Both the position numbers and the translations under genes were made by a program. A stretch of DNA of 64,000 nucleotides from Roseimaritima multifibrata (GTDB lineage Bacteria; Planctomycetota; Planctomycetia; Pirellulales; Pirellulaceae). The stretch covers positions 620,001 through 684,000 of the forward strand of contig NZ_CP036262.1 in NCBI RefSeq assembly GCF_007741495.1, written 5' to 3'. Below, piece after piece: positions 1 through 64,000 of the stretch. The notes below the pieces were generated by a model. That model ran no database searches, was not told the DNA's origin, and worked only from the letters and a program-made list of their open reading frames with translations. The number at the start of each line of letters is the position of its first letter. Positions within the stretch are counted from its first letter, which is position 1.

Positions 1-1105
1 TTTCGGTCAGATTGTTGAAAAATGCCGTCAACGCATAAAAGTCCTGTTGGCTAATCGGGTCGTACTTGTGGTCGTGGCAGGCGGCACAGCCGGTGGTCAT
101 TCCCAGGTAGACGGCGCCAAACATTTCGGCTCGTTCGCGGCTGAGGTTGGTTTTTAATTCCTCGATAATCGTACCTCCTTCGCCGGTCGCGATGCCACAT
201 CGGATCAGTCCGGTTGCCACCAGCTGATTGATCCGCCGGGGCGGCAATAAATCACCTGCCAATTGCTCGCGAGTGAACTGGTCATAAGGCATGTCGTCGT
301 TGAACGCGTTGATGACGTAATCACGGTAGGGCCAGCGGCTCTGGTAGTTGTCGACGTGTAACCCTTGCGTGTCGCCGTATCGGGCATAATCCATCCAGTA
401 ACGCGCACGGTGTTCGCCAAAGCGTGGTGAATTCAGTAATCGGTCGACTACTGTTTCGTAGGCATTGGCGGAGGTGTCGGAAACAAACGCGTCGACTTCG
501 GTCAACGTTGGCAGCACACCGGTTAAATCGAGGGTCAGTCGACGAAGTAAATCGCTACGCTGCGTTGGCGAGTTGGGAACCAGATGACCTTGATCCAGCC
601 TCGCCATCACAAAGCGGTCGATGGGGTTGTTGCACCACTGGGGAGACGAAACGTCGGGCAAGGCAGGTTTCTGCGGCCGCACAAATGCCCAGTGGTCCCC
701 CCACGAAGCCCCTTCGGCGATCCAGCGCCGCAGCAATTCGATCTGGTCGTCTGTCAGGCGTTCGCCGTTGTCGCTGGGGGGCATGACTTCATCCGCATCA
801 TGAGAGCGGACACGCGTTAACAACAGGCTTTGGCCCGGTTTGCCCGGTGCGATCAACGCTCCCTCGTCGCGGTCGGCAAACATCCCGTCTTGCGTATCCA
901 GACGCAAGTCGGCCTCGCGATGCGCTTCGTCAGGACCATGGCAGGTGAAGCAGTTGGCCGACAGGATGGGCCGGATGTCATGGTTGAAACTGACGGCAGC
1001 CTGGGGCGAATCGTCGGCCGCATGTGAGAAGGCGACACCAAAGCAGTAGATCGTCGCAACCATCAGCAGGGTAGACAATGGTCGGACACGAGAGAGGCAA
1101 ATCAT
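1..1105 (-). CDS. Planctomycete cytochrome c-type PSCyt1 (DUF1549) protein, C-terminus outside window
   Basis: This reading frame stays open to the window edge, so only about 368 N-terminal residues are present. The ATG at 1105 gives a signal peptide (hydrophobic core LSTLLMVATIYCFGVAF). A c-type heme motif CFTCH lies at about residues 52-56, in the planctomycete cytochrome context HDIRPILSANCFTCHGPDEA. The DUF1549-type region follows (NPIDRFVMARL, SPRFGEHRARYWMDYARYGD), with a second heme-like motif CAACHDHKYDP near the window edge. The family normally continues with a DUF1553 domain and reaches 700-1000 residues. It is exported and thought to act in periplasmic redox chemistry tied to polymer breakdown; the substrate is unknown. 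Family assignment is confident, function is not. Confidence 0.85.
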   Translation of the reverse strand, partial: MICLSRVRPLSTLLMVATIYCFGVAFSHAADDSPQAAVSFNHDIRPILSANCFTCHGPDEAHREADLRLDTQDGMFADRDEGALIAPGKPGQSLLLTRVRSHDADEVMPPSDNGERLTDDQIELLRRWIAEGASWGDHWAFVRPQKPALPDVSSPQWCNNPIDRFVMARLDQGHLVPNSPTQRSDLLRRLTLDLTGVLPTLTEVDAFVSDTSANAYETVVDRLLNSPRFGEHRARYWMDYARYGDTQGLHVDNYQSRWPYRDYVINAFNDDMPYDQFTREQLAGDLLPPRRINQLVATGLIRCGIATGEGGTIIEELKTNLSRERAEMFGAVYLGMTTGCAACHDHKYDPISQQDFYALTAFFNNLTE

Positions 1106-1257
1106 GCCAGTGTTCGACTTGTTTAGTAAGGACGGGACTGAAGACGGAGGGGGAACGGTCCATCATAGTCTTCTGCAGCCCAACAACCAAGTTATCCGCT
1201 TCTGTATCGTTTGCGGGCACCTCTTTCGTAGGGGCAGAACGGTCTTTACCCCCACCC

Positions 1258-1296
1258 AAAAAAAACGCCTCATGTCAGGCATGCTGACATGAGGCG
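1258..1296 (-). terminator. Intrinsic terminator of the fasciclin gene
   Basis: Positions 1266-1278 and 1284-1296 form a perfect 13-bp stem (CGCCTCATGTCAG) with a 5-nt loop. Read on the minus strand it is followed by eight T residues (A run at 1258-1265). It lies just after the stop of the fasciclin gene at 1324 and would separate it from the cytochrome gene below. Confidence 0.9.
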
Positions 1297-1323
1297 GGCA
1301 AGACAGTCGTGATTCTGGCTGCT

Positions 1324-1824
1324 CTATTCCTTACTTGCGGGAGGAAGCAAAACTTTGTCGATGACGTGGATGACGCCATTGCTGCACATCACGTCCGCTT
1401 TTGCGACCTTGGCATTGTTGATCATGACCGCTCCATCGACGACCGAGATCTTTACGTCATTGCCCTCAAGCGTTGGTGCTTTGTCTAATTTGACCACTTG
1501 TTTCGCGGTCACTTTTCCGGATACGACATGGTACTTGAGAATTGCCTGCAGCTTGGCTTTGTTGGCGGGTTCTAGCAGGCTTTCAACGGTTCCGGCGGGC
1601 AGTGCTGCGAACGCTTCGTCCGTTGGCGCAAATACGGTAAACGGTCCATCACCCTTGAGAGCTTCCACCAACCCGCCTGCTTTGACAGCAGCGACAAGGG
1701 TATTGAATTTTGCCGCTACCGCCGTGTCGACAATGTCTTTGTGGTCATGGTGATCCGCCTGTGCTTTGGGAATTGCGGTCAGAGCAAGAGCGGCCAGACA
1801 GAGAGCGAAAATAAAGCGTTTCAT
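1324..1824 (-). CDS. Secreted fasciclin (FAS1) domain protein
   Basis: This 166-residue protein has a signal peptide ending near AKAQA and then one FAS1 domain over most of its length. The family motifs are clear: [18 protein letters not shown] (FAS1 H1 box) and [13 protein letters not shown] (H2 box), with YHVVSGKV between them. Single-FAS1 secreted proteins are thought to serve adhesion or matrix binding; no catalytic role is claimed. A GAGG sequence upstream of the ATG fits a ribosome binding site. The gene appears to be its own transcription unit, closed by the terminator at 1258-1296. Confidence 0.93.
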
Positions 1825-1923
1825 AGTGTTTAAATCCTCGAAATGTGAAACTGATTGGGAGACGTTTCACATTAGGAGGACGGCAAGACCTCGCCCAGAA
1901 AATAAACGGTTTTTGGGGAGACA

Positions 1924-4365
1924 CTACTGCTTCGCGGGGACGACATCGCGGATGACGCCGTCTAAGTAGGCTTTCAATTCAGGGTTCTGGTCCGCGATTT
2001 TAAATCCTGCAGAAGTCGTTGGCTGGTCGACCGCACGACGCATTAGATTGTGCATTAGGTAACGGCCTTCACCAATCGTCATGTGAATCGCATCGCGGTA
2101 CAGGTCCGAAAGGTTTTCAATGGGAGCCTCCCCTGCCTTGATATCGGTGGCGATTTGGTGCAGGGCCTGCGTTGCATAGGTTTGGCGAAATTCACGCTCG
2201 GGGTGGCGAGTTTTTAGGCTTTCGATCAGGGCTTCAAAATAGGCCGCGTTGTGGATCATTTTTTCATGATCTTTTGAAGCGAATTCTGCGGTCGCTTTCT
2301 CGCTGAACGCCCACCCGGTGTGGATGACCACAATGGCACGGGGTTGCATGTCCATCCATTGTTCAATGACCTGTTGATCTTGCTCGAGCGTGGTTCCATA
2401 GTGCGGCTGGACCACCAAGTAGTTGTAGTGCAGCTGGGTTAATGCGGTCGGCCAAAGTCGTGATGAGCCAACGCAGGGTGCTGCTGGACGGTCGTGGATA
2501 AACTGCAAACTTTTGCCACAATCGACGTGCCAATTGACATAGTGGTCTAGGTTTGAGGGACGTGTGTCCCAGGTTAAGGAATTACCGATTAAGTAAGTCC
2601 GCGGCTGGTGGGCTAAGACTTGGTTGTCACGCAGGGTGATGTTCTCCTGCGGAGTGGCGTTGTATCGGACGTTTGGTGTCCGATCGGTTTCCAGTTCCCA
2701 GCGATTTGCAACGGCTTGATTGTTCCCTGCTTTATGGAACCGCAGCGGGCTTTTCGCGATCCGCCTGAACTGATTGTCAGTGATCGTAAAACCGGTGGAG
2801 CCTTCGTCCAAGAACATCCCATTGGATTCCGCTCGTCCCGCATTAAGTGGAACATCGGAAATGGTATTGGATTCCAACCGACTGTTGGGCTGGTTGCCTA
2901 GCGTGTAGATGCCTCCTCCGTCACTTAGTACTTGCATGACGCGGCGGATTTGGTTGTGATGAATCTGATTGTCCTTGGCCGGTGACGGACTGTCATTCCA
3001 GATCCAGCCCAGCGAGATGCCTGTGTAGGGGCAGTCCTCAATCAGGTTCTGGGCGATTTGCAGTTTTTCGTGAAGAGCCGCCCAGATCGCGACACTGCCG
3101 AATAGAACTTGACCACAGTTGCGGATTTCGCAGTCGGTTACCTGGTTGCCAACGGGAACCTGTTGCGGAGCCGAGCGGTACCATGGTTTGCCTTTCACAT
3201 GCCGCGCGTTGTCCTCGCCCAAGTTAATCGCGTTGCCACCGATGTCACTAAATTTGGAGTGAGCAATGACGCAATGGTTCGAGCGACTTCCCAGCCACAA
3301 TGCGGTATTTCCAATGCCATTGAAGCGACAATTTTCGACTCGGCAATTCTGCCCTTGATCGATCTGAACGGCGGCCGAAAGCATTGGGCGATGCGGGGTG
3401 GATCGCGAACCATCGGCAGATCGCGGTTCGTGCATCGTTGCCTGCGCGCCGGAAAGACCGCCGGCCGGCATGGGGAACGGGGTGCCTGTAAAGACCAAGC
3501 CCTGTAGAAGCAGGTTTTTGATCGTGTTGTCACCTGTGGCTTGGGCAACAATTAGTTGCTCGGTAACTGGCAGCTGGACACTGGGGGCGGGTTTTGTCGT
3601 GTCGCCCAGAAGAATCAATTGGTTCTTTTCCCGATCGATGTACCACTCGCCGGGCAAGTCCGCAAAGGAACGGTGCCCTTCCAGCCAGTACCGAGGCTGT
3701 TTTTCAAAATGGTCGATCGCGTAATGAGGCGCTGAACATCCGATGGGCCCGAGTGTTTCCAGCACATCGGTCTGATGATTAATTGAACGGATGGGCAACC
3801 GACTGGAAGACCAGTCATGCAGAAATACCAGATCGCAGACACCCGTTTCCGGTGAGACATCCGCGGGTAGATCGGCCGGGGTGAATTGGAAACCGCTACG
3901 GCGATCGGGAACCGAAGCAACGATACGTGAATACCCCACATTCGGATGTCGGGCCGCGGTCTGTAAGGTTCCGTTAACGAGGATGACACGAGGCGGAAGG
4001 CCCTTGTAATCGATCGGTAGATCGTATCGCCAAGAAGATCCCGTTTCGGATGCGGTACCTTTTAAGTTGACGGCACCCGATAGGATGGTCTTGTGAGGTG
4101 ATTCTGCTTGCAGGGTTAGCCCTTCACCCACGATCGAATCATCCAACCGCAGGGGCGTTTCCAGTTGATAGGTTCCGGCAGGCAGCACGATCTTTATCGG
4201 CGACGTGTCTCCCGCTTCCCGTAAATCGCGAAGTTCGGCAAGACTGTTCGTCAGAGATTTCGCGGACGCAGAAGAGACGGTTAATTTCTTTTCAGCAAGA
4301 GCCGCCGAGCTGAACAACAGCGTAGCAACTAGGCTGCACAGCAGTCGAGAAATTGTAGGTCGCAT
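1924..4365 (-). CDS. Secreted right-handed beta-helix protein fused to an SGNH-like C-terminal domain
   Basis: The ATG at 4365 was chosen because it starts a good signal peptide (MRPTISRLLCSLVATLLFSS); the frame extends further upstream but would overlap the next gene. Residues about 25-580 look like a parallel beta-helix of the pectate-lyase or alginate-lyase type, with repeated N-rich turns (NCRVENCRFNGIGNTALWLG, NLIEDCPYTGISLG, GGGIYTLGNQPNSRLESN). From about residue 590 a different domain begins with YLIGNSLTWDT, resembling SGNH block I, and ends with DAIHMTIGEGRY, which could supply the Asp-His pair. The protein is probably a periplasmic or secreted polysaccharide-active enzyme with a carbohydrate esterase-like module. 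The polysaccharide is unknown, and SGNH activity is inferred from motifs only. Confidence 0.82.
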   Translation of the reverse strand: MRPTISRLLCSLVATLLFSSAALAEKKLTVSSASAKSLTNSLAELRDLREAGDTSPIKIVLPAGTYQLETPLRLDDSIVGEGLTLQAESPHKTILSGAVNLKGTASETGSSWRYDLPIDYKGLPPRVILVNGTLQTAARHPNVGYSRIVASVPDRRSGFQFTPADLPADVSPETGVCDLVFLHDWSSSRLPIRSINHQTDVLETLGPIGCSAPHYAIDHFEKQPRYWLEGHRSFADLPGEWYIDREKNQLILLGDTTKPAPSVQLPVTEQLIVAQATGDNTIKNLLLQGLVFTGTPFPMPAGGLSGAQATMHEPRSADGSRSTPHRPMLSAAVQIDQGQNCRVENCRFNGIGNTALWLGSRSNHCVIAHSKFSDIGGNAINLGEDNARHVKGKPWYRSAPQQVPVGNQVTDCEIRNCGQVLFGSVAIWAALHEKLQIAQNLIEDCPYTGISLGWIWNDSPSPAKDNQIHHNQIRRVMQVLSDGGGIYTLGNQPNSRLESNTISDVPLNAGRAESNGMFLDEGSTGFTITDNQFRRIAKSPLRFHKAGNNQAVANRWELETDRTPNVRYNATPQENITLRDNQVLAHQPRTYLIGNSLTWDTRPSNLDHYVNWHVDCGKSLQFIHDRPAAPCVGSSRLWPTALTQLHYNYLVVQPHYGTTLEQDQQVIEQWMDMQPRAIVVIHTGWAFSEKATAEFASKDHEKMIHNAAYFEALIESLKTRHPEREFRQTYATQALHQIATDIKAGEAPIENLSDLYRDAIHMTIGEGRYLMHNLMRRAVDQPTTSAGFKIADQNPELKAYLDGVIRDVVPAKQ

Positions 4366-4459
4366 GGTAGCATTCGTTAGTACAAAGGAATTACTGTCGT
4401 CGTCCGCCACTCTCGCCAGAGCGTGGGGCCCACCGTCTGGCGACGGTAGAAACGGTTGC

Positions 4460-5755
4460 CTAAGCCCAATCGCGAGGCTGGCGATATCGCAACCGGTTGG
4501 CTTCATCATCGTTCACGAATTCTTCCGTTTGTGGATCGATCGTCAGCGGACGTTTTAGCATCCAAGCGAGGGCCGCCGCATGGCAGGCGATGTGCGACCG
4601 GCGCATGACGGTCGGATTGCAAACCGTTGGTTTGCGGCTTTTGACGCAGTCAAAGAAATTCCGAGCGTGTGCCGACACATCCAGTCCTCGAACACGTTTG
4701 GTTTGCGCCAGTTCGCTTGTCAACGTTTGGGAACTTGCCACGATTTCGCCTTCGTCCCCGGTTTCTATCGATCCTTCCTCGCCATTGAAACGAACCGGGC
4801 AAGTGCCCAGTCGCGTCAGCCAGCGTGGGCCGCGGTCTCCAAAGGGGTCGGGTAGGAAATCAATCATCAACTTGACACCGTTTTCATAGGTGCAGGTGAT
4901 ATTCTTGTCGGTAGGGTGGTAAGTGATTGGCAAGGTGTCGTCCGCTTGGTTTGCCCACTGGCAGAGGTCGACGGTATGAGCGCCCCAGTCCAACAGTCGC
5001 GCGCCACTGTCGAAATCGAATTGGTCTCGCCATCCACCTTGGACGTATTTTTGATTGTAGGGTCGCCATGGCGCTGGTCCCAGCCACATGTTCCAGTCGC
5101 AGACCTCGCGGTCGGGCGTGGGTTGTCCGGGCAGCCATTCGTTTCGAAGCGACGGGATATAGACGGTTGCATCGAGGGATTGGATTTTGCCAAGTCGTCC
5201 GGTCTGAGCTAGTTCCACGGCTTTTTGGAAATTGGGAACGCTTCGCCGTTGTGTGCCGGCTTGAAAGATTCGTCCCGTCTTGTCAAAAACCTTGGAGATG
5301 TTTTGGCAATCGCCAATTGTGATGCCGCAAGGTTTCTCGCTATATACATCCTTGCCAGCCTGAGCGGCCAGGATGGATGCTGCGGCATGCCAGCGGTCGC
5401 CGGTCGCGATGATGACGGCATCCATGTCATCGCGAGCTAACATCTTGCGGAAGTCTTGATACAGTTCGCAGTCGGTGTTCCCGTTGGCGTCGTCGACCAG
5501 TTTCTTGCCTGCGTCGCGGCGAGATTTTTGGACATCGGAAATGGCAATGCACTGCACGTCCTTTAACTGCAAGATGGACTTCATGTCGTAGGTGCATCGA
5601 GGCCCAATACCGATGACCCCAAGTGTGATCTTTTCCGATGGTGCGACGTTGTCAGCGGCCCCCAAGGCTTTGGATGAAACGAAGTAGGGGACGGTCAACG
5701 AAGATACCGCGGCCGCTGTGGCAAGGAAATTGCGGCGATTAGGAGCATTGGTCAT
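4460..5755 (-). CDS. Gfo/Idh/MocA family oxidoreductase with Tat signal
   Basis: This 431-residue protein begins with a twin-arginine signal (NRRNFLATAAAVSSL) and then a Rossmann fold with the dinucleotide-binding start VIGIGPRC. The family signature EKPCGITIGDC carries the conserved EKP lysine. The C-terminal substrate domain contains WLGPAPWRPYNQKYVQGGWR and WGAHTVDLCQWAN, typical of the large planctomycete expansion of exported members. Such enzymes oxidise or isomerise sugars or cyclitols with NAD(P). Export by Tat fits a folded, cofactor-bound enzyme. It lies between two carbohydrate-related secreted proteins in the same orientation, which suggests work on a product of glycan breakdown. 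The substrate cannot be read from the sequence. Confidence 0.92.
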   Translation of the reverse strand: MTNAPNRRNFLATAAAVSSLTVPYFVSSKALGAADNVAPSEKITLGVIGIGPRCTYDMKSILQLKDVQCIAISDVQKSRRDAGKKLVDDANGNTDCELYQDFRKMLARDDMDAVIIATGDRWHAAASILAAQAGKDVYSEKPCGITIGDCQNISKVFDKTGRIFQAGTQRRSVPNFQKAVELAQTGRLGKIQSLDATVYIPSLRNEWLPGQPTPDREVCDWNMWLGPAPWRPYNQKYVQGGWRDQFDFDSGARLLDWGAHTVDLCQWANQADDTLPITYHPTDKNITCTYENGVKLMIDFLPDPFGDRGPRWLTRLGTCPVRFNGEEGSIETGDEGEIVASSQTLTSELAQTKRVRGLDVSAHARNFFDCVKSRKPTVCNPTVMRRSHIACHAAALAWMLKRPLTIDPQTEEFVNDDEANRLRYRQPRDWA

Positions 5756-5863
5756 CGTGTTGGTTTCCGATCAAGAGTGAGTGCTGCAGTCGTTTCGTCC
5801 CCGGTGTGCAAGCAAGGACGAAGACAAGTAAGAGGAAGACCTCAGTCTGAATGTTAAAGCGAG

Positions 5864-6841
5864 CTATTGATCCGCTCTGCCCTGTACCGCTTGATGGGCG
5901 ATTTCTCGAAAGAAGGTCCCCTCTGCGGGATCAAACCCTTCGGGCAAATAGGTTGTTTGGCGGGCGTCCTTTCCCGTCAGGACTTCGTACCAAACAAGCC
6001 CCCCCAAGAAACATCCCTTTTTGTTTGCATGATTGGTATCAAGCTGCAGTTTTGGCTTGCCATTGACGTCACGCCAGTACCAGCCGGTAGTCAAGGAATT
6101 CGTCTGTTTTGGCAAGGAACCGGCAACCGGATTTTTGTAATCGAAATCGGGATCCACGACTAAGACTTCGTGACCGGGCGCGTTACGTGCAAGTTGGAAA
6201 GCGATTCCAACCGGAATGATCGGTGCCGAAATCTGACGGGAAGCATCCGCGTAGGCAGCCTGAAGCCCCTCATACATTGCTTGCTGATCCATTTTCTTGC
6301 TCTTCAGCAGGCGGGAATCAGAGCGATAGGCCCAGGTCTGGTGCATCAGCATCGCAGTTTCAGGAGCATTCTCCTTAATGTGGCCGACCAGTTGTTCAAG
6401 GTATGGGTGATACGATTCTGGTTGGAAACTTAATGCACTCATCTGTTGAAGCGTCACAAAATCCCATTTTTGGGAACGCAAATATTCCTGTAAACTCTTC
6501 TTTTCTCTGCCATCCCTGTAAGGTTTGACGGATGGATCTAGGTCCGATTGAGCGGCCAGACGGGCGTGCCGTTCCAGCGTGCAACCGCCTAGATTTGCCG
6601 TCCCAATTTCGATCCGAACGTTTGCGCTTTCAGCGATCGGTTTTAGATAAAGACACGCGTTGTTGGCAAAACTGTTTCCAATTGTGAGCACGCGGACGAC
6701 TTCGGTTTTATCGTCCGCTTCAACGGTTTGTTGGGCGGACAGGCCCGAAGTCAAAAATAGGATGGCGACAAGCGAGAGGAGCGGACGGATCCACGTTTTC
6801 AAGTTCACGCCGGTAGTCGCCGGTTTGTAATTTTTTGACAT
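5864..6841 (-). CDS. Exported DUF4886-type SGNH protein
   Basis: A signal peptide (TWIRPLLSLVAILFLTSGLSA) leads into VLTIGNSFANNACLYL, the block I Ser motif of the DUF4886/SGNH group. The later blocks are GTANLGGCTLERH, FVTLQQMSALS and LDTNHANKKGCFLGGLVWYE, the last giving the Asp-x-x-His pair. The family resembles GDSL esterases and is likely to remove acyl groups from sugars. An ATG five codons upstream (6856) is also possible; 6841 was chosen because it gives the more usual signal-peptide n-region. The same kind of domain appears fused to the beta-helix protein at 1924-4365, so this locus may hold two esterase-like activities. Confidence 0.85.
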   Translation of the reverse strand: MSKNYKPATTGVNLKTWIRPLLSLVAILFLTSGLSAQQTVEADDKTEVVRVLTIGNSFANNACLYLKPIAESANVRIEIGTANLGGCTLERHARLAAQSDLDPSVKPYRDGREKKSLQEYLRSQKWDFVTLQQMSALSFQPESYHPYLEQLVGHIKENAPETAMLMHQTWAYRSDSRLLKSKKMDQQAMYEGLQAAYADASRQISAPIIPVGIAFQLARNAPGHEVLVVDPDFDYKNPVAGSLPKQTNSLTTGWYWRDVNGKPKLQLDTNHANKKGCFLGGLVWYEVLTGKDARQTTYLPEGFDPAEGTFFREIAHQAVQGRADQ

Positions 6842-6895
6842 GTGCGGTTCAATCACTGAAAAAGATGTAACAGGACGTTGCAGTGCGAATCGTGT

Positions 6896-8461
6896 TTACG
6901 AAAGCGCTCGCTTCAACAAGTTGTGGGTGATTTGCTGAACACGTTCGTCAGGTCCGTGGGGACGCGACCAGTGCGACCACGGAAGCCAATGACCCGGAGG
7001 ACTGGCCAGGTCCTGGCACCACCAGATGGTCGACGCGTTAAAGACGAAGTTCCCTTTCGGTCCAGGGTAAATTGTCGACGCCCATTTCTGTGGATTGACT
7101 CCGCTTTGCAAAGCCGTCCCCTGTGCGACAATTTCAAGTCCTGGAATATCTTCCGGAGGATCGCCGTGGTATTCCCAACCGATCAGCCCCGGAATCGCCT
7201 CTCCTTCTTTCATCCCGGTTCCGTCAAAGATCCAGTGTTGCGGATTGGTGCAAACCCAATCGCCTCCACCGTTAACCGGTTCGACGTTTCTCACGCCCAT
7301 CAAGTAGCCCTCATCCGGTCCACGATGGGGGAACGGCCCGTGCTCTTGTTCCCGTAATTTCGCCCAGCGGTGTTCTCCACCGTAGGGACCCCCTCGAAAA
7401 ATAATTCGATTCGGGGCTCCGGATTCACTGCTGCGGAACGGGCTAACCCAGCAAACCGAATTCCCCGATAGGAATAACAGGTTGACGCCTGCATCACGCA
7501 ATTTGACAACACTCTCGTACTGGCGGATGTCCCAGTATTCGTCGTGCCCATTACTGATGAAGGCTTTGCACTTTAGGGCACGGTCGGGTGTCAACATGTC
7601 GCTGTTGGAGCAATAGCTGACATCGTAACCATGTTTTTCCAGCCAGTAGGCAAGCGGGAATTCGAAACAAAGCCATTCGCCTGAGCCGAATGTTTGCGGG
7701 TTTTCAAAAATCTGTGGGTATTTGCCGTACGGTCGGTCGAAGCTGACATCGGCCCATGGGCCTTGGTTTCCCTGAGGGTGTGTATAGACCGAGTAGCCGT
7801 CGGGCCATTGGTTGTAGGCTTGCCAAGTGTTGTCCGAGCATTGCAGAAGGATGTCGGCCGGGCGTTCGTCCCGAACGATAAATACAACGTAGTTTTGCCA
7901 ATAGCCAAAACCGGATGTGTCCGATTCGGTTGTCAAGCGACCGAGGTAGACTCCACTAGGCCAGTCGTCCGGGATGGTGAAGGAGGTGGCAGGATCCCAG
8001 TCGCAAATTCGGATTCGCTTTTCGCCGACATCCGGTAAAGGTTGCGTGTGCCCATCAAATGGCCCTAGCGTTGTCATCAGTCGAGCACCTCGCCCAGCGT
8101 AATAGCCGGTTCGGAAGATTTCGATCTTGAAGCGACTTGCTGGAGTGGTGGAAACGTGAAAGTCGATCGATTCACCCGCCAGCACACTTTGTTTCGAGCA
8201 GTAGCCTTCGATCGGCGGGCTCCGCAGACCGCGTGTTTTATCTAGACGCACTCGCGTTAATTGCCAATCGCGGGCTCCTGGTTTGGCGTTTTCATCCGCG
8301 ATCAAGGGATTGCGATCCGGTGCTTTGATCGGCCCGTTTGCTGATTTTTCAGCCGCTTGAGTGGGCCTTCCGAATGCACCCACGGCGCCAGCTAACGAAA
8401 CGGAAGCAACGTCTTTCAAAACCCGGCGACGATGGATATCGTTTGATTCTTGGGGATCCAC
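6896..8461 (-). CDS. N,N-dimethylformamidase beta-subunit-like protein with Tat signal
   Basis: This 521-residue protein has a Tat-like leader (HRRRVLKDVASVSLAGAVGA). The rest matches the domain annotated as N,N-dimethylformamidase beta subunit: GYCSKQSVLAGESIDFHVST, then FRTGYYAGRGARLM, then DWPSGVYLGRL and NTWQAYNQWPDGYSVY, and the metal-site-like segment SNGHDEYWD followed by NLLFLSGNSVCW. True dimethylformamidases are known, but most genomic members of this family have no tested substrate. Here the genes around it concern carbohydrates, so an amide- or glycan-related role is as likely as dimethylformamide use. The family call is strong and the activity is open. Confidence 0.85.
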   Translation of the reverse strand: MDPQESNDIHRRRVLKDVASVSLAGAVGAFGRPTQAAEKSANGPIKAPDRNPLIADENAKPGARDWQLTRVRLDKTRGLRSPPIEGYCSKQSVLAGESIDFHVSTTPASRFKIEIFRTGYYAGRGARLMTTLGPFDGHTQPLPDVGEKRIRICDWDPATSFTIPDDWPSGVYLGRLTTESDTSGFGYWQNYVVFIVRDERPADILLQCSDNTWQAYNQWPDGYSVYTHPQGNQGPWADVSFDRPYGKYPQIFENPQTFGSGEWLCFEFPLAYWLEKHGYDVSYCSNSDMLTPDRALKCKAFISNGHDEYWDIRQYESVVKLRDAGVNLLFLSGNSVCWVSPFRSSESGAPNRIIFRGGPYGGEHRWAKLREQEHGPFPHRGPDEGYLMGVRNVEPVNGGGDWVCTNPQHWIFDGTGMKEGEAIPGLIGWEYHGDPPEDIPGLEIVAQGTALQSGVNPQKWASTIYPGPKGNFVFNASTIWWCQDLASPPGHWLPWSHWSRPHGPDERVQQITHNLLKRALS

Positions 8462-8647
8462 GATTGCTGTACCTCAGGAGTGCGGTTGTTGGCATCAAGC
8501 GACAGGGCCTGCCGCTTGGTTTATGTGAAATAGGCTGTGCTGGGTTCTAAGCGAAGGCGATAGGTTGGCTCGCTGCGGCCTGTCTGCAGCGATGCCAGGA
8601 TGGTTGGTTTTCAGTTGGCTATCGTCTGTTCGCCTTCATTTGAGTCT

Positions 8648-9805
8648 TTACTTTGAATCCTTTTTGGAGTGATCGCCGTTGCTATTGATCAAAATCTTCT
8701 GGCAATCCCCTTCTTGGCGGACCGCTTCGGTGACTAGGCGAGAAAAGAGGTTTCCAGAAATAACGACCGCTTCGCAATCTTGCAGGAGGATGCCGGTCGC
8801 TTCGTTGGGATTGTTCTCAAGCTTGGTTGGTTTCTCATAACGTTTCTGAGCCTGTTTGCCATCTTTGTCTTTTCCGATCCAGGTGTCGCTAAAGTTGTTG
8901 GCACTGATCGTGATGCTGCCGGACGACTCGCGGACCGCGATCGCTGCGTTCTTCACGATGGTGAAGGTGTTGGCCGAAATTGCACAACCATGGGCATCGC
9001 GTAAATCAATCCCGCCGGCGAAATCGTGGGCGATCACGTTGGCCGACATCGTCGTGCCGTAGCAGTCGCGATCCAGGATGATCGCCCAGCCTTGGCATTC
9101 TTCGATCATGTTGGATGCAATCACGCTGCCGTAGGTGTTTTCGATGACAACCCCATTTCCTAAATGGTCATCCAGATTGTTGCCGCTCATCGTCAGGTTG
9201 TATCCATCCAAACAGGTGACGCCGTCCTGATTTTCTTCGAACTGGTTTGCGGAGACGATGATGTCGTGGCAGCCATTGATGCGCAGCCCGGACGCTTTGT
9301 TGTACGTAAACAGGTTGTTGCTGACGCGTGGGTCTTCGTAACAGAAGTGAAGGTTCACGCCGTCGCCACCGTGGTAGCTGGAGGTAACACCTTGAATGAA
9401 AATCTCTTCGATGTAGTTGGCTTCGATTCCTGCTCCGCTCTTTTCATTTCCGGTCACGCGGAGGTTTGCGACATTGACGCGCCAAAGCCGGTCCTTGGTC
9501 GGTGTCTTCTTCCCTGCAAAGGCAGGATTTTCAATCAAGATTGCAGGTTGTCCCTCGGTGTTTGTATTAACGATATGAGATGCTGTGCCGACGCCAACGA
9601 TCCGCGTGTCACCTGTCTTAATACGCAGAGGCTGAGAGATCTCAAATTTCCCCGCGGGGATTTGCAACAGACCTCCTTCACTCGGGATCGCATCGGCGGC
9701 TGCCTGCAGCGAGTCATATTTGCTGGCGTCAATCACACTTTGTGAGTAAGCAGGAAGCCCAATACAAAAAACAAGGAAGGCAAACGCAAGGTGTTTGATG
9801 ATCAT
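8648..9805 (-). CDS. Secreted right-handed parallel beta-helix protein
   Basis: This 385-residue protein has a signal peptide (KHLAFAFLVFCIGLPAYS). It then shows the opening of pectate-lyase-superfamily proteins (YDSLQAAADAIPSEGGLLQI) and regular helix turns, for example NNLFTYNKASGLRINGC, ISANTFTIVKNAAIAV and ISANNFSDTW. There is no recognisable catalytic residue set, so it may be a lyase, an epimerase-like protein or a binding protein. It lies between the sialidase gene and the dimethylformamidase-like gene on the same strand and probably belongs to the same glycan-processing group. It has no C-terminal domain like that of the larger beta-helix protein at 1924-4365. Confidence 0.85.
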   Translation of the reverse strand: MIIKHLAFAFLVFCIGLPAYSQSVIDASKYDSLQAAADAIPSEGGLLQIPAGKFEISQPLRIKTGDTRIVGVGTASHIVNTNTEGQPAILIENPAFAGKKTPTKDRLWRVNVANLRVTGNEKSGAGIEANYIEEIFIQGVTSSYHGGDGVNLHFCYEDPRVSNNLFTYNKASGLRINGCHDIIVSANQFEENQDGVTCLDGYNLTMSGNNLDDHLGNGVVIENTYGSVIASNMIEECQGWAIILDRDCYGTTMSANVIAHDFAGGIDLRDAHGCAISANTFTIVKNAAIAVRESSGSITISANNFSDTWIGKDKDGKQAQKRYEKPTKLENNPNEATGILLQDCEAVVISGNLFSRLVTEAVRQEGDCQKILINSNGDHSKKDSK

Positions 9806-9935
9806 GTTGAAACCATTGGAGGTGGGTGGTTTTCGTAGCGGAGCAGTGCAAGCTGTGCCGCCAATTTCGGAGGGTTTTCAATCGGTTGATCGGAAGGCTT
9901 GCTTTCGTCAATCCGCTGAGGGGCGAGGGATTCGC

Positions 9936-11144
9936 TTATTTCGAGGTAAGACCTAAGTCTTGAAGTTGGAAGGTTAGGAAGTCGATTCGGTTTGCACTCT
10001 TGCTTCCTTTGTCACCCGCTTCAAATAGGACGCCGATATGTCCTGGTTTAAGTTCGACCATGTCGCTGTATGCGGCTGGGCCTGTGTGCAGTAGCGGCCC
10101 GTCCTGCCATGTTTTCGTGTCATCGGTTGAGAAACGGATCCGAAGGTCGCTGCGTCCTTTTCCGGAGGGCCCGTTTTCGTCGGGACCGGAAAATAGGATT
10201 ACCGAAGTCGCTGCGGAATTGTCGGCAGACGCCGCCCGTAGCAATGAACATTGGACGACTGGAGGATCAAACGGAGCGGATAGTGGAGAGAACCACTTGT
10301 AATCTTTGTTGGTCGCCGGTTCGTAGGACTCTCCGCCATCGCTGCTGTAGGCAGCACCACGCGTGCCCGAAGATTTGCCTTGTTGGTCACGAGTGTTGAT
10401 GTATAGACGGCCGTCGCTTAGTTCGACGACGGTTGTTTCATTGGCTCGCAGGTCGTCCTCGTAAGTATCGTCGACGGCTCCGAGCCGCCAGGTTTTTCCA
10501 TGGTCATCGCTGAGCAGCAGTTGCGATCCTTCGGGGCCACGGTCGGCTCCCTTGTCTCCAATGCGATGATTGGACGGGATGACCAAGTGGCCTTTGTGTT
10601 TCCCGTTTTGAATTTGAATGGAATGTACCGGTCCTGTGGCATACCAGCCCCACGAATCCCGTTTGACATCCGTTGTCAGTTCTCGACGCGGAGCCCAGGT
10701 CTTGCCATGATCATCGCTGTAGGTAATGAAAACGCGATCGTTTTCGAGGGTGAATGGCAGCCATAATCGACCGGGATGCTGGGGGTCTAGCAGGTCAACG
10801 ACCGGGGCTGGATTGCCGATCGTAATTGGCGGGGGCGTCCCTTCGAAGAGGCTGACGAAATCAGAATGATCTTGGACGACTTCCAATGCTTGCCATGTTT
10901 GGCCTTGGTCGGTCGAGCGTTTCGAAACCAGGTCGATTTCGCTGGCGTCCCCTCCTGTGCGCGCTTCGCAGAAAGCAAGCAGGTCGCCGTTGGCCGTCTG
11001 AATGATCGCGGGAATTCGAAAAACTTTGTACCCGTCGGCTCCGTTTTGAAAAACGGGGACCGAAGTGAAGGAATTCGCGGCAGAGAGTGGAGCGGCGATG
11101 AGGGCAAGGAATAGGACGACAAGATGTCGTGATTGAAAAATCAT
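9936..11144 (-). CDS. Secreted sialidase (BNR/Asp-box neuraminidase)
   Basis: The ATG at 11144 gives a 402-residue protein with a clear signal peptide (HLVVLFLALIAAPLSA); the longer open frame upstream lacks coding character. The arginine-triad opening YKVFRIPAII is the FRIP motif of GH33 exo-sialidases. Asp boxes follow (STDQGQTW, two copies of SDDHGKTW, SSDGGESY) along a six-bladed propeller. The segment FCEARTGGDASEIDLV carries the acidic active-site residues typical of GH33. The enzyme should release terminal sialic acid from glycans outside the cytoplasm. A sialic-acid-lyase-like gene lies 20 kb away at 31305-32213. Confidence 0.92.
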   Translation of the reverse strand: MIFQSRHLVVLFLALIAAPLSAANSFTSVPVFQNGADGYKVFRIPAIIQTANGDLLAFCEARTGGDASEIDLVSKRSTDQGQTWQALEVVQDHSDFVSLFEGTPPPITIGNPAPVVDLLDPQHPGRLWLPFTLENDRVFITYSDDHGKTWAPRRELTTDVKRDSWGWYATGPVHSIQIQNGKHKGHLVIPSNHRIGDKGADRGPEGSQLLLSDDHGKTWRLGAVDDTYEDDLRANETTVVELSDGRLYINTRDQQGKSSGTRGAAYSSDGGESYEPATNKDYKWFSPLSAPFDPPVVQCSLLRAASADNSAATSVILFSGPDENGPSGKGRSDLRIRFSTDDTKTWQDGPLLHTGPAAYSDMVELKPGHIGVLFEAGDKGSKSANRIDFLTFQLQDLGLTSK

Positions 11145-11621
11145 GATGATTCGCTGCGGTGTGGCAAGGCTTGGTGGGAATCGTGTCAGAGGGATGGAGA
11201 CTCTCTTGTTCGGAGCCTCTTTCGCATGGTGGGAAGATATGATTTTAGACGGAGATCCGACCGCGGTGGGGTTTTGGGCGATATTTTTGCGATCGCCGCT
11301 GTCCCTTCCGCATCGGGCCGGCGTTTTAAGCGGAAGCGGAGAAAAATTGTCGTCCTTCGCTTGGGACGTGCAATTCGTAGGTGACGGTTTCCGAGTGGGG
11401 ATGCTGCTGTGCGGCAATGCATCCGAAAATCCCAACCCGCTGCGTAAGCAAGGGACCGGGACAACGGTCTGCAATCCCTCGCTTACCGGCTTGTTGATCT
11501 AATCGAAAGCGGAGAAAGGCGACATTTCTAATTTTGATATCGAATTGACTGCGTCGGCGCACCGGGAGCGCAGGCTGCCGTAAGAGCCTGACGGAAACTA
11601 GCAGGTGCCATTTCGCGATCG
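11145..11621. other. Intergenic gap with a dispersed repeat
   Basis: No gene is seen in this 477-bp gap; reading frames here lack coding features. Positions 11426-11454 match, in inverted orientation, the 29 bases at 15893-15921 exactly. The words GTGACGGTTT and AAAGGCGACA recur in the gap at 13240-13385, so this is repeat-derived spacer shared by several intergenic regions. Confidence 0.6.
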
Positions 11622-12407
11622 CTACGAATCGGTTGGCGGGCTGATGATCCCTTCTTCTTCGACGTGCGGCAGATCTTCCAGGCTGCTGAGATGAAAGAAC
11701 TGGAGGAATCGATCGGTTGGGAAATAGGTCGATACCGTTCGCCCGCCTCCGGCCGGTTTGTTCCGCTCGACTCGCAGCATTCGACGACGGACCAGCTGAT
11801 TTAATAGAGGGCCACTCTCTTTGCCCCGTTGGTCTTGAACGGTTTGTGCATCGACGCCCGGCTGGTACGCGACCAGTGCCAGAACTTCGACAGCTCCTTG
11901 GGAGAGGTGGGCGTCCCGGACTTTGCCATAGAATGCCCTTCGCACCGTTTCCAGTTCCGGTGCCAAGAGCATTTGAAATCCGCCTTCTTCGCGAAGGATC
12001 CGAATCGCTTGACCTGCTTCGGCGTAGGAGGTGTTCAAGTCATCAATTGTTTGTTCGACTTCTTTCGGAGAAACATCGCGGATCATTCCTGCCAACTGCT
12101 TAGCGGTCAGACGTTGATTGTCGGGGTGTCCAACAAACAGGGCCGCTTCGATAATCCCTTCGATAGTTACCGGACCGGTTGATACTTCTTCTTCCTCCAC
12201 GGGCGGTTCGAGTGGCGGATCCCCCGTGTCGTCGCGATTCGCGGCTTCTTCGTCGGTTGGTTCCGCTTCATTCCCGTCCGCTTCGGCTAATACCTTGGCG
12301 TAGACCGCCCCCAGTTCCTCAAGCGAAACTTCCTCCCACTCTTCTTCAGGCTCCTCTTCAGAAGGGGTGTCGTCGTCAGGGAGGTCGGAATCTTCAAGAT
12401 TACTCAT
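11622..12407 (-). CDS. scpB: Segregation and condensation protein B
   Basis: Residues about 1-90 are an acidic, low-complexity N-terminal extension (DDDTPSEEEPEEEWEEV). The rest is a standard ScpB winged-helix pair: IIEAALFVGHPDNQRLT, then the second half LSQGAVEVLALVAYQPGVD and RMLRVERNKPAGGGRTVSTY. ScpB is the kleisin-binding partner of ScpA in the SMC-ScpAB chromosome-condensation complex. The protein is cytoplasmic and its catalytic role is none. The acidic extension is longer than in model ScpB proteins. The gene starts only 6 bases after the stop of the SDR gene, so the two are probably co-transcribed. Confidence 0.93.
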   Translation of the reverse strand: MSNLEDSDLPDDDTPSEEEPEEEWEEVSLEELGAVYAKVLAEADGNEAEPTDEEAANRDDTGDPPLEPPVEEEEVSTGPVTIEGIIEAALFVGHPDNQRLTAKQLAGMIRDVSPKEVEQTIDDLNTSYAEAGQAIRILREEGGFQMLLAPELETVRRAFYGKVRDAHLSQGAVEVLALVAYQPGVDAQTVQDQRGKESGPLLNQLVRRRMLRVERNKPAGGGRTVSTYFPTDRFLQFFHLSSLEDLPHVEEEGIISPPTDS

Positions 12408-12413
12408 CGATAC

Positions 12414-13142
12414 CTAAACCCATTCCTGGGTTGTTGGCTTGATGACGATTTCAGGAACATGAGCTCGTGGCGGCAAGTGACAGATCGCAGTGACAAGGGC
12501 TGCGATGTCTTCCGGCTGAAGGATCGAATCTTTGTGTTCCTGGGTGACTTTGACCGGACGGTTGTCCAAGATCGGAGTGTTCACTTCACCAGGATAGACG
12601 TTGGTGATGCGAACGCCTTCGTTGCGGACTTCGTTGCTAATCGCTGTCCCGAGTGCCGTCATGGCAAATTTCGAGGCACAGTAGACAACACCACCTAAAG
12701 AGATCGCTCGTTTGCCGGCGATCGAGGAAATGTTAATCACCAAACCATCTTTGCGGCGACGCATTGCGGGAAGGACTTGGTGGATGCAGTAGTAGGCTCC
12801 GCTGGCGTTCACCTGCAGGACTTTGTCCCAGTCGTCCGGTTCCATCGCGTCCATTCGCCGGTTGGCAATGTTGATGCCAGCACTATTGACCAGGATGTCG
12901 ATTTCTCCCAATTCCTTTTCGGCGAACTGAAAGAAGGTTTCGACGCTTTGGCGGTCAGCTACGTCCAGCACATGGGTTAGAACTTTTCCAGACATTTGGC
13001 TCGCTGCCGATTCCAATGTCGGTTGGCGACGGCCACCGATCAGGACGTGGCAACCCGCTGCGGCTAGGGCGGTAGCAATCCCGGCGCCGATTCCAGAACC
13101 ACCGCCTGTAATCGCGACTTTTTTCCCTTCTAGACTACTCAT
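12414..13142 (-). CDS. Short-chain dehydrogenase/reductase
   Basis: The ATG at 13142 is preceded by GGAA and gives a 242-residue protein beginning just before the fold. The NAD(P) motif is AITGGGSGIGAGIA (TGxxxGIG). The second motif is VNSAGIN (NAG), the catalytic triad is ISSIAG with YCASKFA (Ser, then YxxxK), and YPGEVNT follows. It is a classical SDR of the oxidoreductase type, related in sequence style to serine 3-dehydrogenase or YdfG-like enzymes. The substrate is not identifiable. It sits directly upstream of scpB with a 6-base gap, a pairing with no obvious functional reason. Confidence 0.92.
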   Translation of the reverse strand: MSSLEGKKVAITGGGSGIGAGIATALAAAGCHVLIGGRRQPTLESAASQMSGKVLTHVLDVADRQSVETFFQFAEKELGEIDILVNSAGINIANRRMDAMEPDDWDKVLQVNASGAYYCIHQVLPAMRRRKDGLVINISSIAGKRAISLGGVVYCASKFAMTALGTAISNEVRNEGVRITNVYPGEVNTPILDNRPVKVTQEHKDSILQPEDIAALVTAICHLPPRAHVPEIVIKPTTQEWV

Positions 13143-13403
13143 CAATATCGTTCCAATTTCCATCACGGTTGCGAAATGTTTTTTGCGGTAGGAGCTTAAT
13201 GTAATGGATGAAATATCCAAGCACTAAGGGACCGTCCAGAAATCAGTGACGGTTTTCGAGTGGGGGCTACCGTCTGGCGACGGCCGTTATGGCAGGCACG
13301 TTGCTACGCTCGCCAAAGCGTCGACAGACCGGCGATAAGTCACTTGCCGTTTTCATGTCCCGAGCGAAAGGCGACACTGGTTGCTAAAAATGCTGAACCT
13401 GGA

Positions 13404-14186
13404 TCAAGCCGCTTGCTGGATCGGTTCTTCGGTTGTCTTCTTGCGTCGGCGCTGGGTCGGTTCCATGTGCTGAAAGAGGGCTCCCAAAAGTCTTGGGTGG
13501 AGGCAGATATAGCACCAGAACAATCCAAGGCCCATGCCTCCGATCACATCGCTGAAGAAGTGAGCCCCCGATTGCATCCGCTGCATCATTGTCATTATGG
13601 CAAAAGTGACAAACAGATATCGGCCTCGGGGAATCAACATCGAAAGAGCTAACGTCAGTGCGATGGCGGTTGCCACATCCCCACTGGGAAAGGCTCGAGT
13701 CCCCGCATCGAATGCGGCAACATGGTCAAGCGTCCAGTCGAAGGACCACAGCCAGGCCGCATCATTGGAGGCTAAGTTTAAATTGATTTGGCTGGGACGC
13801 GGCCGGAGGACAAACATTTTGACGACCGTCGCGATCGCACTTGCCCCCAAAGCCATCGTGATTAAGCGTGGCATGCACCAGCGGTGTTGGGGAGCGATCG
13901 TGAGGATGGCAACCACAGTGAACAGGACACCGATCCCATGCGAATAGACTTCGCTTAACTGGACCGCTTTCCCGACTTCGGTCGCCAGTGGGTCACTGGC
14001 AAACCAGCGGGCGATTGGTAGGTCGACCAGAGTGACCACGGGAACCAGCATCAATGCGATGAACGAGCTCCAGAGGACAACTCGCATTGCTGGCGTTGCG
14101 ATGTCGGACGTTGGTTCACGATAAAGTCGCAAATTCGTCGTTTCGGTACTTACCGAAGGGGCTTCCGTGCTCATCGTTTCTGACAT
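13404..14186 (-). CDS. PAP2-family membrane phosphatase
   Basis: This 260-residue protein has about six membrane segments. It carries the three phosphatidic-acid-phosphatase 2 motifs: KMFVLRPRPS (KxxxxxxRP), FPSGD (PSGH-like, with Asp instead of His) and MQSGAHFFSDVIGG (SRxxxxxHxxxD-like, first Arg replaced). The family hydrolyses lipid phosphates or undecaprenyl pyrophosphate at the membrane. The Asp in the second motif and the Gln-Ser-Gly of the third deviate from the textbook residues, so activity is likely but not certain. The first Met (14186) and the one four codons later are both plausible starts. Confidence 0.85.
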   Translation of the reverse strand: MSETMSTEAPSVSTETTNLRLYREPTSDIATPAMRVVLWSSFIALMLVPVVTLVDLPIARWFASDPLATEVGKAVQLSEVYSHGIGVLFTVVAILTIAPQHRWCMPRLITMALGASAIATVVKMFVLRPRPSQINLNLASNDAAWLWSFDWTLDHVAAFDAGTRAFPSGDVATAIALTLALSMLIPRGRYLFVTFAIMTMMQRMQSGAHFFSDVIGGMGLGLFWCYICLHPRLLGALFQHMEPTQRRRKKTTEEPIQQAA

Positions 14187-14345
14187 CCTTACACTGCTAG
14201 CATTTGGTCAGCTGTGGGCAAACCTGTCTATAGCATATCGTGCCATTGGGCGGATATGCCGTCTTTGCTTAGCGCGAAAGTGCACAACAGGCATTCTAAT
14301 CGTTCTAATCGGCATAACTCGGCTTCGAAAATACTCACAGCGCAT

Positions 14346-14390
14346 AAAAAAACGGTGGGTTGGTACCAAACAAGTTACCTTCCCACCGTT
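14346..14390 (-). terminator. Intrinsic terminator of an unassigned minus-strand transcript
   Basis: AACGGTGGG at 14351-14359 pairs with CCCACCGTT at 14382-14390, with an inner GGTA/TACC pair. On the minus strand the hairpin runs into seven T residues (A run 14346-14352). No convincing protein gene lies upstream of it on that strand, so it points to a small RNA or small peptide transcribed from near 14.7 kb. Confidence 0.65.
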
Positions 14391-14734
14391 TCGGTTTTAT
14401 CTGATTCGCGAGAATCAATAGATGCTGAGCCTTCAAAGTCCCCACTAGAAGACCCAACGATCCGATCATCAAAAGAACGACGAGGAAGTGACTGCACTTT
14501 CTCACCGACAACAATGGAATCGGCAGAGTGAGCCGAAAAACGGAGTCGAAAAGTTAATAACGGTGCATCTCGTTTTGCCGTATGTCCCGGTTCTGCTGAG
14601 ATGTAACGATTGTGCTGCCTGCGGGGGTGAGGTGGGGTCTGTCTTGACCTCCGGTCCGCTGCGCTGCTATCGAGAGAATCCAACGACGCGCTCCGACGTG
14701 TTTCCATTGGCTAACGTTTGATAGCAACTTAGCG
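14391..14734 (-). other. Possible small transcript (ncRNA or short peptide) upstream of a terminator
   Basis: This 344-bp stretch precedes, on the minus strand, the terminator at 14346-14390. It contains a 110-residue open frame (14375-14707) rich in Ser and Arg whose stop falls inside the hairpin; the composition is not protein-like. A second frame has the hydrophobic run HFLVVLLMIGSLGLLVG but also runs through the hairpin. The region was compared by eye with tmRNA, SRP RNA and RNase P core motifs and none was found. Confidence 0.3.
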
Positions 14735-15778
14735 ATGCTTGACTGGTACAACCCTTCCCTTCACCGCCCTGCCTGCTGGACCGCAATACTAATCACAGTA
14801 TTGTTGGCCGGTTGTCGCAGCGATCCACATCGCGATCTGTATGAAGATCAGATGGCGAGCGAGATTCGCGTGCTGGAGGATCAGTTGTACGAAGCGGACT
14901 ATGAGAACAAAGTTCTGCGGAATCGATTGTCGCGCAGCGAAGCAAAATCTTCCCATTCGTCGAAGCAACACTCCTCTGCAGATCCTCAGACCGACTGGGG
15001 GATCGCCGACGTCTTACCAAAATCTGGTAAAAAATCTTCTAAATCCGATGAATCGGCTGAAGATCTTGGGGCGACTTTATTGACACCTCCGGGTGGGCTG
15101 CCCGATCAAACCGATCGCGATGAGATTAACGACCGCCGTATCGAAACGCCGGGTCGACGGGATGAAGAGATGCCTGGCCCGTCATCCGGTCTTGAGCCAC
15201 CTAGTTTGGATTCGCTTGATTTTCCTGATGTTGATTTGGGCGAACCGATTCCGCCGCCAGGTCCTGACGCACCACCCGAGCCTCCCATGGGCCAGATTCC
15301 ATTGCCGAGTCTGAATCCACCGGAATTGCCCGAACCCGTTGCCCTATCGATCAATCCTGTTTTCTCCGGAGGCCACAACTTTGATAGTGATCCCGAAGTG
15401 GATGGCGTTTATTTGGTGATTCAGTTTGTCGATGACGATGGCAAAGTCCTTGATTTGAGTGACATGGATATCGATGCCGATCTGTCGGTCGTCTTGCTGG
15501 ATAGTGAAGCCGAAGGAGACGATCAAACAACTCAGATTGGTCGCTGGGAATTCTCAGCCGAAGAGATCGCTGCGATGCGACGAAGTTCGGTTCAGGACGG
15601 AATTCATGTCGCGATTCGCTGGGACGAAAAGCATCCCAGCGGAGACCAAATTGCCGCCTTCGTACGGTTGGCAAACGGGGACGTAAAATTAGAAGGCGAG
15701 TCACGCCTCAGTTTGGTCGGAAAAGGCCAAATCGCCGGCTGGGCACCGCGAGGCAAAGAAGCGACCAAAAAGAAGTAG
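14735..15778 (+). CDS. Putative lipoprotein with coiled coil and C-terminal beta domain, unknown function
   Basis: This 347-residue protein starts with a short n-region and a hydrophobic segment ending in the lipobox LLAGC, so it is probably lipid-anchored. Next is a coiled-coil-like stretch (YEDQMASEIRVLEDQLYEADYENKVLRNRL), then about 130 residues of Ser, Asp and Pro-rich linker. The C-terminal third (INPVFSGGHNFDSDPEVDGV onward) looks like a folded beta-rich domain with several conserved acidic strands. I do not recognise the family. Proteins of this layout are common in planctomycetes and may tether an extracytoplasmic domain to the membrane. It is a single gene without close partners. Confidence 0.75.
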   Translation: MLDWYNPSLHRPACWTAILITVLLAGCRSDPHRDLYEDQMASEIRVLEDQLYEADYENKVLRNRLSRSEAKSSHSSKQHSSADPQTDWGIADVLPKSGKKSSKSDESAEDLGATLLTPPGGLPDQTDRDEINDRRIETPGRRDEEMPGPSSGLEPPSLDSLDFPDVDLGEPIPPPGPDAPPEPPMGQIPLPSLNPPELPEPVALSINPVFSGGHNFDSDPEVDGVYLVIQFVDDDGKVLDLSDMDIDADLSVVLLDSEAEGDDQTTQIGRWEFSAEEIAAMRRSSVQDGIHVAIRWDEKHPSGDQIAAFVRLANGDVKLEGESRLSLVGKGQIAGWAPRGKEATKKK

Positions 15779-15892
15779 CCGATTGTCGCCTTTCGCGCCG
15801 CGACGTGCGATAAATAAGTTGCGAGTAAGGTCGCAGTCAGCCGAGTTCTGAACTCGCTACGGCAGCGAGGATCCGGGAACTCGGCCTGCAGT

Positions 15893-15921
15893 CCCTTGCT
15901 TACGCAGCGGGTTGGGATTTT
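15893..15921 (+). repeat. 29-bp intergenic repeat, inverted copy at 11426-11454
   Basis: The 29 bases starting CCCTTGCTTACGCAGCGGG are an exact reverse complement of 11426-11454. Both copies lie between genes. They belong to the dispersed intergenic sequences of this genome. Confidence 0.75.
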
Positions 15922-15988
15922 TGTCGCTTGTCACGCCACGGCAATCCGCCAGCTTATAAATCGCACCACCCCCGCGAAAGGCAACACA

Positions 15989-17068
15989 CTAAGCTCGCGT
16001 GAGCTTCGTGATCCGGCCCGTTGACACCCATTCCGCGACATAGATATTGCCGTCGGCATCGAAGCAGGCATCGTGTGGATGGACGAATTTGCCTTCTTCC
16101 CAGCGGCTTTCGTCGCTACGGATTGCAAACCCTTTTGATTTTTCTTTATCGGTCAGAATTCGTTGGCGATCTTCGCCAAGCGTCGCCACGGTATTGAAGT
16201 CACCGTCCAACAGGGAAACACGCGCGACCAGTTCCGGGATCATCAGCAGGTCGCCGTGGGTATCGGCGTTTGCGGGCAGCCCGAAACCGTCAATCGTGCG
16301 TTGGTGTTTTTCGTCCATGTCAAAGGTTTGCAGGCGATTACTGGCTCGGTCGCAGACAACCAGCAGTGGCGATTCTGGATTGCGTTCGTCCAGCCACAGC
16401 CCGTGAGGCGTTTGGAACTTGCCCGGTTCTTTGCCGGGGCCGCCAAAGCTGGAGACCCATTTTCCATCCGCGTCGTAACGGTGGATATAGAAACTGCCGT
16501 ATCCGTCAGCGAGATAGAAACCGCCATCGGGTAGGAATGCAAAATTGGTCGGCAGGAAGCGATCGCGTCCCCATATCTTTTGAGGATTGGCTGCTTCGGC
16601 TTCGGCGTAGTGTTCGCTTTGAATTGGGGCGTATTGTTGCCAGACAATTTCGCCCTTGGTAGTCAATTTGGCGATCGTTTTTGCCTGCTGGTAAGCCGCC
16701 ACATAGAGGAACGTTTCGCTGCCTTCTTGGCGGGCTTCAATTCCGTGCCCTCCTCCCTGAAACATTTGACCGAAGGCTCGGACGAACTTGCCCTCAGCAT
16801 CGAAGACGAATATGGAGGGATGGTCTGGTTCGGAGGCCATTCCTTCATGAATAATGTAGACCAAGCCATCGGGAGCCACCGCGACGTTATGAGTCGTCTG
16901 CCAACGGAAAGAATCAGGCAGCTGCGCCCACTGGTGATTAAAGTGAAACTGGTGGTCTCCGCTGCCGGTTATCTGTTGGGCTGCGGTTCGTTTGCTGGTC
17001 AGGATTGCGGGGCCAGCAGCGGCAACGACGGCAGTTGAGTGGATGAATTGGCGGCGAGAAATGGACAT
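15989..17068 (-). CDS. Exported NHL-repeat beta-propeller protein with Tat signal
   Basis: This 359-residue protein has a twin-arginine leader (SRRQFIHSTAVVAAAGPAIL). Six-bladed NHL-like repeats follow: TTHNVAVAPDGLVYIIHEG, FAFLPDGGFYLADGYGSFYIH, TPHGLWLDERNPESPLLVVCDRASNRLQ and HPHDACFDADGNIYVAEWVSTGRI. The arrangement resembles peptidyl-alpha-hydroxyglycine alpha-amidating lyase-like proteins of planctomycetes, but the catalytic role is untested in bacteria. It is periplasmic or secreted and has no close operon partner. Alternatives are a binding scaffold or a lactonase-like enzyme. Confidence 0.85.
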   Translation of the reverse strand: MSISRRQFIHSTAVVAAAGPAILTSKRTAAQQITGSGDHQFHFNHQWAQLPDSFRWQTTHNVAVAPDGLVYIIHEGMASEPDHPSIFVFDAEGKFVRAFGQMFQGGGHGIEARQEGSETFLYVAAYQQAKTIAKLTTKGEIVWQQYAPIQSEHYAEAEAANPQKIWGRDRFLPTNFAFLPDGGFYLADGYGSFYIHRYDADGKWVSSFGGPGKEPGKFQTPHGLWLDERNPESPLLVVCDRASNRLQTFDMDEKHQRTIDGFGLPANADTHGDLLMIPELVARVSLLDGDFNTVATLGEDRQRILTDKEKSKGFAIRSDESRWEEGKFVHPHDACFDADGNIYVAEWVSTGRITKLTRA

Positions 17069-17192
17069 GGTGGCGAGTTTCCCTGGATTGCGATAACTTT
17101 TCGGTTCCGCAGGCGTGCGGGTCGGTTACGCAAAGCCTATCAGAGGCCAGATCGAAATCCAAATTCGCGAATCGTTAAACAAAAGCAAAGTA

Positions 17193-19211
17193 ATGGCCAA
17201 CGACTTGCAGCCGAATGAATCTTTTCCACCGTTCGGTCTCTACCGGATCTTGGCCGTTTCTCCTCAGGTAGCGGTCGGGGATCCGGCTAAGAATGTTGAA
17301 TATCTATGGCAAGCAATCGAAGGCCAACCGCAGGTCGATCTTGTGCTCTACCCCGAATTGGCCATCACCGGGTATAGCTGTGGCGATCTGTTCGCACAGG
17401 ATGCGCTTTTAGATGCCGCCGTTGAAGCCCTTTTTGAACTAGCGGAAAAGACCGCCCATCTGGATTCACTGATTGTCGTTGGTCTGCCCATTCAGGTTCA
17501 GACATCGCTGATGAATGTTGCGGCGGTGATCCAAAAAGGGAAACTGCTAGGAATGGTCCCCAAGCAATTCCTGCCGACCTACGGGGAATTCTACGAAGGG
17601 CGATGGTTCCGCGCAGCCGATGGGTCGGAGCCCGATACGTTGACAGTGAACAACACTTCGATCCCGTTTGGACGCGATCTGTTGTTCCGGCATGGAGACG
17701 CCGTGCTGGGAATCGAAATCTGTGAAGACCTTTGGACACCGCTGCCGCCCAGTAGCTTCCAAGCCGTTGCGGGGGCAAACGTGTTGTTGAACTTGTCCGC
17801 AAGCAACGAGGTCATCGGCAAAGCGAAGTGGCGACGCGATCTTGTGACCAGCCAATCGGGACGATGTGTGGCCGCGTATGCGTATGCGAGTGCAGGACCT
17901 ACCGAATCGACGACCGACCTTGTCTTCGGCGGGGCCTGCTTGATCGCCGAAAATGGTCAGGTACTGGCGGAATCGCGTCGAGTCGGTGACGGTGGTCCGA
18001 TCTGGAAAGGGGCGGCTCATGTGATTGCCGATGTGGATTTGCAGCGGATTCAACATGACCGCCGAGTGCTCAGTTCCTTTGATGATGGGCGCAGTCGCTT
18101 GACGCATCCCTATCGAACGATCGAAGCGACGGGCAACCGAAAACCCTCTTGCGACGACCTACCCTTGCGTGAGATCGTTTCCCAGCCGTTTGTTCCGGCG
18201 GATCTGGCGGACCGTGAAGAACGCTGTGCAGAGATCTTCGGAATTCAGACCGCAGGTTTGGCGAAACGGGTTAGTCGCCTGCCCGAATCGCTACCGTTGA
18301 TCATCGGCGTTTCCGGAGGCCTTGATAGTACGCTCGCGTTGTTGGTGGCGGTTCAAGCTTGTGATCAGTACGGTTGGTCGCGAAAGCGAATCCATGGTTT
18401 GACGATGCCCGGTTTCGGGACCACGGTGCAGACCGAAGAGAACGCGGTTCGCTTGATGGACGAACTGGGGATTGCGACTGAGCGGATTGATATTCGGTCG
18501 CTTTGCCTGCAGTCATTCCGGGCCCTGCAGCATAAACCCCTCGGGATTGAAATCGATGATTCGACCACGATCGATTCGCTGCAATCCGAGTTGCAGAAAA
18601 CCCCTGCGGATGCAAATGATTTGGTGTTCGAAAACGTTCAAGCTCGTATTCGAACGTTTTTGTTGATGAGCCGCGGGTTCGTTTTGGGAACGGGCGATTT
18701 GTCGGAACAGGCTCTTGGCTGGAGTACGTACAACGGCGACCACATGTCGATGTACAACGTCAATACTTCAATCCCCAAAACGCTGGTTCGCTATTTGGTA
18801 AGGTTCGCCGCCGATCATATGGTGGACGATACCGCGTCGGATTTATTGCATGACATCGCCGATACGCCCATCTCACCAGAATTGCTTCCGCCGGGCGAAG
18901 ACGGACAGATTCGGCAGCAAACCGAAGACAAAATAGGTCCGTACGAACTGCACGACTTCTTTTTGTATAACGTCATCCGAAACGGATTCTCCCCCGAGAA
19001 GATTCGTTACCTAGCGGCCCACGCAGAGTTTTCGGAGGCCTACAGCGAAACGCAAATCGAGGAGGCTTTGCAAACCTTTTATCGCCGGTTCTTTGCCAGT
19101 CAGTTCAAACGGAGCTGCGTACCGGATGGTCCCAAAGTTGGTTCGGTCAGTCTTTCGCCAAGAGGAGATTGGCGGATGCCAAGCGACGCAGACCAAGGAC
19201 CGCATCGCTAG
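17193..19211 (+). CDS. nadE: Glutamine-dependent NAD(+) synthetase
   Basis: The ATG at 17193 gives a 672-residue, two-domain enzyme. The N-terminal nitrilase-type glutaminase has the triad E55 (YPELAITGY), K124 (VPKQFLPTYGEFYE) and C177 (GIEICEDLW). The C-terminal synthetase has the ATP-binding SGGLDS at 374-379 and the later motif GTGDLSEQALGWSTYNGDHM. It amidates nicotinic acid adenine dinucleotide to NAD, using glutamine as ammonia donor, in the cytoplasm. The length fits the glutamine-dependent class. An upstream in-frame start at 17115 is rejected because the extra residues have no counterpart in the domain. It stands alone on the plus strand. Confidence 0.96.
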   Translation: MANDLQPNESFPPFGLYRILAVSPQVAVGDPAKNVEYLWQAIEGQPQVDLVLYPELAITGYSCGDLFAQDALLDAAVEALFELAEKTAHLDSLIVVGLPIQVQTSLMNVAAVIQKGKLLGMVPKQFLPTYGEFYEGRWFRAADGSEPDTLTVNNTSIPFGRDLLFRHGDAVLGIEICEDLWTPLPPSSFQAVAGANVLLNLSASNEVIGKAKWRRDLVTSQSGRCVAAYAYASAGPTESTTDLVFGGACLIAENGQVLAESRRVGDGGPIWKGAAHVIADVDLQRIQHDRRVLSSFDDGRSRLTHPYRTIEATGNRKPSCDDLPLREIVSQPFVPADLADREERCAEIFGIQTAGLAKRVSRLPESLPLIIGVSGGLDSTLALLVAVQACDQYGWSRKRIHGLTMPGFGTTVQTEENAVRLMDELGIATERIDIRSLCLQSFRALQHKPLGIEIDDSTTIDSLQSELQKTPADANDLVFENVQARIRTFLLMSRGFVLGTGDLSEQALGWSTYNGDHMSMYNVNTSIPKTLVRYLVRFAADHMVDDTASDLLHDIADTPISPELLPPGEDGQIRQQTEDKIGPYELHDFFLYNVIRNGFSPEKIRYLAAHAEFSEAYSETQIEEALQTFYRRFFASQFKRSCVPDGPKVGSVSLSPRGDWRMPSDADQGPHR

Positions 19212-19448
19212 GAAAGCGTTTGGACCGCGTCCCAAGCGAGCTCCGATGAAGAATTTTTAACGGCTAAACGGCCATCGACGATGGCTGACCCCGGCCCAAG
19301 GCTTGGCCGAAAGGGCGCAGCGCTGGCAGGTTCAGCTGCGAAAAGGCTCGGATGCGAGAAAGGCTCCGTGCCTGGCGGCACGGAGGACGTTTTGATTCCC
19401 AGCGTATGGAGCATACGCCTAGAATTGTGAACCTAACGCAGAGGCGGC

Positions 19449-20603
19449 TTATGCCGCGACCCGTCCAGCCTGTTGGTAAAATTCGCCGATTTGCTTGACG
19501 ACCGTTTGCTGTTCGGCTTCGGTCAGTTCGGGGAACATTGGCAGGTTGAGGATTTCGGCACAGGCGGCGTCGGTTTCCGGCAACGAGACTTTTGCGAAAG
19601 ATTCGTTGCGATAACATTCCTGTTTATGAACGGGAATGGGGTAGTAGATCTCGGTGCCGATGTTTCGTTCACTGAGGAACGCTCGCAGCGCGTCGCGGCG
19701 GCCTCCGCCGACTCGGATGCTGTACTGGTTCCAGACGTGGTAGCTATTTTCGGAAGCGACTGGCGATTGGATCTGATCGCTATCGACGACGTCTTTTAGC
19801 AGTCGGGAGTAGCGGTCTGCGTTTGCCTGACGTTTGCGAATGGCTTCGGGAAGCTGCGCAAATTTGACTCGCAATACAGCGGCTTGGAAAGAATCTAAAC
19901 GGCTGTTGATTCCGACAACCTGGTGGTAATAGCGAGGCCGCATGCCGTGGCCGGCGAACAATCGCAAGCGGTCGGCGGTCGCGGGGTCATTGGCGCTTAA
20001 CATTCCGCCGTCGCCCATGCCGCCAAGATTTTTAGTCGGGTAGAAACTGAAGCAACCGACGGTTCCCCAGCTTCCGGCCGGACGGCTGTGGTAGGCTGCC
20101 CCAATTGATTGTGCAGCGTCTTCGATCACAGGAATGTTGTGCTGTGCAGCGGTTTTGCAAATCCGATCGATTTCGGCACATTGCCCAAATAGATGGACTG
20201 GGATGATCGCTTTGGTCCGCGGTGTGATCGCCGCTTCAATCGCGGCAGGATCAACATTGAAGGTGTCTGGACGAATGTCCACAAAGACCGGGGTCGCACC
20301 AACTCGGGTAATGCAGCTGACCGAGGCAAAAAAGGTGAAACTGGGAACGATGACTTCATCGCCAGGGCCGATGTTCAGCGCTAACAAGGCCAGCAGCAGG
20401 GCGTCGCTGCCAGAGGCACACCCGATTGCATGGTCGACCTGAGAAAATGAAGCAATCTCTTCTTCTAACTGAGTAACATCCGGGCCAAAGAGGAATCGAC
20501 CGCTGTCGACAACCTCCTGTAGCGCTTCCAGAAAAGCTTCTCGCAGCGGAGTATTTCCTCTAGCTACATCCAGAAGTGGTACGCTTGTCGTTCCATCAGA
20601 CAT
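19449..20603 (-). CDS. DegT/DnrJ/EryC1/StrS-family PLP aminotransferase
   Basis: This 384-residue protein has all landmarks of sugar aminotransferases: CASGSDALLLALLAL near the start, VIVPSFTFFASVSCITR, VHLFGQCAEIDRI, and EDAAQSIGAAYHSRPAG with the cofactor-binding Asp. The lysine that forms the Schiff base is in FYPTKNLGGMGDGGM. Such enzymes aminate keto-sugars for surface polysaccharide or sialic-acid-like sugar synthesis. The start at 20603 gives the usual N-terminus (VPLLDVARGN). No glycosyltransferase neighbours are seen, so the pathway is unclear. Confidence 0.93.
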   Translation of the reverse strand: MSDGTTSVPLLDVARGNTPLREAFLEALQEVVDSGRFLFGPDVTQLEEEIASFSQVDHAIGCASGSDALLLALLALNIGPGDEVIVPSFTFFASVSCITRVGATPVFVDIRPDTFNVDPAAIEAAITPRTKAIIPVHLFGQCAEIDRICKTAAQHNIPVIEDAAQSIGAAYHSRPAGSWGTVGCFSFYPTKNLGGMGDGGMLSANDPATADRLRLFAGHGMRPRYYHQVVGINSRLDSFQAAVLRVKFAQLPEAIRKRQANADRYSRLLKDVVDSDQIQSPVASENSYHVWNQYSIRVGGGRRDALRAFLSERNIGTEIYYPIPVHKQECYRNESFAKVSLPETDAACAEILNLPMFPELTEAEQQTVVKQIGEFYQQAGRVAA

Positions 20604-20791
20604 GTGAATCCCCTTGCCAATCCATGGCTAGCAGACATTTTATTGGTGAATATTGCCAAGTCGGAATACCGAGGCGAGTGAACATTACGCGTTTGGTCCC
20701 CTTCCGGTCAAGATCAGCCTTGTCGACCGCCTGTCCGTTGCCGCATATCATGATGGCTCTCCCTAAAACCCCCTTCCCTGGAGTCTTAAAC

Positions 20792-22195
20792 GTGTCTCGA
20801 TTTTCTCTGGTTTCCCTGCCTTGCGTGAGTGGTTCGTTGCGGACATCGCTCACCGCGTTTGCTGTCGTGTTTTTTGCGGCCTTAGGATGGGGGCAAGCCG
20901 AGGAGACTCAAGAGGAAAAGAAGGCCCCTCCCGTGGGGGTGCTTGCTCCGAGCGGAGATGCCGTGGCGATGACTCCCGAAGTTAAAGCGGCCATCGCCCC
21001 GTTGTTTAAGCGAATTCGTGACGCCAAAACCAATCGCGTGGTCGCCGAAATGGAATTGACGGCCGCGATCAATGGAGAGCCGGTTGAAACGCAGGCGGGC
21101 ACTTATCAGATCGTTTCGGCAGGACCCAACCGGGTCTCCGCCATCTTGAAGACGACCGACGAAGAAATGCAGATGGTTGCCGATGGCGAGAAACTTTATT
21201 TCGCTCCCCTCGCTACCGCCTACGTCGAAGCAAAGTTGCCCAAATCGTTAGACGCGTTGGCCAGCGATGTGAACACGCCGTTTGGCCCTTTTCCCGAATA
21301 CATCCTGTCGCTCTCTTTGGCTGGCGTTGACGCTTTTCCCGCATTCTTCCGAACCGCAGGCGGGATGGGAATCAGTGACGGGGAGCGTGAAGAATTGCCC
21401 GGGACTCAGCGAATTCATATCCGCCGTGGCGACGGCGTGGTGATTGATTTGTGGGTCCAGAATAAAGAAGAAGCCTCGCCGGTTCGGTTGTCCGTTGATA
21501 TGACGGGCATGCTGCAAAGGATGAACAATGCCAATATCCCCGAAGGGTTCACCTATGTTTTGACGGTCAATTTTAAACGTTGGGAAGTCGGGGCTGAAGT
21601 GAAGGATGAGATGTTCCAGTTCAAACCGAATGCGGATGCCGAAAAATTTGATTCGCTGGACGCGTTGATCGCCTCTCTCTCGGGCGTCCTCGATCCCAGC
21701 AGTTTGGTCGGGACTCCCGCTCCAGAATTCACGACCGAGGGTTTGGATGGAAAGCCATTTGATCTCAAGCAGCATCGCGATAAACAGATTGTTGTGCTCG
21801 ATTTTTGGGCGACTTGGTGCGGCCCCTGTGTCCAAGCACTTCCTAAAATCATCGAAGTCACCAATCAGTTTGCCGATAAGGATGTCGCCTTTTACGCGGT
21901 CAACATCGGCGAAGAGAAAACGCGAATCAATGACTTCCTTAAACAACACAATATCGCGCCATCGGTGCTGTTTGATTTGGAGGGGGAAATCGCTCGAGCC
22001 TACGGCGCCAACGCGATCCCACAAACGGTTATCATCGGAAAAGATGGGCGAATCGAAGCGATTCACGTCGGGTTCAATGAAATTGAAGCACTCGCCAAAG
22101 AATTGACGGCGGAACTGGAAACCCTTGCTGCCGGAAAACATCTGGCAGAAAAAGGCGAAGCGGGTGAAGCCGCTAACCCACCGGCCGCTGAATAA
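20792..22195 (+). CDS. Exported TlpA-like thioredoxin protein with N-terminal DUF2092-type domain
   Basis: A GTG at 20792 with a GGAG eight bases upstream is preferred; an ATG pair at 20750-20755 is possible but has no ribosome site. Either start leads into the hydrophobic signal LTAFAVVFFAALGWGQA. Residues about 60-280 resemble DUF2092 (outer-membrane-lipoprotein-like beta fold: TYQIVSAGPNRVSAIL, GEKLYFAPLATAYVEAKL). A TlpA/AhpC-TSA thioredoxin domain follows, with FWATWCGPCVQALPKI (redox pair Cys343 and Cys346) and the cis-Pro strand GANAIPQTVIIGKDGRIEA. It is probably a periplasmic disulfide reductase. The next gene begins soon after on the same strand. Confidence 0.88.
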   Translation: MSRFSLVSLPCVSGSLRTSLTAFAVVFFAALGWGQAEETQEEKKAPPVGVLAPSGDAVAMTPEVKAAIAPLFKRIRDAKTNRVVAEMELTAAINGEPVETQAGTYQIVSAGPNRVSAILKTTDEEMQMVADGEKLYFAPLATAYVEAKLPKSLDALASDVNTPFGPFPEYILSLSLAGVDAFPAFFRTAGGMGISDGEREELPGTQRIHIRRGDGVVIDLWVQNKEEASPVRLSVDMTGMLQRMNNANIPEGFTYVLTVNFKRWEVGAEVKDEMFQFKPNADAEKFDSLDALIASLSGVLDPSSLVGTPAPEFTTEGLDGKPFDLKQHRDKQIVVLDFWATWCGPCVQALPKIIEVTNQFADKDVAFYAVNIGEEKTRINDFLKQHNIAPSVLFDLEGEIARAYGANAIPQTVIIGKDGRIEAIHVGFNEIEALAKELTAELETLAAGKHLAEKGEAGEAANPPAAE

Positions 22196-22293
22196 CAGCG
22201 ATGCTTTGTTGGACCCTCACATCGCATGCGGGGTCGCCAACGAATTGTTTTTGCTTGTGCTGTATTGCTTGTTCTAATTGCAAAGAGATTGCC

Positions 22294-23331
22294 GTGGCTA
22301 AGAAAATGGGAATCACGACGGCGGCTGGGTTTTCTCGCCGTTTTGGAACAGGCCATAAAGCGGGTGCAGATACTTTGATGTTGCTTATGGCTGAGGCCAA
22401 AAGTGGGTCGACACGGCACCGGCAAGCGATGTTGAATTTGATCGAAGGATTAAAAGAAGGACAGACGCTTTCCAAATCGATGCGTGCCGAGAACGGCTAT
22501 TTCCCCAAACTAATGGTCTCCATGATGGAGGTCGGAGAACTGACGGGACGCCTGGAGCGAACGATGGCAATGGTCGCCGACCATTACGAACACCGCGTAA
22601 AAATGCGGCGGCAATTTTTAACCTGGATCGCTTGGCCGTTGATTCAATTGCTTGCCGGGGTGTTTGTGATTGCGATGTTAATCGTGATCCTGGGCGTCCT
22701 GAAACCGGCCGGCGGCGGGGAAATGCTGGATTTCACCGGATTGGGCCTGCGTGGGTTTTCGGGGGCTGCGATCTTCCTGTTTTTCGTGGGCCTGTTCTTC
22801 GCCGGAATCGCCGGGATCGTTATTGCCATCCGCAAGAATTTCCTCGGCTGCCATAACTTGATCCCGTTGTTCTATATGATTCCTGTTCTAGGACCGGCAA
22901 TTCGGACAATCACTTTGGCAAAGTTTTGCTGGGTGCTGTCGCTGACTTTGGATACAGGGCTGGATGCGATTCGGTCGGTGAAGTTGGCACTCGATAGCAC
23001 CGGTAGCGATTACTATCGCGGCGGGATTAAGCCGGCGACCGACGCAATCCAAAAAGGTCAAAGCCTTTCCAAATCGCTGCGAGCCGCGGACGTTTTGCCG
23101 GATGAGTTTTTGGTTCAGGTCGAAGTCGCCGAGCTATCGGGGACGGACGCTGAATCGATCGGTTCGCTTGCCGTCGAATACGATGGCAAGGCAAAGATGG
23201 CAATTAAAACGCTTAGTGGCATCTTGTCAGGGGTGATTTGGCTTCTGGTGATCGTCGTGTTTGTTGTCATGATCATGAACATGTTGATCAATATTAACAG
23301 TTTCCGAAACGATGCCCTGCAGCCTATTTAG
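22294..23331 (+). CDS. Type II secretion system F-family inner membrane protein
   Basis: This protein has two T2SSF domains (residues about 20-140 and 230-340) with the typical ALxxLIEGLKEGQTLSKSMR and DAIQKGQSLSKSLR segments, the VGELTGRLERTM and VAELSGTDAESI motifs, and three or more membrane helices. It resembles GspF/PilC, the platform of type II secretion or type IV pili. The frame is open from 22201, but the stretch before 22294 is Cys-rich and looks non-native, so the GTG at 22294 is a tentative start. No other secretion genes are nearby; stand-alone F proteins are frequent in planctomycetes. It overlaps the convergent heme protein gene by 8 bases. Confidence 0.85.
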   Translation: MAKKMGITTAAGFSRRFGTGHKAGADTLMLLMAEAKSGSTRHRQAMLNLIEGLKEGQTLSKSMRAENGYFPKLMVSMMEVGELTGRLERTMAMVADHYEHRVKMRRQFLTWIAWPLIQLLAGVFVIAMLIVILGVLKPAGGGEMLDFTGLGLRGFSGAAIFLFFVGLFFAGIAGIVIAIRKNFLGCHNLIPLFYMIPVLGPAIRTITLAKFCWVLSLTLDTGLDAIRSVKLALDSTGSDYYRGGIKPATDAIQKGQSLSKSLRAADVLPDEFLVQVEVAELSGTDAESIGSLAVEYDGKAKMAIKTLSGILSGVIWLLVIVVFVVMIMNMLININSFRNDALQPI

Positions 23332-26300
23332 TGTCGCCTTCTTTTAGGAAAGCGAGCAAGTCGGCAAACGCTTGGTCCTGCAGCAGGTCGGCGAAGTTGG
23401 CCGGCATGAGCGAGCGACCGGTTGGTTTTTGGAATTCGATCTCCTTTTTGGAAAGGGTTTGCACCTTTCCTGCTCCATCGATTAAACGAACTTGGTTTTC
23501 GCTTTCCTCTTGAATCAGACCGACCAGTACGCGGCCATCTAGCGTTAGAAAACTGGTGGTTAGAAAGGCTTTGTCAACATTTCGGTTTGGTGTCAGGATG
23601 TCTTCGAAAAGTCTCTCCTGCGGCCGCACGATCGCTCCATCCAGTTGAGGCCCCAGGACGGTTCCCGTGCCTCGCAATTGATGGCAGGCGGCACAGTGCT
23701 GTTTGAATAGTGGTTCGCCAGCCAGTGGGTCGCCTTGCAGTCCTTGGATCGTTTCCATACGCTCCATGAACGCTAGGTTTGACTCCGATTCACTCGATTG
23801 ACCGCGCGTGTGCAACGCTTGTGCGATCGCTTTTTGAGGATCTTTTAAACGTGGTTCCAGTGCGGACCAGACTTCTGGATTGGCGAACACCTGAGCTGTC
23901 AGCGAACCGGCGTCCCCCATCTGTAAAATTCTCTCCGTGGAACCTCCCTCTTGGACCCATCGCAAAGCAAACAGAGTTTGCCCCGCTGTGCTTTGGTTTG
24001 CGGTGATTTCTCGGCAAACCTTGTCCATGGTTTCGGAATCGTTTTGCAATATCAAAGGCAAGCTGGCAGGCGTTGTCCATTGAATGGCCCATGGCGAGGA
24101 CGGGGCGACTGCGTCTGCTGAATGGGTCAAGACTGCCTGTAACAACGCTTCAAGGACCAGCCGCGGGTCCTTGCTCGTCTGCATCTGTGAAATGGCGCGA
24201 GCGATGGATAGGCGAAAAAGTGGCGGGTAGTTGGGCTCTTCTAAGGCCGCCTGCAGCGTCGCCAGTTGGGCTTGGTTGTTGTCGGTGGAGGCGGACCGTA
24301 CCATCCACTGCAGGTCGGTTTGAAACGTTTCTAAAGTATTAAAAGTGTTCAGCCAGGCTGGACGGAAGTCCCCTACCGCAAACCATGCATAGGCGTTGCC
24401 GGAATCTCCGTCGATTGCCTCGATTTGGACCATGCGGCCGGCTAGCGAGTGAGTGTCCCAGCGTACCTTTTGGGCGATGTCGCTACGCGGAGGATAGGCC
24501 TGTTCCAGGACTTCATTTGTATCGGCGTCGACCAAGCGAATTTCGTTCAGACGGTGTGCAGGTTTTGCCGGCGGACCACGATGCCCGGCAATCAAGAATT
24601 CGATCATATCGGGAGCCGCAAAGGGGCCGGTCGCCTGGATTCCTGTGTAGGATTCACCAAAAGGGATACTGCTGCTGACCCGCACGGAATCTCCGCTGGC
24701 GTTTTGCCGCGGCTGAACCGGCCAGTGGGTTCCGCGGTCACTGTGCCAGAATACAGGTGGATGTGAAGACAGTAGTGAGCGTTCCTCGCGGTGAATCGCC
24801 CAGCGATGCTTTGCCAGTTTGCCCGACCACGTCCTCAGTTCGGGTGCGGGAATGGATTGTCCAGAATCGATCGTGTTCCAGATCAAATCCAACCACTCTT
24901 CTTGCAGTGCCCAGTCCTCTCCCGCGATTCGCTGAGCGACTTGCACGCAATCGGCCAACCGATCGGAAGTTGCGTTTTCGGCGACTTGTCGAAACAGGTT
25001 TCGCGTCCGTTTGTTGACAGGGGCGGCCGCTAAGTAATCCAAGAGTAATGCCGCAGCGTCGGAGGTATCGACCGCTGGTAAAATGTTTGCCAGAGCGTCT
25101 TTTTCGGTCGCGGTTAGTTGATCGAGCCAAGGGTATCCCTTTTCTTGATCGCTGGAATCCTTCAATCGACTTGCCACTGCAATCCGCACGCTTTGTCGAC
25201 CAACATGATCGGCTCTATCCAATTGATGCAGGCGTTTTAAGAGGGCGGGAACGTCATTTAGGTCTCCGTGCTCTCCAAGACGTTCGGCAGCCAAGCGAGC
25301 CAAGTGCGGGTTGGAATCTTTTAGGTATTCTCTTGCCAGAAGAGCGATTTGATTCGATCCCTCAGCAGCCTGTAAGTTCGCCATTTGCTGGCGAGCAATC
25401 TTGTTGTCTTGTGCCGAATCGCTGGTTGGCGTGGAGGCCGTCTTAGAATCACCGACGTATCGAATCTGCCATATCCGCCCACTGGTTCGGTCGCGACCGG
25501 GATGTTCAAGAGGGACTTCGTAGTGTCCGATGATGCGGTTGTAAAAGTCGGCAACGACGATCTGGTTTTGTGGGCCGATTTGGATATCAACCGGTCGAAA
25601 CCAAGGGTCGTCGGAGGTCAGGAAATCGGGCAACTCTATCCCCACGGCGGTTGCGCCGCGGTATTCGATGGCATTTCGATTTAGACGGCTGGTCATCACG
25701 TTGCCACTGATCATTTGCCCGCGAAGTGGCACTATTGGCGAATCGGGTGAGATGTACGCGATCCCTGAAATGGCGGTACTGCCATGCAGGTGATCGACCA
25801 TCGGAGGCAGGAAACCCAGACCATCATGCGGCCTGCCGAAACTTGGATAGTAGGCGCCTTTGACCAGTTGAGTGATTGGCTTGCTGTGGCAATCGGCGGT
25901 ATAGAAATAACCCCAGTCGTCCTGGGTCATCCCAAATGGATTGACTTGCCCATGCGTGTATTGCTCCACACGGCTGCCATCCGCTTTGAAGCGAAAAGTG
26001 TTGCCTGAAATCAGGGTAATCGATTCGCCGTCCGTTCCCGCAATCGTCGATTGATTGTTGAATCCGTGGCAGGCATAGATCCAGCCATCGTTGCCATCGC
26101 GAAGTGCATTGACCATCCCGTGAGTATCGCGTGTTGTATCAAATGGTCCCAAGACGATTTCGCGTTTATCGCATCGGCCGTCTCCGTCGGTATCGCGCAG
26201 GTACCACAGATTGGGAATGCTAAAGCAGAGGCATCCGTCGCCGTATGGCAGGACACCGATTGGAATGTTTAGGCCGTCGGCAAACGTGGTTTTACGGTCC

Positions 26301-26704
26301 GCCGTCCCGTCGCCGTTGGTATCTTCTAGGATCACCACCGCGTCCGCCGTTTGTTCCGCTTCTTGGTCCGGATTCGTTGACGGATAGGGGTAGAGCGAAC
26401 TTTGAGTCACCCACAGTCGGCCTCGTTTATCGAAGGCCATGTTCAGCGGTTTGGCGATCTGAGGCTCTGCAGCAAACAGATTGATTTCGAAGCCTGCCGG
26501 AAGGTGAAACCCAGCTTGTTCCTCCGCCGGGGAGCGCCAAGGGGTGTCGCGCACGCCCAGTCCATAGCTGGCGGCAGGCTGTGCGGGTTCCGCTGCAGCG
26601 GAAGTGTTTGCGTGAGCTTGCTCGGACTGAGCCGTGGTTGAATGACACCAAGCGAGCGAAAGGAACAGGCTGGCAAGCAACACAAACAGAGGAGGGACGT
26701 GCAT
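23324..26704 (-). CDS. PVC-type heme-binding CxxCH protein (membrane-bound dehydrogenase-like)
   Basis: This large protein (1126 residues) has a Sec signal peptide and then a beta-propeller of the planctomycete membrane-bound dehydrogenase type (FAAEPQIAKPLNMAFDKRG, DGRCDKREIVLG, GMTQDDWGYFYTADCHSKP). A HEAT-like helical middle and a carbohydrate-binding-like beta section follow. Near the C-terminus is a c-type heme motif CAACH at about 1004-1008, with the distal context TGTVLGPQLDG and LMPANF that normally supplies the axial Met. It is exported and probably passes electrons from oxidation of a sugar or polymer. The dehydrogenase activity is a database habit, not shown. Confidence 0.9.
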   Translation of the reverse strand: MHVPPLFVLLASLFLSLAWCHSTTAQSEQAHANTSAAAEPAQPAASYGLGVRDTPWRSPAEEQAGFHLPAGFEINLFAAEPQIAKPLNMAFDKRGRLWVTQSSLYPYPSTNPDQEAEQTADAVVILEDTNGDGTADRKTTFADGLNIPIGVLPYGDGCLCFSIPNLWYLRDTDGDGRCDKREIVLGPFDTTRDTHGMVNALRDGNDGWIYACHGFNNQSTIAGTDGESITLISGNTFRFKADGSRVEQYTHGQVNPFGMTQDDWGYFYTADCHSKPITQLVKGAYYPSFGRPHDGLGFLPPMVDHLHGSTAISGIAYISPDSPIVPLRGQMISGNVMTSRLNRNAIEYRGATAVGIELPDFLTSDDPWFRPVDIQIGPQNQIVVADFYNRIIGHYEVPLEHPGRDRTSGRIWQIRYVGDSKTASTPTSDSAQDNKIARQQMANLQAAEGSNQIALLAREYLKDSNPHLARLAAERLGEHGDLNDVPALLKRLHQLDRADHVGRQSVRIAVASRLKDSSDQEKGYPWLDQLTATEKDALANILPAVDTSDAAALLLDYLAAAPVNKRTRNLFRQVAENATSDRLADCVQVAQRIAGEDWALQEEWLDLIWNTIDSGQSIPAPELRTWSGKLAKHRWAIHREERSLLSSHPPVFWHSDRGTHWPVQPRQNASGDSVRVSSSIPFGESYTGIQATGPFAAPDMIEFLIAGHRGPPAKPAHRLNEIRLVDADTNEVLEQAYPPRSDIAQKVRWDTHSLAGRMVQIEAIDGDSGNAYAWFAVGDFRPAWLNTFNTLETFQTDLQWMVRSASTDNNQAQLATLQAALEEPNYPPLFRLSIARAISQMQTSKDPRLVLEALLQAVLTHSADAVAPSSPWAIQWTTPASLPLILQNDSETMDKVCREITANQSTAGQTLFALRWVQEGGSTERILQMGDAGSLTAQVFANPEVWSALEPRLKDPQKAIAQALHTRGQSSESESNLAFMERMETIQGLQGDPLAGEPLFKQHCAACHQLRGTGTVLGPQLDGAIVRPQERLFEDILTPNRNVDKAFLTTSFLTLDGRVLVGLIQEESENQVRLIDGAGKVQTLSKKEIEFQKPTGRSLMPANFADLLQDQAFADLLAFLKEGDTK

Positions 26705-26820
26705 GTGAAGAGACTCAAGGATCGCGGATCAAAAAGGCGGGAGTAGCAAAACCACGCACCTTATTGTAACTCCCTTGGAGTCGCAGATTGTCCATCCGCA
26801 AAACTCCCAACCCGCTCTCT

Positions 26821-26901
26821 CGATGCAACTTTTGCGAGGAGCGTGAAATTGATTGTTGACGCATTGCCGGTTCGTCCACGCTCTGGCGAGCGTCGCTACG
26901 G
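26821..26901 (+). repeat. 81-bp imperfect direct repeat, copy 1
   Basis: It begins CGATGCAACTTTTGCGAGGA and ends CGAGCGTCGCTACGG. The second copy is at 27340-27420, 519 bp away, with only a few differences. Part of it (CTCTGGCGAGCGT) recurs as ACGCTCTGGCGA near 32320. Confidence 0.8.
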
Positions 26902-27066
26902 TGCTCACGTAGCTGCCGTCGCCTCGTAGCCGCGTCTCTCCGAGACGTGTGATTTATAAGTAAGCGATTTGCAGCTCTCCAAATGGAATCGGCCCCATGC
27001 CAGCTTGCCTGGCATGAAGCAAAGATTTGAAGTTAGATCAGCTGTCATATGTTTCAAATAACTCCG

Positions 27067-27113
27067 GCCTGCGGTTCGGCTTGCCGCTTTCAGCGGCAAG
27101 CCGAACCGCAGGC
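27067..27113. repeat. Perfect 22-bp inverted repeat with 3-nt loop
   Basis: Positions 27067-27088 (starting GCCTGCGGTTCGGC) and 27092-27113 are exact reverse complements separated by TTC. There is no T run after it on either strand, so it is not an ordinary intrinsic terminator. It is very GC-rich and would form an extremely stable hairpin. Confidence 0.9.
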
Positions 27114-27339
27114 GATACGCTGAGGGTAACCGCTTCTAATTTCAAATCTCTCGTTCCTGTCGGATAAACCGACAAGGGGACGCTGCGCCAGGACGTTTAG
27201 TTAGTCAATGTTTGCCACACCACTGCATTCCGCTAGGAAACCGCTAAATCATAAATCGCCCCGTCTCTCCGAGACGGGGGCCTGTAAGCACCCAGCCGCT
27301 AAGGCTGTTTAGCCTTTCGCTCCGCACAAAAACGCTCCG

Positions 27340-27420
27340 CGATGCAACTTTTGCGAGGAGCGTGAAAACGATTGTTGACGGATTGCCGGTCGATCCACGC
27401 TCTGGCGAGCGTAGCTACGG
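27340..27420 (+). repeat. 81-bp imperfect direct repeat, copy 2
   Basis: This is the second copy of the sequence at 26821-26901. It ends 26 bases before the stop codon of trkA on the minus strand. Confidence 0.8.
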
Positions 27421-27446
27421 CGGCACTCGCCGGGCTGCCGAATCCG

Positions 27447-28790
27447 CTACGCCTGGAACAGCTTGAGCGTTTCCTGGGAGACCGTTTCGTCGATCAACGC
27501 GACCACGATATCGCCGGGGATCAGTTGGTCGGACGCTTTGGGGACTTTGACAAAACCGTCTCGGTCAATCGCTGCGACCAAGCAGTTGCCCGAAAGAGGA
27601 AGATCGCAGAGTGGTTTCCCGCTGACCTCGGAGTTTTCCAGAATTTCTAGCTCGTAGACGCCAATCGACCCGTTGGGCAATTTGCTGTGGCTGATCACGG
27701 ATCCTTCGTGCAGGTGGCCGAGGATCTGCCGGGCGGCGACGTCGCGTTCACTGACCGCGAGGTCGATCCCCAGTTTTTCCACCACGTTTGCGTAGTCCGC
27801 ACGTCCGACGACCGAGAGGACATGCTTGGCCCCTAATTCTCGAGCTTCGACGCAGGCCATGATGTTGTTTTCGTCGTTGCCGGTGCACGCGACAAACCAA
27901 TCGGCTTTACCGGCTCCTTCGTCCTCCAGAATCATGCGACGATTTGCACTCGCGTGAAGGACGGTGATGTTTTTCAATTGAGTGCTGAGGTAGTCGCAGC
28001 GCTCGGCGTCTTTTTCTAGCAGGATCACGTGGAAGTGATGTTCGCCCAGAGATTGGGCCAAGTGGTATCCTGTTTCGCCTCCGCCGGCGATCATGATCAC
28101 TTGCTTGCGCGGAAAACGTTTCTCTCGATCGAACAGGTCGTGGGCATCGGCAACGTCGCCTGGCATGCCGATCAGGCTGATCTGGTCACCCGCGCGAGGT
28201 TCGTCCCCTGCACTGGCGATCCACATCCGGTTTTCTCGTGAAATCGATCCGACGCGAACTCCGCTGGGAAGTTTAAGGTCGCTCAGTTTTGTGCCGACGG
28301 CCGGGGCGGATGCGGCGACTTCGATTTCGTAAACGACCAGTTGCCCACGGGCGAAGTTTTCCAGGGGAATGGCTCCTGGATTACGAATCGTTCTAGCCAG
28401 TTCGGTCGCCGACAACTGCTCCAGGCTAAGCAAGCGGTCGATTCCGAAGTGACGTTGGTAATCGAACGTGCTGAGGTCTCGGAATGCCGGGGCGTAGACT
28501 CGTGCGACCGTCCGGCGGGCTCCTAAAGCCTTTGCCATGCTGGCCGCGACGATATTGACTTCGTCCTCTCCGGTCAAAGCTAAGCAGATGTCCGAAGCCG
28601 CCACGCCGCATTGAAACAAGACGGTGCTTTGCGACGCATTTCCTTGGACGGCACGTACATCCAGTTCGGCGTTGATACGACGAACGTTTTCTGCATTTTG
28701 GTCGACAACCGTTACGCTGTGTCCCTGCCGGCAGAGGATGTCGGCAACCCAGGTTCCGACGGTGCCAGCACCCAGAATCATGACGTGCAT
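27447..28790 (-). CDS. trkA: Trk system potassium uptake regulatory protein
   Basis: This 447-residue protein has the tandem RCK arrangement of TrkA. The first NAD-binding domain starts MHVMILGAGTVGTWVADIL, followed by a TrkA_C domain (ARGQLVVYEIEV, KLSDLKLPSGVRVGSI). The second starts QVIMIAGGGETGYHLAQSL and is followed by another TrkA_C (SGKPLCDLPLSGNCLVAAI). TrkA is the cytoplasmic gating ring of TrkH/TrkG potassium channels. No TrkH gene is in this window. It is the last gene of a three-gene unit with two small membrane proteins, starting one base after its upstream neighbour stops. Confidence 0.93.
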   Translation of the reverse strand: MHVMILGAGTVGTWVADILCRQGHSVTVVDQNAENVRRINAELDVRAVQGNASQSTVLFQCGVAASDICLALTGEDEVNIVAASMAKALGARRTVARVYAPAFRDLSTFDYQRHFGIDRLLSLEQLSATELARTIRNPGAIPLENFARGQLVVYEIEVAASAPAVGTKLSDLKLPSGVRVGSISRENRMWIASAGDEPRAGDQISLIGMPGDVADAHDLFDREKRFPRKQVIMIAGGGETGYHLAQSLGEHHFHVILLEKDAERCDYLSTQLKNITVLHASANRRMILEDEGAGKADWFVACTGNDENNIMACVEARELGAKHVLSVVGRADYANVVEKLGIDLAVSERDVAARQILGHLHEGSVISHSKLPNGSIGVYELEILENSEVSGKPLCDLPLSGNCLVAAIDRDGFVKVPKASDQLIPGDIVVALIDETVSQETLKLFQA

Positions 28791-28985
28791 TTAGGAAACC
28801 AAATAGCCGATGCCAAGAAGGATTAAGAAAATAACGCCCATGAAACTGGTGATCCAATACGCCGTATAAGCGGCGTGTTTAAGGATCAATGTCATGTCTT
28901 CATGCCGCGTCGCTCCGTAGACGAGCGAAATCGAAACCAGCAATGGGAGGTAGTACAGCAGGTACGTCGGGGAGATCGACATCAT
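28791..28985 (-). CDS. Small two-helix membrane protein upstream of trkA
   Basis: This 64-residue protein is almost wholly two hydrophobic helices (YLLYYLPLLVSISLVYGA and AYTAYWITSFMGVIFLILLG) joined by a polar loop with ATRHEDMTLILKHA. Its start overlaps the stop of the gene upstream by four bases (ATGA), and its stop abuts the trkA start. This tight coupling shows it is translated. I do not recognise a named family. Partnership with TrkA or the upstream membrane protein is an inference from spacing. Confidence 0.8.
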   Translation of the reverse strand: MMSISPTYLLYYLPLLVSISLVYGATRHEDMTLILKHAAYTAYWITSFMGVIFLILLGIGYLVS

Positions 28986-29620
28986 GAGGACTTCTCCGTT
29001 GAATTAGGGCTTGGGGTCTCGTCTTCGTCCTTCGCGGCTTTTTTCTTGCGGCCGCTGATCGGGGTCGATAGCGGGCCGGAACAGGCATCGTAGATCACCA
29101 GGATATTTAAGATCCCCGCGATCATTGTGTACCAAGTCCCCATTTCGTAGCCTGCCCCTTGGCGTGCGTACCATGCGGACACTTCGTCAGCCGATTGTTC
29201 CATAACCGGGCGGCGTGGGGGGGCCATCAATCCTCCAAACAGAGGTTTCCAGTCAGGGTCGGTGGCGTAACTGAGCGGGCTTCGTACGCCGTCGCCAAAC
29301 TGTTGGGTGGCGTTTTTCATCCGGTAGCCCTCGATCAGGGCGGGCATCGCAATCGCACCGGCGCCCAGTTGGCAAACGTAATGCCAGCGTTTGTCGCCAG
29401 GAATCCATGATGCGTAAACCACGTGGGCTCCACCGACGATAAACCCGACCACGTAGGTGGTCAGGATGCAGGCCATGTAGAGGACGCCTTTTGCATAGCG
29501 TTTTTGATAAAAGTGCCCTGCCCCTGGGAATAGCCAAGCCAGGATGCCCGCAACAGCAGGATTGCGGAGGTCGATCGGAATTCCGTCAACCTCTATCTTG
29601 CTCGGATCGGTTTGCGACAT
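28982..29620 (-). CDS. DUF6677-type multi-helix membrane protein
   Basis: The ATG at 29620 (MSQTDPSKIEVDG) is preferred over an in-frame ATG 17 codons upstream. The protein is 212 residues with the TM2-like signature ILAWLFPGAGHFYQKRYAKG, a further pair of helices (VLYMACILTTYVVGFIVGG), then a polar middle, and a last helix (MIAGILNILVIYDACSG) before a Lys/Glu tail. The family assignment to DUF6677 is from memory of the motif. It is the first gene of the unit that ends in trkA; each junction is an overlap or abutment. Confidence 0.78.
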   Translation of the reverse strand: MSQTDPSKIEVDGIPIDLRNPAVAGILAWLFPGAGHFYQKRYAKGVLYMACILTTYVVGFIVGGAHVVYASWIPGDKRWHYVCQLGAGAIAMPALIEGYRMKNATQQFGDGVRSPLSYATDPDWKPLFGGLMAPPRRPVMEQSADEVSAWYARQGAGYEMGTWYTMIAGILNILVIYDACSGPLSTPISGRKKKAAKDEDETPSPNSTEKSS

Positions 29621-29853
29621 CGGTTTTAAGGGGCTCTGAGGGGGGTGGCGGGAGTCATTTACCTCGCCCATCTTAGCGAAACAGCCGATTGGGGCTAGAT
29701 CAGCGGAAAATAGTCGCGGTTCGCTAGGAAAGTGCGGGTGAATCTCCAGTAGATATTAGAGCGAAAACCGACAGTCCAAAAAACGACAGCCCGTTTTATA
29801 AAGGGGCGCAGCCCAAGCGATTGCGAGAACACTCTCTCAGGCGTTTGCCCTTA

Positions 29854-31182
29854 CTATCGTGTTTCGACCGGCATCAGGCGATCTTGGCCTGGTTCTGCCA
29901 CTTCGCTGGGCTCTTCTTCGACCGGACAGGCAAACGCTCGCTTTTGACCTTGCAGCAGGATGACCAGCCCTATCGCAGAAGTGGCTCCGAAAATCGCGAT
30001 GATTGGCAATTGGTCTTCCGGTGACGCAGCACTGATCCCGGTCGAAATGATCGCTCCGGCCCCCAGCTGAAAAAAGCCCAGCAGGGCCGAGGCACTACCG
30101 GCGTTCTTGCTGAACGGGCCAATCGCCAATGCCGCAGCATTCGGGTTGGTGATCCCAATGCAGCCCAAGAACCCAAGCATCATAGCCAGGGTTCCCGCCA
30201 GTCCCAGGATTCCCGCAAGACTCCCCGCCAGAAACAACAGGGCAAATGCGACTTGGGCCGTGAGGAACCAACGGAACAGTTGTTCGCTGGAGTAGCGGCG
30301 AAGGAGAAGCACGTTCACTTGGCTGGCCCCGATAAATCCTGCTGCCAGAAACGCAAAGATCAAACTGTAGGTGGTGCCTCCGACGCCGAACCCGTCCATA
30401 AATAAAATGGGGGACCCCGCCACATACGTGAACAAGCCAGCGAACGAAAATGCACCGGCTCCGGCATAGGTAGAAAATCGTGGGTGCCGAAAAATCGACC
30501 AATATTCGGCAAAGATCGGTCCGGGCCTAAGCACAATGTCAGGGTCGGGCGTGTGCCCCTCGGGAAGGAGTGTCAAAACCAAAGCCAAAATGCCTGCGAC
30601 GATTAACGCCAACGCATAAAACGCCGATTGCCAGCCTGCAAACTGAATGATTAGGCTGCCGATTGTCGGAGCCAGCAGCGGGGAAACCGCGATGAACAGA
30701 AATAGGCGGGACAACACGCGAGCCGCTTGATTGCGTGGGAAGAAGTCACGCACCATTGCGATCGAAGCTACCTGAGCGACACATCCCCCCAAGCCTTGGA
30801 TGAAACGCAGCCCAATCAATGCGTTGATGTTGGGGGCAAACGCACAGCCTAACGAGGCGATCACAAACAGGCTTAACCCAAACGTCAGCGGCTTCTTGCG
30901 TCCGAATCGGTCAAGCAAAGGTCCGTAGATGATCTGCCCAAGTGCCAACCCCGTGAAGTAACTGGATAGAGTCAGCGCGATGGTGGTGCTGGGGACGCCA
31001 AATTCGGCTGCAAGTTCGGGAAACGCGGGCAGGTAGACATCAATTGCAAACGGACTGACGACACTTAAGGCCCCAAGCAGCGAAATAATAAACAGATCGG
31101 ATCGTTTGGCGGGCAACTTCGGTACCTGTATTTTAGCTGCGAAAGAAGCAAACGATGGCGATGAACGGGCAACCGCTGGCAA
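29854..31182 (-). CDS. Bcr/CflA-family MFS multidrug transporter
   Basis: This 442-residue protein has 12 predicted membrane helices. It shows the Bcr/CflA hallmarks DVYLPAFPELAAEFG in helix 1, GQIIYGPLLDRFGRKKPL (the MFS loop motif), and RFIQGLGGCVAQVASIAMVRD in helix 4. Members are proton-driven drug or metabolite exporters in the inner membrane. There is no regulator next to it. The N-terminal 25 residues before the first helix are slightly long, but no better start is visible. Confidence 0.92.
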   Translation of the reverse strand: MPAVARSSPSFASFAAKIQVPKLPAKRSDLFIISLLGALSVVSPFAIDVYLPAFPELAAEFGVPSTTIALTLSSYFTGLALGQIIYGPLLDRFGRKKPLTFGLSLFVIASLGCAFAPNINALIGLRFIQGLGGCVAQVASIAMVRDFFPRNQAARVLSRLFLFIAVSPLLAPTIGSLIIQFAGWQSAFYALALIVAGILALVLTLLPEGHTPDPDIVLRPGPIFAEYWSIFRHPRFSTYAGAGAFSFAGLFTYVAGSPILFMDGFGVGGTTYSLIFAFLAAGFIGASQVNVLLLRRYSSEQLFRWFLTAQVAFALLFLAGSLAGILGLAGTLAMMLGFLGCIGITNPNAAALAIGPFSKNAGSASALLGFFQLGAGAIISTGISAASPEDQLPIIAIFGATSAIGLVILLQGQKRAFACPVEEEPSEVAEPGQDRLMPVETR

Positions 31183-31304
31183 GTCCGTAACGTATTTGGA
31201 AACCGCCTATGCAGGTAGAGGGCCGAATCGAATAACATGACGGTTGCTTTTAATGTTCAAATCACCATCCCCGCCCACCAATCCATCCGATCCCCCAGGT
31301 CACC

Positions 31305-32213
31305 ATGTCGCAGTTCAAGCTGAGTAACCTTATTGCCGCAACCTATACCCCGCTGAATGCGGATGGTCGCTTAAATCTTCAGCAGGTAGGGCCGTTGGTG
31401 GAGCATCTGCTCGGTAGCGGAGTCACGGGGCTGTACGTCTGCGGCAGCACCGGAGAAGGGATGTCGCTCAGCTGTGAAGATCGCCGATCGGTGACCGATG
31501 CCTTCGTCACCGCGGCTGCCGGCCGAGTCCCCGTGATCGTTCAGGTGGGGCACAATAGCCTTGACGATGCCAAGCAGTTGGCAGCCCATGCACAACAGGT
31601 CGGCGCCGACGCGATTTCCGCGACCTGCCCTTCCTATTTCAAAGTCGGAACGGTTGGCGGGTTGGTCGACAGCATGGCCGAAGTCGCGTCAGGAGCCCCG
31701 GAACTTCCTTTCTACTATTACCACATTCCGATGCTGACCGGATCCAAGATCGACATGGTTCCGTTTTTGACCGAAGGGGTCGCACGGATCCCGAATCTGG
31801 TCGGACTGAAATATACCGACACCGCGCTGCATGAGTTCCAGGAGTGCTTTGAGTTGCAGGATGGGCGATTCGATGTGGTGTGGGGCTGCGATGAAATGTT
31901 GTTGGGCGCCTTAGCAACAGGAGCGCAAGCGGCGATCGGCAGTACCTATAACATCGCCGCACCGTTGTATGCCCGCCTGATCGAAGCATTCGAAAAAGGA
32001 GATCTGCAGGAAGCCCGTCGTCTACAGGGGCTGTCGATCCAAATGATCCGCACCATCAACCTGTACCCCTTTCATCCCGCGATGAAAGCTGTCCTTAAAA
32101 TGAAAGGCATCGACGTAGGAGGCTGCCGGTTACCTCAAGGAAAATTGACTGCGGAAGAAGCCAAGTCCCTGCAAAGCAAACTTCAGTCGATAGGCTTCTT
32201 CGATTGGTCCTAA
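31305..32213 (+). CDS. N-acetylneuraminate lyase-like dihydrodipicolinate synthase family protein
   Basis: This 302-residue TIM-barrel protein has the substrate-carboxylate motif GSTGEG, the Tyr in FYYYHIPMLTG, and the Schiff-base lysine in NLVGLKYTDT. The pair YYYHIP and GLKYTD is more like N-acetylneuraminate lyase than dihydrodipicolinate synthase. It would split sialic acid to N-acetylmannosamine and pyruvate in the cytoplasm. A sialidase gene at 9936-11144 and a sialidase remnant at 48.2 kb fit a role in sialic-acid use, though the genes are not adjacent. Without structure data, another aldolase substrate is possible. Confidence 0.87.
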   Translation: MSQFKLSNLIAATYTPLNADGRLNLQQVGPLVEHLLGSGVTGLYVCGSTGEGMSLSCEDRRSVTDAFVTAAAGRVPVIVQVGHNSLDDAKQLAAHAQQVGADAISATCPSYFKVGTVGGLVDSMAEVASGAPELPFYYYHIPMLTGSKIDMVPFLTEGVARIPNLVGLKYTDTALHEFQECFELQDGRFDVVWGCDEMLLGALATGAQAAIGSTYNIAAPLYARLIEAFEKGDLQEARRLQGLSIQMIRTINLYPFHPAMKAVLKMKGIDVGGCRLPQGKLTAEEAKSLQSKLQSIGFFDWS

Positions 32214-32540
32214 AATAGGACAAGCGATTGGTGTCCCGGCCAGGGAAACCCCTTTCCTCATAGCCACCCCAAGAACCCCGTAGCTACCTTCGCCAGAAGG
32301 TGGACCTGCGAGGTTTTCCACGCTCTGGCGATCCTCACTGCGAGATCTTGCGGACTCCGGTTACCATAGTTGCTTGGGCCGTTTGGCTCCTTGTTGCTGA
32401 AGAAGTTCAAAAAAATGCCAAACCTGTTAGTGGTCGTCTTTCAATGGCTGGCACCAATCGGAGAGTCCAAAACCGCGTCTGGCATGATCGGTCTCGCGGC
32501 ATTTCCCGAAACCAACCGCTCAAACCCTGGTAAACGCACC
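32214..32540. other. Intergenic gap, no feature seen
   Basis: The 327-bp gap contains a copy of the genome's ACGCTCTGGCGA word near 32320. An open frame starting with TTG at 32370 runs into the next gene, but it lacks a signal peptide and is not counted as coding. Confidence 0.5.
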
Positions 32541-33485
32541 ATGCATTCAACAGCCTTACTTGTTCCTTTCCTACTGTTCGCCACTGCTGCGTTGGCACAG
32601 CATCCGCAGATCCCGGTGGGCCCAAATGCGGACCTTGGTGGCGTTCTTCTCATGCCAGCTGGCGACGAGTGGAATCGCGATGTGTCAAAAGACCCGGTCG
32701 ATCCACGAAGCGACGCCATCATTGCCAAGATCGGTGCTCAGACGAGGCTGCATGAAGACTTCGGTCTGATCTGGAAGGGGGCGCCGGGCGGCATCCCGTA
32801 TTACGTGGTCAGCGGTGACCAGCCCAAGGTGCCCGTGGCGTTTGCCTATGCGGGCGAAAGTGATCCAGGACCCTATCCCATTCCGCCAAATGCTCCTATC
32901 GAGGGCGGCCCGGAAGGGGCTGGCGACCGTCATGTGATTGTCCTGGACAAAGATAACTGGCGTCTTTACGAGATGTTTCACGCGTTCCCCATCGACGGCG
33001 GTAAGTCTTGGAAAGCGAGTAGTGGTGCGATATTTGATCTGAAAGATCTGAAGCCGCGTCCCGCAGGCTGGACTAGCGCCGATGCTGCAGGGTTGCCGAT
33101 CCTGCCTGGCCTGGCTCGCTACGATGAACTTTGTGTGAAAAAGAAGTTGACGCACGCGTTGCGATTTACAGTGAAAAAGTCTCGCCGCGCCTACGTTTTC
33201 CCGGCCTCCCATTTCGCGAGCAAACACAACGATCCAGATTTGCCCCCCATGGGCATGAGAGTGCGACTGAAAGCGGATTTTGACACTTCCAAGTTCAGCG
33301 GCCCGGCGCGAGTACTCCTCGAAGGATTAAAAACGTACGGCATGATTCTGGCCGACAACGGTGGCGACTGGTTTGTCAGCGGCGCTCCCGACGATCGCTG
33401 GGTGCATGATGAACTGACCCCAATTCGGCAAGTCAAAGGCAGCGACTTCGAAGTCGTAAAAATGGGGCCGATGACGATGCGGTAG
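32541..33485 (+). CDS. Exported protein of a conserved family of unknown function
   Basis: The ATG at 32541 gives a 314-residue protein with a signal peptide (STALLVPFLLFATAALA). The body is dense in conserved-looking segments: DPRSDAIIAKIGAQTRLHEDFG, GIPYYVVSGDQP, SDPGPYPIPPNAPIEGGPEG, GDRHVIVLDKDNWRLYEMFHA, WTSADAAGLPILPGLARYDE, and LKTYGMILADNGGDWFVSG. I recognise this as a family found in many Acidobacteria and Planctomycetes with no known function. The fold looks beta-rich. It lies 64 bases upstream of the BNR propeller gene on the same strand and may be co-expressed with it. Confidence 0.85.
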   Translation: MHSTALLVPFLLFATAALAQHPQIPVGPNADLGGVLLMPAGDEWNRDVSKDPVDPRSDAIIAKIGAQTRLHEDFGLIWKGAPGGIPYYVVSGDQPKVPVAFAYAGESDPGPYPIPPNAPIEGGPEGAGDRHVIVLDKDNWRLYEMFHAFPIDGGKSWKASSGAIFDLKDLKPRPAGWTSADAAGLPILPGLARYDELCVKKKLTHALRFTVKKSRRAYVFPASHFASKHNDPDLPPMGMRVRLKADFDTSKFSGPARVLLEGLKTYGMILADNGGDWFVSGAPDDRWVHDELTPIRQVKGSDFEVVKMGPMTMR

Positions 33486-33549
33486 AGTTTTTTCACATGA
33501 AAAGCACTACCTTTGATTTTTCTTGCCAAACTCAACGTCTGTGAACTCC

Positions 33550-35694
33550 ATGTCCCACCTGCTCGCACCAAAACGAATCATCGCGTACCACTTGCGCGGT
33601 GTGGCAGCGGTCTGTTGTCTGCTGTTTCTTCTTTGTCTGGGCATAGGTCAACAAAGTCTTGCCGCAGCCCCACCGGTATGGCAGCCTTTCGGTCCCGGTG
33701 GTGGCGGCTGGATCGAGGATGTCGTGTCCCATCCAACGAATCCACAGGAAGTCTGGGCGATGACGGATCTGAGCGGCTTGTTTCGCTCGCAGGATGCCGG
33801 CGTGACGTGGCGGAAGATGTCTTCGGACGTCGAGCGTGGTGTGGTGGCTCGGAAGCAGATCGTCTCGCATAACCGGCAGTTTGCCATTGATCCCACCGAG
33901 CCGAACCGAATGTACTGGGGTGTGTGCGGCATGATCTGGAGTAGTCAGGACGGCGGTGTGAGTTGGCAGGCCTCGTATGGCAATCCGCCTGCTCCGGGGA
34001 ATGACAAGCGGACCGGCGTCGGTCACGCGATGACGGTCGCGAATGATGGGACGGTATTCGCGCTCGATCATGAAAGTGTGTTGCGTACGTCCCGCGATCA
34101 CGGCGCAACTTGGAGTGAACTAACCAAGCCGCCGGTGGCACAGAATAGCAGCGACACGCCCGCGTTTCCTTTTTGCCTTGCCGATGGCACGTTATGCGTC
34201 GCCTGTCGCCCATCCGCGGGGCTCGCGGTTTCTAACGATGGTGGCAATTCTTGGTCAACCAAGCTTGCGACCAGCATTATCCTGAATGCATGTGCCGCAC
34301 CCGCGGGCACCGGGCATGATGGCACGCTCTATGCGTTTGATTCCACGGGACGACTGCATCGCAGCGAAGATAGTGGCAAAACATTTGTCGTGATCAAAGA
34401 GACCCGGCATCAATGGAAACCCGGGCTCCGCTTCGCCGGAGGCTTGGCGGTTTCCAAATCAGGCAAGGTCATGCTCTGGGCGCTCGGCGAGACGGTGGTG
34501 AGTATGGATTGGGGGGAATCATGGACTCGGCATCGTATCGAAACAAATTGGCAGCGAGGCAGTTACGCTGGCATGAATCGGTATGCCTCGCCGGAAGGCA
34601 AGTGCAGTGCGCTCGCGGTCACTGCCGATGGAAACGTTTGGTTGAAGTGCGACAGCTCGTTGATGTGTCGGAGCACGGACGATGGTGTGAGCTGGACGGG
34701 TAGCACCGAAGGGCTGCAAGTGCTCTGCTATTTCCAAGGTGCCGCCGTGAGTCCCCATTCCCCGCACCAAGCCATGGTCGCAGCCTTAGATCAAGGTGTC
34801 TTCAAAACCAGTGACGACGGCAAGTCCTGGCAACCAATGCGAATTCAACCGGAGTGGTGGGATGACAAGTGGCAGAATCACGACGGTAGCGTCGTTAAAG
34901 CTCACCCGACGAAGCCGGAGACTTGGTTCGCCATCATCCATGGCCATGGCGGCACTCGGCATCCCCGTTTACATCGTACCGATGATGGTGGCGAATCCTG
35001 GCGTCTCGTTCTTGATGTGAAAAAAAAGTTCGGCGGCGATTGGGGTAGATGGCTGAGTGATGCCGAGATGGGGGATCTCTGCTTCGATCCCATAAACCCC
35101 AATATCATCTATCTGTCTAATTACCAGCTTGGTGTCTTGCGGAGCGAAGACGGTGGCGCGACGTGGGTTCATACGCTCAAGGCAAAGAACGGGCTCAACC
35201 TGGTGACCTCCCCGAGCGGGCAGCATGTTTATCTGCAATGCCTGAAACGTAACGGACTTTATGCCAGTCACGATCGTGGTCTGACCTGGGGCATCACTTA
35301 TGCCGCAGATGGAGTCGACGGTCTTGCTCATCACCCAACGGATGAGAGCACGCTCTTTGTCAACGATGGACAGCACGAGAATTACTGGAGCTACAAGGGG
35401 CAGCGGCCCTCGAAGCTGCTCAAAAGCACTGACGCAGGGAAGACTTGGAATGAGCTCGCCCGGCTGGACGGCGGTCCACTCTACGTCGATCCCGTGAAGC
35501 CCAGCGTAATGCTAACCAGCACACTGCATGGACGCGGAATTCTGCGCAGTACGGATGGGGGAATGACGTGGCACGAATTTCACTTCGACGCCCCCAGTCA
35601 CACGACACGCGGCTTCACTTACGGCGGCCTGCCCGGCAGCGTGCTGTACCACATGTTTGGGAACATGGCACGAACAACACAGCTTTATAAATGA
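33550..35694 (+). CDS. Secreted BNR/Asp-box beta-propeller protein (VPS10/GH74-like)
   Basis: The ATG at 33550 starts a 714-residue protein with a signal peptide (GVAAVCCLLFLLCLGIGQQSLA). Many Asp-box repeats follow: SQDAGVTW, SQDGGVSW, SRDHGATW, SNDGGNSW, SEDSGKTF, STDDGVSW, SDDGKSW, TDDGGESW, SEDGGATW, SHDRGLTW, STDAGKTW, STDGGMTW. At about 12 repeats it resembles the two-propeller layout of GH74 xyloglucanases and VPS10-like proteins. Catalytic Asp residues of GH74 cannot be assigned with certainty. It is probably a glycan-binding or glycan-cleaving protein outside the cytoplasm. Confidence 0.85.
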   Translation: MSHLLAPKRIIAYHLRGVAAVCCLLFLLCLGIGQQSLAAAPPVWQPFGPGGGGWIEDVVSHPTNPQEVWAMTDLSGLFRSQDAGVTWRKMSSDVERGVVARKQIVSHNRQFAIDPTEPNRMYWGVCGMIWSSQDGGVSWQASYGNPPAPGNDKRTGVGHAMTVANDGTVFALDHESVLRTSRDHGATWSELTKPPVAQNSSDTPAFPFCLADGTLCVACRPSAGLAVSNDGGNSWSTKLATSIILNACAAPAGTGHDGTLYAFDSTGRLHRSEDSGKTFVVIKETRHQWKPGLRFAGGLAVSKSGKVMLWALGETVVSMDWGESWTRHRIETNWQRGSYAGMNRYASPEGKCSALAVTADGNVWLKCDSSLMCRSTDDGVSWTGSTEGLQVLCYFQGAAVSPHSPHQAMVAALDQGVFKTSDDGKSWQPMRIQPEWWDDKWQNHDGSVVKAHPTKPETWFAIIHGHGGTRHPRLHRTDDGGESWRLVLDVKKKFGGDWGRWLSDAEMGDLCFDPINPNIIYLSNYQLGVLRSEDGGATWVHTLKAKNGLNLVTSPSGQHVYLQCLKRNGLYASHDRGLTWGITYAADGVDGLAHHPTDESTLFVNDGQHENYWSYKGQRPSKLLKSTDAGKTWNELARLDGGPLYVDPVKPSVMLTSTLHGRGILRSTDGGMTWHEFHFDAPSHTTRGFTYGGLPGSVLYHMFGNMARTTQLYK

Positions 35695-36118
35695 TCCGGT
35701 AGAGCTAGTGATCGCGCACGATTCAGCCGTTTGAAACTGGTGTTGGCTAGTTCGAAATTCTCAGAATTTTGGCTTTTGTTCGCGACGTCTGATCGGTGTG
35801 CGTGATGGTGTTGAAGCCCAGCAGTTCTTCGCGGTTTCGGCTCTTGTTCTGGATCGTTCCCCTGAGCGGGGGGCGGGAAAAGCGGCCATCGAGAATTGCC
35901 TGATTCCTCTCGAATCTCGGTGAATATCTGTTTTCTTTGGCCCTCGGCGTCTGCCAATCTCGCACTGCGGTACGTAGAGGCTCCCTTCGTGGGGGATCGC
36001 TAATCGAGTTCGACAGCTTGATTCGTTACGTTGTATCCCTGGTAGTCCTGGTTGCACTGCTTGGTTGACGATTGACCGAATTTTCAAATCACATCACCCA
36101 ACCTGAAGGAACTCCAAG
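35695..36118. other. Intergenic gap with no supported gene
   Basis: In 424 bp no reading frame carries a recognisable domain. Short minus-strand frames here are Arg/Ser-rich and look random. An AAGGAA ribosome site just before 36119 belongs to the next gene. Confidence 0.5.
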
Positions 36119-37111
36119 ATGATCCATCGCTTCAAGCCGAGGCTTTTGACTCTGTCCTTGATGCTCGGTTTGCTCTCCTTCGGTTCTGGCTGCGGGCCGA
36201 GAGGCGAAACGATCCCTCAAAAGGTCGTTCAGGCAGTGAATCCCGATCACTTTGTCGAGGAAAGCTTGGTCGAGCCGATTCGGAAGGAGATGCGGACACT
36301 CAGTGACGGGAGCCAAGCGGAATGTTATGTGATCACCACCAAAGCCGTTCCTCCGGATCATCCGCTCGGTCCATGGGCACCCAAACACGTGACCGATGGC
36401 GAGGATAAAGGGGGTATTTGGATCAAGGATGGGCACGTCTACAACGTTTCTGGTGAATTTGTCGCTCACCTGGATGAGCTTTACGATGATCCTGAATGGA
36501 ATTTGGTGCGGGAAGATGGAAGCATAAAAGTGACCGATACGGAAGAGGCTTTCAACTTGGCCGCGCGACCGAACGTTGATCCTCGTTACGAAAATTACGC
36601 GGTCGAGTGTCCGCCGGATGTGGTTGAGTGGAAGAGCTACCACAACGTGTACGTGATTCCAGTGAGCCCGGTTTATCGATCGGTCACGACCGATTTCCAT
36701 CGGGTCGGCGACGGACATTCCCCAGTTGGAGTCGCGTTCAACGGCGTCAAGTACGATCCGCCAGCACCGATTCACATGATCATCAAAGCTCACACGATCG
36801 CGCCGTTTGATCATTCAGGCGGACACGTCAATCCACACGCCGGGTACCACTACCATGCTGCCACGGGGAAGACCAAAGAGATCGAGCAGTCGGACGGGCA
36901 CTCACCATTGATCGGATATGCGCTGGATGGTTTTGGCATCTACGCTCACTTGGACACCGTCGGCAAGGAGCCAGAAGGCCTGGACGAGTGCAGCGGGCAC
37001 TACGACGACGTTCGCGGCTACCACTATCACGCCGGTGCAGCAGGAGACAACCAAATCATCGGTGCGTTTCGAGGTATCGCAGGATCCGCCGAAATCGTCA
37101 AACCGAAGTGA
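36119..37111 (+). CDS. YHYH-domain lipoprotein
   Basis: This 330-residue protein has a signal with lipobox (LSFGSGC), so it is probably lipid-anchored. The C-terminal half has the His-rich YHYH motifs HVNPHAGYHYHAATG and DVRGYHYHAGAAG, and between them the conserved segment GHSPLIGYALDGFGIYAH. The N-terminal half (WAPKHVTDGEDKGGIW, YNVSGEFV) is typical of longer family members. The His clusters suggest metal binding, but no activity is established. A good ribosome site (AAGGAA, seven bases upstream) supports the start. An insertion element begins about 24 bases after its stop. Confidence 0.88.
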   Translation: MIHRFKPRLLTLSLMLGLLSFGSGCGPRGETIPQKVVQAVNPDHFVEESLVEPIRKEMRTLSDGSQAECYVITTKAVPPDHPLGPWAPKHVTDGEDKGGIWIKDGHVYNVSGEFVAHLDELYDDPEWNLVREDGSIKVTDTEEAFNLAARPNVDPRYENYAVECPPDVVEWKSYHNVYVIPVSPVYRSVTTDFHRVGDGHSPVGVAFNGVKYDPPAPIHMIIKAHTIAPFDHSGGHVNPHAGYHYHAATGKTKEIEQSDGHSPLIGYALDGFGIYAHLDTVGKEPEGLDECSGHYDDVRGYHYHAGAAGDNQIIGAFRGIAGSAEIVKPK

Positions 37112-37134
37112 GCCCACAGAAAAGGGGTCAGGAG

Positions 37135-38656
37135 CGAATGGCACTTAATCCGCGTAAGTCCTATGCTTCACCGGGTTTGTAGTCGTGGCGTGGTTTCTGC
37201 ATGATCTTTGGCCGTCGCTTGAGCACCCTGGGTTCGTAGCGATCCGGACGGTTGCCGACGACGTGCTGCAAGCAGCAGCGATACAGCACTTCGCACAGTT
37301 CATCAACGTTACTGATCAGACCCAGCACCGGCAGCATGTCCGACACCGTCGTGAGCGTTGACTTGAAACTGATTTGCCAAGGTTGCACGTCGCCCTCTAT
37401 CGCGACCTCGGCCATCACGCCGCGGATCAGATTGTAGGCGAGCATGTGCGCACGAATCTCGTTGCGAACGCGATGCGGTTTCTTGCAGCGCAGATGTTCC
37501 ATTTGCATGATCGTCTTGAGGCTTCGCAGATTCAGCTCTGCTTGCCATCGCCTGCGAAACAGAGTTGCGATATCTTCTTTGGTGTAGTTAGTGTCATCCA
37601 AAAGCGACGTGTGAACGATGATCTCGCGTGTTCGAAATCCTGTGTTGGCAATACGAATCTTGATCTCGCGAATCGTGATGAAGTCGGGATACGTTTTGTA
37701 CTCCTCGACGCTCATCCAAGCCGGGCGTAATGGCTTAGCGATTTGGATTGAGTGGTCGTCTTTTCCGTATCGAATGCCGGTCCGAAAGTCGCTCCTGCGC
37801 ATTGGATGTTTACGAACGACTACATGCCCGTCGCGCTGCATGACTCGCGCCATTTCGAACCACCCCGCATACGCGCGATCGGCAAGGAAAACGTCGGTTT
37901 CTTCAATGATTTGATCGATCTGCCGAAATAGACTCACTTCGTGGGTGAGCTTGCCTTTGTACCGTCCCGTCGCCATCTCCAGTACGACTCCAGTGGACAA
38001 AGCGAACAAGACAACGCCGCGCAGGATCGGGAATCCACAGCCTGGTGCTTGGCTGGAAAGTTGCGGGTATTCGGCCTGGTTGTCACGCGTGTTCGCCATC
38101 GTGACGGTCGCACCATCGGCGGTGATCACTCGGTGTCCTAACCACAGCCAATGATTAGGAGCCTTGGCTTCGATTGCCTGTCCGCTGGACGTTACCAGGC
38201 GATGCATCGCAGACTCGTCGAGTTTGTCACGGGCGATGCAGTATGCACCGGTCTGCGCCGAGCATGATCGTTGACGATTGGCGACTCGATAGGTGATCAG
38301 CTTGGTGACTGCCGAGACACAACCATGGTGGATGCTCATTACTTGCGATAAAAACACCCACAGGGTCACCGAGGTGTTGTAAACTCGAGCCGCGTCCAGA
38401 ATCGAGGTTGCCTCACCAAAGGCCGACGCGATAGTCTCTTTGGAGAGAAGGGACGCGAAGTACAAGTCGCCGCACTGGCGAGCGTGATGGACTCGATTGC
38501 GAAACGAATCAAACGATTGATAGCACACAGGGGGCTTCCTTGCTTGATGTGTTTGGGAGGTTAGATATCCAAACTCATCGCAGGTGAAGCCCCTTGCTGT
38601 CAATCGATGCTAACGCCTGACGTACCAACAACTTGTCGCGGATTAAGTGCCATTCG
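37135..38656 (-). mobile_element. IS4-family insertion sequence, complete
   Basis: Perfect 20-bp terminal inverted repeats (CGAATGGCACTTAATCCGCG at 37135-37154 and its complement at 38637-38656) bound a 1522-bp element with one transposase gene. The sequence GGGTCAGG lies just outside both ends (37125-37132 and overlapping 38656-38663), but spacing differs by two bases, so a target duplication is not proven. Confidence 0.88.
37161..38603 (-). CDS. IS4-family DDE transposase
   Basis: This 480-residue protein has the DDE catalytic set: first Asp in ITADGATVTM, second in VFLADRAYAGWF, and the Glu in FRRRWQAELNLRSLK, which is the Y-(2)-R-(3)-E-(6)-K signature of IS4. The gene fills the element between the inverted repeats. 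The frame is intact, so the element may still be active. It lies right after the YHYH gene and before a patch of transposase remnants. Confidence 0.92.
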   Translation of the reverse strand: MTARGFTCDEFGYLTSQTHQARKPPVCYQSFDSFRNRVHHARQCGDLYFASLLSKETIASAFGEATSILDAARVYNTSVTLWVFLSQVMSIHHGCVSAVTKLITYRVANRQRSCSAQTGAYCIARDKLDESAMHRLVTSSGQAIEAKAPNHWLWLGHRVITADGATVTMANTRDNQAEYPQLSSQAPGCGFPILRGVVLFALSTGVVLEMATGRYKGKLTHEVSLFRQIDQIIEETDVFLADRAYAGWFEMARVMQRDGHVVVRKHPMRRSDFRTGIRYGKDDHSIQIAKPLRPAWMSVEEYKTYPDFITIREIKIRIANTGFRTREIIVHTSLLDDTNYTKEDIATLFRRRWQAELNLRSLKTIMQMEHLRCKKPHRVRNEIRAHMLAYNLIRGVMAEVAIEGDVQPWQISFKSTLTTVSDMLPVLGLISNVDELCEVLYRCCLQHVVGNRPDRYEPRVLKRRPKIMQKPRHDYKPGEA

Positions 38657-38705
38657 GGTCAGGCCTCTTTGATTTGACCGGTTTATCTGTCTTGCACGCA
38701 ACCTC

Positions 38706-38795
38706 ATGCCGTCGCGTTCGCGACTCTTAAGGTGCTAGGGGGCATGTTCCTGGGACTTGCGTCCCAGGCTTTCGCATGCCGTCGCGTTCGCGACT
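38706..38795. repeat. REP-like repeat cluster
   Basis: The 20-mer ATGCCGTCGCGTTCGCGACT occurs at 38706-38725 and 38776-38795. Between them is TGGGACTTGCGTCCCAGGCT (38751-38770), itself a small palindrome, which recurs exactly at 39467-39486. This looks like repetitive extragenic palindromes, which fits the REP-associated transposase remnants beside it. Confidence 0.75.
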
Positions 38796-38832
38796 GTGCC
38801 CTTTCGAAGAGAATTGTATTCGTGGTGAATAA

Positions 38833-39156
38833 GTGCTTCGCCCATATCACCCACAAATTCTTCTGAGGAGGCCATTTTTATTGTTTGTCGATAGGTTGAA
38901 CGCAACGCTTTGCGAGCCGAAGCTGCTTTCTCTATGGCCGATTTCGCGGCTTCCCAACTGGGGCGATCGAGTCAACGAGCCGCTTACGCAATCCGAGCTC
39001 GATGCGGTTCGTTTGTCAGCGCAGCGAGGAAGACTGCTGGGCGATGAAGGCTGGGTAAATACCATTGCCAGACGGCTCAAACTCGAATCAACAATGCGCC
39101 CCCGAGGCCGGCCAAGAGTCCGTTTTCCCAAGCAATCTCAAAACAAAGAGGCCTGA
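38833..39156 (+). pseudogene. C-terminal remnant of a REP-associated tyrosine transposase (RAYT)
   Basis: The last 75 or so residues of this frame are the C-terminal signature of IS200-like RAYT proteins: DRVNEPLTQSELDAVRLSAQ, RGRLLGDEGWVNTIARRL, LESTMRPRGRPR. A full protein is about 220 residues, and the catalytic HUH and Tyr region is missing. The first 25 codons do not match the family. The stop lies in CAAAGAGGCCTGACCC (39144-39159), whose exact complement is at 38656-38671 next to the IS right end. These 16-bp inverted repeats may mark the ends of the original element. Confidence 0.8.
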
Positions 39157-39466
39157 CCCCTTTGATCGCACCCGAATGGGCTACCTGCTGTCGTTCCTGC
39201 CGGGACTGGTGCGCTCGGAAGATGGGAGCTGAACTTGGTTGGTTTGTATAGCGCAGCTTGCGAGTGGATGATGGCATTCGCGTAATTGGTGTGATTCGCG
39301 GGCAGGATGTCTGAGCTCCATTGCTGCCGCCCCGCGGGGGTTTTGGTGGGCTTCGGGGTGGACTCACGCCACGGCCAACCTGCTGTGATCCCTGCCGGGA
39401 CTTGGACGCAAGGGCTGGCTAATTCTGTCGTCGCTTTTCGACTTTGGTTTGTATCCTCGGTGCTGT

Positions 39467-39486
39467 TGGGACTTGCGTCCCAGGCT
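39467..39486 (+). repeat. REP-like 20-mer, second copy
   Basis: TGGGACTTGCGTCCCAGGCT here is identical to 38751-38770. It lies between the two transposase remnants. Confidence 0.75.
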
Positions 39487-39585
39487 CTATCCTGCCATGG
39501 CTTCGCCATTGTGCGGTTTGCGAGCTGGTTAGCCAGTGGCCAAATCTAAGATCAGAAAAGTGGGCAGGACTCTTTTGCGTTGGTT

Positions 39586-39648
39586 CTGCGAATTGCCACG
39601 GTTCAATGCGTGGTAGATCGCGTTTGCCTCGTCATTGTGTTTGGGGCT
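39586..39648 (-). pseudogene. N-terminal remnant of a REP-associated tyrosine transposase
   Basis: The segment PKHNDEANAIYHALNRGN, read on the minus strand, is the characteristic N-terminus of RAYT proteins. Before and after it the frame is not conserved. It is in opposite orientation to the C-terminal remnant at 38833-39156, so either an inversion took place or two elements decayed here. Confidence 0.7.
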
Positions 39649-39899
39649 TGGTGTTTTTTTAGGGATAGAAGGCCAGGGGGGATTCCGCAAAGAGTTGTGC
39701 CCCTTTTCCTGGCCACCGATAGTTGTTACTTGCAATTTAGTTCGTCAAAACAGACAATCAATTTCCCATCCACTCATCCCTTCAAGAAAATGCAATCATG
39801 CAGAATCGCTGCTCTGCGACGCATCGTCGGATCAATGGACGCTCCGAATTTTGCGGCAAAATCCGTCATGACTTTCGCTCTTCAGGATTCTGGAAAACC

Positions 39900-41372
39900 A
39901 TGAATCACGTTTTCACGAGTATCGTCTTCTGCTTGCTTTTTGCAACCAATGGTCTGGACGTGTGGGCGGAACCGCCGAGTCCCCAAACTACTGTTGCAGA
40001 GGATTTGCCTGCAGCGTCTCAAAAAGCGCATGTGAAAGGTGACGGTGGCTTAAGCTTGACGTCGCAGAAACCGAACATTGTGCTAATCATGGCAGATGAT
40101 CTCGGCTACGGCGATCTTGGTTGTTATGGTCAGAAATTGATTTCGACGCCGCGAATTGATCAATTGGCCGCCAGCGGAATGCGGTTTACTCAAGCCTATG
40201 CGGGTGCGCCCGTTTGCACCGCATCTCGAAGCGTCCTGATGACAGGTCTGCACAACGGACACACCCCTGCTCGGGATAACGTGCCACACTACAGCACCTA
40301 CTTTCAGGAGGACGACGTCACGATTGCAGAAGTCCTCAAGCCTGCCGGTTATCGCTGCGGCGGAGTGGGCAAATGGTCGCTGGGAGATGCCGGGTCCGTG
40401 GGCAGAGCGACTCATCAAGGGTTTGATTCCTGGTTCGGTTATCTCAATCAGGACCACGCCCACTATTACTACCCAGAATACCTCGACGATGACGACGGCA
40501 GGTTTGAGCTGACCGGTAACGCGGCTTCAAGAGAACACTACAGCCATGACCTTCTGACCGATCGCGCCCTCCAGTTCATCCGGGAATCTCAAGCCAGTCC
40601 GTTCTTCCTGTATGTCGCGTGGACGTTGCCACATTTCGCTGCCAAAGATGAAGACCCTGACGGCCTTACCGTTCCCACGACAGCTCCCTACTCCGACCGA
40701 GACTGGGATGAGCGTTCCAAGAAGTATGCCGCCATGATAAACATGCTGGACAGCGATGTGGGTCGAATCCTGGACCTGCTTAGTGAACTGGAACTCGACG
40801 AGAACACCTTGGTCATCTTCACCAGCGACCATGGTGGCCATTGGTCTGTGCCCAAACCACTCAAAACAAATGGGGCGCTTCGTGGTTACAAACGGGACCT
40901 GACCGAAGGTGGCATTCGCGTTCCCTTTATCGCGCGCTGGACCGGAACCATTTCCGCCAACCAAACCAATCAGGAAGTGATTGCGTTTCAAGATATGTTG
41001 CCGACCTTCGCGGAATTGGCCGACGTAAGTCCGCCGCAGGGCATTGATGGGATTTCCGTCGTGGATGTCATGGAGGGCAAAAAACTCGATTCGACGCGTG
41101 AGTTTCTCTATTGGGATTACGGGCACTGCCGAGCCCGTTACGATCAGGCGGTTCGCTGGAAAGATTGGAAGGGAATTCGGCAGGGAGCGGGAAGTGATCT
41201 CCAGCTCTACGATCTCGCGAGCGATGTCTCTGAATCCCACAACATCGCTGCGAACCATCCCGAAATTGTGCGGCGGATCGAAGCCATGATGGAGGGCGCT
41301 GTGACGCCCAGCGAGCGATACCCCATCGGAAAACGATACCGCGGCGGACCACTGTGGACTCGCGAAAAATGA
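39900..41372 (+). CDS. Secreted sulfatase (S1 family)
   Basis: The ATG at 39900 gives a 490-residue protein with a signal peptide (VFTSIVFCLLFATNGLDVWA). The sulfatase start PNIVLIMADDLGYGDLGCYG carries the metal-binding Asp pair (D66, D67). The formylglycine site is CTASR at 106-110, a Cys-type sulfatase motif. Further motifs are GGVGKWSLGDAG, FFLYVAWTLPHFA and VIFTSDHGGHW. It hydrolyses sulfate esters of a polysaccharide after activation by a formylglycine-generating enzyme. An FGE-like gene lies at 42999-44081, but that protein lacks one key residue, so another activator may be needed. Confidence 0.95.
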   Translation: MNHVFTSIVFCLLFATNGLDVWAEPPSPQTTVAEDLPAASQKAHVKGDGGLSLTSQKPNIVLIMADDLGYGDLGCYGQKLISTPRIDQLAASGMRFTQAYAGAPVCTASRSVLMTGLHNGHTPARDNVPHYSTYFQEDDVTIAEVLKPAGYRCGGVGKWSLGDAGSVGRATHQGFDSWFGYLNQDHAHYYYPEYLDDDDGRFELTGNAASREHYSHDLLTDRALQFIRESQASPFFLYVAWTLPHFAAKDEDPDGLTVPTTAPYSDRDWDERSKKYAAMINMLDSDVGRILDLLSELELDENTLVIFTSDHGGHWSVPKPLKTNGALRGYKRDLTEGGIRVPFIARWTGTISANQTNQEVIAFQDMLPTFAELADVSPPQGIDGISVVDVMEGKKLDSTREFLYWDYGHCRARYDQAVRWKDWKGIRQGAGSDLQLYDLASDVSESHNIAANHPEIVRRIEAMMEGAVTPSERYPIGKRYRGGPLWTREK

Positions 41373-41586
41373 TTGGCTCGACAAATCGCCTCGGCATCCC
41401 CATCCTGATTTCAGCATACGCATGCTAATGCGGGTCACCTGGGTGCGGTTGGCTTCGTTCTTTGGGACGCCGAAAACGTGTAGAGAACTGGGGCTTGTCT
41501 CGGATCATCTCTTACTGAGTTCTGCCTGGAGGTTGGAAAAGCAACGATTGCGAAATCGCTGAGCCCGTGATATCTTCCCGGCCATG

Positions 41587-42582
41587 CTACTCATTCACTC
41601 GATCCATCCGGTATTTCCAGTCTTCGAGGTACTCACGGCGCCAGTTGCTGACGGTTTTGGCTCCAGCCCGGTTGCTGGTGGATAGGCTGGGATCGGGGTT
41701 ATCGGTCCAGTAGTCCTTACCGTGCCCGGTTGCTACAAACGCGCCGCCCCAATGCGGCGATGTGGGGTCATCGGGGTTGCCGCGAAGCAAATACAAGAAT
41801 GACGGCGTATCACCCATCTTGATATCGTGTTTCTTCTTAAAAAATAAATCTCCAAGCGATCCGTGTCCCTTCACATTTTGTTGGATGAAACTTAGGTTGC
41901 CCCAGTCGTCGTCCTGCAGTCCGCCCATGTACATGCCTCGGAATGAAGTGTCGCTCTCGATCCACCACAAATCAGTATGATTCTTGAACAGATAATCTCG
42001 CGCTGCTGAGTCTTGCGATGTGTTCCAGGAGCCGATCGAATAAACGCGGATATGGCTTTTGATCGAGGGATCGTCATGGATTGCCTGAGCCACGTCGGTG
42101 ATGCTTCCCCACACGAGAATCCACAGCGGCCGTTTATCCGCTGCATGCGCCCGCTGGATAATCCAGCGCGAGCCGTCCGTTGGTTCGCTCCAACCTTTTT
42201 GCGATGCTTTGTCGAGCGCGCCCTGCTTCACGACGCTACGCAACGCATCCGCAGCGGGGTAGGCTTTCGAGTGGCTTTTCAGATGCGAGTAGTCGTTGGC
42301 ATAGGCATCGATCACTTCCAATATGTGCTTGGCACGCCCGGCTTCAGGCGGAGATGAAATCAAGCCCTCCACATCAATGACGTCAGCGTAGAGAAGCAGA
42401 TGTATTAACGATTGAAAGTCGTCCGGATCGGAACCGCCAATATCCGACGAAATAACGACACGCGGCCGGTCGCCGCTCAAGGCGCCGCCCGGCGGTGAGG
42501 CTGACACCGACGCGGCAAAATGAATTGCGATAACAAAAAGAAAAGTCAGCAAAGCGGTCAGATGATTCAGGTTGGTCTTCAA
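41587..42582 (-). CDS. DUF1593 nucleoside hydrolase-like protein, TTG start
   Basis: The frame is open to 42939, but the signal peptide begins at residue 120 of that frame. A TTG at 42582 has GGAG six bases upstream and gives MKTNLNHLTALLTFLFVIAIHF, so it is chosen; the protein is then 331 residues. The body matches DUF1593: PRVVISSDIGGSDPDDFQSL (Asp-rich motif like nucleoside hydrolases), WILVWGSITDVAQAIHDD, and TPSFLYLLRG. The Asp motif suggests calcium-dependent hydrolysis of an N-glycosidic or glycosidic bond. The substrate is unknown. It is exported. Confidence 0.85.
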   Translation of the reverse strand: MKTNLNHLTALLTFLFVIAIHFAASVSASPPGGALSGDRPRVVISSDIGGSDPDDFQSLIHLLLYADVIDVEGLISSPPEAGRAKHILEVIDAYANDYSHLKSHSKAYPAADALRSVVKQGALDKASQKGWSEPTDGSRWIIQRAHAADKRPLWILVWGSITDVAQAIHDDPSIKSHIRVYSIGSWNTSQDSAARDYLFKNHTDLWWIESDTSFRGMYMGGLQDDDWGNLSFIQQNVKGHGSLGDLFFKKKHDIKMGDTPSFLYLLRGNPDDPTSPHWGGAFVATGHGKDYWTDNPDPSLSTSNRAGAKTVSNWRREYLEDWKYRMDRVNE

Positions 42583-42658
42583 TGCAAGCTCCTTGATGCG
42601 GTTTCTATCTGCGTCTGCTTCCTGCAGAATAGTGTTAATGACGGGACAATCCCATCCG

Positions 42659-42823
42659 TCAGATTGATAAAGCCCAGACTCGTGGGGGGACTTCATGGAC
42701 AGTGCATTCGTCGGAATGTTCTTCGACCAAAGCACCGTCATTTTGGAGGTGAATCTTCGTGTCTGAGCTGTCGAAACGTAGCATGGCATTGGCGAGTTTC
42801 GCTTCATAAATAGCATCGTCCAT
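42659..42823 (-). CDS. Short hypothetical reading frame upstream of the DUF1593 gene
   Basis: The 54-residue frame starts MDDAIYEAKLANAMLRFDSS and ends PPRVWALSI. An AGAGA lies just upstream of the ATG. The composition is protein-like, but no family is recognised and nothing else supports it. It may be a small real gene or a remnant of a longer one. Confidence 0.25.
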   Translation of the reverse strand: MDDAIYEAKLANAMLRFDSSDTKIHLQNDGALVEEHSDECTVHEVPPRVWALSI

Positions 42824-42998
42824 TCTCTATCCGTTCCCCTTCGGGGCTGGCGGAGAAGGATCGAGTGGGGGAAGCATTCAGGTAGCTGCCAGTTGTTGTA
42901 TCGATGTTGTACCGACCGGGACGAGTCCGACAGAAACAAACAAGAGTCGCCTGAGCGGAAATCGTCAACTTATTTATCGCACGTCCCGGGGAGTCAGG

Positions 42999-44081
42999 CT
43001 ACGGTTGTGGGGTGTCTCGGACGATGCGGAATCCGGTGTAGACGCTGGCGTCGGCCGCTTCGGCATAGGTGCGGGTCGAACTGCGAACGGCGGCTGGAGC
43101 ACATGTCCATGCTCCGCCCCGAATCACTCGCCAGTCACCGTACTTGTGCTGATCCGTTTTTTCGGTGAAGTGCGGATCACGAACCAACACGTCGTCACGC
43201 TGTTGCCGCGGAACGCCGTCAAAATAACTTTCATATAAGCCACCGGACCAGCGGTCGCTGCACCACTCCCAAACATTGCCGTGCATGTCGTGCAGGCCCC
43301 AGGCGTTGGCGCGGTAGCTGCCAACCGCGGCCGTAAACACCACTCCATCGCCTTGGTTTTCGTCTAGTTTGACGGCGCGTTGATAGCGAGTCGTGCCGGG
43401 CTGAGCGGCTTCCAACGCTGCGTCGGCCACGTTGGCGTGTTGGTAAGCTTCGTCGGGGTCTTGTCCCCACGAATACCATGTCGAAGTCCCACCGCGACAG
43501 GCGTATTCCCATTCGGCTTCGGTCGGAAGTCGGTACGTGGCGGACTCTTTGGCCGATAACCACTGGCAGAACGCCTGAGCATCGTTCCAGCTGACGACGA
43601 CGACCGGGTGTTGATCGCTTTGCGGGAATCCGGGCGACTGCCAGGTGATCTCGGCCGACTTATGAAAGCGGTCGACATAATCCTTCTCGTCCGGAAAGCA
43701 TCCAAGCCCCCCGTCGCTGCGTTCCGCATCGGTCTGGTAATCGGTCGCTTCCACGAACTCGCGAAACTGAGCCACGGTGACTTCGCGGGCACCGATTTCA
43801 AACGACCGGCTGATCGCCACACGTTGCGGCGGAGTTTCCGCGTTGAAGTTCTGGCTGGTGCTGTAGCGGTGCGCCAAATGGAAGCGGTGGTCGCGGCCAT
43901 TACGGTTGTCGAAACCTCGCATGTATTCACCCGCGGGGATTCGCACCATCTGCATCCCCAACGCGTTGGCTTTGCTCGGTTTGCCAGCGTCGTCGGCGGT
44001 GGCACGCGAAACTGCAAGCGATACCGTCAGCGGCGCAAGCAGCACGACGATAAAGGGAAGAGCAAGTTTGGGAAATTTCAT
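42999..44081 (-). CDS. Formylglycine-generating-enzyme-like (SUMF1) exported protein
   Basis: The ATG at 44081 gives a 360-residue protein with a signal peptide (LALPFIVVLLAPLTVSLAVS). Its body is a full FGE-sulfatase domain: MVRIPAGEYMRG, EVTVAQFREFVEATDYQTDAE, HPVVVVSWNDAQAFCQWLS, YRLPTEAEWEYACRGGT, WGLHDMHGNVWEWCSDRW, and WRVIRGGAWTCAPAAVRSS. In true FGEs two cysteines sit five residues apart in the last motif; here only the first Cys is present. It is therefore more likely a relative of unknown function, or a binding protein, than a classical sulfatase activator. Its ATG overlaps the stop of the DUF1552 gene by one base. Confidence 0.88.
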   Translation of the reverse strand: MKFPKLALPFIVVLLAPLTVSLAVSRATADDAGKPSKANALGMQMVRIPAGEYMRGFDNRNGRDHRFHLAHRYSTSQNFNAETPPQRVAISRSFEIGAREVTVAQFREFVEATDYQTDAERSDGGLGCFPDEKDYVDRFHKSAEITWQSPGFPQSDQHPVVVVSWNDAQAFCQWLSAKESATYRLPTEAEWEYACRGGTSTWYSWGQDPDEAYQHANVADAALEAAQPGTTRYQRAVKLDENQGDGVVFTAAVGSYRANAWGLHDMHGNVWEWCSDRWSGGLYESYFDGVPRQQRDDVLVRDPHFTEKTDQHKYGDWRVIRGGAWTCAPAAVRSSTRTYAEAADASVYTGFRIVRDTPQP

Positions 44082-45403
44082 CAAACCACCAGTTCTCCGA
44101 TCGTTCCTCGACTGTCTTGGAACGGCCCTTCGACGGTGACGCCCATCTTTTCCAGCATCGTTTGCCACAAGCTGGACAGGGGCGTGTTGTCGTTCAGTTT
44201 GAGATGCGTTTGGTGGCGTATGCCCAGTCCGCTGCCGCCGGACAGTACGGTTGGCAATTGATCTTTGCTGTGGCCGATCCCCATACCGCTGGAGAAGCCC
44301 AGCATGGTGTGATCAAGCAGGGTGCCGTCGCCGTCGCGGATCGAGGCCAGGCGGTCGAGGAAATACCGCCAGTGCTGCATATAGATCGTGTCGACCTTGG
44401 CAAGTTCTTCCAGGTTCTTGGGATCGTTGCCGTGGTGAGTTAATTCATGGTAGCCCTTGTTAACGCCAAATTCCGGGTAGACGCCGCCGGCCAGTTCGGT
44501 GCGGACGACATACGAAACGACGCGTGTCGAATCGGTTTGATACGCCAGTGCGATCAGGTCGTACATCAGTTTGCCGTAGGTGTCGTAGACAAATTTGCCG
44601 TTGCCTTCGGGAGCCACCACGTGTTCGTAATCGCCGTAGCCTTTCAAGTCGGGTTGTGGTTTGGGCCGGTCTTGCCAAGCGATTTCACGACTCAGCGTCT
44701 GTTCGACTTCACGGATCGAATGGAAGTACTGGTCCAACTGGTGGCGATCGGCTTGGCCTAGCTTTCCTGTCAGCTGATGGGCATCGGACAACACGGCATC
44801 CAGGACACTGCGGCGCTGACGAAATTCGTCACTTTGTTGCGCTTTTTGTTGTTCGCTGGCCGGGCGGAACAACTGGTTGAAGACGGCTTGTGGGTCGTTC
44901 TCGGCGGCCAGCGGAACGCCTTGCCCGTTCCAAGAGATGGTGGCCAGGATCTGGCTGCCGAATCCTGTGCCGCGTTTGACGGACAACTGCAGCGAGGGGA
45001 ACCGCGTCTGTTTTCCATGCAGCTTTGCAGCCAGTTGATCGGGCGAGATGCTTTGCTTTTCTCCGATCGCGATCGAGGTTGCAAAGGGATAGGCACCGCC
45101 GTGTCCACCGCCTTTTTCGAGGCAGGTTCCCGACAGCACTGTAAAGTCGCCGCGGTGCGGTTCCAGCGGCGTCAAAATCCGCGACAGCTTGGCGTCGTTG
45201 CCGTAACCCTGCGGGTAAAACTGCCGCATGTTCATTCCGGTACCGAAATAGAACATGCCCATGCGAGGCACGGCCTTCGGCGTTTCCGTTGCCGCTCGCG
45301 CCGTTCGCGGCAACATGGCTTCCAGCCAAGGCAGGGTCAGACAGGTACCCGCTCCACGAAGAAACGTCCGACGTTTGAGCGGCTGAAATTTTAAAATGTT
45401 CAT
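44081..45403 (-). CDS. DUF1552 protein with Tat signal
   Basis: This 440-residue protein starts with a twin-arginine signal (LKRRTFLRGAGTCLTLPWLEAM). The rest matches DUF1552: MGMFYFGTGMNMRQFYPQGYG, FTVLSGTCLEKGGGHGGAYPFAT, LQLSVKRGTGFGSQILATISW, and YHELTHHGNDPKNLEELAKVD. DUF1552 genes almost always follow a DUF1592-type cytochrome protein in planctomycetes, as here. It overlaps that gene by four bases (ATGA) and the FGE-like gene by one. The pair is thought to act together in extracytoplasmic redox or hydrolysis, but its chemistry is not established. Confidence 0.92.
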   Translation of the reverse strand: MNILKFQPLKRRTFLRGAGTCLTLPWLEAMLPRTARAATETPKAVPRMGMFYFGTGMNMRQFYPQGYGNDAKLSRILTPLEPHRGDFTVLSGTCLEKGGGHGGAYPFATSIAIGEKQSISPDQLAAKLHGKQTRFPSLQLSVKRGTGFGSQILATISWNGQGVPLAAENDPQAVFNQLFRPASEQQKAQQSDEFRQRRSVLDAVLSDAHQLTGKLGQADRHQLDQYFHSIREVEQTLSREIAWQDRPKPQPDLKGYGDYEHVVAPEGNGKFVYDTYGKLMYDLIALAYQTDSTRVVSYVVRTELAGGVYPEFGVNKGYHELTHHGNDPKNLEELAKVDTIYMQHWRYFLDRLASIRDGDGTLLDHTMLGFSSGMGIGHSKDQLPTVLSGGSGLGIRHQTHLKLNDNTPLSSLWQTMLEKMGVTVEGPFQDSRGTIGELVV

Positions 45404-47919
45404 TTGGTCGCGAACACCTTGCTGGTAACGAGGGACTTGATCAGCGTATGGAAAGTGTCGTCGCCGCGGGCCATCGTGTCGGTGGCCCGGGAGAGCGTTG
45501 CGTCGTCGGATGGTTCGATCGGTCGACCCAACGCATAGATCAGCAGTTTCTCCGCCAAGGCTCGGCGAAACCGATCGTCTTGTTCGAGCAAATGTGCGCG
45601 GAATTCGACGAAGCTCTGAAATTCGGCTCCGTTGGGCAACCGTCCGCTGGGATCGATCGCCGGCCGGTCGCCACCGCGGAAGTTTTCGCCGTCTTGCAGT
45701 TCACGCCAGGCACCGATGACATTGAAATTTTCCAAAGCCAATCCGTAGGGGTCGAGCGAACGGTGGCAGATCGCACAGGCATCGATCTGTTGATGTTGTA
45801 TCAGGCGTTCGCGAACCGTCAGGTTTTGCCCTCGAATGTTCGGCTCGATCTCGCCCACATTGGGAGGCGGCGGGTCCGGCGGATCGTTAAAAAGAACTTC
45901 GCGAACATACATAGCGCGAGCAATCGGTTTGGTGCGTCTGCCATCTGAACCGGCCTGATGAACTCCCGCCATCGCCAGCAAGCCACCGCGAGGTGAATCG
46001 GCGGGAAGAGGGACCCGACGAAACGCATCACCGTTTACGCCGTCGATCCCGTAGTGTCGGGCCAAGCGTTTATTGATCACCACAAAGTCAGAATCGATGA
46101 AGTTTCGTACGCTCAGCTGTTCCTGCAAAATTGTACGGAAGAATTCGAGCGGCTCGCGCACGACCGCGTCGCTGAGCGCCTCGTCGTACTCGCGATAAAG
46201 GTATTCGGCCGGCGTGAAGGACAGGAAAGTGTCGGTCCGTAACCACTGCCGTGCGAAGCCATCGACAAAACGTTCGGCCTTCGGGTCGGCCAACATCCGA
46301 TCCACTTGGGCTGAAAGTGTGGCCGCATCATTCAAACGGTTCCGCCTGGCCAGTTCAAACAGCTCGGCGTCCGGCATCGAACTCCACAAGAAGTAAGAAA
46401 GCCGGGAAGCCAGTTCGTAATCGTTTAGGGGCCGAGGAGGTGAGGTCCGGGCAGCGGTGGCGTGGTTCGCTTCGACGATGTACAGGAACTTGGGCGACGT
46501 GAGTGTCGTGGCCAAGCCGACACGGATGGCTTCGTGAAACGATTCGCCCTGTTCCAATTCCGTAGCGACGACTTGCAGGATGGGGTCGGTCTCCTCGGGT
46601 GCAATCGGCCGTCGCCAGGCGAGAGGCAACAGGCGGGCGTAGATCGCTCGCGCATACTCAAGGTCCTCGGTCGCATCGTCACCGCGGAACAGGACTTTGG
46701 TGTGGCTTTGGGGTGGCCACTGATCATACAGCGGACCCTCGACTTCCAGATAATCCAGAAACGCACGGGGGTATGTCGATACATCCAGCTTGTCCGGATC
46801 CGGCGTCGAGCGATCCCCGCTCCAGCCCTCGGCGACTTTGCGTCCGTTGATCCGCAGGACCTCGGCGAAATCGCCTGTTTTGCCCAGTTCCGAGTTGCGT
46901 CGGATAAAGTTTTCACCTGGCCGTTGGCTCATGTGTAGACCGGTAGCATTCAGGAGCTTTACGCTCAGCTCGCCGCCCAGCGTATCGCGGGGGACGACGA
47001 CCGAATAATCTTGCGGCTGATCGATGGGAGCCGTGATATCGACTTCCATGATTGCTTCCATCGCATCGTCGGGGTGGCTTTGCGTGACTCGCAGCCGTGG
47101 CGGCTGGCCGTCGGCTCCGGGGACCCCCCCAGCGCGGAGCGTAAAGCGATAGAAGCCGTTGGTCGGGGCGACGTTATTGCCACGCTGGCCGGGGTAGTTC
47201 AGCAAGCCGAACGAGCGTGTGTTACCTTCGATCAGTTCCAGCCCACCGGGTACGGGAGTCATTCCTAGGCGTCGGACCAAGTAGCGAATCGCGCGGCTGT
47301 CCGCGATATCTTCGAACTCCAGTCGCATCGTTTCGGTGGGGTATTCCGGCGGACCGTCCACGATTGCGCGGTCGGCGATGCGACGGGCAACGCGGTAGTA
47401 GTTGGTCATCAAGGAGGGATCGAGCAGCAGAGCCGAGCTGACTTTGTCAAACCCTTCTGCGGTGCCTTCCGGTGGCAGCACATCCAAGGGGCTTTCCCCG
47501 ACGGGGAATTTCATCGACAACAGATCGGCGACGCTGTGCGTGTATTCGCGCCGATTCAGCCGTCGCATTAGCACTCGTCCGCCCGTGCTGCGTTGAGCAT
47601 GTTCGGCGGCTCGCAGTTGCGCGGCGATCCAGACCGATACCTGTTCGATGGCTGCAGCGGGAAGTTGTGGCTCGTCGGCGGGAGGCATTTCTCCCAGGTG
47701 GATCATGTTCCGCACTTCGATCCAGGCCGCCGCATTGTCACGACGGCTGAAGTCGGCGGTCAGTTCGTCGACTCGCAGCTTCCCCTGAGCCTCCTGCGGC
47801 CCGTGACAGTCCATGCAGTACTGCTTCAGGAGCGGCGCGATTTCGTCGTCGAACGTGGTCGCGAATGCCGCGGGAGTGCACAGCAACGCGGCAGCTACGA
47901 AGAGGATTCGATCGAGCAT
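45400..47919 (-). CDS. DUF1592/DUF1588/DUF1585 planctomycete cytochrome protein
   Basis: This 839-residue protein has a signal peptide. The first c-type heme motif is CMDCH, in a PSCyt3-like context (EIAPLLKQYCMDCHGPQEA). It then follows the usual module order: DUF1587 (RRLNRREYTHSVADLL), DUF1595 (RLLPLAWRRPIAPEE), DUF1592 (LNDYELASRLSYFLWSSMPD), DUF1588 (LLAMAGVHQAGSDGRRTKP), and DUF1585 at the C-terminus (LLIYALGRPIEPSDDATL). A second motif CAICHRSLDPYGLALENF precedes DUF1585. It heads a three-gene translationally coupled operon with DUF1552 and FGE-like genes. An electron-transfer role in polymer breakdown is inferred from the hemes. Confidence 0.93.
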   Translation of the reverse strand: MLDRILFVAAALLCTPAAFATTFDDEIAPLLKQYCMDCHGPQEAQGKLRVDELTADFSRRDNAAAWIEVRNMIHLGEMPPADEPQLPAAAIEQVSVWIAAQLRAAEHAQRSTGGRVLMRRLNRREYTHSVADLLSMKFPVGESPLDVLPPEGTAEGFDKVSSALLLDPSLMTNYYRVARRIADRAIVDGPPEYPTETMRLEFEDIADSRAIRYLVRRLGMTPVPGGLELIEGNTRSFGLLNYPGQRGNNVAPTNGFYRFTLRAGGVPGADGQPPRLRVTQSHPDDAMEAIMEVDITAPIDQPQDYSVVVPRDTLGGELSVKLLNATGLHMSQRPGENFIRRNSELGKTGDFAEVLRINGRKVAEGWSGDRSTPDPDKLDVSTYPRAFLDYLEVEGPLYDQWPPQSHTKVLFRGDDATEDLEYARAIYARLLPLAWRRPIAPEETDPILQVVATELEQGESFHEAIRVGLATTLTSPKFLYIVEANHATAARTSPPRPLNDYELASRLSYFLWSSMPDAELFELARRNRLNDAATLSAQVDRMLADPKAERFVDGFARQWLRTDTFLSFTPAEYLYREYDEALSDAVVREPLEFFRTILQEQLSVRNFIDSDFVVINKRLARHYGIDGVNGDAFRRVPLPADSPRGGLLAMAGVHQAGSDGRRTKPIARAMYVREVLFNDPPDPPPPNVGEIEPNIRGQNLTVRERLIQHQQIDACAICHRSLDPYGLALENFNVIGAWRELQDGENFRGGDRPAIDPSGRLPNGAEFQSFVEFRAHLLEQDDRFRRALAEKLLIYALGRPIEPSDDATLSRATDTMARGDDTFHTLIKSLVTSKVFATK

Positions 47920-48172
47920 CGTGAAAGCTGGATTCAGGTAGGAATATAAATAGCACGAATTCGGGTACCCGGAGGTATCGTCAGTATAGCCCAGGGGAGT
48001 TGCTGAGATGAGCTAATCACCCGTCCGGTGTGGACATCTTGCGTAGCTTGCCAGAACGCGTTCACCCCAGGTTCCGTACCACGTATAACCACCGCGGCGT
48101 TCGCTGCCGATCTCTTGGAGGTCGTATTTCACCCCGCCATCGCCATCGCGGTCGCTGCAGCCCGAAGGTTTA

Positions 48173-48540
48173 TCAAGGGGTGCGTTCCGATTCCGGGAGG
48201 TGGGCAAGGTCTGCCAGTTTGCCGAACATGATTCGATCGGAGGAGCCGCCGTGGTCGCTTTGGGAAATGGTCAGCCAGATCGTGCCTTCGTGTTCATGGC
48301 ACGTGGGGGATTGGAAGGACTGGGAAGTTTCGAAGCGATACTTGCGTTCCCATGTTTTGCAATCTCGCGAGACGTCCAAGTTGAAGACGCTGCGGTAGCA
48401 CCCTTCGATCCGCGTTGCCTCCTGCCAGCCGAGGTAATGGACGCCGCTGAATTGATCGAAGGTGGGCTTGGAATAGAGGCCCTTCTGCATGAAGGGCCTT
48501 TCTTTGGCCACGTCCCAGGTGGTGCCATCCTGGCGGTTGG
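48173..48540 (-). pseudogene. Decayed C-terminal fragment of a sialidase-like protein
   Basis: The residues MQKGLYSKPTFDQFSGVHYL, EGCYRSVFNLDVSRDCKTWE and EHEGTIWLTISQSDHGGSSD read like the end of an exo-sialidase-like propeller. The frame continues a few codons further upstream (SNRQDGTTWDVAKERP) and then loses coding sense. A different frame downstream (48013-48207) keeps protein-like text, KYDLQEIGSERRGGYTWYG, which suggests a frameshift. No start or signal peptide is left. It is most likely a dead relic. Confidence 0.65.
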
Positions 48541-49127
48541 ATCGCTGCTGTGGGCATCCAAGTCCCCAGAGAGTTCTGGGAGTTCTGAGAGGTCGTCAGT
48601 TGCCTGCGTAACTGGTGTCCGTTAGATAGTTGAAATCCGACGCTGAATCCTCGCGAAGTTGGGGCCACCCACTTTTCAGAAGCGACGCCAAGTTTGCCTG
48701 ACGGTTATTTGCTGCATTTCGAAATCGGGCGTTTTCAATCGTTGGGTGGCCCCAGATTTCAGCCCCAGGTTTCCAGGTCGGATAGACGGCTTCACTGACT
48801 GCTCAGATCGGACCCCCGGAGCACTCATGACTAGGAGCGAATCCACTCGGGCTATCTTCGGCCTGACCGTCTTTGGAAACACCCCGTTTTTGATTCCAGC
48901 CGAGGTCGCTGCTGCGCCGACATGGGAGAATCGGATCCGAATCAGCCCGATGATCGGTGACCGCATTCTGTGAGGAGCGGATCGAAGCCTGGGGCAACCG
49001 TACTTGTCGAGGTCGTCGCTCATTTGGTCGGGAACGTCTCTTCGGAAAGTTAATGCGAGGGAATGGCGTTTTGGGAATCGCTACTGGATGTATTCGTTCG
49101 CCGGATGTGTGCAGGGCAAAGTTGTTT
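48541..49127. other. Gene-free gap with an 11-bp inverted repeat
   Basis: No gene is seen in 587 bp. GGGGCCACCCA at 48661-48671 and its complement TGGGTGGCCCC at 48743-48753 flank a 71-bp segment. Other short frames here look random. Confidence 0.45.
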
Positions 49128-49547
49128 TCAGCAATTCAGTCGCATCACCTGTTGTCCTGTCGGTTCATGCAATTTCTCTTCCATCAGTGTGAATCCACAC
49201 TTCGCATAAAAACCACGGCCAATCGTGTTTGAAACAAAGACTTCGACTTCGAGTTCTTCGTGTAGGGCTTTTGCCTTTTCCATCAGCGACGTACCAACTC
49301 CCGTTCTCTGAATCGAGGGGTGGACGAAGATGGCACCGATTTCGTTGCCAATTAGTGCAATGAAGCCAATGACTTGACCCTCGCTCTCGAACACCCATGT
49401 GTCGGCGATGGGAAGATAGACGTTGGGTATGTTCTCTCGTTCCGATGCAAGGAACTCTTGCGTCAAGAAGGGATGAGCGAGCTCGGATGCGGCCGCCCAA
49501 GTTTCCAGTAGGTCGTTCAGGTCACTTGCTTCGTATTTCCGTATCAT
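49128..49547 (-). CDS. GNAT-family N-acetyltransferase
   Basis: The ATG at 49547 gives MIRKYEASDLNDLLETWAAA, the usual start of small GNATs, and 139 residues. Motif A, the acetyl-CoA site, is IFVHPSIQRTGVGTSLMEKA (Q/RxxGxG/A). Motif B ends with NTIGRGFYAKCGFTLMEE, typical of the YjaB/PhnO-like group. The substrate is unknown. GNATs are frequent cargo in mobile gene cassettes, and this one lies at the edge of the cassette-like patch at 49.6-52.5 kb. Confidence 0.9.
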   Translation of the reverse strand: MIRKYEASDLNDLLETWAAASELAHPFLTQEFLASERENIPNVYLPIADTWVFESEGQVIGFIALIGNEIGAIFVHPSIQRTGVGTSLMEKAKALHEELEVEVFVSNTIGRGFYAKCGFTLMEEKLHEPTGQQVMRLNC

Positions 49548-49652
49548 GCATGACCTTTGTTGAATCGAATCGGCTGTCCAGTTAGAACATGACAAGGAGT
49601 TGCGTAACAGGTTCACGTTTTAGAAGCGAACCTTTTTGCCGCTGGTGCATTT

Positions 49653-50078
49653 ATGCTGGTTCTGACTGTTTCGGTTCGATCATTGGAGGGTAGCAAAATG
49701 ATCTCGCCTTCTGAAACCGCTTTTGCAAAGGGCGACAAAACGAGATCCGTTCTGATGCCGAAATCAGTGTGGGAATCTCTGATGGCTCTTCGTGATGATG
49801 CACCATTAGATGCACCCGTTTTTAGCAGCCGCAAGAAGGGACATCTCTGCGAGTCAGCCGTTTGGCGAGTTGTAAAAACGGCGACGAAACGTGCTGGGAT
49901 TCCAAAGGAAGTAAGTTGCCATTGGTTTCGTCATGCACATGCGAGTCATGCCTAGGATCGTGGTGCTCCGATTCACTTGGTTCAGGCAACGCTAGGTCAT
50001 AGCAGCGTTGCGACAACTGGAAAATATTTGCACGCACGGCCATCAGATTCCAGCGGCAATTACCTTCCGCTCGGTTAA
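49653..50078 (+). pseudogene. Truncated tyrosine recombinase with an in-frame stop
   Basis: This is the C-terminal catalytic half of a phage-integrase-type recombinase. It reads KGDKTRSVLMPKSVWESLMA, then VSCHWFRHAHASHA (HxxR), then a TAG at 49953-49955. After it, in the same frame, come DRGAPIHLVQATLGHSSVAT (LGH) and TGKYLHARPSDSS with the nucleophile Tyr. Restoring the stop would give a coherent fold, so a single base change probably created it (for example TTG to TAG). The N-terminal half is absent. The stop at 50076-50078 is followed by CACTCGCT, the motif shared by the genes after it. Confidence 0.85.
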
Positions 50079-50125
50079 CACTCGCTTGATTTCCAGAACA
50101 AATCAATCCCTTTCTGGAGATCAAC

Positions 50126-50434
50126 ATGAATCAAACGACTTCCATCGCTGACGGAAATATTCTAGCCGTCAAATCAGCCGCTCAAGATGCAAATGCCGTT
50201 CAGAATGCGGTTAATTTAATCGCCATTATTGGCTGCTTCCACCGTCACCTCCTTGCCCTTCGACAAAGTGGCTTGAATGACGATGATCTCAACAATCATC
50301 CGGTCTCACTTGCCTTTGTCAGCAAGCTCAACAGCTTGTGCCGGATGAAAATTGAACGAGAGATGGCGGCATTTTCGGCCATCGACAGAATCGCTGAAGG
50401 TAAGTCCGTCGAGTACGAAGTGCTCCCGCTCTAA
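50126..50434 (+). CDS. Hypothetical cassette-like protein
   Basis: This 102-residue protein starts MNQTTSIADGNILAVKSAAQ and ends AEGKSVEYEVLPL; I recognise no family. It looks helical, with the segment LIAIIGCFHRHLLALRQSGL and a conserved-looking core of Cys, His and Asp. GGAG lies upstream (CTGGAGATCAACATG). Its stop TAA (50432) is the first part of TAACACCCGCT, as in the recombinase remnant before it and the genes after it. The gene is probably translated. Confidence 0.65.
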   Translation: MNQTTSIADGNILAVKSAAQDANAVQNAVNLIAIIGCFHRHLLALRQSGLNDDDLNNHPVSLAFVSKLNSLCRMKIEREMAAFSAIDRIAEGKSVEYEVLPL

Positions 50435-50540
50435 CACCCGCTCGTTCCTCCGCAACAGCAATACAACTTTTGTAATGGAACATCGGGCAATCTGCATGGC
50501 CACGACCTGACCGGGGTTTCCGACCGACGCATAGACGGGC

Positions 50541-50759
50541 ATGAACATAATGACGTTTCAAGACTGGCTGGCGATTCGGGAAGGGTTGTGGCCGGGCGAC
50601 GACAAGGCAGTGGAAGGTTTGTCGAAGTTGCCCCAGCCCAAACCAAAGAAACTACCGCCACGCAAGCCGCTCACGCAGGTGGTAAGTCCGGGCAAGCCAC
50701 AGGTGCGTCCCGTGCTGCCGAAGCTTTCAATCGGACCAATGAAAAACGGACGACCATGA
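50541..50759 (+). CDS. Small hypothetical protein with FQDWLAxREGL motif
   Basis: This 72-residue protein starts with MNIMTFQDWLAIREGLWPGD and goes on with a Pro/Lys-rich tail. The FQDWLAIREGL opening recalls short planctomycete proteins with FREWLxLREGLL. Their function is unknown. The second ATG, three codons in, is an equally good start. It shares the patch with the cassette-like genes, but does not itself end in the TAACAC motif. Confidence 0.55.
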   Translation: MNIMTFQDWLAIREGLWPGDDKAVEGLSKLPQPKPKKLPPRKPLTQVVSPGKPQVRPVLPKLSIGPMKNGRP

Positions 50760-50803
50760 TGGTCGCCCGCTTTGATGTTTTCTTCTTTGCTTGGTCCGAT
50801 GCG

Positions 50804-51487
50804 TTAGGTAGTTGCGAGTTGCTTCTGCTCACGACGGCGGCGACGAGCGGTACCGACACAGGCGACACAAGCACCGATGCCGAACAAAGCGAGGGATGAG
50901 GGTTCAGGAACGGCTGCGGTAGATAAACGCAGGTTTGGTCCCAACGCTCCAATTATTCCTGTTGTTCCTGTACCTGTACCTGTGAAATTTGGCATAGTTA
51001 ACGTAAGCCCATTACCGAAGTGCTGAATGGGAACACCAAAGACAATCCCACTAATAGTGGTCGCTGTTGCGGGGAACCGGAGGAGGTCACCGCCGGTCGA
51101 ATTGGGTTGTACACCACCGATTACATAATCACCCAAACCTAAGTTTAGAGTCGCTATATCCGTTATCAACCAATTTCCGAATCCGCTGGTTGACGGTTCG
51201 ATGGTTGATCCGTTCGAAACGAAGGTAGAAGCAAGCAGAGAGCCACCTCCTGTCCACAGCCCAACTTCATGAGGGCTGTTTAATCCATCCCCCCCCTCGT
51301 CCCACCAGGCCAATCCATCCACCGCTACCGGGGCAGTGACCGAGAATGTGAACCCGACGGTGTAGTCACCGGCGCCAAACATTGTTGAGCCTCCGGCGAA
51401 ATCAAGGATGACCCCCGCCTGCACCTGCCCCGCCGTGGCGATCAGCACCGTCACGCACGCCACCGCCAATTGAATTGTTCGCATCAT
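50804..51487 (-). CDS. PEP-CTERM-sorted exported protein
   Basis: The ATG pair at 51487/51484 is preceded by GGAG at seven bases. The 227-residue protein has a signal peptide (LAVACVTVLIATAGQVQAGV) and a beta-rich body (YTVGFTFSVTAPVAVDGLAW, LSTAAVPEPSS). The C-terminus is a PEP-CTERM signal: VPEPSSLALFGIGACVACVG, then the basic tail ARRRRREQK. Such proteins are cleaved by exosortase and anchored or released at the cell surface. It points opposite to the cassette-like genes on either side of it, which is unusual for a cassette array. The function of the body is unknown. Confidence 0.85.
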   Translation of the reverse strand: MMRTIQLAVACVTVLIATAGQVQAGVILDFAGGSTMFGAGDYTVGFTFSVTAPVAVDGLAWWDEGGDGLNSPHEVGLWTGGGSLLASTFVSNGSTIEPSTSGFGNWLITDIATLNLGLGDYVIGGVQPNSTGGDLLRFPATATTISGIVFGVPIQHFGNGLTLTMPNFTGTGTGTTGIIGALGPNLRLSTAAVPEPSSLALFGIGACVACVGTARRRRREQKQLATT

Positions 51488-51573
51488 CTCGCTTCTCCTT
51501 GTTGTAGGTCTAGGAAGTTGGCCCGCTCCAGATCCGGCACCGGTGGCGTCCCCTCCTGGGGAGGTACTCTGCC

Positions 51574-51765
51574 ATGCGGTGGGGTGGGGGTAAGCGTCCA
51601 ACCGGAAAAATCCGCAAAATCTTCCAGCCCTGCGAAACTGTCCCAACAGCAGAGAAAAGTGTAGAGACTCTAGCCGAGGAGTCCGCAACGAAGCTACAGC
51701 ACTGCGAGGCACTGCCCGATGAAGGCGTTCTCCCAACCGAGTTTGAGCACGTCGATGTCGAGTAA
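51574..51765 (+). CDS. Hypothetical short gene ending at the attC-like site
   Basis: The 63-residue frame ends EFEHVDVE and its TAA is the first triplet of the TAACACCCGCT element at 51763. The last 45 residues (VPTAEKSVETLAEESATKLQ onward) look like a coding segment, but the start is uncertain and overlaps the upstream region of the PEP-CTERM gene. It may be the tail of a gene truncated by insertion of that gene. No family is recognised. Confidence 0.4.
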   Translation: MRWGGGKRPTGKIRKIFQPCETVPTAEKSVETLAEESATKLQHCEALPDEGVLPTEFEHVDVE

Positions 51766-51829
51766 CACCCGCTGGTGAATCATCAGAGCCGACAACACTG
51801 GCCGCAACAGCATTCACAAGCGAGTTAGA
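51763..51829 (+). repeat. Integron attC-like site
   Basis: TAAC (51763) pairs with GTTA (51824-51827). CGCT (51770-51773 region) pairs with AGCG (51820-51822 region), and GTGAAT pairs with ATTCAC (51812-51817), leaving a 31-base variable centre. The 3' end GTTAGAT fits GTTRRRY. The first TAA is the stop codon of the gene before, and the next gene starts seven bases after the site. This is how attC sites sit in integron arrays. Confidence 0.65.
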
Positions 51830-51835
51830 TCAACA

Positions 51836-52444
51836 ATGACACCAATCGAAGCATACGAATACGCATCAAGCTGGGGATCTTTCGCGAGAAGTGGCGACCC
51901 CGGTGCTTGCATGTACGGATTTAATTCAGACTGTCGCCCTCAATCCGAAGAACATCGTCAAGACGTTATCAATTGCATGAAAACATGCCGATTGAACGTC
52001 GTCGAACGACCCGAGAATTTTGACGACGATGAACTCGAAAAGATGGATGCCTTCGTCGAATTCATCAGCAAAAGAAACGGCAAAGGCAAATCCGCTGGAT
52101 CGTTCATCACCGAAATTGGCCTTTGCGGATCGGGCACTTGCTGTACCCATGGCGGCAATGATCTGGAAGGCGAAATGCTTTCGGATACGAACGACTGCAA
52201 TCGTTCAGGTGATGCCGAACTCGCTTGCAAATATATCCTTGACAACTACAAGCCCGAATTCCGAATCGAGCGGCGAGTCGGCGACGTTTATCAAAATGTC
52301 ATTGCCTCCAAAGAGGAAAAGCTTCAAGTGTGTCGTGAAATCTACGGTGGAAGTGATACCAATTTCAACGATGAAGATAACGCAAATCTTTATCTGGTCT
52401 GGGCGGCTGCTTCCGATCTGGAAGCAATGCAAGAGGCGAAATAA
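51836..52444 (+). CDS. Hypothetical cassette protein
   Basis: This 202-residue protein starts immediately after the attC-like site. It has several Cys residues (GACMYGFNSDC, MKTCRL, CGSGTCCTHGG, NDCNRSG, ELACKYI), suggesting metal binding or disulfides. No signal peptide is seen. The C-terminus is helical (IYGGSDTNFNDEDNANLYLV). I recognise no family. It ends in TAACACCCGCTTG and is followed by an intrinsic terminator (52469-52495), so its transcript probably ends there. Confidence 0.7.
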   Translation: MTPIEAYEYASSWGSFARSGDPGACMYGFNSDCRPQSEEHRQDVINCMKTCRLNVVERPENFDDDELEKMDAFVEFISKRNGKGKSAGSFITEIGLCGSGTCCTHGGNDLEGEMLSDTNDCNRSGDAELACKYILDNYKPEFRIERRVGDVYQNVIASKEEKLQVCREIYGGSDTNFNDEDNANLYLVWAAASDLEAMQEAK

Positions 52445-52468
52445 CACCCGCTTGAAAAACAACAACAG

Positions 52469-52495
52469 AGCCAAGGTTAACCCCTTGGCTTTTTT
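52469..52495 (+). terminator. Intrinsic terminator after the last cassette-like gene
   Basis: AGCCAAGG (52469-52476) pairs with CCTTGGCT (52483-52490) across a six-base loop. A T run follows (52490-52495). It is 25 bases after the stop codon at 52442-52444. Confidence 0.8.
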
Positions 52496-52519
52496 CTTAA
52501 ACACACAACGGGGAAAGCA

Positions 52520-52645
52520 ATGAGCAAGCGGTTATTTAGTTTAGGGAAAATTGTTGCAACGCCCGGTGCCTTGGAATTTCTGGAACGTCATCTGCTCGCT
52601 TCTAAGTCGCTTGAGCACTTCAAGCGGAGCGCTTTGCCCAAGTGA
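52520..52645 (+). CDS. Truncated small protein with KIVATPGALEFLERH motif
   Basis: The 41-residue frame MSKRLFSLGKIVATPGALEF then LERHLLASKSLEHFKRSALPK is like the start of a small protein common on plasmids and islands, whose usual continuation after the LERH region is about 60 residues more. The C-terminal part here does not match, so the gene is truncated or frameshifted. The function is unknown. Confidence 0.45.
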   Translation: MSKRLFSLGKIVATPGALEFLERHLLASKSLEHFKRSALPK

Positions 52646-52648
52646 AGC

Positions 52649-53059
52649 TCAGTTGATACTAGCCAGATGTCGCCGTAGGGTTGCTTCCCTGTATGGCAAC
52701 TCAATCTCTGGCAATGGCACACGACTTACAGAAAAGCCGTGTTCATTCAATGGCTCAATCGGAATTCTCTGACGTTGAACAAGCTCCTGTAGTAGCCACT
52801 CAGGACGTTCGTCTAAGACTGGATTTGGAATCGGGACAGGACTTATTCCCTTCCTCAGATTGTCTGCAACGGCGTTGCTGCTGTCGTTCCATCGCCCCCA
52901 GAAATCAAACACTTCCTTGAGTTGCTGCTTCACCCTGTCAACGTCCACGGACGACCATGAGCGGTTGAACATGACCACCCGATTGTCGCTTCTTGTTCCG
53001 ACTCTTGCAGACTGGCGACCGTGTATATCTCGGTAGGTGCCCTTGCTCTGCCTGCTCAT
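52649..53059 (-). CDS. Hypothetical protein, minus strand
   Basis: The ATG at 53059 has GGGGGAG seven bases upstream, so this start is preferred over the one at 53107. The 136-residue protein reads MSRQSKGTYRDIHGRQSARV at the start and RPEWLLQELVQRQRIPIEPL later. It has no signal peptide or membrane segment. I do not recognise a family. The text is well formed, and the good ribosome site supports translation. Confidence 0.6.
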   Translation of the reverse strand: MSRQSKGTYRDIHGRQSARVGTRSDNRVVMFNRSWSSVDVDRVKQQLKEVFDFWGRWNDSSNAVADNLRKGISPVPIPNPVLDERPEWLLQELVQRQRIPIEPLNEHGFSVSRVPLPEIELPYREATLRRHLASIN

Positions 53060-53156
53060 TTTGTCACTCCCCCTAGGCCGGTTCCGAATCGTTGCTTGTA
53101 GCAACAAAAACGAGGGCTGGTTTTCAGGTAAAGCAGGCGTAATTGCGGTAAGTGCA

Positions 53157-53193
53157 ACAAAAAAGCCACGTTACGAAAATCGTAACGTGGCTT
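53157..53193 (-). terminator. 14-bp perfect hairpin followed by T residues on the minus strand
   Basis: AAGCCACGTTACGA (53163-53176) and its exact complement (53180-53193) are separated by three bases. On the minus strand the stem is followed by TTTT. No gene on that strand is obvious upstream of it, so the hairpin might instead be a recombination or regulatory site. Confidence 0.5.
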
Positions 53194-53196
53194 AAA

Positions 53197-53391
53197 GTGG
53201 AGGATAACGGACTTGAACAATCAGCAAAAACGCAGTGTTTGAGCAACATCCAGGGTAGCGCGGCACGAAATGCGGCACGATTCGACAGTGAAGCCGCCGA
53301 ATTGCTGACCATTTGGGCATCTCTAAACCACGAGCAACGTGCCGACCTGCTGGCGGTCGCCCGTGGGCTGACATCACGTCAGCGGACGTAG
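53197..53391 (+). CDS. Hypothetical small protein with WASLxxEQRADLLAVARGL motif
   Basis: A GTG at 53197, just beyond the hairpin, is the tentative start; the frame is open from 53152 but that part lies in the hairpin. The 64-residue protein ends AAELLTIWASLNHEQRADLL then AVARGLTSRQRT. The helical motif of the form LLxxWxxLxxxxRxxxLxxxR recalls short proteins near planctomycete recombinases. The function is unknown. The TGAC-N5-GTCA repeat at 53369-53381 lies within its last codons. Confidence 0.45.
   Translation: MEDNGLEQSAKTQCLSNIQGSAARNAARFDSEAAELLTIWASLNHEQRADLLAVARGLTSRQRT
53369..53381 (+). repeat. TGAC-N5-GTCA palindromic repeat 1
   Basis: TGACATCACGTCA within the C-terminal codons of the small gene at 53197-53391. 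It is one of ten copies between here and 63157. Confidence 0.75.
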
Positions 53392-53473
53392 GCTGCTCGA
53401 TTACCACGGCGTGTTGGCGCTGCGTCCTGCCAACACGTCGGACACCACCCAGGACGCACACGGAGACTGCACG

Positions 53474-53827
53474 ATGAACAAACCCGTCCACGTCACCCAC
53501 ACTGACATCGAGTCTTTCGCTGCGTGCGATCCGATGGACAACTCGCCCGGCGATGCGTGCCTCCTGACCACAATCGGTAGCGTCGAGGTGTCCGCGATCC
53601 CCACCGCCGATCATCGCGGCCTGATGGTGACGATCGAGGAACCGCTGGAACGAGTGCTCGAGCTTGGATTGAATCATCCGATTGCGATCCGCAATGCCGT
53701 CTACGCAGTCGTCAACGCAGTCGTCAACGCTATTGGTGAATCACTGCAGTTCTCAGGGATGGGAGCTGACGATGACGTGCCGCCCTGGTACGAGTTTGAG
53801 GCGTTGACGCAGTGGAATGACGACTGA
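53474..53827 (+). CDS. Hypothetical protein
   Basis: The ATG at 53474 has GGAG eight bases upstream. The 117-residue protein begins MNKPVHVTHTDIESFAACDP and ends PPWYEFEALTQWNDD. The middle (HPIAIRNAVYAVVNAVVNAI) is a helix with a direct 12-base duplication (GTCGTCAACGCA). It is acidic, cytoplasmic and has no family I can name. It is probably an island gene. Confidence 0.6.
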   Translation: MNKPVHVTHTDIESFAACDPMDNSPGDACLLTTIGSVEVSAIPTADHRGLMVTIEEPLERVLELGLNHPIAIRNAVYAVVNAVVNAIGESLQFSGMGADDDVPPWYEFEALTQWNDD

Positions 53828-53928
53828 GCCAACCTTTGGGATGCTGGACGTGACGTAGCCGCCTGGGACGCGTGAGCATGGCCCAGAGTGGCGACTGGCT
53901 GACCTGACATGTTGACATGGCCATTCGA

Positions 53929-53975
53929 TGACATCGTGTCAGTAGATCGACCGGGCAATCATTGACGCCATGTCA
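53929..53975 (+). repeat. TGAC-N5-GTCA repeats 2 and 3
   Basis: TGACATCGTGTCA at 53929-53941 and TGACGCCATGTCA at 53963-53975, 34 bases apart from start to start. Confidence 0.75.
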
Positions 53976-54272
53976 GTAAGCGACGAGGCGTTGCCGGGAA
54001 TTGTCGTTCGGAAACGATAGAAAGCTCGAACGGTCGGAATCGCCTGGGTAAGCGAGCAAAGTCTTCGCGGCGTCTTGGCTGATGCGAAACTAGAACGGCC
54101 CAGTGTCGCACCAAGCGGCCTGCGGATCTCGATTGAGTCCCTGCGGCCGGTTGAAGAGTTGTCGTTGCCTCGGCCCGGTGCGAACCGCCGTGTCGTCTGC
54201 GACTTCATCAACACCTTCCAGGAGCCACTTCAGTTTGCGGGGAATCTTGGGAAACGAGCGGCAGTCATTCGC

Positions 54273-54285
54273 TGACATCATGTCA
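54273..54285 (+). repeat. TGAC-N5-GTCA repeat 4
   Basis: TGACATCATGTCA, followed by GTGGATC; a similar GTGGAC follows copy 8 inside hsdR. Confidence 0.75.
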
Positions 54286-54939
54286 GTGGATCTCGCCAGG
54301 GGGCCCCATCGCGACAGGGATTTTGACCGACGGTCGGCTGTTAATACCATGACAGTAGGTAGTTACCTTCTGTATCGCTCGTGAAAAATTTTAAAAAACA
54401 CGCACGTAAGCATAGCCTCAAAGCCACTGCTAGCCAGACGACAAGAGCCGCAGGCGTCGCCGATCCAAGGCAACTGCACAGACAGTTCTGTCAACGAGTC
54501 AGTGAATCGCTAACTCCCTGTCGCCAAGTCAGTTTCGCGTCTATGTACGCAAGCCTTTTACACCTTGTATGGTGATGAGCAGGCAATGAGCATCACCTCG
54601 AAGCGTATGAACCCGACCTGACTCGCCAGTCGTATTGGCATCGCTCACCGCTTTCGGCTGGATAGAGCCGGACACGATTCAGCGCTTCCCATCCACCGAG
54701 CAGACCAAATTTGCGACACGGAGGAGTTATCCTCCCAATCTCTTTCAGATGCAAACCGGGGCAGCACTAGAACGGTGCAGAGCTTTTCACGTGTCCTAAG
54801 TCATTTGAGTCCGAACGAACTTTTTTGCTGATCCGGTCTATGAAACAGTTGGATCTTCAACCGTCATATGATGGCAGGACGGCGGAACGAATTAGAGCCG
54901 CCTTATGACTTATGACTCGAAGGGCGAGCAAATCGCCAC

Positions 54940-55140
54940 CTATTGATCTGATCGCTTATCGTGACACTGTTCACCCGTCTTTTCCGGGCTTTTGCAAGAC
55001 ACGACTCGTCGTTGGCTTACATCGTCCTGAGCCATAAGCAACTCAGACAAAACGCTGCCATAACGTTTAGCTACAGGGGCAGTACGATTACGTATGCCCT
55101 CACCAGCAAGAATACGAATAACTTGGTTTCCATTACTCAT
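54940..55140 (-). CDS. Small protein translationally coupled to the membrane GAF protein
   Basis: The ATG at 55140 overlaps the stop of the upstream gene by four bases (ATGA). The 66-residue protein reads MSNGNQVIRILAGEGIRNRT then APVAKRYGSVLSELLMAQDD. It has no signal or membrane segment and no family I recognise. The overlap is the main evidence for translation. A role together with the membrane GAF protein is an inference from coupling. Confidence 0.55.
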   Translation of the reverse strand: MSNGNQVIRILAGEGIRNRTAPVAKRYGSVLSELLMAQDDVSQRRVVSCKSPEKTGEQCHDKRSDQ

Positions 55141-56003
55141 TTAGCTTTTCCACGTTTTTGCATCCTCGAATCCGCATCAGCAACAACAGCAAGCACGGTA
55201 CCAAGATAGTCCGAGAACGCTTTCATTGAAAGCGTATCGGGGCCGGAAAACCTTCTCTTTAGCGAACTAACGTACAAAATACCGACAGTTTGCTTTTGCT
55301 TTCTATCCACTACGTTAACCGGTGCGACCATCAAAAACTTTACATCCGGCAGCCCATCTGTCTTCGTTGGATGCCATATTTCATCTTCGATCGCGGTCGG
55401 TATATCGGGGATCAGGAAGACGCCCTGAGCGTCCTTCTCCCTAATTGCCTTTGCTAAACCTGCGCTGACGGGAACCGGTTCCGAGTTAGTCTTTCGGGAT
55501 TTTTCAAATCCTGTTGACCTCGCCACGGTCGTGAAATTCTCGCCACTTTGGTCAAGTAATCGCAGCGCGCACCGAGTCGAGTCATCCGCAAACTGGTGCC
55601 GATATATTGCCGCAATTTGGTTTACAAATTCATTTAGAACTCGCTGCAACGCGTCACCGCGAGCTCTTTTGGACGCTTTGACATCCGTCAAATTCGGCAG
55701 TTCATCTCGAAACTCGTGGCAAATCGCATGTAAGCGTTCGCTGCATCGAATGTAACGAAGGAAGAAGATGCGAGTAATCCATAGGCACGCAATTAAGCCT
55801 GCCCCCACCAGTACGATTGTTAGGGCCGCATGCCAATTCATCCATTTCAATGCCGCAGCGGCAAAAATCAACTTACCAGAAAATAAGCTGAACAATCCAC
55901 GGTAGCGAGTGAGCATACCCACTAAACCCGCGATCCAGGTCTTGTCAGGATCAATAGTTCGAACATGCTGGGGGCGCTTACTTGGTTTAGGCTGCGGCCA
56001 CAC
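55137..56003 (-). CDS. Membrane protein with two helices and a GAF-like sensor domain
   Basis: A GTG at 56003 with a strong AGGAGG five bases upstream is preferred over the longer open frame. The 288-residue protein has two membrane helices (GKLIFAAAALKW and HAALTIVLVGAGLIACLWIT, about residues 43-78). A cytoplasmic helix follows (QRVLNEFVNQIAAIYRHQFA), and then a GAF-like fold: CALRLLDQSGENFTTVARST, GLAKAIREKDAQGVFLIPDI and FLMVAPVNVVDRKQKQTVG with ILYVSS. No output domain such as kinase or cyclase is seen. It lies divergent to the type I restriction operon, with a 4-base overlap to the small gene downstream. Sensing of a small ligand is inferred from the GAF resemblance. Confidence 0.75.
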   Translation of the reverse strand: MWPQPKPSKRPQHVRTIDPDKTWIAGLVGMLTRYRGLFSLFSGKLIFAAAALKWMNWHAALTIVLVGAGLIACLWITRIFFLRYIRCSERLHAICHEFRDELPNLTDVKASKRARGDALQRVLNEFVNQIAAIYRHQFADDSTRCALRLLDQSGENFTTVARSTGFEKSRKTNSEPVPVSAGLAKAIREKDAQGVFLIPDIPTAIEDEIWHPTKTDGLPDVKFLMVAPVNVVDRKQKQTVGILYVSSLKRRFSGPDTLSMKAFSDYLGTVLAVVADADSRMQKRGKAK

Positions 56004-56479
56004 GGAAACCTCCTGGCAAATTGAAAAAAAATACACGGGAACAACAAGTCTGAATACACCCCTAGCTCCTGCCTGCCGAAGGAGCAAACCTCCGTTTTCT
56101 CAATTTGCTGCACATATCTGTTTTCGCATAGTTCGCCTTTGACCAATGCCTCCGTTTCAAATTCCAGAGCATGTCAGCGCTCCTTTCGTTGAATTCCACG
56201 TTTCGCCAAGGTGGAGAGGATTTCCACATAGCTCTCTGCGGATAAACCTCCTGAAACATGTCCCTGCAGATTTCGTGACATCGTGTCATCAGAGCCTTTC
56301 CGCTGCCGAACCTGCCACGTACTGCCCGGTAGCTTGGGGGTCCTTTGGGGGGTACCTTATGTGGTCCGGGTGTCTGCCAATTGGCCTTTGGCAGACGTAA
56401 AACAAGACAGATCGTGGGGGCGTCCTACCAGGCACCTCACCTCTGTCCCACCCGGTGTTACCTGGTAGGAACGCACGAA
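56004..56479. other. Divergent intergenic region with a repeat, upstream of hsdR
   Basis: These 476 bp lie between the divergent starts of the GAF protein gene and hsdR, so promoters for both must be here. No clear promoter boxes were picked. The repeat TGACATCGTGTCA is at 56276-56288. Confidence 0.5.
56276..56288 (+). repeat. TGAC-N5-GTCA repeat 5
   Basis: TGACATCGTGTCA, 192 bases upstream of the hsdR start, in the space from which both hsdR and the GAF gene must be transcribed. It could be an operator, but copies inside genes argue for a dispersed repeat. Confidence 0.75.
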
Positions 56480-59400
56480 ATGGCACACCCTGACGCATCC
56501 GCTCCACGTTCGCCCAACTTTCATTTCCTCACAAAAGTCGATCCGCTCTTGGCCGATTTGGGCTTAAGGGCCGAGCGGTATGCGCTAGAAGACCCAGTGA
56601 CGGCCATTATGAAGGTGCGGCAGCTGGGTGAGTTGTTGGCCCAGTCCGTGGCGGCAAAATATGGCATCGACACGACCGTCGATTCGCGTCCCAAGGATCA
56701 ACGTACGCTCCTTGACGAGTTGTTCCGGTCCCGCGCGTTGCCAGCAGACATCAACAACCTCTTTCACGAGATCCGGAAAGAGGGCAACCAAGCCATTCAT
56801 GCAATCAAAGGAGACCAGGGGCGGGCGATCACGGTCCTGCGTTACGCCCGGCAGGCGGCCGTATGGTTTTTTCGAACGCACTTCGACCGTGCGGCTAAGC
56901 TTGGACCGTTTGTGCCGCCACTGCCGAAATCGGACACGTCCGATGAATTGAAACGTGAAATCGCTCGGCTGGAAAAGGAGTACGAAAATGCTTCGGCCGC
57001 TCTGGAGCGTTTGAAAGACCAAGCTGCGGACGAACAGCAATTACGCCAGCTAGCCGAGGATGACCGCAAGCGAGCCTTTCAGGATCTCGATGCCGCGATG
57101 TCACTCGTTGAAGAGGAATTCTCGGCTACGCAGGCACGGATCACGGAACTGGAGAACCGACTGGCCGAGACTTCTCAGACAGCCAAGCCGACTCAGTCTG
57201 AAACCCAACAGATGGTCGAAACCGGCCAGCAAGTGGCCGACGAAGTGCTCTCGGAGGCAGACACTCGAGAGCTGATCGACATTCAACTACGAGAGGCCGG
57301 TTGGATCGTTGATTCCAAAAACCTTCGCTACAGCAAAGGAACACGCCCGCAAAAGAATAAAAACACCGCCATCGCGGAGTGGCCCACGTCCAGCGGCCCG
57401 GCGGACTACGTGCTGTTCATCGGTTTGGCCCCAGTCGCCATCGTCGAAGCGAAACGGAAAAACATCGACGTTGCTGGCGCTATCGCTCAAGCCAGACGAT
57501 ACAGCGGGGACTTCGTCATTCAGGGCACTGACATCGTGTCACCTGGCGGACCTTGGGGAGACTGTAAAGTCCCATTCCTGTTCTCGACGAACGGGCGTGG
57601 CTATCTGAAACAACTCAAAACCAAGAGTGGCGTCTGGTTCCTCGATTCACGACGCTCCACCAATCTCCCGCGTCCATTGGTCAGTTGGTACACCCCGGAG
57701 GGTTTGGGGCAACTGCTCTCTCAGGACATCGACGAAGCCGAGCAACGGCTGCAGGTGGAATCTACCGGGTACCTTCCGCTTCGCTTCTACCAAGAAGAGG
57801 CCGTCAAGGCAGTCGAGAGGGCCATTTCCGACGGCGAACGAGAAATGCTGCTCGCGATGGCAACCGGTACGGGCAAAACGAGGACGTGCATAGGCATCTG
57901 CTATCGACTGATCAAAGCCAAGCGTTTTCGACGAATCCTGTTTCTTGTCGACCGAACCAGCCTGGGCGAACAAACGTCCGACGCGCTCCATGATCTGCGC
58001 ATAGAGAACAATCAGACATTCGCGGACATCTACGACGTGAAGGAACTGGGGGACCTAACCCCCGACCAAGACACCAAATTCCATATCGCCACTATCCAAG
58101 CGATGGTCAAACGGGTCTTGGGATCTGATGACACGGTGTCAGCTTTACCAGTGGACCAATACGACTGCATCGTCGTTGACGAATGCCACCGGGGCTATAG
58201 CCTCGATCAGGAACTAAGCGACAGCGAACTCGGCTTCCGTGACGAAACGGACTACATCTCGAAGTACTCCCGTATCCTTGAGTACTTCGATGCCGTCAAA
58301 ATCGGGCTGACGGCGACCCCGGCTGTCCACACGACCGAAATCTTCGGTGGCACCAGCGGCATGCCGATCTACCAATACAGCTATCGACAAGCGGTTCTCG
58401 ATGGCTATCTGGTGGATCACGAACCACCGCTGCAGATCAAAACCAGGTTGGCGCAGGATGGCATTCAGTTCCAAGTCAACGAAGAGGTCGCCGTCTATGA
58501 CAACCAAAAACAGCAGCTTGAACTATTCAATACCCCCGATGAAATCGTCCTAGAAATCGACAGTTTCAATCGCAAAGTCGTCAACGAGAACTTCAACCGG
58601 GTGATCTGTAGGGAACTTGCCAAGCACATCGACCCCAGCTTGCCTGGAAAAACGCTTGTCTTCTGCGTTAGCGACATGCATGCAGATATGGTCGTTTCGG
58701 AACTGAATGCTGCTTTCAAGGAGCAGTATGGCGAAATTGAAAACCAAGCTGTTTTAAAGATCACCGGCAAGGCCCATAAACCGCTCCAGTTGATCCGCCG
58801 GTTCAAAAACGAACGGTATCCAAGTGTCGTCGTGACAGTCGATTTGCTGACCACCGGGATCGACGTTCCCGAGATTTGCAATCTTGTCTTCCTACGACGC
58901 GTCCGGAGTCGTATTCTCTACGACCAAATGCTCGGACGAGGCACAAGGCTTTGCTCTAGCCTTCACGGGCTCAACGATGATAAATCCTGCTTTCATATCT
59001 TCGACTGCGTCGAACTCTATTCGTCGCTGAAGTCTTACACCGATATGCAGGCAGTCGTCACGAATCCCAACATATCGTTCAGCCAACTGCTGGACGAACT
59101 GGCCAGCGTCACCACTGACGAGCATCGTCAAACCATTAAAGAACAATTGATCGCCAAACTTCAACGAAAAAAACGGTCCCTGAAAGGCAGCAGGGCGCAG
59201 GTTTTAGAAGAAAAATCGGGCAAGAACCCCGAATCGTTGATCGAGCAGATTCAAAAGGCAACGCCCGATGAAATCGTGGAATGGTTTGCCGACAAAACCA
59301 ACGTGGTCGAATTCCTCGACCAGAAGGCAGGCGGGGGCGGTACCCGTTTCTTCGTTTCCGAGCACGAAGATGAAGTCGTGTCAGTCGAATCAGGCTTCGG

Positions 59401-59920
59401 CAAAGGCAACCAGCGGCCCAAAGACTACCTGGAAGAGTTTCGCGAATTCGTCACGGGGCACCAAAATGACATCGCGGCAATCAAGCTGTGTGCGACCCGC
59501 CCCAGGGACCTGACACGGCAAACCCTCAAAGAACTGCAGATCGAACTCGACAAGCAGGGTTTCAGCGAAACGCGTTTACGGGTTGCCTGGCGAGAAACCA
59601 AAAATGTCGAAATTGCCGCGACGATCATCGGCTACATCCGAAACGCGATTCTTCAGGCCCCGCTGGAGCCCTTCGAAGATCGTGTCAACAAAGCCATGAC
59701 CGCGTTGCTGACATCGCGTCAGTGGACTCAGCCGCAACGAAAATGGCTCGATCGGATCGGCAAGCAGTTCAAAGAGAACACGCTTGTAGACCGAGACGCA
59801 TTCAATCAAGGGCAATTCAGAGAACACGGGGGCTTTGATCGCCTGAACAAGGTTTTCGACGGTAAACTCGTCGAATTACTCGGCCAGATCACCGATGAGA
59901 TCTGGGGGCTTGCTGCCTAG
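56480..59920 (+). CDS. hsdR: Type I restriction endonuclease subunit R
   Basis: The ATG at 56480 follows a AGGA ribosome site and gives 1146 residues. A DUF4145-like N-terminal region (about 20-140) leads into a coiled coil (about 155-230). The nuclease domain has D309 and E323-A-K325 (ADYVLFIGLAPVAIVEAKRK). Helicase motifs are Walker A ATGTGKT at 461-467, DECH at 567-570, GLTATP and LGRGTRL. It cuts DNA after ATP-driven translocation in complex with HsdM and HsdS. It contains three TGAC-N5-GTCA repeats (57529, 58129, 59709) without loss of frame. It is the first gene of the operon. Confidence 0.96.
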   Translation: MAHPDASAPRSPNFHFLTKVDPLLADLGLRAERYALEDPVTAIMKVRQLGELLAQSVAAKYGIDTTVDSRPKDQRTLLDELFRSRALPADINNLFHEIRKEGNQAIHAIKGDQGRAITVLRYARQAAVWFFRTHFDRAAKLGPFVPPLPKSDTSDELKREIARLEKEYENASAALERLKDQAADEQQLRQLAEDDRKRAFQDLDAAMSLVEEEFSATQARITELENRLAETSQTAKPTQSETQQMVETGQQVADEVLSEADTRELIDIQLREAGWIVDSKNLRYSKGTRPQKNKNTAIAEWPTSSGPADYVLFIGLAPVAIVEAKRKNIDVAGAIAQARRYSGDFVIQGTDIVSPGGPWGDCKVPFLFSTNGRGYLKQLKTKSGVWFLDSRRSTNLPRPLVSWYTPEGLGQLLSQDIDEAEQRLQVESTGYLPLRFYQEEAVKAVERAISDGEREMLLAMATGTGKTRTCIGICYRLIKAKRFRRILFLVDRTSLGEQTSDALHDLRIENNQTFADIYDVKELGDLTPDQDTKFHIATIQAMVKRVLGSDDTVSALPVDQYDCIVVDECHRGYSLDQELSDSELGFRDETDYISKYSRILEYFDAVKIGLTATPAVHTTEIFGGTSGMPIYQYSYRQAVLDGYLVDHEPPLQIKTRLAQDGIQFQVNEEVAVYDNQKQQLELFNTPDEIVLEIDSFNRKVVNENFNRVICRELAKHIDPSLPGKTLVFCVSDMHADMVVSELNAAFKEQYGEIENQAVLKITGKAHKPLQLIRRFKNERYPSVVVTVDLLTTGIDVPEICNLVFLRRVRSRILYDQMLGRGTRLCSSLHGLNDDKSCFHIFDCVELYSSLKSYTDMQAVVTNPNISFSQLLDELASVTTDEHRQTIKEQLIAKLQRKKRSLKGSRAQVLEEKSGKNPESLIEQIQKATPDEIVEWFADKTNVVEFLDQKAGGGGTRFFVSEHEDEVVSVESGFGKGNQRPKDYLEEFREFVTGHQNDIAAIKLCATRPRDLTRQTLKELQIELDKQGFSETRLRVAWRETKNVEIAATIIGYIRNAILQAPLEPFEDRVNKAMTALLTSRQWTQPQRKWLDRIGKQFKENTLVDRDAFNQGQFREHGGFDRLNKVFDGKLVELLGQITDEIWGLAA
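57529..57541 (+). repeat. TGAC-N5-GTCA repeat 6
   Basis: TGACATCGTGTCA inside hsdR, coding for part of GTDIVSP. Confidence 0.75.
58129..58141 (+). repeat. TGAC-N5-GTCA repeat 7
   Basis: TGACACGGTGTCA inside hsdR, coding for part of SDDTVSA just before the DECH motif. Confidence 0.75.
59709..59721 (+). repeat. TGAC-N5-GTCA repeat 8
   Basis: TGACATCGCGTCA inside the 3' part of hsdR, coding for part of LLTSRQW. The coding residues LTSRQ match those encoded by copy 1. Confidence 0.75.
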
Positions 59921-59956
59921 CCAGCTTCCACGGTCCCCTGCCACTACCCTTCCACA

Positions 59957-59969
59957 TGACATCGTGTCA
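59957..59969 (+). repeat. TGAC-N5-GTCA repeat 9
   Basis: TGACATCGTGTCA in the 64-base gap between hsdR and hsdM, 16 bases before the hsdM start. Confidence 0.75.
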
Positions 59970-59984
59970 CCCCAACAAGCGTAA

Positions 59985-61460
59985 ATGAATACCCAAGAAA
60001 TTGTCGCCAAGCTCTGGAGCATGTGCCACGTCCTCCGCGACGATGGCATCACCTATCAGGCCTACGTCACCGAACTGACGTACCTGCTGTTTTTGAAAAT
60101 GATGAAGGAGACTGGCCAGGAAAGCCAACTTCCCAGTGGTTATCGCTGGGACGACCTCCACAGTCGCGAAGGGGTCGAGCAACTGAACTTCTACCGTGAA
60201 CTGTTGGTTCATCTTGGCACTCAGCCCACCGGACGTGTTCAGGCCATCTTCAACAATGCCAACTCGTCACTGAAGAAGCCCAAGAACCTTCTTAAACTTG
60301 TCACCGACATCGATGCATTGGATTGGTACAGCGCCCGAACCGAGGGACTGGGCGACCTGTACGAAGGATTGCTGGAAAAGAACGCCAGCGAGAAGAAATC
60401 GGGCGCAGGCCAGTACTTCACGCCGCGGCCCCTGATCGAGTGCATGGTCAACTGCATCAAACCTCAGCCGGGCGAGATCATTCAGGATCCGGCGGCCGGC
60501 ACTGGCGGCTTCTTGACTCACGCGGACCGCTACATCAAAGCGAACACCGACGACCTGTTTGACCTGGACGAGCAGCAGCAGCATTTCCAGAAGCACGACG
60601 CGTATCACGCCGTCGAACTGGTCGACGACACTCAGCGTCTGTTCCTAATGAACGTCATGTTGCATGGCATGGATGGGAACTACGTCTCCGGCGACACCAT
60701 GGGCTCGGCCGGTCAGCAACTCCCTGACGCCGACCTGATCCTCTCGAACCCTCCTTTCGGCACCAAGAAAGGTGGTGGGATCACGCGAGACGACTTCACC
60801 TACCCGACCAGCAACAAACAACTCTGCTTCCTCCAGCATATCTATCGCGGTCTAAAGCCGGGAGGTCGTGCGGCAGTCGTCCTGCCGGACAACGTGCTGT
60901 TCGAGGAAGGCGTGGGCACGAGAATCCGCGTTGACCTGATGGACAAATGCAACCTGCACACAATCCTTCGGCTCCCGACCGGCATTTTTTACGCGCAGGG
61001 CGTGAAGACGAACGTGCTGTTCTTCACACGGGGCCAAACCGACACTGGCAACACGAAGAAAACCTGGATCTATGACCTGCGGACTAACGTCCCCGTCTTC
61101 GGCAAGCGGACACCCCTGACACTGGGTCACTTCACCGAGTTCGAGAAGTGCTACGGCAAGAAAGCGGACGGCAGCAGCAAGCGAACCGAGAAGACCGGCG
61201 GAAAGAAAATTTGCCCCGCCATCAATAAAGACGACACGATCGACGAAGGCGAAAACAGTCGTTTTCGACTCTTCACGCGAGACTTCGTGCGAGAACGAGG
61301 CGACAACTTGGACATCAGTTGGCTGAAGGACGACAGCGGCGGCGGTTCGGGCGATGAGCTTGCCGAGCCAGCCGAGATCGCAGCAATGATCCGCGAACGC
61401 CTGAGCGGGGCGCTCGCCGAGATGGACGCCCTGACCGAACTGTTGGAGCCAACCAAATGA
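59985..61460 (+). CDS. hsdM: Type I restriction-modification DNA methyltransferase subunit
   Basis: This 491-residue protein has an N-terminal HsdM helical domain (AKLWSMCHVLRDDGITYQAY, LTYLLFLKMM). The methyltransferase fold has the SAM motif DPAAGTGGFL at 168-177 and the catalytic motif NPPFG at 255-259 (N6-adenine type), preceded by the conserved GAGQYFTPRPLIE. It methylates adenine in the bipartite site chosen by HsdS and forms part of both methylase and nuclease complexes. The frame starts 64 bases after hsdR, and hsdS follows after 103 bases. Confidence 0.96.
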   Translation: MNTQEIVAKLWSMCHVLRDDGITYQAYVTELTYLLFLKMMKETGQESQLPSGYRWDDLHSREGVEQLNFYRELLVHLGTQPTGRVQAIFNNANSSLKKPKNLLKLVTDIDALDWYSARTEGLGDLYEGLLEKNASEKKSGAGQYFTPRPLIECMVNCIKPQPGEIIQDPAAGTGGFLTHADRYIKANTDDLFDLDEQQQHFQKHDAYHAVELVDDTQRLFLMNVMLHGMDGNYVSGDTMGSAGQQLPDADLILSNPPFGTKKGGGITRDDFTYPTSNKQLCFLQHIYRGLKPGGRAAVVLPDNVLFEEGVGTRIRVDLMDKCNLHTILRLPTGIFYAQGVKTNVLFFTRGQTDTGNTKKTWIYDLRTNVPVFGKRTPLTLGHFTEFEKCYGKKADGSSKRTEKTGGKKICPAINKDDTIDEGENSRFRLFTRDFVRERGDNLDISWLKDDSGGGSGDELAEPAEIAAMIRERLSGALAEMDALTELLEPTK

Positions 61461-61563
61461 GCCAACCACATTCCCTTAGCCCTCCCCTTGAACTGCAGGT
61501 CGCTAGCCGCCTGTACACCCCTGTTTGCCAACCCTCAAACCTACCGACAATATGGGGGCGAGA

Positions 61564-63147
61564 ATGAGCCACCTGAATGATGAAGTATTGTCACCAAGCA
61601 ATTCGGTCGAGGTCGCACGAAACGGCGCTAAGGGTGCCAGTGGAGATGCGTTGCCGGATGGCTGGGAGTGGGCGACATTGAAAGAGATCGTTAAGTCGAT
61701 CACGTATGGCCATACCGCGTCGGCCTGCCATGAGCCAGTCGGCCCTCGTTTCTTGCGAATCACAGACATTCAGGGTGGTGGAGTTGACTGGAGCTCTGTG
61801 CCCTACTGCGAATGTGACGAGGTTAAAAAGTACGGGTTAAAGAACGGTGACATTGTGATCGCCCGAACAGGAGCTACGACAGGAAAGAATTTTCTTATTG
61901 GCGACCTCGGCGAACCGAGTGTTTTTGCCTCCTACCTGATTCGTCTTGAGACATTGGAAGATTTCTCAGCGGAGTTTCTCAGCAAATTCATGCAGACGCC
62001 GTACTATTGGCAACAAATAACGACGGTCAGCAAAGGGTCTGCTCAACCTGGCGCGAATGCGACAATCCTCTCTAAGTTAGCGATTCCCGTTGCCCCTCTC
62101 GCCGAACAGTCACGGATCGTATCGGCGATCGAGTCGCTTCAATCGCGTAGTTCGCGAGCTCGGGAATTGCTTTCGGAAGTCGGGCCGCTGATCGGTCAGC
62201 TTCGTCAGAGTGTGCTGCGAGATGCTTTCAGTGGGAAGCTGACTGCCGACTGGCGGCGGCAGAATCCCGCCCCCTCCGGTGAAACGGCCCGCGAACTTCT
62301 CCTCCGCATCCGCACCGAGCGAAAAGAACGCTGGCAATCCGAGCAGCTAGCCAAGTACGAAGCCAAAGGCAAACAGCCCCCCAAAAACTGGCAGGACAAG
62401 TACAAAGAACCCGATCCAGTAGATGAGTCAGATCTGCCTGAACTGCCGGACGGTTGGTGCTGGGCGCGGTTTGAAGAAGTCCTCGAAGAACTACGTAATG
62501 GTCTGTCACCCAAGCCAAAAGAAACTCCGCCGGGGATTCCAATCCTCCGTATCAACAGCGTCCGGGCAAGAACCGTCACGCTCGATGAAGTCCGGTACCT
62601 CGACGGAGCGGAGGAATCACTCCCAGTGTACCGACTTCGGGACGGGGACCTGCTTTTCACCCGTTACAACGGAAGCATCGACTTGCTCGGAGTCTGCGGG
62701 ATGGTGCGCGACCTAAACGAAAAAGAACTGCTCTATCCGGACAAACTTATGCGGGTGCGATTTGGACACGATCTAATCCTGCCTGAGTTCATCGAGCTTT
62801 ATTTCGCGGCTCCCGATGCCCGCAACCGAGTTACCGAAAAGGCAAAGACTACTTCCGGCCAACAAGGCGTTTCCGGCGGCGACATCAAGGGGCAACCGAT
62901 TGCGATCGCACCAGTTGAGGAACAGCGAGAGGTCGTTCGGCGAGTTTGCGAAATGATGGAACGCATAAACGAGTTGGAGAATGGTTTAGCCTCAATTGAA
63001 TCGTCGCTGACGGAACTGGATCAATCCATCCTCTCGAAAGCGTTCCGCGGCGAGTTGGTCCCGCAGGACCCGAGTGACGAACCGGCCTCCGAACTCCTCG
63101 CCCGCATCCGCAAACAACGCCAAGCCACCAAAACCAAACCCAACTGA
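61564..63147 (+). CDS. hsdS: Type I restriction-modification specificity subunit
   Basis: The ATG at 61564 has GGGGG a few bases upstream; an in-frame TTG at 61525 is less likely. The 527-residue protein has two target-recognition domains. The first begins LPDGWEWATLKEIVKSITYG and the second LPDGWCWARFEEVLEELRNG. The conserved helical spacers follow each: LIGQLRQSVLRDAFSGKL and LTELDQSILSKAFRGELVPQ. The domain order sets the two halves of the recognition site, which cannot be read from the sequence. It is complete, and the operon looks intact. Confidence 0.95.
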   Translation: MSHLNDEVLSPSNSVEVARNGAKGASGDALPDGWEWATLKEIVKSITYGHTASACHEPVGPRFLRITDIQGGGVDWSSVPYCECDEVKKYGLKNGDIVIARTGATTGKNFLIGDLGEPSVFASYLIRLETLEDFSAEFLSKFMQTPYYWQQITTVSKGSAQPGANATILSKLAIPVAPLAEQSRIVSAIESLQSRSSRARELLSEVGPLIGQLRQSVLRDAFSGKLTADWRRQNPAPSGETARELLLRIRTERKERWQSEQLAKYEAKGKQPPKNWQDKYKEPDPVDESDLPELPDGWCWARFEEVLEELRNGLSPKPKETPPGIPILRINSVRARTVTLDEVRYLDGAEESLPVYRLRDGDLLFTRYNGSIDLLGVCGMVRDLNEKELLYPDKLMRVRFGHDLILPEFIELYFAAPDARNRVTEKAKTTSGQQGVSGGDIKGQPIAIAPVEEQREVVRRVCEMMERINELENGLASIESSLTELDQSILSKAFRGELVPQDPSDEPASELLARIRKQRQATKTKPN

Positions 63148-63157
63148 CAACGCGTCA
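63145..63157 (+). repeat. TGAC-N5-GTCA repeat 10
   Basis: TGACAACGCGTCA, overlapping the stop codon of hsdS. This is the last copy seen in the window. Confidence 0.7.
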
Positions 63158-63372
63158 CCTGCCGTGCCTCGCATCCCAGGTTTTCAGATCGTCACTTATC
63201 ACCGTGAACCTGAGAAGCCTTCGATCGCTGGGGCCCTGGTAGCCAAACAGAAACCTTTTTCAAGCAATTCCGAAAGGTGAGACGGCTAGCTCCCGTCGCG
63301 GCTGGCGAATGTCATAGTCCCATAGCTGTGGCCTTCGCCTGCCCGCCTTTCAGCAAACTATGGGGTTCCGCG

Positions 63373-64000
63373 ATGACCCAAATTGATCCGACCATCGACT
63401 GGAATGCGGTACGGTCCTCTGCCTATGAATGCTTGGACGCGACCTGGAATCTGGGGTGCTGGGCAGATCGAGCACTAGATGACGACGACCAGAAACACCC
63501 AACACTACTGCACTTGGAGGTGATAACGAGAGCCGCAACCACTTTCAAAAAGTCATCTCTTGTTCTTCTCCCAGGGTTCCCCGGGGCGTCTAGTGATTCC
63601 GGAAAGTACTCACCCATCTTCGATGCAATCCAACTGGCGACGGCGAGTATCGAGTCTAAACCCATTTCCTGGTTCTCCGAAGTAGCGTTTGCCTCCGCGC
63701 ACGAAGCCGCATTTGAATTACTGCGGCGGGCGTTGATCCGGGTTGAAGACACAATACATGCTATAGGGCTTTCTGGCATCGCAGAGATTGAAGATTTCAC
63801 TGGTGCTACCCTTCGAGCAATCCTTAGGGCAATCAGCTCATCTTCCGTTTCTCAACCGGCTCTTTCCTCCATTGAGGTGAATCAGCTGCGTGCCTGGATT
63901 GATCGGGAATGGGCGGCAGTCGTTAGATTCGGTGACACTGACGTGGTGACAGTGAATGGCCATTGCGGTTGTCGCGTAGACAATCCCGAGCCGAATGAGA
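63373..64000 (+). CDS. Hypothetical protein downstream of hsdS, runs off the window
   Basis: From an ATG at 63373 the frame is open for 209 codons to the window end. It reads MTQIDPTIDWNAVRSSAYEC, then LEVITRAATTFKKSSLVLLP, FEELLRRALIRVEDT-like helices, and a later segment ending VNQLRAWIDREWAAVVRFGD. No signal peptide or membrane segment is present and I recognise no family. The helical, acidic text looks real. Its place right after hsdS suggests an island gene, possibly related to restriction or defence, but this is only context. Confidence 0.6.
   Translation, partial: MTQIDPTIDWNAVRSSAYECLDATWNLGCWADRALDDDDQKHPTLLHLEVITRAATTFKKSSLVLLPGFPGASSDSGKYSPIFDAIQLATASIESKPISWFSEVAFASAHEAAFELLRRALIRVEDTIHAIGLSGIAEIEDFTGATLRAILRAISSSSVSQPALSSIEVNQLRAWIDREWAAVVRFGDTDVVTVNGHCGCRVDNPEPNE

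Follow-up and report, generated by a model that had tools for sequence, protein, structure and literature searches.

The window analysed here, a stretch of 64,000 nucleotides of the Roseimaritima multifibrata chromosome, contains a decayed copy of a gene array specific to the family Pirellulaceae, with truncated genes and an insert, in which a short repeat precedes nearly every gene or gene pair. We propose that this repeat is a start-associated, bipartite expression signal standing before nearly every array gene, a reading drawn from sequence comparison to which we assign a probability of about 0.47, slightly short of even. The repeats have the appearance of a gene-start signal and a gene-swapping boundary in one, and no description of either the repeat or such a combination was found in the open-access papers searched.

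The gene order in the window is IntA remnant, MNQTTS, HGHDL (split by the insert), EAYEY and MSKRLF remnant, the small array proteins being named by their first residues; features lie on the forward strand unless otherwise stated. A truncated tyrosine recombinase had been reported at the start of the locus by the first-pass annotation, and it is real: the C-terminal remnant of IntA, a Xer-like tyrosine recombinase (49635..50078), matches PF00589 in two pieces, carries one in-frame TAG at 49954 and is 72% identical to residues 160-306 of the intact copy in a related genome, G206. Its stop codon lies inside the first repeat copy (TAACACTCGCTTG, 50076..50088, one change from consensus). The hairpin TTGATTTCCAGAA/TTCTGGAGATCAA (50086..50124, z 6.8 against shuffles) follows, with a 3' arm containing the GGAG ribosome-binding sequence of the next gene; its stem is retained in the relative G103 and is present in a shorter form in G206. 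That next gene, MNQTTS (50126..50434, 102 aa), stops within repeat copy 2 (TAACACCCGCTCG, 50432..50444, one change), after which comes the leader of HGHDL. The insert that splits HGHDL extends approximately over 50513..51699, with ends estimated by eye, and holds an ORF (50541-50759) and, on the reverse strand, a PEP-CTERM gene (50804-51493). The last 21 codons of HGHDL (51700..51765), 85% identical to residues 114-134 of the G206 protein, stop within repeat copy 3 (TAACACCCGCTGG, 51763..51775, one change). A hairpin in the EAYEY leader, CGCT..GTGAAT/ATTCAC..AGCG (51770..51822), shows compensatory changes relative to G206 and G086, and EAYEY itself (51836..52444, 202 aa) stops within repeat copy 4 (52442..52454), which is the consensus, TAACACCCGCTTG. 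Beyond it are an intrinsic-terminator-like hairpin with a T run (GAGCCAAGG/CCTTGGCT, 52468..52496), retained in G086 with a compensatory change (CCATGG), and the N-terminal remnant of the plasmid-type protein MSKRLF (52520..52612, 31 of 91 codons). Four frames do end in the repeat as first claimed, but two of these belong to gene remnants, namely the recombinase and the ~21 terminal codons of HGHDL. The one-change state of three of the four copies fits decay.

The insert belongs to a recurring unit, a small ORF, MNIMTFQ(D/E)WLAIREGLW, paired with a PEP-CTERM gene, of which there are three related copies (50513-51699 of the window, and L011 8400-9480 and 11300-12430), with related units in the second repeat cluster of this genome described below. 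Two of the three copies sit inside HGHDL genes of arrays, and the unit is possibly an undescribed mobile one. Elsewhere in the window, at 56345-59920, a large helicase/nuclease-like frame resembles the HsdR subunit of type I restriction systems.

The exact motif TAACAC(C/T)CGCT is present four times in the window, at 50076, 50432, 51763 and 52442, as had been reported. The genome as a whole, one contig of 7,216,590 bases, has 10 exact matches, comprising the window cluster, a second cluster of four on the opposite strand (3,852,194-3,853,961) and two singletons (L012 and L013), which have no strong hairpin and look like chance. The reversed pattern, as a control, gives 6 matches against these 10; four copies within 2.4 kb at the genome density have a chance of ~5e-12 by Poisson arithmetic, and the clustering is not chance. 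Allowing two mismatches yields 18 matches in the window against 20 expected, which is chance level, and information thus resides only in the exact copies. Copies within each cluster share one orientation. Occurrences of TAACACCCGCTGG within RuvB-like genes are in-frame coding sequence (LTPAG) and probably coincidental.

Across 56 sites, among which orthologous sites are not independent and gene starts were placed by eye or by longest frame, 13 positions are near-invariant and the immediate upstream flank is random. The full motif is bipartite, TAACACCCGCTTG-N5-YRTY, or TAACACCCGCTTG-N5-CRTYA when weighted by gene family, and its second block, Y19-R20, occurs at fixed spacing in 19 of 21 families (p 4e-10). 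The repeat lies 42-57 nt upstream of the start codon in most families (about 30-40 bp in the comparison with phage SAS repeats given below). At 21 of the 56 sites its TAA closes a reading frame at least 60 codons long, with 5 and 8 for the other two frames. An Rfam search of the region returned two sub-threshold chance matches only.

The 13-mer TAACACCCGCTTG was searched in 241 Pirellulaceae genomes and a further 392 drawn from the phylum. Intact array versions are found in three other genera, with 10-13 repeat copies each; exact 13-mers number 11 in G103, 11 in G206 and 8 in G086, with fragments in G151 and traces in G127, G138 and G141. The remaining genomes searched contain scattered singletons only, and no cluster lies outside Pirellulaceae. 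The first-pass annotation had looked to a search of this kind for many integron sites; the motif is indeed clustered in the family and not randomly placed. With 23 proteins mapped onto the arrays, gene order is largely colinear among G103, G206, G086, G151 and the two decayed loci of this genome, a comparison that rests on four substantially preserved arrays, the last of them only partly so. The order begins with ArdC, two small proteins, a RuvB-like ATPase, an HTH protein and the tyrosine recombinase, followed by MNQTTS, MKTSC, HGHDL, MGWLF, EAYEY, MSKRLF, QTSVFD, MADQTE, MAWSW, MLLRA and RTSRF. With its ArdC antirestriction protein, RuvB-like ATPase, HTH protein, Xer-like recombinase and many small genes, the array is of mobile-element character, and proteins related to MSKRLF and MGWLF are encoded on plasmids of other phyla. 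A search of genome contigs with the MAWSW protein gave one known relative only (UBA6163, a planctomycete), the HTH protein had no match among viral contigs, and a gene flanking the G103 array, through which an empty site was sought, is absent from its relatives. An ECF sigma gene lies inside three arrays, with no ECF match in G103. The array recombinase resembles Xer (147 bits to NF040815, under the 220-bit cut-off) and scores 79.5 bits against the IntI family TIGR02249 (cut-off 265). G086 carries another recombinase (25% identical), and its RuvB-like and HTH proteins are likewise distinct from those of the other arrays, but the 13-mer is unchanged; an identical 13-mer alongside such divergent recombinases points to a host factor rather than to the resident recombinase.

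Comparison of junctions reveals modular gain and loss of genes at the repeat boundaries, as in integrons. HGHDL and EAYEY are separated by a single repeat here, and by repeat, MGWLF and repeat in G206; the HGHDL stop lies in the repeat in both situations, before MGWLF in G103 and G206 and before EAYEY in the window. Similarly, MSKRLF is preceded by a repeat in which EAYEY stops in three arrays and MQFSI in G103, and HGHDL by one in which MNQTTS stops in the window and in G086, and MKTSC in the second cluster of this genome. Since the stop-in-repeat arrangement survives rearrangement, the breakpoints fell at the repeat. Furthermore, a minus-strand gene, carbonic-anhydrase-like on a reading of its sequence alone, lies between two repeats in the second cluster and is placed differently in G206. 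Deletion through ordinary recombination of 13-bp direct repeats can account for most of these exchanges, but less readily for the displaced minus-strand gene. The fallback offered by the first-pass annotation, a decaying and undescribed element related to integrons, is supported by this cassette-like gain, loss and exchange of genes between genera and by the truncated genes and insert. In the L065+L066 array of G206, a gene-free segment of 94 nt (12254-12348) lies between two repeats, the 17-mer AATCCAACTTTTGTAAC occurs on both sides of the second repeat, and similar leaders precede two unrelated genes, P93 and HGHDL.

Stems following the repeat exceed shuffles on average (mean z 1.3 for stems and -1.26 for folding energy) but are very uneven in strength, being very strong at MNQTTS, EAYEY and MKTSC and absent at MLLRA, RuvB and MNNTI. 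Paired changes are seen in EAYEY (GTGGAT/ATCCAC against GTGAAT/ATTCAC), in MKTSC (TTCGTCG/CGACGAA against CTCGTCG/CGACGAG) and in the MSKRLF terminator (CCAAGG/CCTTGG against CCATGG/CCATGG), a terminator that follows the repeat and precedes the start in each of the four MSKRLF leaders. The bases after the repeat were also paired with the ribosome-binding and start regions of their own gene or of other families: own starts score 14.2 against 12.1 for swapped ones (sd 0.39), with none of 20,000 permutations as good. MNQTTS is the largest contributor, and by our own arithmetic the excess is about 3.6 sd without it. The idea of different sequence with preserved pairing is thus partly right, but the partner is usually the start of the next gene, which points to translation and not to a folded attachment site. 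The arms originally named fare unevenly. At 50076, the strong stem is the 13-bp TTGATTTCCAGAA/TTCTGGAGATCAA and not the 7-bp TTGATTT/AAATCAA; GTTCC/GGAAC at 50432 does not stand out from shuffled sequence (p 0.38); GTGAAT/ATTCAC at 51763 covaries with GTGGAT/ATCCAC in two orthologues but is not the best stem in the shuffle test; and GAAAAA/TTTTTTC at 52442 is the A/T flank of the intrinsic terminator.

It was originally suggested that these are attC sites of a degenerate integron cassette array, a reading that we now consider highly improbable. At 51763, TAAC-3nt-CGCT...AGCG-1nt-GTTA has an attC-like geometry and its stem shows compensatory changes, but the 3' half taken for an attC feature, GTTAGAT, reads GGTAGAT in the orthologues; a conserved R' half is found in no site set, and inspection finds an R' box (GTT...) in 1 of the 56 sites. 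A lineage-specific attC covariance model, distinct from that of IntegronFinder and built from 13 sites of two integrons (one in this genome, one in G103), recovers a series of sites along L086, the second integron of this genome, which had been held out, with E down to 7e-20, yet finds none in the window or in any repeat array, the best score in the region with filters off being 6.7 bits. The absence of any site scored by attC models had been named in advance as refuting the suggestion, and this is what was found. A home-made attC finder requiring GTTRRRY gave no match even at genuine integrons, where R' is GTTACCC; having failed its own control, it is excluded from the evidence. No IntI adjoins the array, the two complete intI genes of this genome being far off at 2.98 and 5.04 Mb with attC arrays of their own, which look different.

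The main rival, which we regard as doubtful, is that the bipartite repeat is a one-sided core site, with a strong left arm (TAACACCCGC), a variable middle and a weak right arm (YRTYA), at which a tyrosine recombinase moves genes as cassettes without attC, in an integron- or R64-shufflon-like manner. Exact cassette junctions at which the stop stays in the repeat on either side of a change, the displaced minus-strand gene flanked by two repeats in the second cluster relative to G206, the tyrosine recombinase inside intact arrays and a weak dyad, TAAC...GTTA, in some families all argue for such a site. On the other hand, the same 13-mer would have to serve recombinases of only 25% identity, the arrays are mostly colinear and not shuffled, and a constant distance to the start codon is not needed for recombination. 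An improbable further reading is that an alternative sigma factor binds the 13-mer and YRTY, so that every gene would have a promoter to itself, in keeping with the bipartite motif at fixed spacing about 30 nt before starts and with the ECF sigma gene within three arrays; however, a terminator separates repeat and start in each of the four MSKRLF leaders, no known -10/-35 spacing could be named as a match and G103 has no ECF match. A sigma-70 promoter was rejected, the site profile having no -10-like block at the right distance from TTG.

We rank the expression signal above the recombination site because the distance to the start is kept, the pairing is with the start, the 13-mer is constant across the recombinase exchange and gene order is conserved. 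As a start signal, the fixed 13-mer would be bound by a host factor, and the hairpin would conceal the next ribosome-binding site until it is opened by a ribosome that finishes the preceding frame at the TAA. Since identical copies are spaced a few hundred bases apart, whole genes might be added or removed by recombination from one copy to another, so that the array may act as a slow cassette array without being an integron. Against this start signal, pairing alone does not require a fixed 13-mer, the MLLRA, RuvB and MNNTI families have no stem, and the first array gene has no predecessor to which it could be coupled. Recombination at the repeat accounts for the exact retention of stops in it after rearrangement better than an expression signal alone would. 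It is conceivable, if unlikely, that the repeat is both start signal and site of whole-gene exchange, an integron-independent cassette system in which each gene would bring its own translation switch. The expression and recombination functions predict opposite, testable outcomes.

The closest described anatomy is that of the SAS/ESAS repeats of cluster K mycobacteriophages, a 13-bp asymmetric repeat in 11-19 copies of one orientation, situated at the starts of non-structural genes and sometimes holding the upstream stop codon (PMC3203893). These have inverted repeats beside about half of the copies, preceding the 13-mer and without RNA covariation, are absent from the host genome at large, and lie 3-7 bp from the start with a consensus, GGGATAGGAGCCC, that includes the Shine-Dalgarno core (PMC3203893). 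The array repeat is likewise short, asymmetric, of one orientation and at many gene starts of one element, but it belongs to Pirellulaceae genomes and not to phages of actinobacteria, lies 42-57 nt from the start and has no Shine-Dalgarno core; as sequence, spacing and pairing differ, it is an analogue and not a member. With integron arrays it shares small genes of unknown function that follow one another in the same orientation, boundary repeats supplying stop codons, gene gain and loss at boundaries and a tyrosine recombinase nearby, and it differs in lacking model-recognised attC sites, a conserved R' half and IntI, and in having a largely fixed gene order and a repeat tied to gene starts. 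The sfx sites of the R64 shufflon are also short asymmetric repeats with one conserved arm and a tyrosine recombinase nearby; unlike these, the array copies are all direct, with no inverting segments and no adjoining pilus gene. ArdC and the MSKRLF-type and MGWLF-type proteins recall accessory regions of conjugative plasmids, but the array is chromosomal here and no relaxase or transfer genes were identified in the annotated stretches. If our reading is right, there would be a second route to a modular bacterial gene array, with modules marked by a repeated start signal instead of attC, and the start-associated repeats of phages, themselves unexplained, would have a bacterial counterpart.

Genuine integrons, each with a complete intI and an array of attC sites of about 90 nt (GGTAAC...GTTACCC), were recorded at L085 (G000 C1:2976000-2994000), L086 (C1:5034000-5052000) and L087 (G103 C1:6066000-6084000). 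In L085, an exact direct repeat of 300 bp lies close to an attC-bearing segment that is duplicated, and a unit of ~50 nt (AAAAGTAGGCCGGATCAAAGAGCGACAGCGATACCGCTCC), itself containing an inverted repeat, occurs four times at 5184-5455 with a spacing of 58-84 nt. In G137, C1 carries at least six full-length IntI genes in several places, some with near-identical scores, which suggests several integron copies.

Follow-up and report, generated by a model that had tools for sequence, protein, structure and literature searches.

A membrane protein with a C-terminal GAF domain and a small protein encoded next to it form a two-gene unit that recurs among planctomycetes; at the level of the family this pairing is well supported, and to judge by its sequences the unit looks mobile. 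The window analyzed here, in which the small gene is a weaker member of the family, is a stretch of 64,000 nucleotides from Roseimaritima multifibrata (positions 620001-684000 of a 7.2-Mb single-contig genome). On its minus strand, gene 1 (55137..56003) comprises 288 codons, from a GTG start at 56001-56003, five bases downstream of an AGGAGG ribosome-binding site (cctcct, 56009-56014), to a stop codon ending at 55137. The sequence ATGA joins this stop to the ATG of gene 2, a 66-codon ORF on the same strand (54940..55140), resulting in a four-base overlap. Both genes are divergent from an hsdRMS operon, of which hsdR (56480..59920), hsdM (59985..61460), and hsdS (61525..63147) lie on the plus strand. 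An earlier sequence-only reading had described the same gene pair, its overlap, and its orientation, all of which hold. A 14-base inverted repeat (93%, 56016-56029 / 56095-56108) upstream of gene 1 is a possible operator. No sigma-70-like promoter was found, and terminator-like sites did not exceed chance level.

The product of gene 1 contains two hydrophobic segments, at about residues 36-54 (55842..55898) and 59-82 (55758..55829), both of which are helices in an AlphaFold model and between which hydropathy leaves a loop of about five residues. As positive charge is found on both sides of this hairpin, both of its ends should be cytoplasmic, and so short a loop has hardly any room for an outside sensor; input to the protein is probably cytoplasmic. 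The GAF domain spans about residues 130-280 (55164..55616). Its Pfam match is sub-threshold (E 0.007, 17.3 bits vs a cut-off of 22.4), and the AlphaFold model, which derives from a two-sequence alignment (mean pLDDT 63.5), matches solved GAF domains in Foldseek at E 1e-5 and aligns with a GAF structure in VIA-align at Z 12.1 over 166 residues (rmsd 3.5). In this model, the C-terminal domain is a GAF fold behind a two-helix membrane hairpin, and according to Pfam the protein ends after it with no output domain, an architecture that had been suggested from the letters and is borne out here. Just past membrane helix 2, the residues of an H92-x3-H96-x2-R99 motif (55707..55730) are invariant in 8/8 homologous proteins, and the GAF part contributes further residues conserved without exception in 7/7 proteins (T159, R162, S163, G182, P228, G241, and D265); the membrane part itself aligns weakly among homologues. 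The H-x-x-R element is reminiscent of the H-box of histidine kinases, although Pfam matched neither a HisKA nor a HATPase domain in the protein.

Profile searches of planctomycete genomes yielded five further full-length homologues, one contig-end fragment, and one remote relative. Whereas tblastn against 392 genomes of the phylum returned the window only, and against 241 genomes of the family one true relative (G401, contig SYJV01000425.1 of a Planctomycetaceae MAG), profiles identified G638, G899, and the contig-end fragment G826 among 396 genomes of the order, the remote relative G324 among 392 of the phylum, and G1039 and G1041 among 327 of the class, these genome samples overlapping one another. 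A further 3, 119, and 95 genomes, scanned at the family level, contributed no homologue. In the order, phylum, and class scans, no more than the 6-7 best-ranking candidates of each genome were scored, so that the family probably has more members than counted here. Homologues are rare and patchy, with one copy in each matched genome; plasmid, phage, and viral-contig collections yielded no relative, one search giving only short matches in relaxase genes. Weak tblastn matches among the 241 family genomes (E up to 1) were mostly due to chance, and several candidates were dropped. L003 (E 3.5e-4) looks like a FabI-type reductase; L032 (a 724-residue frame), L036 (a 694-residue frame), and L046-L049 were probably matched through a generic GAF domain, through another domain, or by chance, with L049 reading as a histidine kinase.

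In each of the six full-length loci, hence in 5/5 with the window excluded, and also in the remote G324, the first ORF after the GAF gene is a small one on the same strand. GAF homologues devoid of such a gene were found neither among full-length loci nor in G324, and the two-gene unit proposed in the sequence-only reading is real in this respect. Gaps between the two genes amount to -4, 27, 12, 4, 316, 109, and -4 bases in the seven loci, the four-base overlap being shared by the window and G324. An ORF of at least 60 codons starting within -20 to +30 bases of the GAF stop arises in ~18% of Markov-shuffled downstream sequences at the window locus, and the overlap seen there is therefore weak evidence on its own; it is comparative evidence that carries the pair. 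Five of the seven loci show such close spacing, with a chance expectation of 12-30% at each of these five, which at about 20% per locus corresponds to roughly p 0.005 by our own arithmetic. The remaining two, G1039 (316 bases to a first small ORF and 66 more to a second copy) and G1041 (109 bases, and an ORF of only 49 codons), fall outside these limits, yet display most clearly a 14-residue helix motif.

This motif is common to five of the small proteins and was reached by 0/500 shuffles; at width 10, the same five-protein test gives p 0.05, and leaving out one protein at a time gives p 0.0003, 0.0003, 0.13, 0.005, and 0.03. It reads SREFARAVAxLFSII in G1039, where it occurs in two tandem copies, ADNFGRAAAKYFQIL in G1041, FPSSFAKAVTRIHS in G401, FPQSFADRVSQIES in G638, and VRELFADMRSEISN in G899. 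The window protein holds a weak copy at residues 23-36 (VAKRYGSVLSELLM, 55033..55074, minus strand; p 0.014), and including it in the block test results in p 0.018 at width 14, for which a different stretch of the window protein is picked, and 0.06 at width 10. The motif is absent from the small protein of G324 (p 0.84). A profile built from six small proteins, to which G1039 contributed two, matched only these partner genes in the nine genomes searched (E 0.1 or better), with no further copy, and missed the window's small ORF in its own genome (G000). Codon signal relative to stop-free shuffles is positive for five small ORFs (z 1.2 for the window, then 1.6, 1.5, 2.8, and 2.0), and local pairwise similarity is significant for G401-G638 only (p 0.017, one of 10 pairs). 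For the most part, the small proteins consist of low-complexity or disordered sequence, and they diverge fast. That of the window is predicted, at low confidence, to be disordered over most of its length apart from a single short helix (residues 30-37); it contains no membrane segment and lacks a Pfam match above cut-off. Across the family, the helix is amphipathic (moments 0.97-1.72), and no match to an enzyme or membrane domain was detected.

Two observations point at horizontal movement of the pair. Identity does not track taxonomy, as the window protein is 28% identical to its relative from the same family, no higher than the 24-30% to proteins from other families and orders, and GC3 of the GAF gene is lower than that of every compared neighbor in 7/7 loci (for instance 0.39 vs 0.67-0.70 in G638). 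The island location noted from the sequence alone agrees with a unit sitting on seemingly mobile DNA. A search for terminal repeats of the kind that delimit mobile elements gave no consistent result. At G401, a PALP enzyme is encoded upstream and an ORF that reads as transposase-like downstream, the latter including tandem 18-base repeats (L029 8520-8579). An IS1-like transposase, again by reading, adjoins the unit of G638, where a gene that reads as ComEC-like (L040 14890-15990 / L026 4561-6102) is apparently interrupted by several kilobases with an IS1-like transposase among them. In the window, a tyrosine recombinase fragment (49653-49955; Pfam Phage_integrase E 2e-8) perhaps marks an old island end.

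Three of the six full-length loci adjoin defence genes recognized by PADLOC, namely hsdRMS in the window, YhcG/PDC-S02 at G1041, and AbiEi/AbiEii at G1039. The YhcG-type nuclease lies directly upstream of the G1041 unit on the same strand (Pfam E 7e-64; PADLOC PDC-S02 E 3e-143). G1039 harbors two AbiEi/AbiEii pairs, of which one is complete and the other has a split AbiEii, model positions 3-84 preceding and 127-303 following the GAF unit, with a tyrosine recombinase 0.8 kb further on; the split (L050 5404-9833) is about 3.6 kb wide and holds the GAF unit together with two small genes. No recognized defence gene was found at G401, G638, G899, or the remote G324, with PADLOC applied to one neighbor of G401 and most neighbor functions of G401 and all of G899 read from sequence (in the latter, glycogen-phosphorylase-like and isochorismatase-like genes). 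We did not count as defence a weak HEAT-repeat PADLOC match of the G401 neighbor, nor the generic helix-turn-helix matches of L039:6658-7272 and L026:1514-1981. As controls, we took 18 loci that chance matches had brought in and scanned the longest frame at each; two of these frames have PADLOC matches at E 1e-20, in one case to protein-kinase models. The comparison of 3/6 with 2/18 gives a Fisher p of 0.08, or 0.01 with the two matching controls set aside, in both cases with more neighbors inspected at the targets. The bias towards defence islands that had been anticipated finds partial support, as half of the full-length loci show recognized defence genes and the other three show none, and the difference from controls (p 0.08) is not significant. 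Within PADLOC-DB 2.0.0, the two window proteins matched no family at E 1, and the GAF proteins of G1039 and G1041 none at E 0.01.

We tentatively favor, at less than an even chance, a mobile two-gene planctomycete module in which the GAF protein would act as a membrane effector under the control of a ligand and of its small partner. The gene 1 product would consist of an inner-membrane two-helix hairpin, helices bearing H-x3-H-x2-R, and a cytoplasmic GAF domain that may bind a small cytoplasmic ligand. Gene 2 would provide a small, largely disordered partner whose single amphipathic helix might dock on the juxtamembrane helices or on the GAF domain, keeping the GAF protein off or setting its threshold. 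A changed ligand level or loss of a labile partner, as in phage infection, could then act as trigger, upon which membrane hairpins would assemble and permeabilize the membrane, and the host cell would stop. A more specific version, that of a defence module whose two-helix effector is gated by the GAF domain via the His-His-Arg juxtamembrane helix and ruled by a helix-motif partner replacing a dedicated synthase, watching a host metabolite or second messenger, we hold with low confidence. Several observations speak against the favored reading: the unit showed no gene for a nucleotide synthase, the proteins compared with PADLOC matched none of its families, three full-length loci and G324 are devoid of recognized defence genes, the window's small ORF fits the motif poorly, and the two-helix part aligns weakly among homologues.

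Two membrane helices combined with a ligand-binding domain, S-2TM-beta, CARF, or SAVED, are known from defence effectors (PMC12657218). Panoptes OptE and CBASS Cap15 (both S-2TM-beta) as well as 2TM-CARF and 2TM-SAVED proteins resemble the window pair in joining two membrane helices to a cytoplasmic domain of ligand-binding type within a compact two-gene unit (PMC12657218). The window protein differs in possessing a GAF domain instead of a beta-barrel, CARF, or SAVED domain and an H-x3-H-x2-R helix between membrane and GAF, and its partner is a small helix protein instead of a nucleotide synthase. No mCpol synthase (optS) is coupled to the window effector candidate, whose partner is the 66-aa ORF and whose neighbors are hsdRMS, and no S-2TM-beta nucleotide-binding barrel is present, the C-terminal domain matching GAF. 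With neither synthase nor barrel, the pair is not a member of these systems. If our proposal is true, GAF would be a further ligand gate on two-helix membrane effectors beside CARF, SAVED, and the S-2TM-beta barrel, with a small protein standing where the synthase would be. The pair is small, and its divergent homologue set retains an invariant motif; among the papers listed by literature searches, none was seen to describe a 2TM-GAF unit with a small gene.

An alternative, in our view only slightly less probable, is membrane-anchored signaling of an accessory kind, neither toxic nor defensive, in which the GAF protein would respond to a cytoplasmic ligand and relay its state to a target, with the small protein serving as adaptor. 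The best structural matches are indeed GAF domains of signaling proteins (3k2n, 3ci6, 3trc, 8rvx, and 1mc0), which share the fold at Z 10.9-12.1 and 8-16% identity; the H-x-x-R element recalls a histidine-kinase H-box, and at three of the six loci no defence gene was recognized. GAF domains are usually linked to an output domain. The window protein, unlike such signaling proteins, has none after its GAF domain and carries no kinase domain, and patchy single copies of foreign composition fit cargo genes better than housekeeping signaling.

The sequence-only reading had assigned the roles of sensor to the GAF protein and effector or toxin to the small one, an order we consider doubtful. Translational overlap in the window and G324, two small-gene copies in G1039, and an amphipathic helix that could act on the membrane or a host protein are consistent with it. 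Small proteins that are mostly low-complexity or disordered (at low confidence for the window), quickly diverging, and free of enzyme or membrane domain matches argue against it, as does the lack of a membrane segment in the window's small protein, and since the two-helix hairpin of membrane effectors sits in the GAF protein, the roles may be reversed. Toxin-antitoxin pairs with a membrane toxin consist of adjacent or overlapping genes for one membrane and one small protein at a mobile location. The window pair is alike in each of these respects; it differs in that its sequences match none of the known pairs and its membrane gene comes first, and its membrane protein is at most a putative toxin.

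It is likewise improbable that the window's small ORF arose by chance or is decaying, leaving the GAF gene alone in this genome while the family is paired elsewhere. Its weak motif match, low codon z, the ~18% chance of such an ORF, and the failure of the small-protein profile to retrieve it would be in line with this. The exact ATGA overlap speaks against it, as does a collinear alignment with the small protein of G401 at 32% identity (p 0.02-0.04 against shuffles). That the pair regulates or accompanies hsdRMS would be in line with its adjacent, divergent position and with the inverted repeat upstream of gene 1, yet is very improbable, since none of the other loci showed hsd genes.

Elsewhere in the window, a minus-strand frame (50804-51817) ends in VPEPSSLALFGIGACVACVGTARRRRR, which resembles a PEP-CTERM sorting signal.
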